From: Spinellus fusiger
Lineage: Eukaryota; Mucoromycota; Mucoromycetes; Mucorales; Phycomycetaceae
Assembly: GCA_025094145.1 (NCBI GenBank)
Contig: JALLLS010000035.1
Location: forward strand, 248,001 to 312,000
Length of the DNA: 64,000 nt
Reading direction: 5' to 3'
This document shows, one piece after another, positions 1 to 64,000 of this stretch. The notes under the pieces were generated by a model. It did not search any database. It worked only from the letters and a program-made list of their open reading frames with translations, and was not told where the DNA came from. Within the stretch, counting starts at the first letter, position 1, and each line of letters opens with the position of its first letter. The translations under genes and the position numbers were made by a program.

Positions 1-325
1 TTCTATAATAAATATTTTTTAAACATTGTTATGCTGCAAATACTGTGGGCTTAAGGATAACAAATTATGTTAAGAAAAGAATATCAGTGACTGAGTCGTA
101 ATTTTGGGGTGATTCTTGTTCTATTTCTTGTCTTTACAGCCAATTCTATACTTTTTAATTGCAAAGTCAGTAGCTATTGCTTAAACAGGCAAGTAGAATT
201 TGAAATTGTCTATTTAGACATCGAAAAAGCATTTTCAAACACATTAGCCAATCATAAGAATAATGCGATTTTATTCTCAGTATATTTCCTTATATATCCC
301 AAACATCTCCTGGTGTGTACATAGC
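1..325 (+). repeat. Dispersed repeat R, copy 1 (window edge)
   Basis: A non-coding stretch that recurs in the window. Bases 1-130 match the reverse complement of about 45628-45742 closely. Bases 150-325 match 38585-38692 joined to 39087-39160. Its last part, from a CCAAT-like core (agccaatcataa) to a terminal tctcctggtgtgta, also matches 51640-51785, and the terminal motif alone recurs near 46800 and 49265. No open frame is convincing. It could be a MITE, a SINE-like element or the end of a larger element. The left end is cut by the window. Confidence 0.7.
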
Positions 326-455
326 AGATCCAGTCATAGAAATTGACTTGAAGGGGGGAAAAAAAAAAATAAAGATGGGGGGAGAAGGAGTATCGCTGTC
401 ACTATATAAAATTCATGGTGAGGATTGAAGGGTCCATGCAGGTCTTTTGCTTCCA

Positions 456-2421
456 ATGCGTGTGTGTTACTATGAATTATTGGGGGTAGAAAGAAAGGCG
501 ACGGACGACGAGTTGAAAAAGGCCTATCGAAAGCAAGCTCTTGTTTGGCATCCTGGTAATGAAGAGAAAGAGAAAGAGAACAAATGGGTGTGACTGTTTC
601 TTACTTGCACCAGATAAGAACTATGACCGAGTGGCAGAAGCAACAGAGCGGTTTGCTCTTATTAGAGAGGCCTATGAGGTGCTATCGGATGCACAAGAGA
701 GAGCATGGTAGTCTATTTTATAGCCTATGTGTTGATAGGTGGATAAAGGCACTGATCTACCAACGGAACTCCTTTGCTTAGGTACGATGGTCACAGAGAG
801 GCTATTTTACAGGGCAAAGATCATAAAAAGGACACAAGTGCAGGCATTACAGCAGAGGTTGTGCTGGGCTACTTTAGTGTATCTCGGTTCCAAGGATTCC
901 AAGACACTGACACTGTACGGTCTGCTTTTTATAGAGACAGAACAAGATATTCATCTATTCCCACTGTTACTAGGGATTCTATGCTGTGTATCGGAAGCTA
1001 TTTCAGAAGATCGTGTCGGAAGAAGACGAGGCCTTTGATGACTATGAGCAAGGAGAGATGGAGGAAGGAGTCAAGGAGCGTGTGGAGTATCCTTCTTTTG
1101 GTGATTCACAAACACCCTTTGCTGACCAGGATGGCTACCGAGGCTATGGTGGGTATGTAAGAGACTTCTATGGTGCATGGGGGAACTTTGGCTCTGTCAA
1201 GTCATTCTATTGGATGGACAAGTGGCGGTTACCAGACGCACCCAATCGAATGGTAAGACGGGCCATGGAGAAGGAGAATAAAAAGGCAAGAGACACGGCT
1301 AGAAGAGAATACAACGATACCGTCAAAGTAAGTCTGTTCCTTTTCTCTCTCTTTTATTTTTGGAGGAGATCATAGCTAATGGGGTGTGGATAGAATCTTG
1401 TGGCTTTTATAAGAAAGAGAGATCCTCGTTTCAAGGCATACCAAGAAGAGCAGAAGCTAAAGGAAAAGGCAGCAGCAGCAGAACAAAAGGCACGCGTGCA
1501 GAAGGAGAAACAGGCCCTTATGGCGCAAGCAGCTGTGTATCAGGAGCAGGAGTGGGCTAAGGTGGACACCACAATGGAGGAAGAGGAGGAAGAGGAGGAG
1601 GAAGAGGAGGGAGACAGCAAATTCTACTGCGTTGTGTGTGATAAGTTCTATAAGAGTGAGCAGTGCTACATTAGCCATGAGAGTAGCCGAAAACACATCC
1701 GACTGGCACAGGCATTAAAAGAAGAGATGTTGGCAGAGGAAGAGATGTTGGCAGAGGAAGAGGTGTTGGCAGAGGAAGAAGAGGAAGAAGAGGAAGAGAT
1801 CATCTCCTACACTAATAACAAAAAGAAGAATAAAAAGAAGAATAAAAAGGCACCTCGGTGGGGGTTCCCTGAAGAAGAAGCAGAAGCAGAAGCAGAAGCA
1901 ACAGCAGCAGAAGCAACAGCAGAAGCAGAAGCAGACATGGACCAAGTGACTGCTCTTGCTACTGCTCTTGCATTAGATCAATCAGAGAGAAGAGGAAGAA
2001 GAAGAAGAAAACAAAAAGACAGTCCACAAGGTAGGTGTAGGCTGTCTCATCCTACAATTCATGCAGTGAAGCTTTATCCAAGACAGAGAATGAGGAAGGA
2101 GTGACTGCTGGGACTGCTTTATTAGCCATTCCAGAAGATGCAGCAAGAGAGAAGGAAAAGAGAGAGCTAAGAAAAGAAAAGAAGAAATTAAAGGAAGAAG
2201 CCACTGTTAAGGTAAGGGGTCTGTTTATAAAGGGGTTGTAAGGTTGAATATAGCTTTCTTTCTTTTTTCCTTTCTTTTTTCCTTTTTTTTCTCCATAGCA
2301 ACACGCCTGCAATGTCTGTAGTGATAGTTACGACACTAGAAACCAACTCTTTGCTCATATCAAAGACACTGGTCATGCTCAGGCACAGTCTGCACGTGAA
2401 TCAAAGGCCAGGCGTAGATAA
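456..2421 (+). CDS. JJJ1: JJJ1/DNAJC21-type J-domain protein of ribosome biogenesis
   Basis: Co-chaperone that, by family knowledge, stimulates Hsp70 on pre-60S particles and helps recycle export factors such as Arx1. Seven exons can be spliced in phase: 456-555, 614-707, 782-914, 974-1327, 1394-2030, 2087-2211, 2299-2421, giving 521 aa. The J domain is at the N-terminus, with HPD at residues 32-34 (an intron splits the Asp codon). The JJJ1-specific motif KRDPRFKAY lies near residue 235. A U1-like zinc finger (C306, C309, H322, H328) follows an acidic Glu run, and a second C2H2 finger (C485, C488, H501, H507) ends the protein, as in the family. Between them are low-complexity Glu/Ala/Lys tracts. 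ALG13 starts 62 bp downstream on the same strand. The intron before 2087 has a nearer AG that would introduce a stop, so the second AG was chosen. Confidence 0.93.
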
Positions 2422-2483
2422 TAGAGCCAATAAAATCCATCCTCCCCTTCTATAGACACCGGGAGACTTCTCTCTTTCTTCTT

Positions 2484-3158
2484 ATGTCTGTCTTTGTGAC
2501 GGTTGGATCCACTGGATTTGATGCTCTTGTTCAAGCCACCACATGTACTTCCTTCCTATCGCACCTTCTCTCCCAAGGCTACACTCAGCTTGTAGTGCAG
2601 TATGGAGCATCTGCCTCCATCTATGCACAGGCCATAAACACACCTGTCCATGGCATCAATGTCCGAGGATACACCTATGCATCCTGTATTGAGAAGGATA
2701 TGAGGGAGGCTGATCTTATTATATGCCATGCAGGCAAGTGACAGCTCAATAGAAAGAAAGAAGAACAAGTCCATTGAATTCAGTGGTCCTTTTTTCTTTT
2801 TTTTTCTTTTCTTTACTTTTCCATCTGTAGGCTCAGGAACACTCCTACAGGCTCTTCGACTCAATAAGCAGGTCGTTTCTGTAGTGAATCCTCATCTTAT
2901 GGACAACCACCAGTATGAATTAGCCAATGCCCTTGAAGAGAAAGGCTACAGTGTGTGTGCAGATACAAGGCAAGCAAATGACATGGCTAGGAAGAGAGTT
3001 CTCTGCTTTGACTAACACGGGGAGGTGGGGGTGGAAATGACAGTCACCTTATCAGTGCTCTCCAAGGCCTAGGAAAGAAAAGCCAAGTATCTTTCCCAAG
3101 CCAAGACACACACCTGTTTAGCACACTACTGGATGAACATATGGGATTTATAGGATAA
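2484..3158 (+). CDS. ALG13: ALG13, UDP-GlcNAc transferase catalytic subunit
   Basis: Catalytic partner of Alg14. The complex adds the second GlcNAc to dolichol-PP-GlcNAc on the cytosolic face of the ER (established for the family). Exons 2484-2733, 2831-2969 and 3044-3158 give 167 aa. The N-terminal FVTVGSTGFDAL motif, the HAGSGTLLQAL donor-binding motif (spanning the first splice junction) and the C-terminal LLDEHMGFI typical of fungal Alg13 are all visible. Both introns must use GC donors (AG^GCAAGT at 2734 and AG^GCAAGC at 2970) to keep the family sequence in frame; reading through exon 2 stops at 3015 and loses the conserved C-terminus. The gene is convergent with mL40 across about 195 bp. 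Confidence 0.93.
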
Positions 3159-3353
3159 GGGAGGGCATCTTCTCTTCAATCCCACAGTGTTGTTGTTGCA
3201 GCGGGTGTTGTTGTTCTCTGGTCTGCTTACTTGTATTTCTACTGAAGAACCAAAAACATACAATACACATGAAAGAAAAGAAAAGAAAACTATGCTTTGT
3301 TTTTTTTGTTTGTTTTTGTTTGTTTGTTTTTTAATTGGGAATTCCGTAGTGTT

Positions 3354-3797
3354 CTAGGCAGTAGAAGTATGAGCCTTGTAGGCATAGTCCCAACCATTTG
3401 TAGAGGGTGTTTCTGAGGGTATCTTTGCCTGCTTGGGATAAGTGGTGTGTCTACTTTTGACAAGGGCTCCCTTGAACAGGCGGTCACTTGTGTTTTCCAG
3501 TTCTGTCATGGCGTGGTGCATGGCTCTGAATTGACGCTCAAGACTCTGCTGTTTCTGCTCTCTCTTGCGCATAGTGTGGAGCTTCCATGCTCTCTCAATA
3601 GTCTCATGCTGCTCTAGTGCTTCTCCTTCAAGGGGAATGGTGGTGGTGCGGGGAGTTGTCTCGAACAAGACACGGCGAATCACTTCCAGACGCTGGTCTC
3701 CATGGGAGGGTGTGGCTGCAGGTGTGCTTGTGTGGCGTACCTGTCCTGAAAGAGGTTTGTGTGCAAGAACAGAAGAGCGACGGATAGCTGCCAACAT
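3354..3797 (-). CDS. MRPL40: Mitochondrial large-subunit ribosomal protein mL40
   Basis: Single-exon gene of 147 aa. The N-terminus (MLAAIRRSSVLAH...) is basic, Ser-rich and free of acids over the first 20 residues, as expected for a mitochondrial import signal. The core reads RLEVIRRVLFE, then ETIERAWKLH, then a Glu/Arg/Gln helix and DRLFKGAL, the pattern of the mL40 family (yeast Mrpl28, human MRPL40). Length fits the family. It should act in the mitoribosome large subunit. The assignment rests on motif order only, so another small mitoribosomal protein remains possible. It is convergent with ALG13 and tandem to the next gene on the same strand. Confidence 0.72.
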   Translation of the reverse strand: MLAAIRRSSVLAHKPLSGQVRHTSTPAATPSHGDQRLEVIRRVLFETTPRTTTIPLEGEALEQHETIERAWKLHTMRKREQKQQSLERQFRAMHHAMTELENTSDRLFKGALVKSRHTTYPKQAKIPSETPSTNGWDYAYKAHTSTA

Positions 3798-4082
3798 TGT
3801 TCTTTTGTAAAGAGAGAGAGAGGAAACTGGAAAATATTTTCATGGTGCTTCTCACTAAAAACCTCTCTCTTTGCCTCCAAGCTCAATACAAGCCACTTGG
3901 ACTCCGCTTGAAGTGAAGTGGAGTGAAGGAGAGAGCATACCCCCTTTATACCAACAACAGTTGCAAAAGAGAAAGAGGAAAAGAATAAATATTAAGGCAA
4001 AATAGATATTATGGCAAGACATTGCATAGTGTATAAAATAAAAGAAGAGTTCTAGAGCTAATGCTATAGCTAATGGTATGGT

Positions 4083-5728
4083 CTATACATTAGTATCAGA
4101 CGGCCTGTCTGGATGTGGTGGTGGTGGTGGTGGTGGTGGTGCTATGAGTGGTACTTCAAAGGGCACTGTGTGTTGTAATAAACTGCTCTCTGATCTTCTG
4201 TCAGGAAGAGGCGTCTCTGGACTGGGTGGGGGATAGGTAGGAGGGTGCTGGGCAAGGTAGGAGATGTCTTCCATCTCATATCTATCGACTAGATATGGGT
4301 AGTGTGTGCCATCATCACAGTAATCTGGCGGTGTGTCTATGTCTGTCTCCCTTTCACTAGGATGGATCTCAGGACCCATGGCAAGCACAACATCGTCACT
4401 TGTTGAACCGTACAAGGGAAGAGCATCTCCAAGGCCTTGGTCTAATTCCAATTCATGATTGACATAGAGCACCTCAATGATGACAGTAACATTCCATCGT
4501 GTGGTCTTTTCTGAGAAGCACAAATCATCCACATTGTCTTCTTCCTTTAGTCTTCTTGATCTCCATCGTAATCTTCTTGTTCTATCACAGGCAGATATCT
4601 CTCCCAAACATATTCGAAGGCACTCATGAAACTAATCAATGATGGGAGTATAAGTATGCATACACTACACTACACTACACTACACTACACTGTATTCATT
4701 TCACTTGCATGGGTCATTCTTTCAAAGTACATTCTACGCTCTCTTGATATGCCTATACCAATAATCACCGGTCCTATCAAAAGGAGAAGAGGATACCAGA
4801 GAGGCAGACTCAGTGTGTGGGCAATCACTGCAAAGATCGCAGCAGCAACAATAAAGAGAGCAGAGGTCGTAACAAGTATGGCATTGTAATAGGAACGAGG
4901 GTATTCTTTTGCTACAAGAGCCTCCACTGTATGCATATGGGTTTTGAAGTCCTCCTCGGTTATCTGCCCGTTCTCCTGTTATTAGCAAATCCAGGGCATA
5001 GAGTGACTGTGCTTACATAAGGCTCGAGCATACTGTAGTAGTGATATTGGCCGTAAATAAACTTGGTGGCCTTCCAACGACCAGTAGCAATGAGAAACAG
5101 CCCCAGAGCCATGGTATCTATTCTGTGAAGTAACGACAATAAAGAGTATATCTAGAAATCCCGCTCTGGATAAATAAGTAGGTCGCGTAACTATGGTTTA
5201 CTACTTGCCTAAATAGGAAATATAGAGATAAGGCCGGCTCAGAAGAGTACCCCACCTTGAAGAAATCGTCAGGCAGTGGAGCTATCTTGTGATGAGCAAT
5301 GAGACTTTTCTTATTAGGACATAACAAGAGCGGGTTTTCTTTAATAATTCAATGTATTGTCATGGTGACCTATGGATTGGTGTGTTTCTTTTCTATCTTT
5401 TTCTTTTTGTCTTTATCATTTCAGTGGTAAAACAATAACAAAGAAAAAGGCATTGGGGATACTACAAATACTCTTTCTCCTTCTCTCTCCTTCTCTCTTC
5501 GCCAAGTGAATGACAGTTTAGACTCATTGGGTACAGTCCTACCCTTGTGTGTCTCTTTCTGAGTGTAGCCTATTGGCATCGGTAAAGACAGTTGTTGCGC
5601 GATCGTACCTAAAGCCAAGCCTTCTCCACTGTACGCTATTTCTTCTTGGTCTGAATGTCACCTGGTAGAGTACGGAGAATTCTGTGCATTACCAAGGAAT
5701 AGGACTGAGATTGATTCAGTATGGACAT
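4083..5728 (-). CDS. Unknown multi-exon membrane protein with Pro-rich tail
   Basis: Not recognised. Six exons join in phase: 5728-5662, 5608-5543, 5338-5251, 5122-5017, 4975-4709 and 4631-4083, giving 380 aa. Two strong membrane segments are at about residues 140-162 and 168-186 (ALFIVAAAIFAVIAHTL; LLLLIGPVIIGIGIS), with a short hydrophobic stretch near 79-88. After the second segment comes a basic cytosolic-looking region (RTRRLRWRSRRL), then a Trp-containing RWNVTVIIEVLY segment. The C-terminus is acidic and then Pro-rich, ending in eight prolines encoded by a GGT repeat. Intron 4 is only 41 nt. The last intron could start at a GC donor (4708) or a GT a few codons later; both keep frame and the intron holds a TACAC pentanucleotide repeat. 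The third exon's acceptor (AAAG at 5339) is the weakest join. Confidence 0.62.
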
Positions 5729-7365
5729 GTAATAATGTGTCTTTTATTAGATCAAAACTACGCATTATCAAGACTTAAAGCTACAAATAAACAAATAGTA
5801 TATTTATACTTTCTTTACTATCAGAAAGAGATCACGCATAGGCGATTGTTACTCATTCTATAGTAGGTTAAACTATTTCTTTTTATTCTTCTCAATAGCT
5901 TATAAGAATAAGAATCTATGAAATACTATCTTTTTGTAGTCTGGAACTATACTTGTTAAACACAATAAGGTAATGAACAGAATAGCTTATAGGTAGTGGA
6001 TAAACACTAACCAATGTAAATTACTCTAATTTTGTTAATAAGATAAATAGACTACATTAAAACTAGGATGATACTAGCGAGTCCAATAAAAGGCATTGGC
6101 TTACTTTCATAGGATTCTATTGGTGAAATTTGAAAGAAATATTCGTCATCACCTCTTGGCTGCCATTTATTGATGATTGAACACAAAATATCTCTCTCTG
6201 TTTATGTCATGTAAACCATTGGAGCACGAATATTAGAATTCAACTGCTCACAAGTGATTTGTCAACTTGTACATTTTCATTTGATTCTCTGTGTCTATAA
6301 TGTACTGAAATTAGCCTAGTTCGTCAAAAAGACAGAGAAATGGAGAGAATGAGAAAGGAATAAAATCATGGGATTTTTACTGGTGCATCCTAGTAGTACC
6401 TAGAGTGGCATGCCTTCATATTAGCTACAGTGTACATGAACAAAGAAAAAGAAAGAAAGAAAGAAAGAAAGAAAAAAGTAGTGGATCTTGAGACCACAGC
6501 AGTAAAACTACAAGAATAGGACATGTTATCAATGTCGGCATAAATAATCTAGAGCTTATAATCTATTGAATTGTCGTGTTTGGAGTTTTTAAGTCAAAGG
6601 TATACGGAACAGTAGAACGTGTAGTTAAACTCTCTTGTTTATTGAATAGAATTGTTAAGTCTTTTTATACTTTTCTAATGGTATAGATTCAGGGGTATTC
6701 TATCAAGAATACTGTGAACTATCAACATCTCTTGATATTCAATAGAGTCCTCTTCTTAGTTTAGTAATAAATGAGTTCTGATTCTCAAGAGAGTGATCCT
6801 TCCAAACATGGCAAAAGGTATTCACGACAGAATACTGGAGAACTATACATTTATATAAAAAAAAATTATTGAATCCAATAAATACTTTAATATCGGCAGA
6901 AGAATCTATAAAGAATGTAATGTAATGAAAATAAAGGTATACTTCACCAAAAAAGTAAAATATATTATAGGTTAGAAAGTAGAATGAATACTATTGTTGA
7001 ACAATAAATAAGCTTATTACTATCACTATTCAATACTTATTGCCTCAATTTGGTGAAATCTAAGAGCAATGAGTTTGCCTCTTGTAGAGAACAATTACAA
7101 AGACAACAGAAACCCTTCTCTGTTTGACTATGCCCATGATTATGCATTTTATATTTAATTTACAAGCAACACAAGAGAGGCAGTGGGTGCACTTGTGTCA
7201 TCCTTGTGTACATTTTAGCTCTGGGGAAGATGGTATTTCCCAGGGTAGTCACTTACAATCCAGTAACATCTTCAACTGATTTTGGTTACTAAACTCACCC
7301 TAACCCTCTTTGCCGTTGAATAATACATAACACCATTCTTTAATTTAGCAAATAGAAAAGTAGTA
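5729..7365. other. Gene-poor spacer
   Basis: No coding region is supported on either strand. It is AT-rich with frequent stops and holds one AAAG microsatellite at about 6448-6475. It may include the promoter of the minus-strand membrane protein gene at its left edge. Confidence 0.6.
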
Positions 7366-8619
7366 CAGTGGAGGTCAAAATAATAAGGATAACTTTTCAT
7401 TATCCGGTTTGCTTCTGTAATAGGAAATACTTATTGCTTTTAATAAAAAAATACATTAAACACACACAGTAGAAACTTAAAAATTGGATGAGGTATAGAG
7501 AAGGTCAACAGGATAATAAATACAAGTTTATTGGGTGGAAACCCTTAATATTTAGTGTTTCCATCCTTGGCCTCAATGACGGCCTTGCATCTCCGCCCCA
7601 TGCTGGCAATGAGGTTGTTGGTAACTTCTTTGGAGATCTTGTCCCATTCTTGGACCAAGAGAGCCTTTAGATCCTGGAGGTTGCTTGCTGGGGTCATCCT
7701 TCCATTTTCTAGTCTCCTTACTAGTATGGCAACTGACATTGTCCTCTTGAAGAACATAGCCTACCAGTGGATTCAGTGCCAAAAGATGAGCCAGGTCGGG
7801 GCAATAGACCTCTTCTAAAATACCAGTGTATTTGGCACTATTGATGGATCCCACCACCACAGCAAGTCTACCAACACCTTCACCAGAAAATAGAACCCTA
7901 TGTCATCACCCCACCACCACCAGAATTCATCATTGGATAAATGTTCTTGAGCAGAACACTCTCATTCTTCTTGCGCACCACTCTGTTAAGGTGACTGTCG
8001 CTCATCAGCTGGAATTTGGACTCATCGGACCAGATAATCGCCTTATAGTCTTTTTCAGTTCAGTTCAGTGAGCCTTAGCCTAAGCAAGCCTCAACCTTTT
8101 GTTTATATTAAGAGAAGTCTTTTTGATAACATTGTAAGAAGATAGGCTAATCTTCTTTATCATTTTTTGGAAGGTCGTCATGGACACTTGGGTGGTTATT
8201 CCCTTGTACAACTCCTTCATGCTCTGAAAAGAGTCCCTTGAAACCTCGCGAGAGACTTCCTTCTCGTCCCTCTTCGTCAAGATAGGTTTGCTACCAGAGC
8301 TCTTCCCTGATTCGAAACAGTCAGTCTCCCTATATCTCTTCATGATAAGGCTGACAGCGCAATGACTGACACCAAACATGGCTACACTATCCACCTGTCT
8401 GGTGCCATTTACGGTGGCCTCCTGAACAATGAGTTGACGAGTAAAGTCATCAATATTCTTCTTGTTTCCAATAGGCTTGGTGGATTGTTCGATGGTGTTA
8501 GACATAATAAATTTTATAACAGAAAAAGAAGAAATAAGTAATAAGTAAAGAAAACACTTTTTTTTAGTAAATTAAAGATAGGAAAATGATAATATTTATA
8601 TTATTTTCACTAGACCCTG
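7366..8619 (-). mobile_element. Tc1/mariner-like element, family A, with TA target sites
   Basis: The left end begins cagtggaggtcaaaataat just after TA (7364-7365). The right end, read in reverse, begins caggg and shares the aaaataata core before TA (8620-8621). Length of about 1.25 kb suits a Tc1-like element. It carries a decayed transposase on the minus strand. The two TIRs have diverged, so it is old. Confidence 0.82.
7545..8505 (-). pseudogene. Tc1-like transposase, family A, broken
   Basis: The intact N-terminal part (8505-8080, 141 aa) has a helix-turn-helix DNA-binding region (RQLIVQEATVNGTRQVDSVA then SHCAVSLIMKRY). Downstream, a frame with the DDE-type IIWSDESKFQ motif and a C-terminal frame with EWDKISKEV are still readable, but they are separated by stops and frameshifts. 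The protein would cut and paste the element by binding its TIRs; no intact product is expected. Confidence 0.8.
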
Positions 8620-8621
8620 TA

Positions 8622-10019
8622 TTCACAACAATAGTTATGAGTCAGTACGATAAAACGAAAAACAAAAATGAGTAATTTTCTTAACTTGATAGGGCTCTTC
8701 TTTTTATTATTATTATTAATTGAAGCATTCTGTCTTTGTGAGCTAAGTATTTCATCCTGTTGAATAATATTATACTATTGAATATAATAAATAAATCTTT
8801 CATAGACAGATAATACACAATCAAAAATCATTTTCACAGAAGGTATATCTTAAATTTAACCAAGCTAAAGACATAATGTCTAGTTACAAATAGAACATAC
8901 AAGGAGAAACTAAAAAAATCTCATAAAGAATTAAACTACAAATCAATAAATACATACACTTAAGCTATAAGCAGCTTGCTTATCCTTGTTGGATTCACAG
9001 CAGTTAACTTATTGGAAATCTATGGACAAGATACAAGTCATTTAATAGCACAGTATTAAAATATTCAACTGCCAATAAAGATTAAGGTTTCTCGATCTGT
9101 CATACAAGTAATGTGTGTGACATGGAACCCAACCACCGAATAGAGTTGGGTATAATTTTATCCTTAACAAAAGAAGCACATATAAGACATTACAATCCCC
9201 AACACTTTGTTGTTTAAAGAAACAGCTTTGTTATTCTTTTTATTTTCAGTTATTTGATTGAAGGAAAGAAAAAAGAAACTAGGATCTTGAGGACGGGAAC
9301 GCGTAGGATACGATATATTGCGTAGCTACGAACTTAATGTCCGCTTGTACATTTCCGATATTGTTCACATAATGAAGATTTTAATTGTGCAGGTACGGAA
9401 ATGGAATATAAATCATCCTTATTTTTTTCTCAAATTGTGGGATACTAGAAGAAGAAAAACAATTAACATACCATACAGAATTGTAGGAGTTTAAGAAAGG
9501 TCTCCGTCACTAGAAAATGAAAAATTTTACAAGGTATTGATACTGCTATTCTGAATACATTAAATTTCTTAAAGAATCTCTGAAGAGTTTGATATAAATA
9601 TGTTTCTATATATTAATTTGATATAATATCCACACACATTAGAGATTTGTTAAACGGTCATTATGCGATACTAAGGTTATTTTTCTATAAAGAATTGTGG
9701 ATGCTATAACAAAATATGAGATACTTACACATATTTAACACTCCTTATTTGTGACAATATTTATGTTTATTTTTTCAACAAAAGAAACATCTAATGAGTA
9801 TAATAAATCTATTAAGAATATAACTTGTTGAATTTTATATATATAATTCTTAGTAAATAGTATCAACTATGATTGAAATAATAATAGTATTAAAAACTTA
9901 AGTAATGAAGTATCAAAACCTTGTGATTTTAAGGATGTTCAATTAGTTTTTATCTATTAACTGTTAAATATTTTTGTACGACTATCGATTGTATCAACCA
10001 TGAACTAGTATCTTCACCT
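8622..10019. other. Gene-poor AT-rich spacer
   Basis: No supported gene or RNA on either strand. There are short ATT runs near 8705 and nothing else distinctive. Confidence 0.6.
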
Positions 10020-10600
10020 AATGCTGGCAATGAGAAAATCTGTCACTTAAGATATTTCTCTCGATTTCAGCATTAGGGCAGTGTTAGATTACTCAGTGGC
10101 AGAATAATAATAATTCTTCTTTCTGAGGGACCCTTTTCCTACACGCCAAAACGCACTCAATTAGATTTAAATCCGGACTTTTGGATGGTGGACTAGTCAT
10201 GGTTTCAACATGACTCTTTGTCTTCACAATCGAATCCTATTTATTTATGACATTTGGCACCGTCTTCTTACATGTAATAAATACCTTTATACTTGAAGAA
10301 GAAAATCAATATATAATTACAACATGTCTTTATACTTTTAATGTTCTTTTCAAAGTCCATACTGTTGTTCATCATGCACAGACTCCCACTATCTTCATCA
10401 CTAAAACAACCCCATACTATACCAATAGTACTAAAGACTTTTACGAGGATCAGATGCTTTGGGAAAGGTCCTGCATTTTCTTCTTTGTGGCATATAACTA
10501 CTAACCATCCGTCTAGATCTTGATTTATTCGACCCCAAGATAAAGCACCATGACTCATGAAATGGTTCAATAAGCTTATAGGCCTATTCCTATTTTACCT
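10020..10600 (-). pseudogene. Decayed Tc1-like transposase fragment
   Basis: On the minus strand a frame near 10165 reads SPDLNLIEC, the hallmark of the third catalytic block of Tc1-like DDE transposases. The 10570-10268 frame has SHGALSWGRI and VWGCFSDEDSG, matching the mid-domain pattern. Frames are out of register and no TIRs are recognisable. It resembles family A (7366-8619), sharing the atgctggcaatgag block at its low-coordinate end. Confidence 0.65.
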
Positions 10601-10813
10601 TCATATGTTTCTTTGACTAATAGATTTCTCCTTAAGAACCACCAAACGAAAGCTATTTTTTTTTTAAAATAAAAATAAAAAATAACTTCAAAAGTCATCT
10701 CATTTTTATTGCAAAAGCCTTGTCTGCCGTGCTTTCACAGAAAAAACACTGATATAGAAGGATCTATGCTGGATCTGAAGAATGATCACTCGAGTGTTTT
10801 TTTCTCGCTAAGC

Positions 10814-11218
10814 CTACATCTCTTTGAATAGAATATTGGTGCCTGTGAAATAACTTGTTTCACACAAGTGCTTTATATACTTAATATCAGTAAAGAGATC
10901 TTGGTTGGAAATAAATGCAACACCAGTTGTTGTCTTATTGTTTATAACAAACTTGTGCACAATGACGAAGTAAGTCTCGAGGCTGACAGATTTCATATCC
11001 ATGAATGGCATCTTTTCAAGTATCAAAGTGTTGGTCCATAAAGTAAACACTAGAAAATCACAATAAGAATCAAATGCAAGTGTGCATAAACATTTATTAA
11101 ATTGAAAAAACAGCTTAAAAGTTGAATCGTAGAAATATTTCATCACCTCAGTAGGTTGGGTTATGGGACCTTTCCAATCTATTTTAAACAGATTATCACA
11201 CTCATATTCTCGGATCAT
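10814..11218 (-). CDS. Hypothetical ORF, 134 aa
   Basis: Not recognised. It is the longest uninterrupted minus-strand frame in this spacer and starts with ATG at 11218. Composition is ordinary (Phe, Thr, Lys rich), with no signal peptide and no clear membrane segment. No splice partners were found that extend it. It may be a fragment of a decayed repeated gene; its position beside a transposase relic points the same way. Confidence 0.3.
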   Translation of the reverse strand: MIREYECDNLFKIDWKGPITQPTEVMKYFYDSTFKLFFQFNKCLCTLAFDSYCDFLVFTLWTNTLILEKMPFMDMKSVSLETYFVIVHKFVINNKTTTGVAFISNQDLFTDIKYIKHLCETSYFTGTNILFKEM

Positions 11219-13229
11219 AATGCATGAAACACTTATATTAATAGAAATAATGGTGTTGGATCAAATAAGACTATGCTCAAATCATTATAAATGAATACAT
11301 ACTTTGGTTTATCATTCACCACACTACGTTGCATTACACTGCACCACACTGCATTTCTCTCTATTTCCCATTATTTTTTAGATTAATTTCAACCATCACC
11401 AAGCAATTAAATTAACCGTTAGAATACTCAAGAATTTAGTGCAAAGACAGTAGTACAAGTTAGTCTGTGAGAATGGTCTTAAGGGTGAGAATAAAATATA
11501 GAAAACCCCTCTTTTTATTTATTTATGTGAAGTATACTATACTTAAAGACATAACATCCTGTTATTTGGAAACAGTGCTATTTTGGATAAGTGTCTACTT
11601 ATAAGACTTACTCCTAAGATGGCTAAAGTTAAATTTACAGATTTAGTACTACTGAGAATACTCTCTACAGATTCCTTATCGAACAATGTTAATAATCTAT
11701 AGAAAGTAGAAATAAAGTTATGCGCCTTGCATGCCCTGATAAAATATCAGTCAATCACTTAAATTATTACTGATAAATATAAACAACCACAAGGCATTTA
11801 TTCAAAAGATATTATATTTGAAGTGCAAAAAAAATATACATTGGCCCACAGTTCATTTGGCTTGCATCTCTTTTTTTTTCATTTTTTTTAAAGTAAAAAG
11901 TCAAATAATGTGCGTGTGTGTGTGTGCGTGTGTATAGATACATACATCTCAATACTTTCTTGTATCTCTTTTCATTTATTTACATTATCCTCAGTCACTT
12001 ATCACATATCAAAAAGGTCATTAAGGAGTATTAAAGAAGAAAAGTTTTTTCTTCATATTTTACTCTTATTTGGTAGTAAGTTAAAAGAAAGGCACCAATA
12101 TTAAAAAGTTTTTTTTTACCTTTTTTTTTATTCTTTTAAAATAAAATAAAAACACCTTCATAAAAGATATAATTATTGTGTACTATGTGTTTTTTATATA
12201 TATACTAGGAGCAATACACCAATCGAGGAGGCATGCAGGAATCTATACGTTAAGCATAAGCATAGAATTATTATGTCCAAAGTTAATATATATAGATATA
12301 CATGAATATGTATGCGTATGAGTGTGATAATATGTATGGGGGTTTATGCTTATAGGATTATTCTATTTGAAAATAGTCCATTACAGTGCTGTCAAAAGTA
12401 ATAGGGTAATACACTAATAGAAAGTGGCACTCAGTGGAAATATTAACTTATCTGAAATAGCCAAACCTGTGTATATTTTTTTAGTAACATAAGCTCAGAC
12501 TCTTGAGGAACTACCAGGGGGAAGACATAGGTGTGGCTTTAACAGATATTATTAACTGCATATTTGTTGATAAATGGTCATGTTCATAAAATACGTGATA
12601 TTAATACAGTGCTATCCAAGGGTCTGTCTTGGATGAAAATACTCAATGTTGCCCTTTTTTTTGTCTTCTATCTTTGACCATTTTTTATAGACTGCTTTTG
12701 CAGTGATTATTATATATAATAGTAGAGACCTTTTTATACTGTCTCCCTGTTTTGTGGTTGTGGTTTATCTCCTTTAATAAAGACCCCACCCCCTTGTAGT
12801 CTAGCCGTATCATCATTAGTAATATGTCTGTTATATTTATATAAATATTTGATTTGTAGTATTTCTTCTGTCTGCATGTTTGCCAATCTACGACGCTGAA
12901 ATACCCCTGCCTCCTGAAGTCCCTTGTTGATTCCCTTACACACACACATACACACATACTTTTTATTTTGTTAAAAAGGTTTTTTTTACCTTTTTCTCCT
13001 TAATTTATGTTTTGAATACATCTTTACTCTCTTCTCTTTCTTTTGTAATACATTCTATGAGTGAATGATAGTTAAATTTAACCTCGAACATTCAAAAATC
13101 CTAAAAGTTTTATTCATCTTATTAACTTTTTTTTTACCAATATCTCTTACAAGCCTTTATCTATTCACATTCACATTCATCCACTATTGTACATCAAGTC
13201 ATTTGTACAGATTCTCAGCCTTATTCAAC
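11219..13229. other. Spacer with GT repeats, leading into a 5' UTR
   Basis: No supported gene. There is a (GT)n run at about 11910-11932 and a CA run at about 12940-12955. A Tc1-TIR-like tacagtgctgtcaaaagtaa occurs at about 12384, with a partial same-orientation echo at 12605, but no transposase lies between. The last 160 bp are CT-rich and probably the 5' UTR of the next gene. Confidence 0.5.
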
Positions 13230-15740
13230 ATGCCAAATCCAACATTTCCTATATGGGCAATCGTAGTTCTTATTGTAGTTTTATCTCTCTTGGTGCTCTC
13301 TGTGGTTTGTTACATTACCCGGAAACACTTTCGACGCTCAAGTGTTGTAGGTGCAGACAATTCATTTGAAAAACAGGCCTCTATTGAATCTTCTACTATT
13401 CATGACAACACAAGAGAAGATATGAAGGAAATGTATTCAGACACTCCAAAAAATACCTTTGTTATATCATCTTCTCTGTTATCACCTACTCTAAAAAGTT
13501 CTATCTCTATCACAGAAAGAGCATCCAGTTTTATCTCTGAATACAACCACTCTACTATGGGAGAAGTAAAAGAGCATGATCTCACCCTACCGTTACCACC
13601 ACCAACAGGATCCTTATTCTCTGATACCACCGAACTGGGCTCTATCGACACAAATGATATTTTTGAGAAATATATGTATCCAACAGTTATGAAAGAGGAT
13701 AAAGAAAACTCTTTTGTATCTATATCTGTAGATGATAAAGAACAGCAGCAACAGCCTTCTATGTATTCAACTTTCCAAGAAACAGATACACTTCCAACAA
13801 CACTACGTGAATCACTGCGACGCAAAAAGTCTACCAGACCATCATCTATTCCCGTGAGTCAACCATTGGAGCCTCCTTTACCCAAAAAAGAAAGTTCACA
13901 GTCTATCCGTCAAAGTCGACTACCACGCCCTTCTGCCACAAGAAGTATTGATTCCTCAAGAGGATCTTCAGACGAACATCAGTCCAAGAGTAATTCTTAT
14001 TCAGCTATAGAAAATCCCAAGACACACAATCTGATAAATGAATCCACACAATCTAGTCTCCCAAGTGTCCCCTGTTATTCTCCCAAGAGTCCTTTTATTT
14101 CTGGTGATTCCAATATTTCATTCTCTAATGACTTTCTCAGCAAGATCACTCGACCCGAGTCGATAAAACACAACGCTTTGTTAGAAGAGGGTCTAGAGGA
14201 AGATTTAGGATTGTACTCAAAAGCAAATGGGCGCAAAAACATTCGTCCTGCTTCAAGAAAACCTAGACCTCATTCTATTGTCACAAATGAAGAATCCCTC
14301 AATGCAGCCCGCCAAAATACATTTAAAGAAGAGGCTGCCTATGGATTTCCCTTACCTCAACAACTCTGTCGGTCTGGTAATGAAATGGACTACTTTAGTA
14401 TGACAAGTCGAACTGCACATACAATGGATAGTATTCCAATTACACCTGGATCTGCTCATCGCCTAGTGAGAGACAGCATTGTAGCGGATGATCATAGATC
14501 CATTGCAGCCAGCGCCACCTCTCATCATAAAGGCATTAGTATTCATACCCAAGACTCTGGTTTATGGAATCCACGGGATATTCTGTGTTCTCCTGCCAGC
14601 CTTTTTTCTGACAATTCTTCAAGCTCTGCTGACTCTATGAAAGATAACAGTAATTTATTGCCAACACCTATGAAAGCCCCTCGTTTTGTCTTTTCTGGAA
14701 AGATAGTAACGAGTGTCAGAGAGTCCAAGATACCATCAAGTCAGATATCTTCCACCCGTCATTTATCCAAAAGAGCTACTATTGGTCATACCAGCCAGAT
14801 ACCTACATCCATTCACTCTACTCTTCAAAATAGCATTTCTTTTAAGCCTACATTTGACACTATGAACCCAGAGAGTCCAAAATCTGTATACAGTCAAAGA
14901 GTCATCTCTTCAACAGGCTCTTTATTCAAAGACTATTCTGATCCAGTAAACACCAAACCATTGTCTCCTGCCAATAGTATGAAAGACCTAGATCCTCTTT
15001 TATTGCCCATGACGGTGCAGGAGTATGAAGAATCCGAAATTCATCCCCTCACATCATTGCCTCTTAGTAATTCCTATAGCAAATTAACAAAGCCTTTTGG
15101 TAATGTGGACAATATCCGAAAGATGCTCCAAGCTACATGGAATGCTGGAAGTGTCAAAGAAAGCAAATCTATCTCTAGTTTGACTTCATCCGACAGAAAC
15201 AGTGCCTTTTGCCCAGGATTCTCTCCTGCAGGAAGTATCAATCCCCGTTTACAAAAACAGCATCTACTTTCACTTTCCATACGAGGCCATCCGCAGTCTC
15301 CCACAGCACGGAGACCCCACCTGCCTATTGGATTTATGGATGAGGAGGATAGCCAAGGGCATCCCATAGATGAACCCATGCCCACTATATCTTTTTCATC
15401 TTCTACAGTTCAGACCATGATTCCTACCAACGATGACCAGGTACCTGCAAAAGAGATGGATCCAAAGAAGAAGCAGACAGGTCGTTCGCCATTGTTTAAG
15501 ATTGGAAACAAGTCAGATGAATCTTGGGGCTCTTCCAAAATTAAATCACAAGCTCCTGTGAAGAAGGCCAATACTATTCAAGACACAACGCCTCACAATG
15601 AAGCACATAACAAGAAAGAGTGGGATGATACTTTACATACCTATCGACGTCAACCCAGAGGGTTTGCACCATGGATCGAAACAACTAGTAATAAAACACC
15701 TGCTCAGTTGGAGAGAGATCGGTATCTAGGATCAACATAA
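13230..15740 (+). CDS. Single-pass membrane protein with long Ser-rich cytosolic tail
   Basis: Single exon of 836 aa from the ATG at 13230; an in-frame ATG at 13065 would add 55 aa but lies in CT-rich, UTR-like sequence. A transmembrane helix (WAIVVLIVVLSLLVLSVVCYI) sits at about residues 9-30, followed at once by basic RKHFRR, predicting a type III/Nout-Cin topology without a cleaved signal. The rest is low-complexity and rich in Ser, Pro, Thr and Asn, with recurrent R-x-S-I/V-x-S and S-x-x-S patterns, which looks disordered and heavily phosphorylated. The last 45 residues are more ordered (KEWDDTLHTYRRQPRGFAPW). No known domain was recognised. A polyadenylation signal AATAAA is at 15780. 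It is convergent with the next gene. Confidence 0.8.
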   Translation: MPNPTFPIWAIVVLIVVLSLLVLSVVCYITRKHFRRSSVVGADNSFEKQASIESSTIHDNTREDMKEMYSDTPKNTFVISSSLLSPTLKSSISITERASSFISEYNHSTMGEVKEHDLTLPLPPPTGSLFSDTTELGSIDTNDIFEKYMYPTVMKEDKENSFVSISVDDKEQQQQPSMYSTFQETDTLPTTLRESLRRKKSTRPSSIPVSQPLEPPLPKKESSQSIRQSRLPRPSATRSIDSSRGSSDEHQSKSNSYSAIENPKTHNLINESTQSSLPSVPCYSPKSPFISGDSNISFSNDFLSKITRPESIKHNALLEEGLEEDLGLYSKANGRKNIRPASRKPRPHSIVTNEESLNAARQNTFKEEAAYGFPLPQQLCRSGNEMDYFSMTSRTAHTMDSIPITPGSAHRLVRDSIVADDHRSIAASATSHHKGISIHTQDSGLWNPRDILCSPASLFSDNSSSSADSMKDNSNLLPTPMKAPRFVFSGKIVTSVRESKIPSSQISSTRHLSKRATIGHTSQIPTSIHSTLQNSISFKPTFDTMNPESPKSVYSQRVISSTGSLFKDYSDPVNTKPLSPANSMKDLDPLLLPMTVQEYEESEIHPLTSLPLSNSYSKLTKPFGNVDNIRKMLQATWNAGSVKESKSISSLTSSDRNSAFCPGFSPAGSINPRLQKQHLLSLSIRGHPQSPTARRPHLPIGFMDEEDSQGHPIDEPMPTISFSSSTVQTMIPTNDDQVPAKEMDPKKKQTGRSPLFKIGNKSDESWGSSKIKSQAPVKKANTIQDTTPHNEAHNKKEWDDTLHTYRRQPRGFAPWIETTSNKTPAQLERDRYLGST

Positions 15741-15869
15741 TTTTTTTTTTCTTTTTCTTTTCTTTTTCTTTCATTTTTACAATAAAAGTCAAAATTAAAT
15801 GTGTTTTGTGGTTATCTGTAAATGCAAAAACGAATGCTTTTATTTGCTTGTTATTATCATTCGTTATTT

Positions 15870-17080
15870 TTATGGGGCAAATGGACACTTTGAACCAGTC
15901 GATTGGACAGCCTGCTCTCCATCTTGTGTCTTTCTATTTTTGGCCATTTGCTTTATCAGATCACTAGGGTCATAGAAAGTCTCAAGCTATTGAGGGAGAA
16001 GAAAGTTAGAGACTACACGAATAGAATCACATTCTCTTCTTTTATGTCTAGTTTTGCTTACTTGTTCAATTTGAAAACCTTCATTGACCTTGGCTACAGT
16101 CACGCCAAATGTCTCAATCACTTCATTGGTAGCATGTGCTTCAAGCTTCTTGCCATTGCCAATGTTCACAGATAAATCTCCAGTCATTAAGCCCCAGTGA
16201 CTATTTTTAACATAGAATATACATAGGATGAGATATGACATCCAACAAAACAGAGACACACAGATAGGCAGAAAGCAAATAACTACACTACACACAGTAA
16301 AACTTACCGCCACTTGAAGGCAACAGTAGGAGGCCCACTGTAGACTTCTAATACTTCCCAAGAAAAGGTTCGTAGAGCACGTTTGAAGAGCTTATGAGAT
16401 TCACTAAAGTCGTTCTCACTTGCTTTGTATAAATCGGTATCACCAATAAGGGCATTATAAGTACCAATCTGTAAAACATAGATAATGTTAAATGGATATC
16501 TTGCATACGCACGGTCTCTCTCTTTGTTTGTTTGTTTAAATAAAATAAAAAAGAATATATTTATCTATCTATCTATCCATATCACTGCCTAATTCTACTA
16601 TTCAACCTCTCTAAAAAGACAATGCTTCTTCTGTAACAAACCTCAAGCATCTCTTCTGCACTGTGCCACTTTTGTCCATTGACAGAAAATCTGTACTTTT
16701 TGTTATCAATAGTTCGTATTTCATCAGCAGACAATTTGTAAGACATCTCCTTCTCCCAGTTCTTTCATGAGAAATAATACATATCAGTCTCTTGTTTATG
16801 TCTTTTCAGCGAACTCAATTGATTCATTATTTTACCTTGACGAGATTAGAGACAAGATTCTCGAGAGAACCTTCAGCATGAGTACATGTTTTCTCTAGAG
16901 AAGACAGTCAATAAATAAAATGAAAAACAATCCGCGAAAGTTACAGATAATTCCAAACTTACCAGCCTCAAAAGCAGCATTCACTTTGCTATAATCAGGC
17001 ACACGGTTGTAACGCCATTTATGATCCTTGTCATTAAGAACAGCATTGGGATCTACCATGAAATCAGGAAGGTTGGCCAT
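15870..17080 (-). CDS. Pathogen-related (PRp/SnoaL-like) protein
   Basis: Six exons in phase: 17080-16963, 16894-16836, 16761-16642, 16468-16308, 16200-16062 and 15986-15870, giving 237 aa. Order of motifs follows plant and fungal pathogen-related proteins (barley PRPX family): W-x-Y/N-x-x-PDY near residue 30, EGSLENLV, NWEKEM, GTYNALIG, the core AFKWRHWG and ETFGV, and the C-terminal LETFYDPSDL. The fold is NTF2/SnoaL-like; function is not established, and in fungi these are soluble proteins sometimes linked to stress. No signal peptide. Splice joins are ordinary GT-AG with introns of about 68-185 nt. It is convergent with the 13230 gene, 129 bp apart. Confidence 0.85.
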
Positions 17081-20000
17081 AGTTCAAGTAGATTTAATTG
17101 AATTCAGAATGAGGTGAAAGAAAGAAGAAAAATAAAGAAACAACTCTACTCCTTTGTCAATTCAGTACCATTGTTTTATACAGAAGAGAAGAGAATTTGA
17201 CTGAGTTGATTTTAGTAGAATCCAGATCTTAACACCAAATAGAATATAGGTAACATAGCATGGGTTGGGATTCAGCCAATACATCGCAAAAAGAGAAAAG
17301 AAGAAGAAAACAACAACAACAACGAACCTTCTATCTGTAGAAATGTTCAAATTAATACACTATTTGGTAGCTTCTTATTTATAGCGTATGAATGTATAGA
17401 CCTTTTTCATTGTCCAATATAAAGAGGATTGCACACATGTAAGCCCGTCAAGGCTATAAGCTGTAGCTCCAAGAACAAAGATATTTCAAGAAGATTAATG
17501 TCTTATACTACCATTCTAAGAAAGACAGATATTTAACCTTGTCTGTGTCATGTAGATATAATCCTTCCGCTTGTCTTTCAATTTCGTTGTCATGTAAAAC
17601 AGCAAAGATGAGACAAGTTTATGCAATTTCGGACCTATAACTAAACCGTCACCAACCCTCCTTTTCGGTAAGAATGTCCCGGTCTAACACTAGTTTCTTT
17701 GATAATGATGAATACATTTATTTTCTATTCGTGACACTTCTGAGTCATCTCATCTCAGTGTCTGTGTTCAGTGTTCTGTGTCTGTGTTCAGTGTCTGTAG
17801 CCTCAGATTAGACAGTCTACTGGCCTGACATGTGTTCTATATCAAAAATCATACCAGTTTAAGAAAAGAGAAAAAAAAATCTTACCTCTAGATCTTTTCA
17901 CAATAGCGTATTAATTATAAGCCATGCCTACTTTTTACTTGCTTCGTATTAAGATAATGAACAAAGAGTTACTTTTATGCAAACATAGTATATTACTTCT
18001 TCACCAAAATTCGTAGAAAAAATAACAAAACTTCAATAAAGACCTATAATAAATCTTACATGTTTAGAATGTGTCTTGTAATTTATCTTTACTAACATTT
18101 TTCGGCAAGCATTCAGTAGGTTATGATAAATTTCTTATTTATTTAATTCTTCTTACTCCTTTACTGATAGGTTTGCCAGTTTTATTTATTGTGCTCATTA
18201 AAAAGATCATGTGTAAAATTGTTCACTTATAAAAGAATATATTAATAATATTCCTTAATACTTATTGTGTTATCAAATTACAATTCATCTTTTGTTAAAT
18301 CTACTTTTGAGTCTACTCGTTTATGTCTTTCTCTAGATCACCTTTAGAGCAACCTCTCTTTATGTCATCAAATATAAGCAATCGAACACATATAAATAAT
18401 ATGTGTCATATCATTAATTGATTATAATAATTACTATTGTGATAGTAATTATTATAGTGATTAACAAGTACCTGTGATATTTGGAGAAACCTATTATAAT
18501 ACAGGGCTAACTGTAATGAGGAAGAGCTGAAACCAAAATAGTATACCCTTGAGTACTGTCAATATTGACTGTTTCATTTTTCATCCTCTTCTATTATCAG
18601 TATAAAAGGATATTTTATAAATCCAAACTAATGAGATAAATGAATACAGTAAAAGATAAATGAAGTAGAGATGTCTCCTGAGGTGGATTATCTATGCATT
18701 GACCCAAGATAATATTAAATATTATGGAGATAGCCACTATAAGATCCGCCTATATTTCCATTCTCAGACTCTTATTCCATGACTTCTTAGCGTATTTGTT
18801 CTTAAGTGACTTGTTTTATGGACACTCTTACAGTGAGTGGGTATTTGTATGTTTATTTATTCTAAATACGTTTTATTAAATACTTATACAGTTCTATGTC
18901 TCAGTGAGAAGCATTAAGAATCAAACAGTTTCATAAAAAGAAAGACAATAGAAACTATTTATAAAAATATGACATTCACAAGAGGAAGAGATACAATAAT
19001 AAGACGCCCACTAGACTATAACATGTCTTTGTCCTCACAAGGAGTGTGTAAATTTAGCTAATATAACATAATAGTTACACATATAGGTCATACCCTTGGA
19101 AAGTGACTTACAAAGGCTTCACAGAATACAACTTATTGGATTTGCCGGATGCGACAAAAGATAAAGACAAATTAATCTCCATGCCTATGTGTTTTGCTTA
19201 AGTATCCTCTTTTTTAATTCTTATATATTTACATACTGTCTTCCGATATAAAATCTTATATGATTGATGGAGAATAAAGAAGAGAGAATGAGAAAAAGTG
19301 TTTATTCATTCATTCATGAATTTTCTCATAACAAACAACGAACAAAAGAATTGTAATCTAATAATGTTGCTTTATCTATTTTTATATTTATATTGCATAA
19401 ATAGTTGTATTTCTAAGAGAATTGATGTTTATCTCTAGTATAAATGAATAAATAAAAATGAAACAAGCCAATAAAGTAAAAAAAAAGAAAAGGAATTAGT
19501 TGTAAAAGAAATAAGAAAATGCCTTTTAAAAAATCTAAAAGTTGAAAAAAAAAACTTTCTCATTCCTAAGGACCTGTCAATTCCGGGTTTACATGACCAT
19601 TTTCAAAGAAGGATGATTAATTTAGTGTATATCACAAATAAAAATCAGCCCATGAAATATGTAGATTTACTTAGTATTATCCATTCCCTTTAAAATTATG
19701 ATCACAGACCTATAAAGAACACATCTTATCACACCACATGTTCCTTAGCTATTACCAGACTTTAGTTTTGTTTTAATTTTCTCTAACATTTACTGGATCT
19801 TTCTAGCCTTTTCTCGATATGCTAGCTTTGGTCTTTAAGGTGAAGAGACTCTTGATATTTCTTATAAGTAAAAAAAACAATAGTATAAGACAGGAGAAGT
19901 TGAAGGTGTATATGATAGTCATATCTTTTCATAATAATTCAACCATACACTGAGGGCTCAGAAGATCTATTCTATGTCCCAGCAAAAACATGTTTAAATA

Positions 20001-20466
20001 TACGTTTTCAAGATAAATACAAATAGTAGACCTGTAGCTTTATTAATGAGCCAAAATTGGCATCGAGGCAATTTATATATCTACTCATTCCTTTATAATT
20101 GATTGATTCTACTATTTTTAAACAATTACTAGTGAAAGCTAAATAGTATAGGTTTATCTCTCTGTCTTATTTTGGCTCTATAAGATCTTTTAACACCTAA
20201 TCTTTGTTTTATTATTCACAATATATACTTTTAGTAAAAATATTATTAAAAGTATTCTCCTTCTATTCTGTCATCAGCTCTTCAACTGTTTATTCAAACA
20301 TATGTATGCTGCCTACCCCTATTCCCAATATGGAATTCTATGAAGTAATGGTTCTTGGAGTCATCCATACTAGATATTATAATATCTTTTTGCATGACAA
20401 AATCGAATAAGATACACTTCATTATCACTTTTTAGGTAGTTTACCTGTATCATGGGTTTCCGTCAG
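17081..20466. other. Large gene-poor spacer
   Basis: About 3.4 kb without a supported gene. It contains a degenerate gtgtctgtgttca tandem repeat at 17755-17805, a perfect short hairpin at 18423-18456 and scattered homopolymers. The last few hundred bases flank the 3' end of the Fanzor gene and are where a guide RNA would be sought. Confidence 0.55.
18423..18456. repeat. Perfect 15-bp stem hairpin
   Basis: The arm tataataattactat is followed by a 4-nt loop (tgtg) and its exact reverse complement. It could be a small palindrome of a decayed TIR element or a cruciform-prone site. It is not near a gene end. Confidence 0.7.
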
Positions 20467-22778
20467 TTAGTCAACCGAGGCTCCAGCGATAACTGGGGAG
20501 GAGAAGGATGGAGATGAGCCAGAAGGCTTGGACCTTTTATTGGTTCTAGGTGTATCTTTGTAGTCATGCTTTCTTTTGTTATATCTACAAAAGCGCTCTG
20601 GGCGGGTACCATTTTCCCTTTGAGACATTAGAATATGTCTAAAGTTCAATGTAGCAGCTAGATCACGATTCCAAAGCCTCAATGTCTTGTCTTTCATAAA
20701 ATTTTGGTTTGAACACCTATTTGAAGAGAGAGAAGGATGAGTCTTATTTTGATATAGAGTTAAGAAGAAATGACCTGAGAAGACTATGACATTTGACTTT
20801 GGGCATTTTTGTTCGTTGATAGGGCCTGGGGTTCTTGACATGTTTAAATGCTTCCAAAGGTGAGTACTTGCACTCAGGACACAGACTCGATGTTTTGAAT
20901 TCATTGATAAGATAGAGTTTGAATCCTTCTTTCTTCAACATCCTCCGCATGCCTTTTCCCTTTATTGGTTCATAGAACCTCATATTTATGCTTGACCAGT
21001 CGCCCAAGATCAACACCGGATCTTCTCCAAACTTGGCTCTCAAGTTTCGGGCTAGTCGTTTATCAGACTGCAATCTATTGATATGACTCGATAGCTTCAT
21101 CTTTCGAAATGGTAGTAGCGATTGTTTCATAATAAGAGAATTGGCACTTGAGGGGCCTTTTTCTTTTATACCACTGTCTTTTGTTTGCCCATTATCTTCC
21201 TTCATTGTTTCATTGCCGTAATACAATACCAAGTCCTCCGATACACTTGCTTTTGTTTGTATATAGTTAATGAATTCCTGGAGTTTTACTGTTGAGGCAG
21301 GAACTTGACTAAGTTTGTCTTCCAGTCTTTGGATGGATGGAGGCTTAAGGTTCTGTCGAAGCTTCTTGAAATGGGTTGACTTTGTTTCTTTGGCTCGTTG
21401 ATTACGTGTATACCTGTAGATGGATTTATTATCGGGTGTGCTGTTTTCTTGCATACAGAATAATAGGTCTCGACGACCTGGATCGATGATTACGCATTTG
21501 TCTTTTGTTTCCGCTAATGAAGCTTGAGATAACTCTTCAATAGACCCAATGTGATCCTCATCAATAAGTGCTTTGTGACTAACACCCGAGAAACGTCTCG
21601 ACATAAAGTTTTCCTTGATCACCGACACTGCCACACCATCGGTTTCTATTGTACCTTGGAATCTCATTGACCTATCTATACCTTGACTTTTGAACACCTT
21701 TGATTTTAGATTGACGACTTACCCCAAAGATCAAACTTTTCGCCCGTGTAGCTTTTGTTTTTCAAGATATGATGGTTGAGTATCTTAGTATCTATCGTAA
21801 TGTGAGAGGGAATGAAGCTTTTACGAAGTGGGAAGCAACTAAAAGATTTGTTTCCATTCTTTTCACATAGTTGGGCCAGCTTAGCAAATGCGTACATGTG
21901 CTTAGTTGGATTGGCTTTAACATCATAATAGATGGAGTTTTTAGCAAATCTATAACTGGGTGGATAGCAGGCTAGCAGTTCTTGTATTTGGCTAATGGCC
22001 TTTTGGTTCAAGAAATCTACGGGTGCATTGGGAACAGTCTTTGTCAAAATGTCTAGTTTGATTTGCGTACACACATCCAACACATTTAATCTAATAATAT
22101 TTACAATAGCCTCCTCAGAATAGTTTTTGGTTTTCATGGCATGGGTCAATGTGGCAATTCTTTCTTTTTGTCGCAGGATGATGTTGAAGAGCATTCTAAG
22201 ACGATTCCCAAATTGAGACACACTATTATTGATGTAGGATGTGTGTATCTTGGTGCTTTCATAGATAGATATCTGTTGAGCATTGGTTATTTTGATTGGA
22301 GTGTAGGACGCATATTGACAGTGGTCATTCTTCAGTGGGTTGATCTTCTCTCTTATTTGACGCACCTTGGGTGTGAGACGTGTTTTACCGGAAGCACTAC
22401 CCTCTCTGATTTGCCTATCAATGAGTGACAAAAATACCTCACGGAAGAAATCCTTAGTTATGCAATCATTCAAAGATCCATCTTCATTTTCGAGTAGATG
22501 GATCAATATATACTTGGAGAACACATATGTGTGAGAAACAATGGTATTGATGTTATGGACCAGATATTGTAAAACAGTTGAATATTCAGAACTCCAAGCA
22601 GTATCACGTAAAGATGTCTTGATTGTCATTATTCTGGCATGATTTGAACCCAAAGAACTTGCTATAGGCTCTTCATCAGTCTATTATAAAAATCAAATAC
22701 ATGTAAGAATCCTAGGTTGAATCTATAAGCATGTTGTATCTTCTTTACTTCATTAACATCTTGTTGGCTGCATAACAT
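20467..22778 (-). CDS. Fanzor (eukaryotic TnpB-like RNA-guided nuclease), probably intact
   Basis: Exons 22778-22749, 22680-21723, 21675-20775 and 20716-20467 join in phase, giving 712 aa; an internal ATG at 22629 gives 685 aa if the tiny first exon is wrong. The C-terminal half carries the TnpB/Fanzor RuvC fold: RuvC-I IIDPGRRDLLF (Asp394), the LGDWSSINMRFYEPIKGKG block, RuvC-II LINEFKTS (Glu588), a four-Cys zinc finger (C595, C598, C625, C631) and RuvC-III LWNRDLAATLNF (Asp648). All three acidic residues are present. The Lys/Arg-rich C-terminus (YNKRKHDYKDTPRTNKRSK) looks like a nuclear signal. By family knowledge such proteins cut DNA guided by an RNA made from the element's end. Introns of 68, 47 and 58 nt resemble host introns. 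No transposase or clear TIRs flank it. Confidence 0.88.
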
Positions 22779-23734
22779 CTTTAGTTCAGAAATAATAGAT
22801 AGAAATACAATAAGAAAGAGGAAATAAATAGTTATTTTATTAGCAACACTGAATAGTATCAGCTACTATTTATCATCCATTGATGTTATGGTGTTGTCAA
22901 TAGCTCCTTAGGTCCAAAGGTATTGGCTTAGTTAACGTACAATTAACTCTGCTCTTATTTATTCAACTTGTTTGTTATTCTTTTATACTTTAATGATTAT
23001 TACAGATAGAAGAACTTCAAGGAAATCACTACCAAAAGACATACATTCTAATGCAGGCTGTTGTACTTTTATATTATCTCTAAAAGATCTATCAACTGTA
23101 TTAAATACGCTACGACTTAGATGCTTTATTCAATACCATTGATTCTGTAGCTGTTTTATTTATTTATTTATAAACTGTTAAATGTTAACCTCTCGTTTCT
23201 TTAATAAATGGGGTCTGAGGTAACAGCATCCTGTACACCACTCAATATATCTCTTCTCAATGTGTCTTGGTTGTGCCATATAAAATTCAGACAACCTTGT
23301 TTAATGTTAGCATGCATGTCTACTCTATACTGATAAAGAGGGCTTTCCAAATAAATGCAAGTGATTTAGTTTTCTGTACATCCATCTGAAGCAGTAGTAT
23401 TTTAGTGTGCTTATCTTGACATTTTGGTCATTGACTGAGCATGTTTTTATAGTCCAACCTAAATGTCCTGTAGGAAGAAAGAAGTACTTGGCTCATAGGA
23501 TTATATGAATGATTCATCTCACTCATTCTTTACAGTAAGCTGCCATTTCTTGATCATATCATAATGTCTCTACTTTCTGTTTGGTATCTATTATTATTTG
23601 GACAATTGTAATGACTTTTGCGCAAATAGCCATACTTACAACAGCTTGTATATCTATTTTGACAATGGTTCACTCAAATAATACTATTGGGTATATAATT
23701 TGGATCAACATACTTGTTCAAGAAAGTGTTAATA
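22779..23734. other. Spacer upstream of Fanzor
   Basis: No gene is supported. It would contain the Fanzor promoter. No TIR matching the downstream flank was found. Confidence 0.5.
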
Positions 23735-24480
23735 CAGCCACACTCAATTGAGTTGAATAATTTTGAATATAAACATCAGGACGAAATATATAAGACATGT
23801 TCAACATCAAATAAAACACTTTACATATGATTTAGAAGCTTCACACTTAAGCATATCAAGTCTCAACATCTTTTATTATCGAAAAATAGAATAATAGTAC
23901 AGTTAATATTTTGTATGGCCTTCTTTGGCATCAATGACATCCTGGCATCTGTCTGTCATACTCTGAACCTATCGTTGTGCAAGTTCAATACCACCTTTCT
24001 ATATTGATAATAGATACCCTTCTTTCTTCAATACATATTTCCAAGGCGTATCAGACGTGTTCAATTGAGTTCAAGTCAGGGATTTGTGTAGGCTAGTAAT
24101 CAAAGAACCCTAATTTGATGTGTTTCTTTTCACCATCTAGCATAGGCCTCAGTATGACAGCTAGCACTCTTTTATTGTAACAGAAACTCGCTGTTGTTCT
24201 TTATGGTGCAATTCAATGAACCAAAGATGGAACTCACTAACTAAAACAATGATGTATTCGTCTTGGTTTACAGTGCCATCAACAACGACTAATGAGCCAA
24301 ATCTATTAGCCTAATAGCAACTCTAAAACATCACACCATTACCACCAAACTACATCGTTGGATCAATAGGATTATAACTATAAAGTGTTCTAAATATTTT
24401 AATGACACAGGCATCTCTATTGCTCTTTTTCATAATGTATGTTGACTCATCAGACTAAAGGATATTATTTTCAAACCTAT
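23735..24480 (-). mobile_element. Tc1-like element, family B, 5'-deleted relic
   Basis: The left end follows TA (23733-23734) with cagccacactcaattgag, matching the TIRs at 44444 and 50208. The next 700 bp align to the 3' halves of those copies, including the transposase C-terminus region (atcaatgacatcctggcatctgtc) on the minus strand. Homology fades after about 24480, and the N-terminal half and right TIR are gone. Confidence 0.7.
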
Positions 24481-27018
24481 TTTAATAGTGTCAAATAAGA
24501 TACCTAAAAATAGCCTTGGGTTTTTAACTGATAAAATGTAAATAATATTAGAGGACTATAGTATACTGTAAAAATAATATTATATTTCAGATAGTTTTTT
24601 ATTAATCTCTATTGAGATATATCAAGATTTATCACTTGTTTTTATTGTAGGAGGGAGAGTATTTAAGCTCAAACAAAAGGTTGAATTAATAAAGAAAAAC
24701 AATTCTGCTATAGTTTTTGTTCTCTATAATCTCATAAATAACTTACACGAATTGAAATATAAAAATCATATTAAAGATATAAAAAAAAAGTTGAATTACA
24801 CTCACTCTATTCTTTTATCACAGTATAAATAAAAATTTTTTGATATCAAACATTGAAATGAAAACTACTCCATAAAACCTTTTCCAAGATCAAAAGATTA
24901 TAATCTAGCTTGACATTTAGTCCTGTTTTATCAGTATATTTTGATCGGATAAATCTAAATCAAGAATATTCCTCCTTCTCTGTTGGGATATGGGAGTACA
25001 TATTAATAATATTCTTAACAGTGTTAAAATTTACTGAAAGCTGTCTGTCAAATATCTAATATAGAATCAGGCCCTTGATAGACACATATAAGGCTTTGGA
25101 ACAAGTTTTACTATAACAGCCTCTATCTCTACTTCTGTCTCACTGTTTTTTTTGTTTTTTGTTTTAATAGATGACACAAAAATCTATGGTTGTTCTTTAA
25201 CAGTAGAGAATAAAGAATTTACAGTACGTAAAAAGATATAGAAGAGGTAGTTTCACTCCATCACCGGTAGAGAATGCCACTGTGACATACTATGTGTTTG
25301 AGTTACCAGTATAGTTAATATGCACACCAAATTATAAATTTTAAATAGAGTCATAGGCTATTATTCTCATAATAGTAGTGTTATAACTTTCTTGATAGTT
25401 GCTCATAGATACTTACTAAAAATGATGTATAGAATAACAGTGAACAATGAATTCGATGTATTTAGACTAACCTCTGTTAACTATCTTTTTAAATAGATTA
25501 TCTTATTATATTATTGATATTTAATAAAGAAGAGTTATTCTATGTAAAGTAAAGACTAGTGGTAATTTATGTAAAATAAATAAGATACTTATTTACGATT
25601 ATTCTGTTAAGTCAGTACCACATAAAACCATAGAGGTCACATTTTAAAATGTGACCATGATTGAAACCTTTCTTTTTGTATCTGTAAAGAAAAAACCAAA
25701 GAGAACTCCCAGTGAATATATTTTCTGGAATTCAGGATTGAATCTAGATGAACTTTTAACCAATCAATAGTGTTTTAATCTTAGTTTATCATGACAAGGA
25801 CATAGTTTTTAATCCCAAGTTTGTTCAATCTAAAAATAAAATAAAACCTTTCTACTAAGCTCATTAATACCATTGGTTTAACATTAATCTTTCTCGTAAA
25901 ATAAAATATCTTAGTCAACTTTAACAATGCTTTTTTCAAACCTTTATATGTTTATGAATATTTTATTGAATATAAATTTATATTACCTCTTGAACTTATG
26001 ATGCTTTTTTTTATGCATATTAATGGATATATTCATTTAAGTACTTCATGGGTACTATAATTTGAATAAAGATTTGATATGCACTACATTTTTTATTTAA
26101 AGAAATGGATCATGTAACATCCCTCTCTATAGAGTTGCATTATTCTACTTTATATTCTTTACTACTGATAGTGTTAATAACAGTACTACTACTACTACTA
26201 CTAAAGAAGTATGCACTTTTATAAAAAAGTTATCATAAAAAACAAGCTTTAATAAAGAGAGGCTTATTATATCAATAATAAACTGATATAAAGTATTTAT
26301 CAAAAATAGGAATAGTAATCATAGACTTGGTGGAAGCTATGTTCAAATTTTAACATCCTGAAATGGATTTCTTGTTCATTAGTACTTAATAAGAACATAT
26401 GTATGAAATAAAATCAAAATGATGTATGCATGTATTCAAAATTGAAATAATGATTGACAGATAAAATGTAACTCAATCAGAACTATAGTACACAACCATC
26501 ATGTTTTAATAACAACCCTTTTATGAAGACTATAGCTAATTATTTAAAAGAAATTCAAGATGTTTACAAGGAATAAACACTAAAAACATTTATCAGACAA
26601 ATAGCTGGGGTTTGAATGAACTAAATAGACGTCTAAAGCTACTTATCTTATATTCTGTGATGCTCATTCTACATCATCAATCTGTCAAGAATGTCATTGG
26701 CACGATATTTCCAAATATTTCATTTGTTTACTTTTGTTAAAATTCAAGCTGGATCCAATTTTCCCATTTTTCACTCTAATACTGACGAAACTTTATTAAT
26801 GTATAGGCACACACGTTTTTAACATTCTATATATCTTTACAAAAGCATTGATTGGCTCTAATTATCTATAAAATATACATGGGGCTGTGAGTTATGACTG
26901 ATCTTTCTTTTGATCCATTATATTCACTCGACTCTTATATATATATATATCTTTCTATTCTACCTATCCTTGTTTAACTAACCTTTGCTACTTTTAAGAG
27001 AGAAGTTATTTCATCATA
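24481..27018. other. Gene-poor spacer
   Basis: About 2.5 kb of AT-rich DNA with no supported gene. It holds a perfect 22-bp palindrome at 25635-25656 and an ACT microsatellite near 26195-26212. A TATA-rich run at 26935-26950 may belong to the promoter of the next gene. Confidence 0.55.
25635..25656. repeat. Perfect 22-bp palindrome
   Basis: ggtcacatttt followed directly by its reverse complement. The half-site GGTCA is shaped like a dimeric DNA-binding site, but no adjacent gene makes a regulatory role likely. Confidence 0.6.
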
Positions 27019-28617
27019 ATGAACTCATCATATCAGACATATCTTTACTCTAGTATCCTTGATTCTAAGTCTGATATCTTATGTACAACCTCGAAGCCCA
27101 GTTATTATAATTTGAAACCTTTTACAATGCCACCATTCAACAATAACAGCATACCCACCAATATTAATGGATATCCACAAACCAGTTTTTATAATATGTG
27201 TCAATACTTTGACAACCTTTTAAGCAATTTGAATGAAAGCAATGATGGAGCAGGTATCTAAACATATTTTTTCATATCCTTTTATCCTTTTATAGAATTA
27301 GGCTTATTTATAAGAATGTACAAAAAGAAACTTAGTGAATCCATTTTTTTTATATTAATTATTTCGAAAACTATTATTTAGATATTAAGCTAAACATAGC
27401 AAATACTACAAACAACTATGTTTTGAACAGTCATAATTCTGAAATTAACTTATATAAACCTCTGTCAACCGATCTTTTAAAAAAGGATAAGCACTCAAAT
27501 ATTAAGGTAATCTCTTTTTTTATATTATTATTATTAAAAAGAAAGATTAAAGCTAGTATCTATACGGAAAATTAGTGGAGCATTATAACATCAGTATCTA
27601 CTTTTCTTCACATAGAATAATTATGCATATCCCACGCTTATCACAAATAATCAGATAAGAAATGATATTCTAAAAGAAATATCTACAATTGTTAAACCTT
27701 CAAATACGACCCATAGTGAATATCCCTATTCTGCTGATTATTTACTGCAGAAACACGATAATGATCAAGCAAAAAACCTCACTAAACCAAATCCCGGTGA
27801 AGAGTCTATCAGATCACCTCATGTCAATGAATCAAACACATCTCTCTTCAGTCTTAGTTCTTCAAAATATTCACCACAGAGCCATCAATGGAGTCCTATC
27901 AATGATATCAGTCTTCAAAACACAAGTTCTATAGCAAATGTACATAATCTTTCTGTTTCTGTCAGCTCCCCTGAACTATTGATGAGCAGTAGACTGTTCA
28001 ACGCATTTCGAGAAGACTGCTGTTGTGATTCAGACTTTGCATCCAGCTACTGCAAATCTTCTTCTCATGTCAATCCTTCAGATGAACCACTATTCATCAA
28101 CACCACCAAGGTATCAGCTTTTACAGGTCCAGACAGTGAGATTTTTTCTACCAGTATCTCAACAGCATCCTTTGTTGCTAAGATTTATGACCCTTTTCAT
28201 GGAGAATCAACTGAACCATTATTATTTAACAGTCCTTCAGCAACCCATGTCTTTCCTAACACCCTTGTTACCCCATTCTTTGAAAACCTACCCATGATTC
28301 CTCTCGCTACAGAGTCTTCTAGCTCTGTTCAATCTGTTGATCGTGTTTCTAACCATAAGGACATAAGAATACATTCAAATAATACACCAGAACGTATACC
28401 ACTCCTCAAAAAGTTTAAAAGAAGTGGAGGCGCCTTTATTGGAACCGAAAACAGTGCATCCACAAATTCCCATAAGAAGCTTTGTCGAAACAAGTTCAGG
28501 CCCTCAAGAGATCTGCACAAGATGACAACATCTGCTATTCCAAGCCCTAGATTGTGGATAAAGATAAAACTACCAAAGAATAAACTCTTTCCAGGAACCA
28601 ATATGGAGTATTATTAG
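27019..28617 (+). CDS. Ser/Asn-rich protein of unknown function
   Basis: Not recognised. Exons 27019-27253, 27382-27506 and 27616-28617 join in phase to 453 aa, and the frame stays open across all three, which supports the model. The sequence is rich in Ser, Asn, Thr and Pro with no membrane segment or signal peptide, so it is probably largely disordered. There is a Cys-rich patch (DCCCDSDFASSYC) near the middle. A basic C-terminal region (LLKKFKRSGG, then KKLCRNKFRPSRD) could be a nuclear signal, and the end (RLWIKIKLPKNKLFP) looks like a short conserved tail. A nuclear or regulatory protein is possible but not shown. Confidence 0.65.
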
Positions 28618-29006
28618 TCTGCCTCTAAGAGAACATGTAGAATGTTCAAATGTATCAACTTTTTATTCTTTCTTTCATTTATTATTATTTATTATTGTAT
28701 TCAAATAGTCTATAAAAATAGTGATCTATCCTTTTTGTTGTTGTTGTTTCTCACCTGTCAACAAAATAGCAATGGATTAACTATTTGATAGGGTCATCTC
28801 ATAGACTCTTCTAATAAATTCAGTGACGAAAAAGTAGACTCAATAGCGATTTATTCCCATTATCCTAATCCACAAAGTCAACTCAAAAAACACCACCTTA
28901 TGTAAAAAAAAATAAAAAAAATAAAAAAAATAAAAAACTTAGTCAGCACGGGCTTTTATTTGTTAGGTCATGCTCTCATGTTGAATAGAAGTATAAAACT
29001 ATATTT

Positions 29007-30408
29007 TTACAATATAGCCTTTGCAGTAATTTTCTGTTTGAAGCCATTAAGTTTTATGCCAGTAACAATAAGAACTCACCTCACTACAATAGGGGCACTG
29101 ACCAAATAACACATTGAAGCTTCGTGTAGAATTTGGATTGGAGCGTAACCACTAAAAAAATATTAAAGTAAATCAAACAAGACTAATACTGTACAGAAAG
29201 AGAAAACCTACTTCATATAGGCAAGTAGGATGGAATCCTCGATTGCATAAATCATTAACACAAATAGTATCGGGAGTTTCTTGCACTGTATGATCTAGTT
29301 TATAGGCATAACAGATCCCGCACTCAACATCCTCTCCTTGGCCCTGTTCCTTTTGCACCTGATCTATTAATACATCTGATAAGATACATTTCAGGTTTTT
29401 CCATGGAGTATCTTCATTGCACCACGATGATGTTGCCTTTTGCCATTGAGACCAAAGATGGGTCGTGCGTTTCTCTGCACCAAAGAACCGTACACGCGGT
29501 AAATAGCGAGGGGTGTCTGGTTGGATTTCAATATGGACAGAGCAGTGATGAGTAAGTGCAATGCGGCGCCATGTATCAACACCACGAGGATGGTCTGGAT
29601 CAAGTATTTGGCCATAAGTATCTATTTCATCCATGCAGTTAAAATAGTCCTGGTATTGATGGATGAGAGAGTGTATATGGTGTATATGATCAGTCAATGA
29701 AGTAGTGGTTAAGGCAGAAGGTGGCTGCGGTAGGTCTACTTTAATAAGGGGAGCACTAAGAGGATAGTCTGCTGGAATAGAAGCCTCTATCTCATAGGTA
29801 CGCTCAGATGTGTCTCTTATCATAGCAGCTATTATTACAAAGTACTTTATCTTATCTACCTTTTTTTTTCTCTTTTCACTTTTTACCTGTATTCAAAAGT
29901 GATGTGTTCCATAGTATCCCCCATGTTCTTTACAGTACCAAATCCTAGTTTATCGATCTCATTGAAGAGAGTGGTGTATCTCTCAGCTGATATATGTGCT
30001 GGTGAAGGATATGTAGAGCATGTCTCCTACCCTTACAGTTAAGTCATTGTCTCCAGCACCCTTCTTACCAATATCTCTTTAAGGTCTGTCAACAAGACAC
30101 TGATATCTTCACAACGCCCTATTCTCTTTTGAAGCAGCTCTTCTTTACCCAATAATAGCTTCTGAAGAGCAGGCTCCCCATACACTGCTAGCGGAAGTTT
30201 ATGCGTAGGATCTGACAAATGAACCTCAATACTATAGTCTATAGACTTTATTGTTTTAATGAATAAGCACTGTGCGTATATATGTTCCTTCTATCATCAC
30301 ACTTTTCTCTATTACATGAACAGATAAAAATCCTCTATACGTCTGACCATCACTGTCGGCAGGTGCAATCAGTGGAAAGGCCATGAGCTTGATGAGTGTT
30401 CCTGACAT
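29007..30408 (-). CDS. FANCL: FANCL, E3 ubiquitin ligase of the Fanconi anaemia pathway
   Basis: Monoubiquitinates FANCD2-FANCI with its E2 (UBE2T in animals) during DNA interstrand-crosslink repair (family knowledge). Six exons in phase: 30408-30316, 30245-30069, 30026-29887, 29815-29212, 29151-29080 and 29033-29007, giving 370 aa, close to the usual 375. The N-terminal part fits the ELF/UBC-RWD region (E-A-S-I-P-A-D-Y-P-L motif, with the PLIKVDLP segment). The C-terminal RING/PHD begins ECGICYAYKL (C302, C305) and continues CVNDLCNRGFHPTCLYEWLR to FNVLFGQCPYCSE. The last exon adds only KITAKAIL. The third exon joins the fourth at an AAG acceptor. It shares a 109-bp divergent promoter region with the SANT-domain gene. 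Confidence 0.92.
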
Positions 30409-30517
30409 GTCTGTTCATTTTAATTGTGACTTTTTATTTATAAAATAGATTAGATAAAAAAAAAAGATTAAGTCTTTTCTTTTCTCGTTTCTCGTTTCTT
30501 CTTCACTCACCTTTCTC
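30409..30517. promoter_or_regulatory. Short divergent intergenic region between FANCL and a SANT-domain gene
   Basis: Only 109 bp separate the two start codons, so both core promoters and 5' UTRs must be packed here or overlap. It contains an A/T run and a CTCGTTT repeat. No binding site can be named with confidence. Confidence 0.55.
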
Positions 30518-31594
30518 ATGTCTGCCAAACCACGTAGCATGACAGCCGGAGCACGCAATGTGCTTCGGTCTAATGACTCTGCTAGTTTATGGAACTGTAC
30601 CTTGTCGCCAGGTAACACTCGGTGCGAATGACATTACAGAACTCCTTGTCAATAGGGTGGACAGAAGAAGAATCGGAGCTGCTGAGGAATGCATTGATGA
30701 AATTTGGTATTGGTAATTGGGCCAAGATTATTGAAAGCGGCTGTTTGCCTGGAAAAACCAATGCTCAAATGAATCTTCAGCTTCAGCGGTTGTTGGGACA
30801 GCAGAGTACAGCAGGTAGTTTTTCTGTGTGTGTGTGTATGAGGAAAACAACAATAAGAAACAGTGTTAATATAAACAGAGTTCGCTGGTCTTCATATTGA
30901 CCCGAAAATGGTGGGAGAAAAAAACTCAAAGATTCAGGGACCCCATATTAAGCGCAAGAACAATTGCATTGTGAATACAGGCGGTAAATATCTTCTACAA
31001 GATATAATGGCTTAATAGTTTAGGCAAATTGACCAGAGAAGAGCTGAAAGAGAGATTGTTAAAGAATAAAGAGATGTAAGTGTGTTTATTGATTGCAAGA
31101 AAATAGACTTATCAAATATTTCTAGGTACGATCTACCAGCATCAGAGTGGTCCGAAATTGAATTACCCAGAATTGAAGATGTAAGCTACATGTGGAAACA
31201 AAAAGCTAATGTTATGGAAAGCCCCTGGTTCTTCTAGAGGCAAAAAAGGCAGAGATGCAACGATTGAATTTAGAACTGGAAAAGGTTCAAGCAAAGATAA
31301 AGAAAATGAAAGAAGCCCATCCTGATCGCATGGAAAAACTAAAGGTAAAGGAAGAGAAAGAGGTATATATCAAGAGAGAAAACTAATTGCGTGCAGTCTG
31401 AAGTGGCTCGTTCTCCCTCACCCGCCACACCTTCTGCTGATGAAGATGATGAAGTAATGCCAAATGTCATAAACACAGATGAGGACCTTGCTATTGCTAT
31501 TGCTCTTCAACAAGAAGAGGACGAACCCTATTCTGATGAAGACGACCATCCTATTAAAAAGCGAAAGACTACAAGAAAAAGCAAAAGATCTTAA
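30518..31594 (+). CDS. SANT/Myb-domain protein with UIM-like C-terminal motif
   Basis: Seven exons in phase: 30518-30611, 30656-30814, 30879-30983, 31024-31075, 31126-31180, 31240-31344 and 31397-31594, giving 255 aa. The first intron is 44 nt; splicing it yields LSPGWTEEESELLRNALMKFG. The SANT/Myb repeat at about residues 30-80 has the three Trp-type positions (GWTEEE, IGNWAKII, then a hydrophobic third). A Lys/Glu coiled-coil-like helix lies at about 155-185. The acidic C-terminus has EDLAIAIALQQEE, similar to a ubiquitin-interacting motif, and ends in a basic stretch (KKRKTTRKSKRS), a likely nuclear signal. A chromatin or ubiquitin-related role is inferred only. It is convergent with the YTP1-like gene, 52 bp apart. 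Confidence 0.78.
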
Positions 31595-31646
31595 TTCTGT
31601 GTATATAAATAATAGTAATACTTGAAAACATCCTTATTTTTGTTTT

Positions 31647-33186
31647 CTAGAAATGTCCATTCACAGATGTCTTTAATGGAACGGCATCATTCTCATAATC
31701 ATCCTCATCATCTTCCAGAAAGGTAGAATCCGATCCTTGTAAATAAGCTTCCTCTTGTGGTCTGACCTGTGAATAACTATCTCCTGCCATTAAAGGTGTA
31801 TAGCCTGTCAACTTCTCCCACATAGTAATCAAGAGAACAGCTGTCAAAAACACAACAAAGCCAAAAGATAACAGAATATTACAATATGAGCTTATATCCA
31901 CATCGATAACCAACAAGTAGCCCAATTGTTCTTCTGTTGATCCCATAAACATGACTCCAGCCAGAGTAAGCATCTACTAGGTTAGACATTACAGTGATTA
32001 GAAATGTCCTACCAGTGATGGGAGATACTGCCATGGAGAAACAGAAAAATCACCCTCTTTCCATACAAAACAAATCTCGATAATTCTACTAAGGCCTCCT
32101 GCCATCAATAAATAGCCAAAGTAAGAATGAATGGCCCCGCTGTTAGGAACATGCTGTGCATGTCCTTGAAATGCTGCTGCTGTCAGCATAATAAGAATAG
32201 CAGGAATGATAGATCTTTTTCCATTTCTGCTCAAGATAATGCCAGCTAGACCCGCCATCCACCAGATAATACCCATTGAGGTGTGTTGGTAATCACCATG
32301 ATTCCATGCAGTTCCCCATCTATACTGCTGTTAGAATAATTATTTTTTGCTTGTCTTTTATTTATTTACCTGTGCTCTGTAAATGTATTGACAATTCCCC
32401 ACAACATAATGACCCAGCTGTCATACCACTCCTGGCTCTTTTTTCTGCGTAACAGCCAGGGAGCACCTACTCTGAGGGAAAGCAAGAGCAAAATACCATA
32501 GGCCATAAAAGAAGACCCCATAATAAAATGAGCTAGACATTGGCCTGTGTGGTCTATAATAACAAGTTCATAATAGTATAGTTTTACTTAATTTACCTGC
32601 ATAGCAGAATCCAAGAATCGCAATGACACCTAGTACAATCTGAACATAGCCAATGACGGGAATCATAGCCCCCAGACCTTTATGGAGTTTGACAAAGAAA
32701 GGTCGAATGTATCCCAAAATACCACGTTCAATATGCAGTTTAAGATAAACCCCCATGCCAAGTTGTATGGTCACAGCAGCGATAATAATATCGGCAAACC
32801 ATCTATGAGCAACGTGGGGCTCCTAGTATATTGATAAATAAGCAATATATTGGTAATACAGTTATTGTGAATTACATAATTGCGACCATTGTGAGCATGG
32901 GCTAAAAAATAGCCTATCACCATAAATGCTGTTCCAAGTATCTGTACAGGGACATGCCATCTGTTTTTTGCTAGACCGAGCACCATACCAAGAGGATAAA
33001 GAATACCAAAGGCTATTGAGAGTGAATATCCTATTGAATTAAACTCACTGTACCCGCTACCATGAACACAATGTGCAATGTCATTATTGTTCCAATAGGC
33101 TCGCTTGTAGTGGCATATTCAGCAAATAAGGATGGGTCAAGGTTGTGGCTATGCCCATGCCCATGTTCATGCTCATGTTCATCCAT
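31647..33186 (-). CDS. YTP1: YTP1-like multi-pass membrane protein
   Basis: Six exons in phase: 33186-33054, 33012-32876, 32822-32597, 32544-32370, 32319-32013 and 31973-31647, giving 434 aa. The N-terminus is His/Glu-rich (MDEHEHEHGHGHSH), a possible metal-binding tail. It is followed by the DUF2427-type region (ILYPLGMVLGLAKNRWHVPVQ) and by the Ytp1 C-terminal domain (TAWNHGDYQHTSMGIIWW). About ten hydrophobic segments are present, as in fungal Ytp1 proteins; the cytochrome-b561-like layout of spaced His residues is visible. The molecular function of Ytp1 is unknown. The C-terminus is acidic (FLEDDEDDYENDA). The first intron is only 41 nt and was chosen because other joins break frame. Confidence 0.85.
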
Positions 33187-33320
33187 AATAAAGCTTAAGA
33201 GAGATGCTGTGTGACTGGTATTAAGATAATATCCTAATAGAGAAAAAACAAGAGTGACAGGCGGAGATATGAATCAAGAGCAGAGTGACACTTGTGTGTC
33301 ATACAGATATCCACACATAT

Positions 33321-34656
33321 AGTGGAGGAACAAAAAAATTGGCAATTTAAAAAAAAAAATCGATTTATTTCATATCATCAATAAAGTGTTTTTCCTCTAT
33401 CAAAAGGAATACAACGTATTTTCTACTGTAATAAAGCCCATACTATGTTTTAAAAAAGGCTCTAGAATACTTATATGTAATTTATTTTTACATTTACTTA
33501 TAAAAAATCATTACAAATATGGATTTAGTAATGGGTACTCCTACCCTTGTTCTTGATGACTTTTTGCATTCGTGCTGGCATTGTCTCAATCAAAGGACTC
33601 CATGTTTTTGGCTCAAAGGATTCCCAAGTTTCTTGAATTATGGTTTTGAGATAGTCCATCTTGAAAGAACCGTTGCATCTCTCCTGGACCTTGTCTTTCA
33701 TCTGCATCCAAAGGTTTTCAATGGGGTTCAGATCGGGTGATTAAGAAGGCCACTCCAAACTATCAATTCCTCTCTCCATTTTCCAATCACTTGCTACAAT
33801 ACTTTTGTGAATGGTTGCTTTATCTTCCACCAATATCAAGTGGCACTCTAGACCACAGAAACGTAGTAATGACTCTTCATAGACTTTCTTGACAAAATCA
33901 ACAGCCTTTTGTTTATCCTTCTCAAGCATCACTAGTTTCGACTTCTCACCATGACGAATAGCACCCCAGACCATAACTGAGGATCTTCCACTCTTGAATG
34001 TGGGAGAAAGACAATATTTTTTGTAAGCCTCTCCATCCTTACGCTAAACGTGAACCACTCGACTGTTCTTGCCAATTTCGAAACTAGTTTTATCAGTCCA
34101 TATAACCTCTTTCCACATAGCAATGGTCCAGTGGAGATGTTCTTTGGCAAACCTGAGTCTTCTTTCTTGATGTGTTTCATTCCAGAAAAGGTTTCTTTGT
34201 TGATACTCGGCTAAATATACCCTCTTTATACAGTACACGTCTAACAGTGTGCTTGCTGTATTCTTCGGGTATTGCTGTAACTATCTCAAAGTCATTTGTC
34301 TATTCTTGCCAACAACTTTCAAAATATGTCGTATTCTTCTTTCATTGAATATTTTGGGTCTTCCCGAACCTCTTTTGCATTTGGTGGTTCTTCTTGTCTT
34401 TTGTTGATTTAAAACATTGTAGATTGTTTGCAACTTTACTCAAGTTCTTTCAGCTATTTCTTTTACTTTCATATTTACTTTTCGAAAATTAACAATAGTA
34501 GGTTTTTGATCGTCTGTTAGTTGCATTATAAATTAAATATGGATATACTTTTATTAAGAATAAAGGAAGACTGCTACAAGTGTCTCTTATGTAAGATATG
34601 AAATGTATCTGATTTCTATATAAAAAAAAATATGCCAATTATTTTGTTTCCAACTG
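33321..34656 (-). mobile_element. Tc1-like element, family C, complete but inactivated
   Basis: TIRs tagtggaggaacaaaaaaat (left) and, reversed, cagttggaaacaaaataatt (right) lie next to TA on both sides (33319-33320 and 34657-34658). Minus-strand transposase pieces follow in order: N-terminal HTH (near 34490), GSGRPKIFNERR, TDKTSFEIGKNSR, MVWGAIRHG, ILVEDKATIH and SPDLNPIENLW. Several stops and frameshifts separate them, so it is not autonomous. Confidence 0.85.
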
Positions 34657-34658
34657 TA

Positions 34659-37364
34659 CATTACGAATGTATGATAGCGTAGGGCACACAAAATCCCATC
34701 CAAAAGCTTGGAAAAGTTACTGGAATGCTGATCTACAACAGTTAGCTGACCGTCGTCAAGAACTTTATCATTATAGACGACGGGTAGGTAATGATCTTGA
34801 ACGCATTGAAGCCCACTGCTTGTATGAAGAAGCGTGTGTAGCGTTGAAATAGGCTACAAGGAAGGTACAACGACAAACCTGGCATGTATCTTGTGATCAA
34901 GTCCGTAAGAGCTTAACAGAGATGACAAGTGCTGTGAAAGGAATGAGGCTGCGGAGACGTTTGCCAATTTCCCTGCCATCTCCAGAGGACCCTCGGCATG
35001 CTGCCAATCGCATGATTGACCACCTAGAGAGAGTGTTTGGTAGATCTACGGAAAGACAGGAGCTTCAAGAGTGTATTCTCCAAGACAACCCAGTCCCATG
35101 GGACGTAGACTTTATTCACTCTGCTATTCGAAGGATGCTAAATTGAAAAGCACCAGGCATTGATCATATTAGAGCAGAAATGCTCAAACCCCTAGCTCGA
35201 GTGCTAGTGCCTCTGTTACATCAGATCTTCATATTGTGTTGAAGATGGTCGTGGACGCCTGTGGCCTGGAGAACAGCACAGGTGGTACCTATTTACAAAA
35301 ACAATGGAGAGCAGGATGACCCTAGTAACTATTGGCCTATTAGCTTGACATTGGTGTTTCGTAAGCTCTTAGAAAGATGTATAGCTGGGGAGCTCTTTTT
35401 GACCATGCCTGCATTGGACATGGCTCAAGGTGGATTTTACACTCGTCGTGGAACTCTAGACCAGGCCCTCTGTCTCCACGAACTTATGGGGTTGTACGCT
35501 GCCCAAGGATCAGGAGGGCAAGATCCAAAACCTCCAGTCGTCGTCTTCCTAGACATTAAAGCTGCATATGATAGTGTGGAGCGCTCTGTCCTATGGGAGT
35601 CGCTGATGCCCTTCGTGTCTCAGCCGTTGCTCTTGCTACTAAAGAGCTTGTTTGATGACATTGTGGTGAATGTGGTTCTGAAAAATGTAGCATCCGGGAC
35701 ATTTCACCTAAACGAGGAGTCTTACAGGGTAGTATTCTTTCTCCATTCCTTTATTCTATCTTCATTGATACTCTTCCACGTTTCTTGAGGTTTGCTTCGG
35801 TATTCCCAATACTGGTTGATATGTACCCACCTACCATGGGACGGTCTATTCATCTCTGTGCTCGAAATCCTTTTTCTTTTGCTTCCCCACAGGCAACTGT
35901 TCACACATTGCTTGACGAGTTACAGAATTCCCTTCACAATCCTTTTCCTACTTCTACAGTTTCGGATGACTCTTCTGAGTCGTCAGATTCCTCTTACAGT
36001 CCGTCTCATGTCACTGTTACCTGGGCTCCTGTGAATTGTTTGTTGTATGCTGATGATGTGGCTCTTATGGGCTGCCCAGAAGATATACATCGAATGCTGG
36101 CACTTGCCGAAATTCACTCGACCCTCCTTGGTTACAAATGGACTCCCTCCAAATGTGTACTCAATGCCCCGGTCAATGTGCCGTCTTATCTCTATGGCAA
36201 CGAGCTTTTAACCTGTGATACTTTCAAGTACATTGGCATCCCCTTTTCACGTCAAAGTATTAACCAAGACGCACTTTTCTCACACTCACAAGTCAAGGCA
36301 ATTGCAGTAATGCATAAGCTGAGAGGAATGGGTGTAAACATGTATGGCTTTGGGATTACAGCAGTCATAAGAGCTTATACTGTTTTTGTTCGGCCTATTA
36401 TTGAGTATGGGTTAGCTATTTGTAATGTCAATAGACTAGGCATCCACCCGCTACAAATATGTCAGTCTGCTTGTCTGAGACTTTGTCTTGCTAGATCTGC
36501 TACTGCTAGGTTTGGAAGGATTCAGGTTGCTCAATTAGCCGCCCTCCCTAACATATACTCTCGTTTCCTTTATCTCCAAGCCAAATTTGTTGAACACGCA
36601 GCTACCCTTCCTGAAGACACCTTCCTCTGGTGCCTTGTCCCGCAGCTTGAAGCACCCCAGAGTAAAGCCAGGTGGATTAAGCTACGTGGTAATGTACTCT
36701 GGCAAAATGCTCAAAGAATAGGACGGGCTCACAACCTTCCTAAATATCCATTAAAAGTAGCTTATCTTGAACGTCTTCAAAGTAAAATTACTAGTCTAGT
36801 GCGTGATAAGAATTCGTTAGTGGGGGGTAGATTGTTCATTGAGGCTGCTGATGGGTGTGTTGATCAGGAAAACCAACGCTGTCATAGAGTGCAAAGGACT
36901 CCTTCAGCAACAGACACTGTCTCCTCACTTCTCCTCCGATCTCTCCTCTACCACCCATTCTTAACCCGTTTAGCAAAGCCAGAAGCTGCCAGGGTAGTTG
37001 CTGTATTTGTGTCCTCAGGATTGCCCTAGTTGCTCTAAGTATCCCTCGTTGGATTTCGAATTACCATAAGATGACGGTTATCTTTTTGGTGCCCTGGTTT
37101 CCTTGCTGACTTTATGGCCTTTTTGGATGTCTATTCATAATTCTCATTTTACCATCATTTCTCATTTTTCATTATTTTTCCCTCATTTGAGGTTTTGTAT
37201 TTCTCTGTCCTTCTATTTCTAATTCATTTGCATTTTTTTTCACTTTTGTATTTGAAGTGTTTATATGTTTATTCTTATTTTTCTCAAAAGTTCTCATAGG
37301 GTGGCTAAAATGCCCAATGCGCGAATAGCAACCTACGCCCAAAAATAAAAAATACTTTGAACTG
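34659..37364 (+). mobile_element. Non-LTR retrotransposon (LINE), 5'-truncated, mutated
   Basis: A reverse transcriptase can be read in order: a fingers region (VPIYKNNGEQDDPSNYWPIS), then DIKAAYDSVERSVLW, a frameshift at about 35730, and the active-site CLLYADDVALMG in the 35785-37029 frame (414 aa), followed by the thumb and a C-terminal part without an evident RNase H. There are in-frame stops at about 34850, 35145 and 35240 and no 5' endonuclease, so the copy is 5'-truncated and dead. The 3' UTR (37030-37364) ends in aatactttgaact. The same tail occurs at 42913-43370 and 52000-52165. Confidence 0.88.
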
Positions 37365-37366
37365 TA

Positions 37367-38580
37367 CAGCCACACAGAATTAGAAAGTATACGACCCCAT
37401 AATTTATACATTTTTAAACATGATTCTTTTTCTTTTTACCACAGAATCGCATTCCATTAATCAATGTCAAATGTAAAACGCAGAATCCTCAACTAAAAAC
37501 TCAATAGGTTATGATAAGCTTGAAGAAAAAGAGTAATGGGGTGTTTATTGGCTTAAAAAAGAAAATTACTCCATGGGTAGCATTTCAAAGGTCGTTGGCA
37601 TTAGCAAGTCCACTGTCCAGAATATTATTAGTAGAATCATGACTAATGGTACACCTCTACCAAGACCTAGTTCTGGTTCACCAAAAAAACTTAACGAGAG
37701 AGACCACAGACAACTCGAGGCCATTCTAAGAGGCAACCCATTTGCCTTCTATAACTACATAAATCTGGAACTTAAGGCACATGAGATAATCATCTGTAGA
37801 GTAATATTCATCAAATAGATCCATCAGATTGGATTTGGTTCCTACTTTGAAGCACACAAGCCAAGGTTGTCTGAAGAAAACATGAAGAAAAGACTTCGTT
37901 GGGTGAAGGAACGGGTCAATTGGACTCCTGAGGACTGGAGACGCGTTGTATGGTCTGATGAGTCACAGTTTGAAGTAGAGGGTTGCCAGGGAGAAACAAG
38001 AGTAATTCGAAAGATTAGAGAAAGATACAAGGCTGCTCATATCATACCTACAACCAAATGGGGGAAAGGCAGCATAATGATCTGGAGCTGTTTCTGATCT
38101 GGTGGATTTGGGCCTTTGGTTTTTATTGGTGGTAGTGTAAATCAGAACGTATATGTCAACATTTTGGCAAAAAAATTTCTGTCATGGTTCATTAAATTAA
38201 ATGATAAAGAGGATAAGGACATTATATTCCAAGAAGATGAGGCTAGCTGCCATACAGGTGGCTATACAACATGGTGGAAAAATGCACATGCAATTAGGTG
38301 TTTTAATTAATGGCTTGCCCAAAGTCCTGATCTCAACCCCGTTGAACATATCTGGAGATGTCTTGATAACCTAATCAATGAAAATAGGGCCGTTATTAAT
38401 AATATTGATGAGCTCAAGACAGCTTTAGAAGAACCTTGGAGAAACATTCACGTCGATCTTGCCGAACGTTTAGTTGGCTCAATGAAGGATCGCTGCAAGG
38501 CAGTTATTGATGCCAAAGGTAACCCAAAAAAATATTAAATAGAATTTTTTTTTATATACATTAATATAAAAAATATGTTA
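37367..38580 (+). mobile_element. Tc1-like element, family B variant, inactivated
   Basis: Begins cagccacacagaattag after TA (37365-37366). The transposase frame reads, in order, HTH (SKVVGISKSTVQNIISRI), RRVVWSDESQFEVEG, QEDEASCHTGG and AQSPDLNPVEHIW, with stops at about 37816, 38095 and 38309. The right TIR is not recognisable and homology ends near 38580. The first 675 bp (37367-38041 or so) are identical to the reverse complement of 44951-45625. Confidence 0.85.
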
Positions 38581-38582
38581 AA

Positions 38583-39160
38583 CTAACTTTGTGTTGAATT
38601 TGAAGTCAATAGCCGTTGCTTAAACAGGCAAGTAGAGTTTGAAAAAGCCCATTTAGATAGTGAAAAAGCCTTTTAAAACACATTAGCCAATCTGTAATAA
38701 AGGGCACTAAGGTTATCAACAGAACCACTAGAGAGATGAATAGGTAGTAGTTCAGTCTCTAGCAGGGATGACGAAATAGAGTTTTGACACAAAGTCTGGC
38801 AAAAGGGAATCCAAGGGGTACGGGAGCGGGGACACAACACACAATTTGAACACAACTGGTAACTAGGCAAGTATTCTTTAAGCAATCCTTGCTTCTCTCA
38901 ATAGTTCCAACGGTACTTAACGTTAACAAAAAAGTTGATGATTTATTGAATGTTCAGATTATGTGGTTTTTATACACTGTTTTCCTTGTGTTGTTAGCTA
39001 TGTCTACTTTTATCTCATGCACCTCCAACACCGTGCATGCATGGCAAAGCGTCGACCATCCATACTATAGCCGAAGCTATATCACAAATCATAAGAATAT
39101 TGCGGTTTTATTCTCAAGACATTTCCTTATATATCCTAAAAATCTTTGGGTGTGTAGATG
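38583..39160 (+). repeat. Repeat R, copy 2, 3' part, split by a solo LTR
   Basis: 38583-38692 and 39087-39160 together match bases 150-325 of the window (shared cttaaacaggcaagtaga and cattagccaatc, then ataagaat and the cctta-tatatcc end). The solo LTR interrupts it exactly after aatc. Confidence 0.78.
38693..39086. mobile_element. Solo LTR with 4-bp target duplication
   Basis: A 394-bp insert that starts TGTAATAA and ends ATCACA, flanked on both sides by AATC (38689-38692 and 39087-39090). The empty site is visible in copy 1 of repeat R (agccaatcataag), which proves it is an insertion. TG...CA ends and a 4-bp duplication suit an LTR retrotransposon left as a solo LTR. No internal coding region is present and the family is unidentified. 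Confidence 0.8.
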
Positions 39161-39563
39161 AGTAGAAAGATTTCATTCAATCTAAAGAAAAAAGGTTAAA
39201 GTGGCCATATAATGAAAGTGTAACTACAAAATAGGTTGATAATATTTATTTATTTTTTACCTCTATTATACTTTTCATGTTTTTTTCCTCCATATTTGTT
39301 CCTTAATACTGACAATAAAGTTTAATTGGGTATTTAAAAACATTAAATGCGATAATGAGTTACATTCTGAAGTCTTTTCACAACGTCATGAAATGGTAAT
39401 AATTTAAACGTGGAATGTAAAATAAGTGTAGAAACAAAATGATAAGTATTATAAGGTTTATATATTCTTTCTTTATAGCTATAATTTTACGACATGATCA
39501 CTGAAATAGCTTTTATTAGTTGATAAACAGTTTGAAATATATAGCCAAAACTTTGCCGGGATA

Positions 39564-41177
39564 CACTATTTTCACTTATTATTGTCGCACTTTTAGAGAA
39601 AAATATGTCGCATTAATAAATTAAAATGTCGCATTAATAAATTAAAATTTGGCATAGTAAAAGATTTAAAACTGGCGTATTCTAAGTACTTGAGGCTTTC
39701 TTACATTTTACTTTTCTTAAAAAATGAATAACATTGTGCACGAAGACGGCCAAGGAAATATCTATAATGATGAAGGCATAGCCGTTACAGTAGTGGATAT
39801 GGAGGTAGACGAGGAAATGTACCCCATTGAGACGGTTACAAATTTCGGGATGTACCTTGACCTCAAACCACCCGAGAAGCCAGAGAGAAGAACTGTACAA
39901 CAATCCGTAGACAGAGATGTCAATACGGAAGAGGATAACAGAGCTCCTGGTATCCACAGGCATTACAAAGATTCCGAAAAAGAGCAGTTGTTTGTATTGA
40001 TTTATGAAAGGGGTATGAGCGTCAGAGCTGCTGCGCTGAAACTTTAAATCCACCCACGCACTGCTCAGCGATGGTACTCAAACGATCAGCAGAATCTTCA
40101 GACATTCATTGCCAGAAAAGAAGGTAGTGGAAGGCCAGTTGGTAGACCAGCACTACTGGACGATAGCCAGAAAAGATTTTTGGTCGATTTATTGGACGAT
40201 CAGCCCTCTTTAGTCCTGGAATCAAATGATGGAGAGTTTGAGAACGTCTTTTATTGATTTGGAGATATCAAAAATAGCTCTACAATTTCATCACCAGAAA
40301 TTGTAAGATCAGTCTGAAAAGAGCCCATTTTCATTCAGTTGATCGTAATAGTCCTGAAAAGATCAAGAATCGAAAGGAGTGGGTACAGAAATGGATAGAG
40401 ACAGAAATGGACTACATGAGCAACTGTGTCTTTATAGATGAGGCGGCATTCCACATCAACATGAAGCGTACCTTTGCTTGGTCAAAATTAGGTACTCGTG
40501 CAGTAGTAAAAGTACCAAGAACGAGGGCCAAAACAACAATTATTATGGGAGCAACATCTGCTCAAGGCCTTGTCAACATAAAAGTAAGACGGCCTCGAAT
40601 GTTGCCTGTTTCAAAGAAGAGAAGAACTACTGGATCTGGTTGGCCTTCTCAAAAACAAAGCAAAGGCACTGTTACTGGCCACTATATCAATTTCTTGAGC
40701 GATACAATGGATGTCATGGACAATTATCCAGATGTTTTCAAGGATAATTACTTGATTATGGACAACGCCCCCATCCACATGAATGAAGACATTAAAAGCT
40801 TCATTGAAGGCCGTGGGTACAAGTGTGTTTATCTTCCCCCTTACTCACCAGAGTTGAATCCCATTGAGCAATTCTGGTCTGTTTGCAAAAGCAAGTTAAA
40901 AAGAGAAAGACTCTTGGAAGAAGAAACTCTGTCATCTAGAATCGCCGATGCATCTAACCAAGTTCTTCTCGGTGACCTCAGAGGGTTTTGCAAATACTCT
41001 GTCGATAGATTTGAGGATTGCTTACAAGAGAAGCCTCTTTAAAAATAAAACATTTATGTCGCATTTGTCGCATCCAACTTATACACCATTTTTTAATTTA
41101 TTAATGCGACAAGTTTTTTTCCACTTGTGCGACATTTTTTTTTTCCAAAAGTGCGACAATAATAAGTGAAAATAGTA
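39564..41177 (+). mobile_element. IS630-like long-TIR element E1
   Basis: A 1.6-kb element between TA dinucleotides. The left end, cactattttcacttattatt, and the reversed right end match over about 65 bp and contain repeated tgtcgca units separated by A/T runs. It carries a DDE transposase of the same family as E2 and E3. Confidence 0.86.
39724..41042 (+). pseudogene. E1 transposase (IS630/Tc1-type DDE), broken
   Basis: The N-terminal 107 aa end at a stop (40045). The middle part needs two frameshifts (about 40212 and 40285). The C-terminal 211 aa (40407-41042) is open and holds the catalytic block: CVFIDEAAFH, LIMDNAPIH and YSPELNPIEQFW. The N-terminal part shares EVDEEMYPIETVTNF and LDLKPPEKP with E2, and GSGRPVGRP is readable between. 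All three catalytic acids remain but the reading frame is broken. Confidence 0.85.
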
Positions 41178-41444
41178 TATAGAAATAAGAAAACGGAATA
41201 TGGAAAAGAAACATACGATTTGGAGTTTGAATTAAAGAAAACATTCGCTATATTTCGCCTTACGAAATATTTTGCCCAATTTGTTAATACTGCTGTAGGC
41301 TATCAATTAAGTCAAGTCTACTCGATACTTTATGGTATATCCATCAGCCGGTAGCTTTCTCATTGATGCCGCTAATGGTTGTGCTAAGTGATAACACTGG
41401 TATTACCATAGAGTATAAAAAATTATCCAACAATAAACACTATA

Positions 41445-42911
41445 CAGTATTTCTCGAAATTATTCACGCACTTGACGAAAAAAAATCACGCACTTGAAAA
41501 AAAAATCACGCACTAACTAAAAAAAAATTCAAGCATAAATATAAGAAAAAATTCAAGCACAAAATGAATAAAAATTCGTGCAAAGTTAAAATTACGCTTG
41601 CTTTGCTTTTATTAAGAACAACAAAATATTTTTGAGATGTCAACCTTTTATTATGACGATGGCGAAGGGATATTGACGGACGAAAACGGAAATAAAGCCA
41701 TTGAATACAAGATGGAGGTTGACAATGAGCAATATCCTCTCACTTCAATAACTACTTTTACCTCTTACCTGGATTTCAAACCTCCAGAGAAGTCACTGAA
41801 AATGACTAAAACCAAAGAAAAACCTTCCAGCTCGAAAGAAACCAATTCTGATATAAAAAAAAAAGATAGGACATGCCGGAAATACAAAAAGGAAGACATG
41901 GAAAATTTTTATTTCTTGGTGTTTGAGAAGAACATATCCATTCGTGGCGCTGCTAGAGAATTAAAAATACCTCCGGGTACTGCTCAAACATGGCATACTA
42001 AAGGAGTAGAAAGTCTAGAAAAAGGCGAAGATCTATGCTTAAGAAAACCAGGAAGCGGTAGACCTGTTGGGAGACCATTGACGATAAACTCTGAACAAAA
42101 AGAGTATCGTATAGATCTCATAGATCAAAAGCCAAGCATTGTTTTAGATGAGATGATGGAGGATCTTACTAATCGTTTTACAGATCTGGAAATATCAAGA
42201 TCCTCTCTCCACAAGTTTATTACTACTAAATGCAATATATCACTGAAAAGAGCTCACTTCCAGCCCGAAGAGCGCAATAGTGATACGAAGATAGAAGCTA
42301 GATTCCAATGGGTTACTGAGATTTTGAAGACTGATATTGATTATTTGAGCAATTGCGTCTTTATCGATGAGTCTAGTTTCAACATCAACATGAAGCGAAG
42401 TATGGCATGGGCCACGGTAGGAGAGACACCAGTAGTGCAAGTTCCCAAGACAAGAGCAAAATCGCATACCATCATAGGAGCTATATCCCATTTAGGCGTG
42501 ATAAATATACAACTGAAGACCCCAAAGGTCATAGCTCTTTCAAAAAAGAGAAAAGGGCCTGGTGGAGCTACCAAAAAACCAGAGAAAGGAAAAGGAGGAA
42601 CCGTAACTGGACATTATTTCAACTTTGTGGCTGAAACAATAAGTATTATGAATCAATACGAAGAGTTCAAGGGACATTATCTAATAATGGACAATTGTCC
42701 TATTCATAATCATGGTGATATCAGAAAGTATATTGAATTGTTTAAACAGAAAGCCGATTTAATAAACATCAATGCACGAATTTTTATTCATTTTGTGCTT
42801 GAATTTTTTCTTATATTTATGCTTGAATTTTTTTTTAGTTAGTGCGTGATTTTTTTTTTCAAGTGCGTGATTTTTTTTCGTCAAGTGCGTGAATAATTTC
42901 GAGAAATACTG
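41445..42911 (+). mobile_element. IS630-like long-TIR element E2, 3'-deleted
   Basis: TA-flanked, with ends cagtatttctcgaaattatt in inverted orientation. The TIRs are about 125 bp and nearly identical, built of repeated atcacgcactt and attcaagca units with A-rich spacers. It is inserted into the second LINE copy. The interior lacks the 3' end of its transposase gene. Confidence 0.9.
41637..42842 (+). pseudogene. E2 transposase, truncated at the third catalytic residue
   Basis: A 401-aa open frame. The N-terminus has EVDNEQYPLTSITTF and LDFKPPEKS, then an HTH (GAARELKIPPGTAQTW), GSGRPVGRP, the first Asp in CVFIDESSFN and the second in LIMDNCPIH. The frame then runs from IRKYIE straight into the TIR, so the NPIE block carrying the last catalytic acid is deleted. 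The product could bind TIRs but should not catalyse transposition. Confidence 0.85.
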
Positions 42912-43499
42912 TATCTTCTATCTTTCTCTGATTTTTCCTCTACCATCCACTCTCAGCTCGTTCAAAAAAGTCAGAAACTGGTATTGTAGCTACTACATGT
43001 AACCCTATGATCGTTTGAGTTTCTCCTATTGGGTTTCGGATTACTATAGGATGATGGCTGTCTTTGTGGTGTTTTGTTTTGCTAAATCTATAGCCTTTTG
43101 AATGTCTTGTTCCTTATCATCAATTAATTTCATTCTCATTTATTTTTCCTCGTTTTTCTCTCATTTCGAGGTTTTATGCACTTTTATCTTTCTGCTTATT
43201 TTATCTTTATCTTTATCCATTTTTCAATCTTATATTTGAAGTTTTTCTATCTATATCATCAAACACTCAGAAACTCTTATAGAGTGGCTATCAGGCTTAA
43301 TACGCAAATAACACCTATATCACTCGAGAATACAAATGAAAATAAAGTGACCAGGAAAATGTAGTCGGATATTTTAAAACGCAGATTTTCTTCTCTAGAT
43401 TCATACTTTATCTTAATAGTATTATAACTTTATGAATCCATTAGATAAAGACGTAAAGCTTTCAATTCATAAAGATGGTGTTGTTGATAATACATAACA

Positions 43500-44135
43500 G
43501 CAGTTTTTGATTATAAAACTCCTTAGTAACTACCATTGGTCTTTGGCATCTATCACAGCCTGTCATCTCCGTCCCATGCTGGTAATGAGGGTATCTGTTA
43601 CTTTAGATATCATGCCTCATTCCAGCATCAGGACAGTCTCTCCACTAAAACAGCCTCATACCATCACTCTACCACCTCCAAATTTCCTTTTTTCAGAATA
43701 TTCTTAGGCTCAAAGGCTTTAATATGTTGCTTGATAACTTTTGTACCCCTGTCATAGCTCATCAGCTCCATCCTGGACTCATCGGACCAGACTATCTCCT
43801 GTCACCGCTCATAGGTTCAGTCTAAATGTTCTCCTTGTTAAGAACATTCTTAACCATTAGCCTTAACAAATGGAATCACAATTCATCAAGGTACTTCTTT
43901 AAGGTTGGTTTTGAGACCTTAATGGCCATGTCCGCTGTGATGGCTTGCTTGGTCTGCTGAGGATTACTCAAAACTGTTCTACATAAAGATCTAAGGGCCC
44001 TATCATCGATTTTTCTCTTGCGGCCACTCTTTGGAGAATGGCTGAGCGAGTCTCGAATCCAGTATATTTCCCATACATCTCTGGGGTCTTTTCAAAGATG
44101 TTTAATGTGTTGGATGATTGAGACATTATAAATAA
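43500..44135 (-). mobile_element. Tc1-like element relic, family A type
   Basis: On the minus strand a frame from 44126 reads MSQSSNTLNIFEKTPEMYG and continues to GRKRKIDDRALRSL and KQAITADMAIKVSK, an HTH-type N-terminus. The low-coordinate end (tgtcatctccgtcccatgctgg) matches the transposase C-terminal region of the element at 7366. The middle is deleted and TIRs are not recognisable. Confidence 0.68.
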
Positions 44136-44443
44136 AATAGGTTTATGAAAAGAGAAAAGAATAGCGTATGTTATCTTTTAATATAAAAATAGCCCAGAAT
44201 TTGAAATTATCGATTACTTTTCTTTCATCACTTTAGTTGATCTATTCATAGAGAATCTTTAAAGTCGAAACACGACAAGGTCCTTCATGATTGATATGTG
44301 AATAAACAGCTATCAATTATTAGCATATTATTATTATTATGAAACACAATTGAGGGTTTATAGAATATAGACACGCTTATCTCTTCCAACTTTGCCAAAA
44401 GCTGTTCATGCTAGGTCGATTTCTGCTCGAGGGTGTGACTATA

Positions 44444-45625
44444 TTCACACCCAATTGAATTGAATACTTTTGAAAATAAATATCATAGCAAAATGACATG
44501 TTCAACATTAAATAAAACAATTTACATTTGATATAGAAGCCTCAAGATTAAGCACACAAAAACTCAAGATATTTATTTATAGAAAATAAAATAATAGTAG
44601 AAATTAGTATTTTGTATGATCTCCTTTGGCATCAATGACTGTCTGGTATCTGTCAGTCATACATTGAACTCATCGTTGTGCAAGTTCAACACCAACTCTC
44701 TCCCACTCTTCTGCAAGTAGAGCCCTCAAACTTTTTACATTGGTAATAGATGCTTTTCTTTTTTCAATTAATTTTTCCAAGGCATATCAGACATATTCAA
44801 TTGGAGTTAAGTCAAAACTTTGTTTAGGATAGTAATCAGAGCACTCTAATTTGATGCGTTTTATTCTACTATCTGACATAGTCTCTAGTAGGATAGCTAG
44901 TACCCTTTTATTGTAACAGAAACTCACTGTTCTTCCTTATGTTATAATTATATGAGCAGCCTTGTATCTTTCTCTAATCTTTCGAATTACTCTTGTTTCT
45001 CCCTGGCAACCCTCTACTTCAAACTGTGACTCATCAGACCATACAACGCGTCTCCAGTCCTCAGGAGTCCAATTGACCCGTTCCTTCACCCAACGAAGTC
45101 TTTTCTTCATGTTTTCTTCAGACAACCTTGGCTTGTGTGCTTCAAAGTAGGAACCAAATCCAATCTGATGGATCTATTTGATGAATATTACTCTACAGAT
45201 GATTATCTCATGTGCCTTAAGTTCCAGATTTATGTAGTTATAGAAGGCAAATGGGTTGCCTCTTAGAATGGCCTCGAGTTGTCTGTGGTCTCTCTCGTTA
45301 AGTTTTTTTGGTGAACCAGAACTAGGTCTTGGTAGAGGTGTACCATTAGTCATGATTCTACTAATAATATTCTGGACAGTGGACTTGCTAATGCCAACGA
45401 CCTTTGAAATGCTACCCATGGAGTAATTTTCTTTTTTAAGCCAATAAACACCCCATTACTCTTTTTCTTCAAGCTTATCATAACCTATTGAGTTTTTAGT
45501 TGAGGATTCTGCGTTTTACATTTGACATTGATTAATGGAATGCGATTCTGTGGTAAAAAGAAAAAGAATCATGTTTAAAAATGTATAAATTATGGGGTCG
45601 TATACTTTCTAATTCTGTGTGGCTG
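44444..45625 (-). mobile_element. Chimeric Tc1-like element (family B 3' half joined to an identical copy of the 37367 5' half)
   Basis: 45625-44951 is the exact reverse complement of 37367-38041, including both stop codons in it. From 44950 down to 44444 it instead follows the family B copies at 23735 and 50208, ending in a TIR of the type ttcacacccaattgaattg. TA flanks it at 45626-45627. The central part of the transposase, with the second catalytic Asp, is missing. See findings for the rearrangement this implies. Confidence 0.85.
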
Positions 45626-45627
45626 TA

Positions 45628-45742
45628 GAACAAGAATTACACCAAAATTACAACTCAGTCACTGATATTCTTCTCTCAACATGTGTTATCCTTAAGCCCA
45701 CACTATTTGCAGCATAAGACTGCTTAAGAAAGATGTTTATTA
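45628..45742 (-). repeat. Repeat R, copy 3, 5' part only
   Basis: The reverse complement matches window bases 1-130 (ctgcaaatagtgtgggctta, then aatatcagtgactgagt). It stops exactly at the TA where the Tc1-like element begins, and the equivalent uninterrupted sequence is in copy 1 (gttctatttc). Confidence 0.78.
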
Positions 45743-46784
45743 TAAGACACACACTGAATTAACTCTAGTGGTCATTGTCCATAAAATATAACCAAATTCA
45801 CTTACATTGAGAACTGTATAGTCATTTATTGACTCAATATTAATAATCACTTCAGTAACTATGTTATTGTAACTGTTATTAACAGTGGTGCTTAATGATA
45901 ACAAAGCACTATTTCTAATACTGTCCTTTAGGTTCAAGGCAAATAGAGTGTGAATTGTTTGACTTGTAAATTTGACATGAATTTGACTTGTGGATTTTGA
46001 CTTGTAAATTTTATGAGTGGAGACTAGTGTATACCCCACCAGAATAGAGAGAGAAATTATTATTTGTTTTGATATTCCCCTCCTTTTGTTATTTCTCACA
46101 CTGTACATACAACTTAACGCCTAAGTACTCGTAAAGATGAGCATAAATAAACAAGGCAATGTGCCATTATTAACAAAGAGAAACAATAGAAGGTGATAGA
46201 AACTACTAAGGACTATTCTTGAGATAAAAAGGTAAGCAGTATCTTTATCTGGGCTTAAGCTCATTACAACCCACAAGACATAGTACTGGCTCTTCTAATA
46301 GATGATATATGACTCATTATTCTCAAGACAAGTATTAAGTACAAGGTAAGCATATTATCTCTCTTGATTGAATTATTACTAATACACTCTTCTGTTATTA
46401 GATAAGTTAAGACTATTTCTCAAGTTAGTCTTAGGTGGTCTTCTTTCTATACTGTCTAAGGTGTCTAGGCTGTCTAGGGTATACTCCTGAGCATAGTTAT
46501 CTATCTTCCAAGGATAAATCACAAGGCCTTTAGGTTGTCGATTCTATTGCTATGAAGGAGTGCACTTAGGCAGTAGCTATATTCATAATATAGTATTAGC
46601 TATACTATTATAATAAACAATTTTATTCATAAACAATATATTCCATTGATAATACAATCTGATAGTGAGATATCCTATAAAAAGAAATAATGATTTAAAT
46701 ACTTGCGAACCTTTGATTTTAAACACAGTTACGTATAACGTGCGTTTTTTTCGGTCCCAAAAGGAAGGATATATCACCGCTTAA
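45743..46784. other. Spacer without supported gene
   Basis: A 122-aa minus-strand frame (46108-45740) is open but unrecognised and Ser/Asn/Thr/Ile-rich; it is not called as a gene. Near 46795-46815 the terminal motif of repeat R (tctcctggtgtgta) appears. Confidence 0.45.
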
Positions 46785-46849
46785 AGGCCAGAAAAATCTC
46801 CTGGTGTGTACATTAATACATTTTGAACTAACTATTTTTACTATTGTTT

Positions 46850-47312
46850 TATTATTAAAAAGGGGTATTAGCACCTAAAATGATTGGGGTACGCTCCTAC
46901 CAAGCTGCCAGTCGTTTATTATGGTACAGAAATGAAAGGAAAAGATGCTATCAAGTTTAAAGGTCATTGTGTTAGTTTGACAAGAATCTTATAACAATCA
47001 TTGAAAAAAGAGACCAAAAGATCGAGATATTCTTCTAGTTGATGTCGATGAGTTCCGAACATCAAAGGTAAACATGATTGACTTCTCAACCAATATGAAA
47101 GGCTCTCCTAACAGTTACTTTGTTTTGTTTTTCTTTTCAAGATCTGCCACACTTGTAGGACACATAACCTCACCGAAGTATCAGTAAATTTCAACAGTAT
47201 CCGCGCCTGCCAAGGTTGAGGAATTGTTTGGGACAGAGATTTGAATGCATCAAAGAATATCTATAAAATTTCAGAAGATTATTTAAATGGTCTTCACTGA
47301 ACAGTTCCATTC
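46850..47312 (+). pseudogene. Decayed Fanzor C-terminus
   Basis: Read in two frames plus one intron-like gap (47071-47143), the segment gives, in order, LPVVYYGTEMKGKDAI, LLVDVDEFRTSK, then ICHTC, SIRACQ and IVWDRDLNASKNIYKI. These match the RuvC-II Glu region, the start of the zinc finger and the RuvC-III Asp block of Fanzor proteins. Stops (for example after RACQG) and frame changes show it is dead. It is only distantly similar to the 20467-22778 gene. Everything upstream of the RuvC-II region is missing. Confidence 0.75.
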
Positions 47313-47390
47313 TGTAGAGAAGAATAGATATTTGTATTCATATTATATCATATCGCCATATCGAAAGTGGTTTTCTCCGAGATTCAGATA

Positions 47391-49123
47391 CAGTATTTTT
47401 ACTTAGTTTTCGGACCTTTTCAAAAAAAATTCAGACGTTCTCTTTTCTTTTTTGGACGATTTCCATTTTAATTTCAGACGTTTACAAAAGGAAATTCAGA
47501 CTATTTTAATTTAATCTCATTAGAAAGACATCTATCCCAATAGGTTTCAGCATGTCTTACCCATCCTTTACAATCTTCTAAAGTAATCTGGTTGCAAGCT
47601 TCTGTAATTCGTGGAGTAAGTGTGTCTGATTTATCTAGAGGATTTTTTCTGATAAGCTTTTTGATTTTTGACCAGCATTCTTCGATGGGGTTCAAAAAAG
47701 GTAAGGTGGCATAAAAAGAGGTCTGTAACCTCTATTGTTAATGGCATCAATAACGTAGCGAGAATGATGAATTCTACAGTTATCTAAAACTATAAATACA
47801 CCCTTTTTGTTATGCTTATCCAAAACATCCATTACAGATTCCATAAATTTTACAATGTGGTAAGCTGTAGTGCCTTTTGGAAGTTGTTTCGGCTTTGATA
47901 TATCTTGGGTAGCGGCTTTTCTTTTCTTGCTTGTGTGTTGCTGGGGAAATTCCTTTTCAATTTTTTCTGCGTCTGTTTTTTTCAAAGGCTCAACTTTTGA
48001 AAAGTTTATAACACCAAATGAAGCAATACAGCCAACAATGCTTATATTAACGCCCTTTTGGGTATGAACTTTCACAATTGCTGGATCACCTTTCTTTGAC
48101 CACACACGACCTCTAATCATTTGAGTGTGGAATCCGGCTTTATCAACAAATACACAATTATTTTGATAATCAACACCAGCTGCTTTCCATTGAGCAATGA
48201 TATCAAAATGAAGTTTGATAGTCCTAGGTGCATCTCGTTCAGCTGTATATTTCGTTGCTTGCTTTAACGATAAAGCACATTTTTCAACGATATGCTTATA
48301 AAGCCCACTGACAGAGACTTCCAGTCCAGGAAACGCCTCATACAACTTTAATCTTGCTTCTTCAAGGACGATCGACGGATTTTTATCGAAGAGTTCGACT
48401 AGAAATGCCGAGTGTTGAGAGAATAGTTTCTTTGTTTTGTTGTTCGTTTTTCTTGGATTGTTTCCAGGCAGAACAGTGCCGTTACTAACATTGAATTCAT
48501 TTATTAATTCATATTCAGTGCTTCGAGGAATACTGCACAGCATAGCGGCTTTTGGGACTGACATGCCCTCTTCTTGCTTTACACGGATAAACCGTTCTAT
48601 CTGATCTTGGGTATATTTCTTATATCTGTTTGACTGATATAATGATACAGCTCCCATGTCTTCAACAATGTTATCCATAGATTCTGCCATCTGTGTTGTT
48701 TGATTTTGCAACATCACATCGAAATCTACGATCATCTCAATATTGCCGTACTCAGTTGCTGTAGTCTCTAATTCCATCTCTTCATCAGTATCTTCTGTCA
48801 AGTATGCATCTTCTAATGGTTGGTATTTAATATAGTCCATCTTTTTATTTAGTTCAGTTTTTTTTTAAAAAAAAAATTATAAATGTGAAGTTCAAGGAGA
48901 TAATGAAATAGGTTGATGAAATTTACTGCTTCTCTGAAATAAGAGTTTGTCTAAATTAAGTAAGGAAAAAGTCTGAAGATAAAAGAAACTTGTCCAATAA
49001 AAAATTGGAATTGTCCGAATTTCCTTTTGTAAACGTCTGAAATTAAAATGGAAATCGTCCAAAAAAGAAAAGAGAACGTCTGAATTTTTTTTGAAAAGGT
49101 CCGAAAACTAAGTAAAAATACTG
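47391..49123 (-). mobile_element. IS630-like long-TIR element E3, nearly intact
   Basis: TA-flanked 1.73-kb element. Ends cagtatttttacttagtttt are inverted and identical for about 110 bp, with repeated ttcagacgt, tccga and ggacga units. The near identity of the TIRs suggests recent insertion. It encodes one transposase on the minus strand. Confidence 0.92.
47501..48840 (-). pseudogene. E3 transposase with a single 1-nt frameshift
   Basis: 48840-47692 encodes 382 aa with an N-terminal acidic region, an HTH (MSVPKAAMLCSIPRSTEYELI), the first catalytic Asp in CVFVDKAGFH and the second in FIVLDNCRIHH, up to MPPYLF and a stop. The next frame (47695-47501) continues with NPIEECW and the remaining 60 aa. 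A run of six T at the join suggests loss of one base, real or a sequencing error. Otherwise the enzyme would be complete. Confidence 0.85.
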
Positions 49124-49367
49124 TATTTACAGGTAAATCTACATAATAATCTTTATTTAAAAACTAACATGAATACATAATTTATTTTTGCTCCTTTTCA
49201 AATCGATTTATTATTTCTTAAGCAATTGTAGTTCGACTATTTTCTTTTATATCCTAAAAGTCTCCTGGTGTGTATAAGCCCATATAATAAATGATTAGAC
49301 GGCGAACCAATCTTTATTTTTGAAGAATAACAAATGTGTTTTTTTTCTTTTATAACTTATTCAATAA

Positions 49368-49975
49368 ATGACTTCAATCAATGGAAATCAGCCAACTCTT
49401 AGCCAAGAGCATAAAGATAATCCTACCAATAGAAGAGAGCGTGATATGTTTATTAGAGTTCAAATCATGGGACAATGGAACAGATATGCTACTTATCAAG
49501 AGATTGCTGACGAAATTGACATCCCAAAGAGAACAATGGGTATGAGTATACTATTGTATAAAAACAAAGTCTTTGCTACAAAGTACTGAGCAATATTTTT
49601 ATAATAAAGATGTATAAAATCATCTAAAGAACAACCATTCCAAATCTTATGTTATTCCATGAATATTTTATCATGCACATCTTAGACTAATAGATATGCC
49701 TTTATTTTTTTTGTCTAATCATTTATTACTTGGGACTGTATATGTGCATAAAAACCCATGGGATTCACATTTTTCATTGATAGAAATACAGACATTATGC
49801 TTTAGCATAAATTCTTAGTTTTCAAATCACAGACTGAATCAATGAGATATGGAAACCAATTATAAAACAGAGATAGTATAAAAATAAAAGATCAACTCAT
49901 CTTTCTTTTTTCTTCTTCATAGAACGTGCTCTAAAGATTGTAGCAATAAAAAGTTCAATCACTGGTATTAGATAG
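49368..49975 (+). pseudogene. Fragment of a Tc1-like HTH protein
   Basis: The open frame 49368-49589 (73 aa) has RRERDMFIRVQIMGQ followed by YQEIADEIDIPKRT, a HTH of Tc1/Pogo type. Downstream, after an intron-like gap ending at tcttcatag (49921), ERALKIVAIKSSITG continues the same domain. Nothing of the catalytic domain follows. It is probably a relic. Confidence 0.45.
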
Positions 49976-50207
49976 AAGCCGAGTTATTTCTATCTGGACA
50001 TACATATTCAACAGTCAATTGTGAAATGTTTGCAAGATACCTCGAGGAAAGAGTCAAAGTTACCCCATTGTTGCATAACTAATTATTCAAATAAAAGTAC
50101 TCCTTCTGTGGAAAGCCAGAATGCCGATAGCTTAATCCTATTTCTTATAATGAAGCTTTTGAGTCTTATTAATCAACAATAATCAATCAAACAGCTAGCT
50201 AGTAATA

Positions 50208-51549
50208 TAGTCACACCCAATTGAATTTAATACTTTTGAAAATAAATTTCAGGATGAAATATTTAGGACATTTTCAACATCAAATGAAACACTTCACATT
50301 TGATCTAGAAGCTTCAAACTTAAGCTCAACAAAGCTCAACATCTTTATTTATAGAAAATAAAATAATAATAGGAATTAGTATTTCGTATGGTCTCCTTTG
50401 GCATTAATGATAGCCTGTCATCTATCTGTCATACTCAGAACTCATCGTTGTGCAAGTTCAACACCAACCCTCTCCCACTCTTCTGCAAGTAGAGCCTTCA
50501 AACCTTCAACATTGGTAATAGATACTGTTATTTCCTCAAATCGTCTTTCCAAGGCATATCAGATATGTTCAATTGGGTTCAAGTCAGGACTTTGTGCGGG
50601 TCAGTACTCAAAATGCCTAATTTGATGCGTCTCTTTCCACCATCTGGCATAGGCCCCAGTATGACAACTAGCATCATCTTCTTGTAAAAGAAACTCCCTA
50701 TCCTCTTTCTGATGCAATTCCATGAACCAAGGATGGAACTCACCAGTCAAAATCTTGATATATTCGTCTTGGTTTACAGTGCCATCAACAAAGACTCATG
50801 GGCCAAATTCACCCGTACAAAAACAGCTCCAGAGCATGACCCCACTACCACCAAATCTCGTTGCTGAAACAATAGAATTAGGATCATAACGTTCTTCAAC
50901 TATTCTGATGGTACGGGCACCTCCATTGTTCTCTTTCACGGTGTATCTGGACTCATCAGACCATATGACGCCTTTCCACTGGTCGTTTGTCCAATTAACA
51001 TGTTCCTTAGCCCAACAAAGACGTTTCTCTTTGTGTTTTACAGTTAAATCTGGCTTGTGAACTTTAGAAAAAGATCCGAACCTTAACTGATTGAAGTAGC
51101 TGATAATGGTGTATCTACATACATCAACCTGAATCTTCAACATTTCCAATTTTAACTGATTATATGAAGCAAATGGGTCCTCTCTAATGACCTTTTCCAG
51201 GTGTCTGGGGTCCCTTTCACTGGCTTTCTTAGGTTTTCCATGACTCTTTAAACGCAATGGTGACCCACGTTCTTTGATGTTTCTGACACAATTTTGAGCT
51301 GTGGGCTTTTTCATCTCAACTACACTCACAATGACAGTCAATTTTAATCCAGCCTTAAACTGGTAATAAATGCCCCATAGATTTTTATCTTCTGCTTTAT
51401 TACATTCTCCATGAGTGTGAGTTTCTAAAAATGTATCTGACATGTGTTGGTTTAATAACATTTGGAAAGAAGAAGAGTTTTATGCAGAAAAAAAAAAGTT
51501 TTTTTTTATTAAAATTTAGGCAACTATTAAATTCAATTGAGTATGATTG
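50208..51549 (-). mobile_element. Tc1-like element, family B, full length
   Basis: The left TIR, tagtcacacccaattgaatt, and the reversed right TIR, caatcatactcaattgaatt, sit inside TA at 50206-50207 and 51550-51551. At 1.34 kb it is the only family B copy with both ends. Confidence 0.87.
50395..51461 (-). pseudogene. Family B transposase, broken
   Basis: 51461-50796 (221 aa) is open and includes NCVRNIKERGSP, the DPFASYNQLKLEML segment, VIWSDESRYTVKENNGGAR (first catalytic Asp) and MLWSCFCTGEFGP. After a stop, further pieces read LLQEDDASCHTGAYARWW (second Asp) and AQSPDLNPIEHI (third), with more stops, down to the end at AKGDHTKY. It is inactive. Confidence 0.82.
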
Positions 51550-51639
51550 TAGATGACCTACCAAAACATCAAAAAAGAATCCGGTGTAGTTATCACTACA
51601 CTAAACTAAGATACACATAAGTCTTTTTGAACCATAATA

Positions 51640-51785
51640 CATTTCTACACTATAATTTCCCTCAAGAATGCACCAATACTTTCTGAAAATACTTTTTTAA
51701 AACATAGCAGCCAATCATAATAATAGTATGATTCTATTGTCCATAAATTTACTTTTATATCCTGAAAATCTTTAGGTATGTATTT
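51640..51785 (+). repeat. Repeat R, copy 4, 3' end
   Basis: Matches the end of copy 1 at lower identity (agccaatcataataatag, then ttttatatcctgaaaatc). It lies just beyond the right TIR of the 50208 element. Confidence 0.65.
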
Positions 51786-51999
51786 AAATGAAGATGATAA
51801 GTATAGAAATTTATCACGTGATCAAAACTAAAAGTGGGGAGTTTTCTTTATGAATTATTATGATTTCTTGGGGTGTATAAGATCTGAAAGTGTAACACAA
51901 CAGATCAAATGATTTGAATCAAACATATGCTCAGAAGGTTCTAGATGCATCTTTAATGATCTGTAGGTGGCTATTCTTATGATAAATGTATTATTTTCC

Positions 52000-52165
52000 T
52001 TTCTTTGTATTGTGTTTCTCATTAATGTATTTACAATGCTTTCAATTTAGTATCATCAAAATACCTTAAACAACTGTAGAGTAAGCATAAAGCTTAATGT
52101 GTTAATGGCAAAATAAAACACTTGGAAAATAAGAAGAAATACTTTGAACTTTATAATCCAATGCA
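52000..52165 (+). mobile_element. LINE 3' tail fragment
   Basis: Matches the 3' UTR ends of the LINEs at 37250-37364 and 43260-43330, finishing aaatactttgaactttat. It is only the last part of an element. Confidence 0.6.
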
Positions 52166-53249
52166 ATAGGTTGATTTGTATTATTGTCCGGTAAAGAAAT
52201 CAGAAAGTAATTATAGAAAAAGACAGATACCAGAACATCCTTTTTTAGAAAATAGAATTCTGATCATACCTGTCTAGTCCATCTTTACCGGGAATTATCA
52301 TCCATAAACATGACATATTAGCATTTGATAAATGGTATGTGGTATGGTTATCTATCTTAATGCTTATATTCTACACAATGAATACTATCAATTTAATAAA
52401 ACTCAATTGACTATAAATACATCAAGTGTGTATTATGAAAAATAAAGAAAAGCAATATGCCCCAATACATTAAATGGCATAAAGTTTGGTCACCAAGGTT
52501 TATTAGGTTTATAATGAGAATTTGAGTTTTTTTTAGATATAAAATTTGAAATATGAAGTTATTTTCATATATGGGACCATTAATCACTTTGATAGCATCC
52601 CAACGTAGTTTAATACTACCACTTGAACTTTTTTTTAACAGAAGGAGCAATCTATTATTGCTATATTGGAATAACAAGTCCTGAGTTTATCCCTCTGAAT
52701 AAGGAAGAAAGGGTTAAAATAGAGGCTGGCCTTTGTGTTCATGACAAATAGTAAACAAAAAACTGAGTATGATTTTTTAATAGCAGTCTTCTGGTATTCT
52801 TTTTCTTTGTATGCTTCAGTTATGTTCTTTCATTTGTCATTCATTTGATATCACTTAATGCCGCGATGTTAAAGAGAGCTGATCTGTGTTAGTAGATATG
52901 GTTCTATTTGGCAAATTAGTGAGACAAAAGATTTTCATGGGTAGCACTGTCTTGATAATATGTACAAAACCTGATACTAAGCAAAAGATAGGGCTCTCGC
53001 ATCGACAATAATACGATCTGCATCTAATAGTATTTAATCTAACTTAAACAGTTTTATATAGTGCACAACTAAATTATTTTACTTTTAAATATAAGAAAAC
53101 AATGATAGAGCTTAAAGTACTCTATATCATCGTATGCCTGCTATAGTATTCAAGAATTATGATAGATAGCTAATATATAATAGCTTAAAGACTTACATAC
53201 TAATATACATAAACTTTAAATGGTAGTACATGTAAACCAAAAGCAATGG

Positions 53250-53989
53250 TAAAGTGAGATGCAGAAAGAGCATTTCAATTAAGACTCCGGGTTGTGTTTT
53301 CAATTCTCCACTCTACTTTTTATGACTATAGCTTGGATGATTCTTTAGACATAGGCATTGTCCTTCCTATCAACAGACAAGAATATTTTTAATAACTATA
53401 TAATGAATTAGTTACCAAATTACTTTGTGAAATGGCTATATTATTATGCTTAAGTTTTAGAACTCCGTATCATCTCACTCCGTCTTTTCTTCATAATTTA
53501 CATTCATATCACAGTTCCATAAAGCTACTGTAAAAATGCCTCAAAGTTTTCATGAATAAACTTATACTATTATTTAAATATGAAAGAAATATATTATTAG
53601 AAATAATAGTAGGCTGATGAATTAGCGGCCATATAAAATGAGAAAATAGATATAGAATAAGGAGCCACAGGTTAGTGTTCTTTTTGACCACTTCCTAGAT
53701 TATTTTAACAATTAATTCATTATATAGCTATTGACTAACAGTCATGGCTCTTTAAAAAGGGTAATCTCCTTCCCCTCCCCCTCTCCTCCAAAGCAAAGCA
53801 TAGGTTGAAAAATTCTCACAGTGTTCCAAATGGACACTAGTAGTTATTAAAAATATTCTTGTCTGTTGATAGGAAGGACAATGCCTATGTCTAAAGAATC
53901 ATCCAAGCTATAGTCATAAAAAGTAGAGTGGAGAATTGAAAACACAACCCGGAGTCTTAATTGAAATGCTCTTTCTGCATCTCACTTTA
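53250..53989. repeat. Perfect 149-bp inverted repeat around a 442-bp spacer
   Basis: 53250-53398 and 53841-53989 are exact reverse complements of each other, with no mismatch found by eye. TA is the outermost dinucleotide of each arm, so the structure could be a TIR element with TA duplication. The spacer holds a C-rich block (ccccctctcc) and one unrecognised 60-aa minus frame. Transcription through it would give a long hairpin RNA. See findings. Confidence 0.9.
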
Positions 53990-56900
53990 TCTACAATTAG
54001 AATATTGATCTACATGGCAACAAGATCGAATTAGATATTAGTTTAAATAATCGCTATCACACAGGAAAAGAACCAATAATTATATTCTTATTTATTATAA
54101 GAAAAGGTTATGGGAGCCTCAAGATATAAACCCTTGAGCAGATGCATTAAATCAGTCTGTATATCAAAATTATTGTATTTCTTGGACATATTTAGTCTTT
54201 AGTCTATTTATTTTTTGTATTTACTATAAATTATTACATCCCCATTACTGAATATACAAATAAAAAACTAGAGCATGCAGTATTTTACATCTAAAAATAA
54301 TATAATTATCAAGTTACAATAGCTCGCACATTTTGACCTAAATTAGAGCTGCATCTTCATTAATGTTAGTGGTACTAAATTGAAGGTGACATGAGTTCAA
54401 AATTTCAAATAGATCACTTCTAATGGTCTTTCCTAATCACTAGTAGATATTATTGTGATTCAAAGATCGAGATCATTTGTCTTTAATATGATCAAGTTAA
54501 TAGTCTCACTGTAACATTCATCGACTTATACTAATTGCGCATATTCTATATCGCCTTTCAAATTAATCTTATTTGCTAAAAAAAATTAAGATAAGAACCT
54601 TTTATTAGGATAGTGAGCTTTACAGACTAAATTATCTTATGATACGTTAACAAGAAATAGTCAAGATACTGTTCTTTCCCTTATCAACTCTATTCAATGT
54701 TAAAGCCTTCCATTGCTCTACACAATACATTTGAGTTACCATGAATGTTATCAATGACCAGTGAAATTGGAGATAGAGGTGTGGAGTGAAAAAAAACTTA
54801 TGGTGACACCTAATCGCTTTAGAGAAGACTATTATATTCTACAATCGTTCAAGGTCACAGTAAGTGACTTTTTTTTGTTTCACATTCAATATATTCACCT
54901 ATTTATGATGAATAAATAATAGTTTTACTTTTGAAAATAGAAACATATTGTCTATTGTTTATTTTATGGAAAAAAAGTCTGAATGATGAATAACACTCAA
55001 TGTTTCTGGATATGCCTCATGTGTATTTGACACAAGTATCCGACATATAGGTATGAAGTATGAACTAACATTTGAATTGGTAATAGAAAGATGAACTAAG
55101 TAATATTCTAGTATTTCAGTACCAGTCTTAATAAGATATTGAAAATAGAACAGGGTATAGTTGTTTACAACAACAAATTATCTTTTCAGGTGTTTATATA
55201 AACCCCTTGATACCCTTTGATTATAACACATTTATCAATAGATATTTTGAAATGGTGGATTCAATACAAATGTATATTTTTGGTTTTTTTCTAAACCATT
55301 CAAAACAATTTAAGAGTAATTGAAATAGCACATGGATATTTAAGAATACTTAGTATGATAGTCAATGAATCCCGTTTATAGCACTGTATTGACATTAGAC
55401 CCGGTGTTTATAAGTTCCGAGTGAATGAGGGGAGAATATGTGGCCCTGGAAGGCAACCCTCTGTTTTCAAACTTCTTTTTATACTGTATTCTCGTCATAA
55501 AAGTAGTAACCAACTCAAGAATCATAATATTAAGCTGACAAAAACTAGAGTAACACATTTTCAAGGTATTGACTTTTTTCGGAGCTTACATAGTCCTCTA
55601 TAATACACAGGTTTCTAACATCTTCTTTAATGACCCAGTCTATACCATAAAGTTAACCTTAATAAATTCTTATTAAGCATAATTTCTACAAGTCAAAACT
55701 TCTTTTCATTTCCTCTTCAAGATAAAATAAGGCATTGTCAAGACACAACCAAAATCACGACGTATAGAACCACGATGCAACGTCTTTTCTCTTGAGTCTA
55801 TTGGTTGTGTACATAAACTCATCTAAGCCTATAGTTTTTGTGTACTTTACTTCGGAAAAAATTGGATAATTCTTTAGGAGAATACTATTCTTGTCGAGTA
55901 GGCTTTTCAAATGTAACATTGGAAATAGGCGTCGCTATTTGTTGGTAACAGGAGTTTTTTTTTGTCTAAAATAAATTGTACTATACTCCTCAAATTATTT
56001 CGCTTATATCCATTTTACTGAGTATGCCTCTGTTTGTGAGTTTGGGAAAACCATTCAAGAAACAGATCTGGTCGTACTGCTGAAGCAGTTTAAAAACGAT
56101 AGAGAAGGCCATACAGGTCATGTGCTCAATCTCGGCATTAGACCCGTTGTTGATGATTGACTTGTGCATACGAAGAGATTTTCGCATTGTAGTTCATCTA
56201 TAGTTCATAAAAAAAGCTGATAAAGTGTTTGAGCGTCAATAGATAGATAAAATACGATATGTAATTAGAAAGCACTATCACTTATATATCTTCCATCTCA
56301 AAGAAAAACTTACTGTTTGAATTTGAATACCATTTTCTCTTACCTATTTTGTTTTGTCATATCTATTAACAATAAGAGTCAGGTCATGGACTTTTGAGTA
56401 CAGGTTTTTTTTCTTCAATTTCAATCAAATGATGGATAGATGGATAGATATAAAGGCACTTAAAGTGATTCATTTACTCAAAACTATTGACATTCTAAAA
56501 ATTAAATATGAATACAATTGTAGAATCGTTTTCGACAGGCTGTCAATTATAAATAGAAAGACACAAGTTTTGTATCCAAACCATAGAGTTCTTTTTAATA
56601 GAATAAATGATTTAAAGTGTTCAATTAAACTATTAAAACAATATATATCAAGTCAATAATGGATATTTCCAACAAATTGCTTAAAATAAGAATATAAAAA
56701 CCCTAGAAATCCTATTAAATACTAATGGGTTGATTCATAAGAGTCCTCCAGTGCTCTGACTAAAGTATTTAAAGAATCATCCACTTTAGAATGAATTCTT
56801 TATATAATTCTTTATACAATTCTTAATAAATTCAGAAATAATAACTACACGTTCTTCACTCAATCTATGAAATGACTTGGAGAAATGAGATAAAGAGTAA

Positions 56901-59900
56901 GGGATGAAATAAAGAAAAAAGTAATGTGATAGTTACCTCATTGGTATACTCGATTATCAAATCTCTTAATGTAGATACTAATATAGGTAAAATGTCCATA
57001 AACTATAAATGGATCCATAGTGACACTTTTATAAAAGTCTAAATGATATCTATAAGATGACCATTACAGTAAGGAGCCGCAGCTAGTCAATATAAACAGC
57101 TCTCTTAATAGTCTAGCTGTTACACTTGATATAAAAGTCCCTATACCAGTGTACGCATGCGCACAAGATAACTATGGCTGCGGAAGATCTAAGTTTAATA
57201 GTCCGCTCCCAGACCCCTCCAGTGATCGGAAGTGAGAAGGCATAGTTACGTTAATTAGCAGCACTTGTATCGGTGTTTGTACTACCTGGCTACAATCCAG
57301 AAGACACAAGCGAACAGACATATTAATTAAGGAGTATAAAACTGATTTCTGTAAAGTGCATGATTGAGTGAAGAGCAGGTTTCTGAGATATCCATTGACT
57401 GTAAAAAAAATACTTATTGGATCATCACTGATTCTTGGATAGTTTGGCATACAGCTAACCTAGATCACCATGTTAAGAATGTTCATTCTTTATTAGTTAT
57501 GACAACATAATACACTTACTTTATTTTATATTTACACCGAGAAAGAGCTATATTACCAATAAGAGTGATAAGAATAAATAGATAAATAAAACACATCTGC
57601 AAATAGCTCAATATCATGTAAGTCTATGATGAGTGTTTTGACTTGTTTATACATATTGTTTATACAAAGATTACTCAGCATTTGAAGAACATGACTTAAA
57701 GTAGAAATTCCAGTGAACCTTCTTGAACCAACACACACCCATAAACCTTCTTTTATGCTTTTAGATAATAATATAATCACCCCTTTTTCCTACTATCTTT
57801 CTTTCATCCTTCTTTTATTCTCCTTTCCCCTTTTTGTTTTCTCCTTTTCTTACTCTCGTTTTAATTTAGTAATAAATAAAGTGTCCTATTTGTTGCCATG
57901 AGATACAACAATGACTAACTTGATTTGAAGCACTGAATAAGATAATAACGAGACTTTATCTTTCTTTTTCTCTCTTGCCCGAATAGTACATGACGAAAAA
58001 TAAAGTTTTCTGTCCATGTGGAGTATGAATGTCTTGGATGAATAAATTTGACCCGTGTAGGTATACTATTATATATATATATCTTATATGCATTTGTACA
58101 TATTATATATAAAGATGTACATAATAAAATATTAAAATAGATCTATTGTTGTTCACGTTTTCCATCAAAATGACGAATACACTTGCAGGTGTACACAGAT
58201 AAAATACATTTGACAATTTATATTTAAATTTATAATAAATAGATGAAACGCTAAAAATAAAGGTCATGTACTCCATGATATCTTTAAATATTTTTTATTT
58301 ATTCTTCGTACTATTATTGAAGCCCTTTTTATTTTCATCTATAGACTACTACTCAATACTTAGAAGGTTAATTCTTGATAGTCAAGTAACACTTGAGGGT
58401 TACAGTAGGACCAAGCCTTAACATTAAGTTACACGTCTAAGGATTCTTCTGGTTTCTAAATAATATTTATTTCGATCTTTTAAATGTGCTCAAACTTGCT
58501 TGCTAAAGAATGTCTAAAATACTGACCTTGAAACACTCTGAACATTGAATATATTTTTGTCAATATTTTAATAAAGGATTATATGTTCCTTTTATGGAAT
58601 AATTATAATTTATTATCTAAGTATAGAATTGCTTAAACTATAGCTAATAATGCTTATTACTATAGCTACTGTACTCAAGAATGGAATGGAAAATAGACTG
58701 TATGTCTTATTGAATACGACAAAGATATTGTATATAGAAAGAAAGAAAAAAAAACACTTGTGGTCTAACCTTTAGAGTGACTTGCTTTCCCAGTATCCTA
58801 CCTAGTGTACAGTCATAGCAAGAGCCAAGGACCAGCTATGAGAAGATAAAGACTACAATCACTATAAGAGTTGTATACTGTTTAATTTATGTTTCATAAA
58901 GTACTCTCTTGTTTATTTAAATCAGTGGTAGAAAGAGTATCATTTAATACTCTTTTTTTTTCTTCTTCTTGTCTTAGTAATAAGTCGTAATTAATGTATA
59001 GGGTGATGATGATGTTCAGATGATGACAATAAATAAATTTATGATTTAAAATAAGTCTTGGTTGGTGTCTACACATGTTATTAGCCTACATTACTTACTC
59101 TTTAATAGTCAATAGCTGTCGTTTACTCTATGACTCGTAGGTAATAGTCATACCCCAAGTCGTCCAAATGTTTGAAAGAGAAGAATAAACAAAGCAAAAT
59201 TGGTTATGGTGATGACGTAGTTATGCCCAGTCCCAGCTACTCACTCGACTTATTTTATCAGAACCAAATCAAATAGAATGTATTCATTAAGAATGTATTC
59301 ATTAAATCTAATTTGTTCATCTCATTAAGTATTTCCCGATATATCAATAAAATTAATGGATATACAATAATAATATTAATTGTTACTGCTGATTTGATGC
59401 TATGTAAGGTCTTTTACACGGAATTGTATCTATTTTCTTTGTAACAAAGTCAATGACTTAATCTATTAGTAAGATATAAAATATAGATTAACATACACAG
59501 CCTATCAGATAACAAAAAGACCAATAAGAGAATTCACTTATGGTATACTATGCTAATAATTAAAGTCAGCTATCAGATTTAAACATAGAACATGAGTGGT
59601 GGTTACCTACTTACTTTTCTCTATCTTCCAAGTACAGTTTCAGTGCCAAAGCCTGTTCAATCAGTATAATAATGCATGGACATTCTCTTGAAACTGGATT
59701 AGGCCTTGATAGACTCTGGTTCACTTATTTAGATAGAGAGTAGCTAAAATAGCCAATCAAGGAGCTGTAATAAGTTAAGAACCAAATATGCGCCTTATAT
59801 ATTACAATAATCCTTGGGTGTAATACTCCTTTTTCGTTGTACGCATCACCGATCCAAGGCCCAGCCTATTTAAATCTGAGCTTGTTTTATTTTTATTTTG

Positions 59901-60305
59901 TTGTTATTGCTATTGATGTCTTGAGCGGTCAAACAAACATCATTGTTAAAGAAGTCAGGCTTAACATATTTTTTTTCTCAATTTCTTAGTGTCGTGCACA
60001 GTCTTCTTTCTAGACACAAGACCTTAACCTTCTTTTTTTTATCTTTTTTTTTCCTTATTTTTCTTATATTCTTTTTCCTTTTTCTTTCTTCTATTCTTTT
60101 ATTTGCCATCGGTATTTCATAGCTATCAACTTAATACCGACATATACAAAAGTATTCTTTTTGATATATACAATTAATACTAAGCCAGTAAGTGCAGCAC
60201 TGAACATGATGAATAAATAGAATGACTTTAATTTTCATCTATAAAAGAGAGTGAGAAGAAAAAAGTGACAATAAAAAATATAAAATAAAATATAAAACCT
60301 CCTGA
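53990..60305. other. Large gene-poor region
   Basis: About 6.3 kb with no supported gene. A minus frame at 56187-55990 (65 aa) and one at 55564-55376 (62 aa) share a short NNGSN/NTGSN pattern and may be scraps of a repeated gene. AT runs at 58065-58080. The last 300 bp carry pyrimidine tracts that could be the 5' UTR or promoter of the WC-2-like gene. Confidence 0.5.
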
Positions 60306-63076
60306 ATGGTAAGATTTCCCACTTTTAAATACATTTATTTATTACGACATTATTATTATCTCATTCAGAAAACGCCTACAATTACTTGCTTTTGGTCCTT
60401 GATTTCTTTGCATCAACTTGAGTTTATCTATGTTCCGAGATCTGTTGGCGATGTAGAGGTGGCGTATGGAAAATTAATCAAGGACCTGTTGCTGCACAGA
60501 TCAATACTCGAGTTCATGCATCAAGACGAAGTTGATCAGGCAAGAAACGACCTTTCCGGCTTTACTTGCATGAAAACACTTGCTGGCTCGGTAACAAGGT
60601 GGGTTTCCTTGATTTTTTATTTCTCCTTTATTGGCCCTAGCACCACGGAGAACGCATCGACTGTGAATAGAAAGAAAGAAAAAAGGGAGAGAAGGAGGGA
60701 GGGAGAGAAGGAGGGAGGGAGGGAGGAAGGGAGGGAGGAAAGTACTTCATCAGTGGACTATGTTTTCTTTTCTTTTTCTTCTTTTTCTTCTTTTTCTTCT
60801 TTTTTTTCTTTTCTTTCTTCTTTTCTTTTTTTTTTGCCTTGTTACATTGTTGAATTTCTGTGTTGGTTATATTCATGCTAAAAAAAAGGGGGGGCGGGGG
60901 CGAATATGTACTATATATATATATATATATTTTGTCCTTGAAGGTGTCGTATACGTCCTCTTGAAACTATTGCACGTTTTTCCTATCAGTATGAGACCGG
61001 GTCAGAATCAAAATCATCTCTCAACTCACAGTTTAACACGACACAAAAAGTATGTCTCTTTTATTTATTATCACAACTATGATGATGATTGTTATTAGTT
61101 AAGCCAAAATTTAATGCACACATCTTTAATTATCTTGAAAGTTAAACATAGATCAAGGGGAAGACACAGAATGGGATGTAGTTGATATAGTGATGTATAC
61201 GATATCCGAAGATGTCATTCTTACATTCTTCCACCGGTCAGGTAAACATTCTATCAGTCATTCAACTTTATTTAGAATATTCGTTATATTCAGAACATAA
61301 TAACAGTATATGTGGAGAGATATCGTTTGATGTTCAGGTACTGTTTTTCACCGTCCTTCTCTCCTAATGTATATTGTTCACCACTCCAAGATATATTTTC
61401 CCATATCTGCTGGTCTTTTACATATATACATTATATTATATATACATTATATATCTGTCATTATAAATATTTATATGTATATCAATAGGACATTCAGAAG
61501 GCAGTAAAAATGCTAAACAGTTACACCGAGAAGAATTTACATGAATCCAGCTTACAAGAACAGTCCTGGAAAGACCCTGTTCGTATTTTTCAGATTCACG
61601 ACAGCGTTAACAATCAATTGATTGCGTCGTGGCCATCTCTCTCTGACGTTCATCGCGAGAGTGCATTTAGCCGACACCCACGACACCCAAATGCCACCTA
61701 TGCTGAGCATAATACTTATGTGCCACAATTGATCAACAAAGTCACTGAGCTTACCAGGATTGCAACATCGAGAAACATGAGTGGTATAAGCGGTGATCAT
61801 CGGCAGGGTGTTGATGAAATCGCCTGTACTCATCATTTCCACTCTAGCTCTATGGTTCATCTCGACTCTCATGGTATGCTGCGATTTGAACGTATTATTA
61901 TACCTTATGGATTGATTGTATTTGGCTCTTACGATATTACACGCATTCAACGTGTGTCTACTAATGACATTGGAAATTACTATCATTATATGCATTGTAA
62001 CCCTAGTACATTGTTTGACGATTCAGGAAATACCCATGGGTAACTTCCATGCTTCTAGAGATAGAATTAACTGGTTGTCTTCCATAGACCTAGCCGTAGT
62101 CCAAAGCCTGACCTAATGAATACCCATCCTTCTGCTTATAAAACCATACACCAACCTCCAATGGATATCTCCTCTCCTACTGTCAACACTATGAATATAC
62201 CCCAAATACTCTCTATTAATAATGTACCCACTGCAGAGACTACAGCACCTAATTTTGCCACCACCACCGCCACCACCCCTACCACCGCTGCTGGTGCTGG
62301 TGGTGCTGCTGATTTCCCAGACAATTCTTCTACTTCGCCCACACCAACACTTGCCTATCTGAAGCTACACAGTCTCTCACACTCGGGACGTTACCCCTTT
62401 ACTAGTGATTCATCAGCCCCAACAGCACCCCCTCCTTTGGCTTACCCAAATGCATTGTTGAGTCCAGAAACATCCCCTATTCCCCGTGCCTCTTCATCTG
62501 GCTCCACATTAGAACAGCGTCGATGGCTTTACGTTCGTCCTATTTATGAGAGCCAGAATGCACGACAAGCTAAAAAAGTATGTGAGAGATGCAAGACCAA
62601 TTCAAGTCCTGAATGGAGAAGAGGTCCGAGTGGTCACAAGACGTAAGTGAGACTAACATTAACAATGATAATAACAATACCATGAACAATACCATGAACA
62701 ATATCAATAACACCTGTCATCTCTGCGCTATTTACACCAATATTCACAATACGACACACAACATTCATCCTATTCACAATGACATTTACGACACCATTTC
62801 TACTCATCTCCATATCAATACTTGACAATTACGCCACATTTTACAATTTGCTAAAAGGTGTAATTCTATTCCATGACACCAACTCATATCTAATGTATTA
62901 TGCCTATTGTTCTTTTCTCTAGTCTGTGCAATGCCTGTGGGTTACGCTATTCTCGCCTACTCTCCAAACAATGGATAAAGGTTGAACAAAAGAAACCTGG
63001 CTCAGAAGCCGTCAAAGGATCCCAAGGAGAGTCCAAGAACAAAGACAAGGAAGAATACCAAGTAGACATTGGATAA
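60306..63076 (+). CDS. wc-2: WC-2/MadB-type PAS and GATA-finger transcription factor
   Basis: In fungi WC-2 proteins pair with the flavin photoreceptor WC-1 to form the blue-light White Collar complex (family knowledge). Seven exons in phase: 60306-60308, 60369-60598, 60944-61049, 61142-61241, 61505-62039, 62088-62642 and 62923-63076, giving 560 aa. The PAS domain (about residues 15-145) includes EFIYVPRSVGDV, SILEFMHQDEVDQARND and the C-terminal strand DVILTFFHR. A region of unknown fold, then a Thr/Ala/Pro-rich linker follow. The zinc finger CERCKTNSSPEWRRGPSGHK plus LCNACGLRYSR has spacing C-x2-C-x18-C-x2-C (C490, C493, C512, C515), diagnostic of WC-type fingers. The start codon directly abutting an intron is the least certain part; an upstream exon could exist. 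Confidence 0.85.
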
Positions 63077-63481
63077 AGAAGAAGAAGAAAAAAAGAAAAA
63101 AAGAAAAAAAGAAAAAAGAGCACTTAGCTTTTTCTTGTTCCCCTTCCCTTTCTTTAATTTTCCCTATGCATATTTGACCCTTTTCTTTCGTATTCTTTAC
63201 TCTCTTTTACTCTCCTTTACTATATATGATATATTATATTCTGTTTATGTCCCACTTATGTTCTTATTCTCTCGCTCGCTCTTTCCCTCATTCACTGCTT
63301 TAAGAGCATGCACGCGTGGCTATTTCTTATCTCTTCCGTCCCTTGAATAAAGCGTGAATCTTTTTTTCTTTTTTTAAAATGAATCGAAAACAGTCAATTT
63401 CTCTTTTCAATCCCCGATATTTATTTTATTTCTTTCCACTATTTTCTCTTTCCTTTTTCTTCTCTTTATTAACATCATCCA

Positions 63482-64000
63482 ATGGCTCATTCTGGTGCTG
63501 TTCTGGAGTCACTGGCCAAACTCTCTTTGACACCAAAGACCATTGACCATGCTCCTGTAGAAGAAAACAAGGCTTGGACCGAAGTACTTGCCAAGGCAGA
63601 ACTAGGCACAGACTACCAAGTCACCAAGACACTTATCCTCAAGCCAAAGACAGCAAAGACAGCTGCTTCTACACCTGTGCTTGTGGTTGCCCTGGACAGC
63701 ACAGAGATCAATGTCACTGCCCTGGGAAAGAGTCTTCACTTGAAGGAGTGTCGATTTGCAGGCGAGGAGCTTCTGCAGACGACGTTTGGTGTTCAGAAAG
63801 ACCAAGGTAAAGGCGCCTTGGAAACACATGTGTGCATGATAGCAGAGTCCTTTTCTGTTGTTATTCTATATTTACTCTCTCTCTCTCTCTCTATATATAT
63901 ATAAACAGTGTCTCCTTTTGCCCTGAGCAATGTGTCTGATCTGAGCCTGGTCCATGTGGTTGTGGACACTGCTCTTCTGACACTGCCAAAGACAACCTCA
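63482..64000 (+). CDS. YbaK/ProRS-type editing domain, 5' part (cut by window)
   Basis: Exon 1 (63482-63806) and the start of exon 2 (from 63909) join in phase; the intron has a CT microsatellite. The visible 138 aa include KTLILKPKTAKT, PVLVVALDSTEINVTALGKSL, FAGEELLQTTFGVQ and VSPFALSN, the pattern of the YbaK/aminoacyl-tRNA deacylase fold. Such a domain forms the N-terminus of cytosolic prolyl-tRNA synthetase in fungi, so the gene is probably that enzyme, and the remainder lies outside. A stand-alone deacylase is the alternative. Upstream (63360-63480) is CT-rich, typical of a highly expressed fungal promoter. Confidence 0.8.

Follow-up and report, generated by a model that had tools for sequence, protein, structure and literature searches.

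A broken, 5'-truncated Fanzor1 transposon copy in Spinellus fusiger and the selection signal on shared Fanzor changes in its multicopy family

The minus strand of a 64,000-nucleotide stretch of Spinellus fusiger DNA (the window; C127:248001-312000 of a 38.08-Mb assembly) carries a Fanzor1 coding region that ends with a stop codon at 20469-20467. The closest solved relative of its product is Parasitella parasitica Fanzor 1 (PpFz1; E 2.9e-83 and 5.4e-76), and the second solved match is the Spizellomyces punctatus Fanzor, SpuFz1. Open minus-strand stretches at 22680-21706, 21718-20744 and 20934-20467 match successive parts of PpFz1, and the last exon alone yields E 1.7e-4 in a homology search against solved Fanzor1 proteins. 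Pfam TNB and NCBIfam TnpB match the window Fanzor below cut-off only; a whole-Fanzor Pfam scan of an open copy, C2, finds no family at E 0.01, and PF26935.1 is precomputed on most database relatives of an open natural sister copy (L004, 628 aa). A protein search with this sister copy gives 136 matches among 7998 scored candidates; among the 120 listed, the best named matches are to Pilaira anomala (50%, 48%), Parasitella (45%) and Gilbertella, and lower down are numerous proteins from Rhizopus and Mucor, with some from Umbelopsis and Coemansia, in keeping with a mucoralean host. The homology to PpFz1 and SpuFz1 bears out the original assignment to the Fanzor family, outside which the profile search does not place the gene, as well as the statement that its characterized relatives are RNA-guided DNA nucleases.

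The codons of the RuvC acids start at 21484 (Asp), 20902 (Glu) and 20664 (Asp), those of the zinc-finger cysteines at 20881, 20872, 20791 and 20715, and the C-terminal tail is basic. The catalytic residues of SpuFz1 are D383, E541 and D606 (PMC11423790), and Asp-Glu-Asp is therefore the set expected in Fanzor1. The Fanzor1 motif D-X(125,275)-[TS][TS]XX-C4 zinc finger-X(5,50)-RD, as defined in PMC3627910, is present, with TSS after Glu 20902 and RD ending with Asp 20664, and is satisfied across intron 3 and downstream of a frameshift, not within a single open frame of the window copy. Of the earlier reading, in which one spliced frame carried three RuvC acids, four cysteines and a basic tail, every residue is thus at the locus, but they do not share one frame, and the break precedes the acids.

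Table 1. Positions of the features in the window, with the evidence on which each is placed
Feature	Position	Strand	Basis
5'-truncated Fanzor-carrying transposon, cut off at 24464 inside the transposase	20370..24464	-	homology limits among copies
TA adjoining the 3' end, probable target dinucleotide	20368..20369	.	TA beside CTAG in nearly all listed copies
3' non-coding end, expected omega-RNA scaffold site; possible 6-bp terminal hairpin at 20372-20387	20370..20466	-	folding, alignment
Last exon (fourth Cys, RuvC-III Asp 20664, basic tail, stop)	20467..20716	-	homology, residues
Intron 3 (GTCATT...AATAG, 58 nt)	20717..20774	-	splice signals, copy alignment
Main Fanzor1 exon, frameshifted (N-terminal part, RuvC, first three zinc-ribbon Cys)	20775..22680	-	homology, alignment
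Single-base loss compared with sister copies, read earlier as intron 2	21718..21722	-	alignment of copies
Possible intron 1 (GTAAAG...AATAG, 68 nt)	22681..22748	-	frame and splice signals
Possible first exon (MLCSQQDVNE)	22749..22778	-	frame kept in two copy types differing by a 12-nt indel
Broken Tc1/mariner-type transposase, C-terminal part	23900..24454	-	tblastn; 23900-24150 end judged by eye
Fragment related to the Tc1/mariner-like transposase	37951-38223		
Two ORFs with Pfam DDE_3	41637-42842, 47692-48840		Pfam
Tc1/mariner-like transposase gene (HTH_Tnp_Tc3_2)	50796-51461 (region 50697-51461)		Pfam

Elsewhere, the window holds a host FANCL-like gene at 29173-29892 (Pfam FANCL_d3 and FANCL_C), a Myb-domain ORF at 30616-30900 and, at 35785-37029, an ORF with a YADD motif in which Pfam finds nothing convincing and which we take to resemble the reverse transcriptase of a non-LTR element.

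Three introns had been predicted to keep the frame, and they fare differently. Removing 22748-22681 joins MLCSQQDVNE in frame to the Fanzor body; PpFz1 and the window locus both have sequence upstream of the ITIK/MTIK motif, and intron 1 is plausible. Intron 3 is supported as genuine: it is indel-rich among the copies that keep it and carries 31.0 shared changes per 100 sites vs 7.0-15.3 in the exon parts, a figure that refers to an intron hard to align, while the 5' flank of the gene (12.1) and the 3' end (11.1) do not rise above the exons. The Fanzor1 gene of the element probably had one or two introns.

The supposed intron 2 is a one-base deletion at 21718-21722, present only in the window and in copy C113, i.e., in 2/30 aligned rows (the window plus 29 copies from the same genome). 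Among the other 28 rows, C165 and C141 have other one-base indels near this site, and four deletion-class rows (C24, C134, C1 and C112) have a three-base gap. PpFz1 is ungapped here, its chain running continuously from residue 815 to 816. The deletion creates GTAAGT, which explains the apparent intron; an intron 2 is rejected because the deletion occurs in only two rows, PpFz1 has no gap, and the candidate introns would remove conserved residues. Translated from the ATG at 22629, the window copy meets a stop after 307 codons, upstream of all three RuvC acids, so it is expected to make no nuclease. The description of the gene as apparently intact does not survive comparison of copies within one genome, which reveals the frameshift ahead of the RuvC domain; a one-base deletion that creates GTAAGT can pass for an intron.

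The gene sits in a transposon with a sharp 3' end. Homology begins at window positions 20366-20369 in 25/29 copies, at 20359 in three and at 20623 in one; in nearly all listed copies the terminal CTAG stands beside TA, and the flank beyond the TA varies among copies. At the other side, homology among several copies, e.g., C1, extends some 0.65 kb beyond the equivalent of 24464 and reaches a conserved 5' end, and C154 is also 5'-truncated, ending at the equivalent of 24436. In the element, the transposase precedes Fanzor1 on the same strand. The transposase remains at 24454-24152 share 52% identity (tblastn, E 2.4e-26) with window positions 50963-50697, which lie in an ORF that carries the Pfam domain HTH_Tnp_Tc3_2; in two short pieces of these remains scanned directly, Pfam identifies no transposase family. 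The Fanzor gene was predicted to have no neighboring transposase, yet this fragment belongs to the same element.

The 5' end reads CAGTAATTATAT followed by A or T (40 sites, L076-L115, fetched from 45 exact matches), unlike the 3' end. Copies with both ends have no long matching terminal inverted repeat, and the 5' end has no matching terminal repeat; the only match is a subterminal one of 14 of 17, with 5/500 shuffles as good. Among five copies with both ends, a TA target duplication fits C90, C118 and C124b, the two ends of the last two being presumed to belong together, while in C1 and C116 one side has TA but the other TG, and longer repeats, imperfect in C1 and perfect (8-11 bp) in C116, are present. 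With the target duplication ambiguous and no long terminal inverted repeat found, the transposase remains and the TA are what assign the element to Tc1/mariner. The earlier finding of no terminal inverted repeat is not confirmed as it stands: the window copy has a sharp end at 20370 beside TA and is missing its 5' end.

None of 16 transposase fragments is open throughout, and the stops are common to copies: among fragments with letters at the position, codon 35 is a stop in 12/16 and codon 44 in 13/16, a set in which the fragment labelled C2 belongs to a neighboring element in opposite orientation. Four of the 16 (C120a, C171, C127b and C127c) are more diverged, at 72.6-77.1% DNA identity, another sign of exchange between copies. 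Elsewhere in the genome there are related transposases whose open frames reach 368 aa (150 of 1627 candidates scored), and the element could therefore have been moved in trans.

In the assembly, at least 124 protein matches to Fanzor (123 of 353 candidates scored) and at least 66 DNA matches to the element (40 of 534 candidates scored) are found. The 3'-end pattern has 187 exact matches vs one for the reversed control, a count in which some palindromic sites appear on both strands; a 24-base palindrome, TACTAGAYATTATAATRTCTAGTA, carries the pattern on both strands at G000:C2:336347-336370, C4:40676-40699, C35:20141-20164 and other places. At least one more distant Fanzor group (about 40-57% identity) is also present (G000:C110:204785-205678, C114:459704-460597, C24:495517-496416 and others).

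Not one of the 14 full-length Fanzor copies, the window included, is cleanly intact; these are the rows longer than 2500 nt among the 30, the others being dropped for deletions. Twelve of the 14 have open lengths of 11 to 467 codons. C110a extends over 630 codons, with an ATA start and a frame shift ahead of the last zinc Cys, and C2, once intron 3 is taken out, stays open over 664 codons but has no GT donor; C123 is itself frameshifted. Copy C2, the most open (L040, L064), ends at the equivalent of 23759, facing an oppositely oriented element, with a zinc-ribbon stub of class C (defined below) at C2:341398-341595. Copies C120a (L039) and C120b (L043) have different flanks, common early Fanzor stops and intron damage, and different transposase halves, a pattern suggesting that a dead copy moved or recombined.

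Three recurrent internal deletions remove window equivalents 21689 to 20718 (class A), 21497 to 20745 (class B) and 22618 to 20967 (class C). In a tree of exon sequences (26 rows), the members of class A, like those of class B, are spread over more than one group; copies may have exchanged sequence, or the deletions may have recurred. Among the derivatives seen, class C is the most frequent: 112/150 scored matches (243 candidates) reach its junction, a count that includes at least one long copy not of this class, and with the fused query 99/150 matches begin at residue 1 and 13/150 at residue 2. The junction fuses the start, MTIK, in frame to GKGMRRML..., leaving a zinc-ribbon stub at roughly a hundred places (e.g., L066:1618-1872 and L067:406-822), and is the same in 10/10 fetched copies, which were taken from the better matches and are not a random sample. 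A functional zinc-ribbon mini-Fanzor was considered and rejected, as changes in the ten copies look unconstrained (private ratio 1.32, shared 4.30); a zinc Cys is lost in 2/10 of them, and the WNRD stretch is missing in 1/10.

The 3' end is present in all copy classes. As a single strand, its last 99 nt are no more stably folded than shuffles (z -0.66; 45/200 at least as good), and the one covarying pair of the terminal hairpin is not significant (42/500 shuffles reach its score) in an alignment (A1) of 22 copies, chosen without C2 and others whose ends are odd or missing; Rfam returns one weak, irrelevant match and nothing relevant. In Fanzor1 the target duplication may form part of the guide scaffold (PMC10711439); here, this would place the TA in the scaffold and the variable flank in the guide. 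PpFz1 works with an RNA of 75 nt, and its reported motif is 5'-ATN (PMC11423790). Read on the gene strand, the four positions that adjoin the 5' motif TAATTACTG on its outer side are W-A-T-A (W 32/32, A 31/32, T 32/32, A 30/32) in the 32 rows continuing ATTA, some of which have common flanks and are not independent, and not all of which need carry Fanzor. This is compatible with the PpFz1 motif and may simply be an element end or a target preference. The 3' end of the window copy could at most supply guide RNA to a Fanzor made elsewhere.

Selection was assessed on majority columns (616 codons) of the 14 Fanzor copies, with changes split into shared (in at least two copies) and private. Shared changes comprise 100 nonsynonymous, 79 synonymous and 2 stops vs 120.2, 54.2 and 6.6 expected, and a synonymous count of 79 is reached in 0/2000 shuffles; private changes (198, 85 and 9 vs 195.9, 83.8 and 12.3 expected) lie close to expectation. 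Shared and private changes differ (odds ratio 0.54, Fisher P 0.003), the former pointing to purifying selection and the latter looking neutral. In five copies in which a dead transposase is continuous with Fanzor, shared changes are 32, 35 and 0 vs 45.0, 19.2 and 2.8 expected (0/2000 shuffles), and private ones 95, 51 and 6 vs 99.6, 45.8 and 6.6. The result is much the same when the window (shared ratio 0.52) or C120a (0.55) is omitted, and seven copies with any broken continuous transposase give shared counts of 61, 56 and 2 vs 79.2, 34.7 and 5.1 expected (0/2000); both sets exclude C2, whose neighboring transposase piece is in opposite orientation.

The transposase fragment itself (99 codons, 12 copies) has 32 nonsynonymous, 14 synonymous and 1 stop among its shared changes, which do not differ from the neutral expectation (ratio 0.85, P 0.26). 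Its shared-vs-private odds of 0.52 (P 0.13) are close to the 0.54 of Fanzor, and a difference in selection between the two genes is therefore suggested only. In class A and B copies, for which only exon N was compared, private ratios are 0.67 and 0.69 (P 0.016 and 0.0095); these low values would be hard to explain simply if the copies had been dead from the start, but the private changes may include older ones, as few copies are compared.

The family with its copy number, frameshift, truncation, common transposase breaks, deletion derivatives and selection signal on shared changes, all observed directly, is in all probability to be read as follows: the window holds one dead copy, truncated at its 5' end, of a many-copy DNA transposon that was moved in trans and whose Fanzor frame was kept for some time despite a dead transposase. 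Such an element would consist of a Tc1/mariner-type transposase, then Fanzor1, then a 3' non-coding scaffold segment, with flanking host DNA becoming the guide. Related transposases with long open frames are numerous in the genome, and one of these would have moved the elements; the Fanzor of a source copy, with the guide of each locus, would cut the element-free (excised or allelic) site, and repair of the cut would restore or copy the element. The Fanzor frame may have been kept after transposase loss because Fanzor cutting led to this restoration or copying.

The same signal might have arisen if Fanzor were mere cargo, with purifying selection predating the death of the transposase and its trace spread among copies by recombination; this has real, if minority, weight. 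Fanzor copies are joined to different transposase halves, so exchange between copies is likely and some shared changes may be older than the transposase breaks; derivatives without the RuvC domain multiplied too, and the shared-vs-private odds are similar in the transposase. Yet the five copies with a continuous dead transposase keep the signal (shared ratio 0.39), and their Fanzor frame has no shared stop. Still more tentative, and on balance improbable, is the specific proposal that Fanzor was kept after transposase loss by transposon-level selection, as a trans-acting retention or homing enzyme that takes guides also from Fanzor-less derivatives, with the W-A-T-A beside the 5' motif as a possible trace of its action at the sites where copies persist.

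It is very hard to sustain that the window gene is intact, a young intron covering the frameshift and a splice to a downstream AG restoring the frame. The deletion does make a consensus donor, carried by C113 as well, and frame-restoring AGs lie 41, 47, 68 and 77 nt and further from the new GT, but these splices would remove VVNL...KSQG (Q317 and G318, in C2 numbering, are invariant in a 10-row alignment, A2), most sister copies and PpFz1 read through the site, and the private changes look neutral, as in dead copies. A domesticated host gene or lone single-gene element, the two alternatives offered by the original prediction, would fit a window copy that is immobile by itself for want of a 5' end and an intact transposase, but the broken frame, the 14 full-length copies of which none is cleanly intact, the neutral private changes and the presence of a dead transposase in a multicopy transposon leave this scarcely credible.

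The preferred reading, of a dead copy from a family moved in trans, gives the locus its interest. With well over a hundred related copies, among them near-complete Fanzor genes and Fanzor-deleted derivatives of three kinds, and with its transposase dead, the family lets one ask whether Fanzor aids element persistence independently of the element's own transposase, a role left open in a Nature 2023 discussion. In open-licence full texts, the only match for Fanzor and purifying selection concerns piggyBac, and among the listed matches for Fanzor or transposable elements in Mucorales no title addresses this question. A single pattern scan of viral_contigs gave 52 matches, none confirmed.

Relative to PpFz1 (PDB 9cf0-9cf3), the window Fanzor belongs to the same Fanzor1 group and has the same RuvC and zinc-ribbon residues, with 44% identity in the N part (137/309) and 47% in the C part (150/321); of the two, only the window copy is frameshifted. 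PpFz1 carries an RuvC insertion of about 100 residues, the FRI, that binds cyclophilin (PMC11423790). The window family is without most of it: 33 residues separate GNET from LLPF vs 111 in PpFz1, and the YPQP loop is absent.

At the level of the element, the 2013 paper on Fanzor1 in Tc/mariner elements is reportedly by Bao and Jurka. Such elements have been in print since that year (PMC3627910): PGv-1, PUl-1 and PUl-4 described there resemble the present one in combining a mariner-type transposase with Fanzor1 and in having TA at the ends, while Mucorales examples given there are MuDr-type (ROr-4, PBl-3, MCi-4) or unclassified (MCi-2), not mariner. 'Ghost' elements in Spizellomyces punctatus have been known since 2023 (Saito et al., PMC10432273). 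Like the present family, Spu-1 of that fungus has many full and partial copies and Fanzor-less derivatives that keep their ends; according to the same report no transposase was found inside the Spu-1 repeats, whereas this element holds a dead one, and in contrast to the Spu-1 ghosts the commonest derivative seen here retains an in-frame zinc-ribbon stub. The window gene is a broken further Fanzor1 of a known sort, and its interest lies in the family-level pattern.
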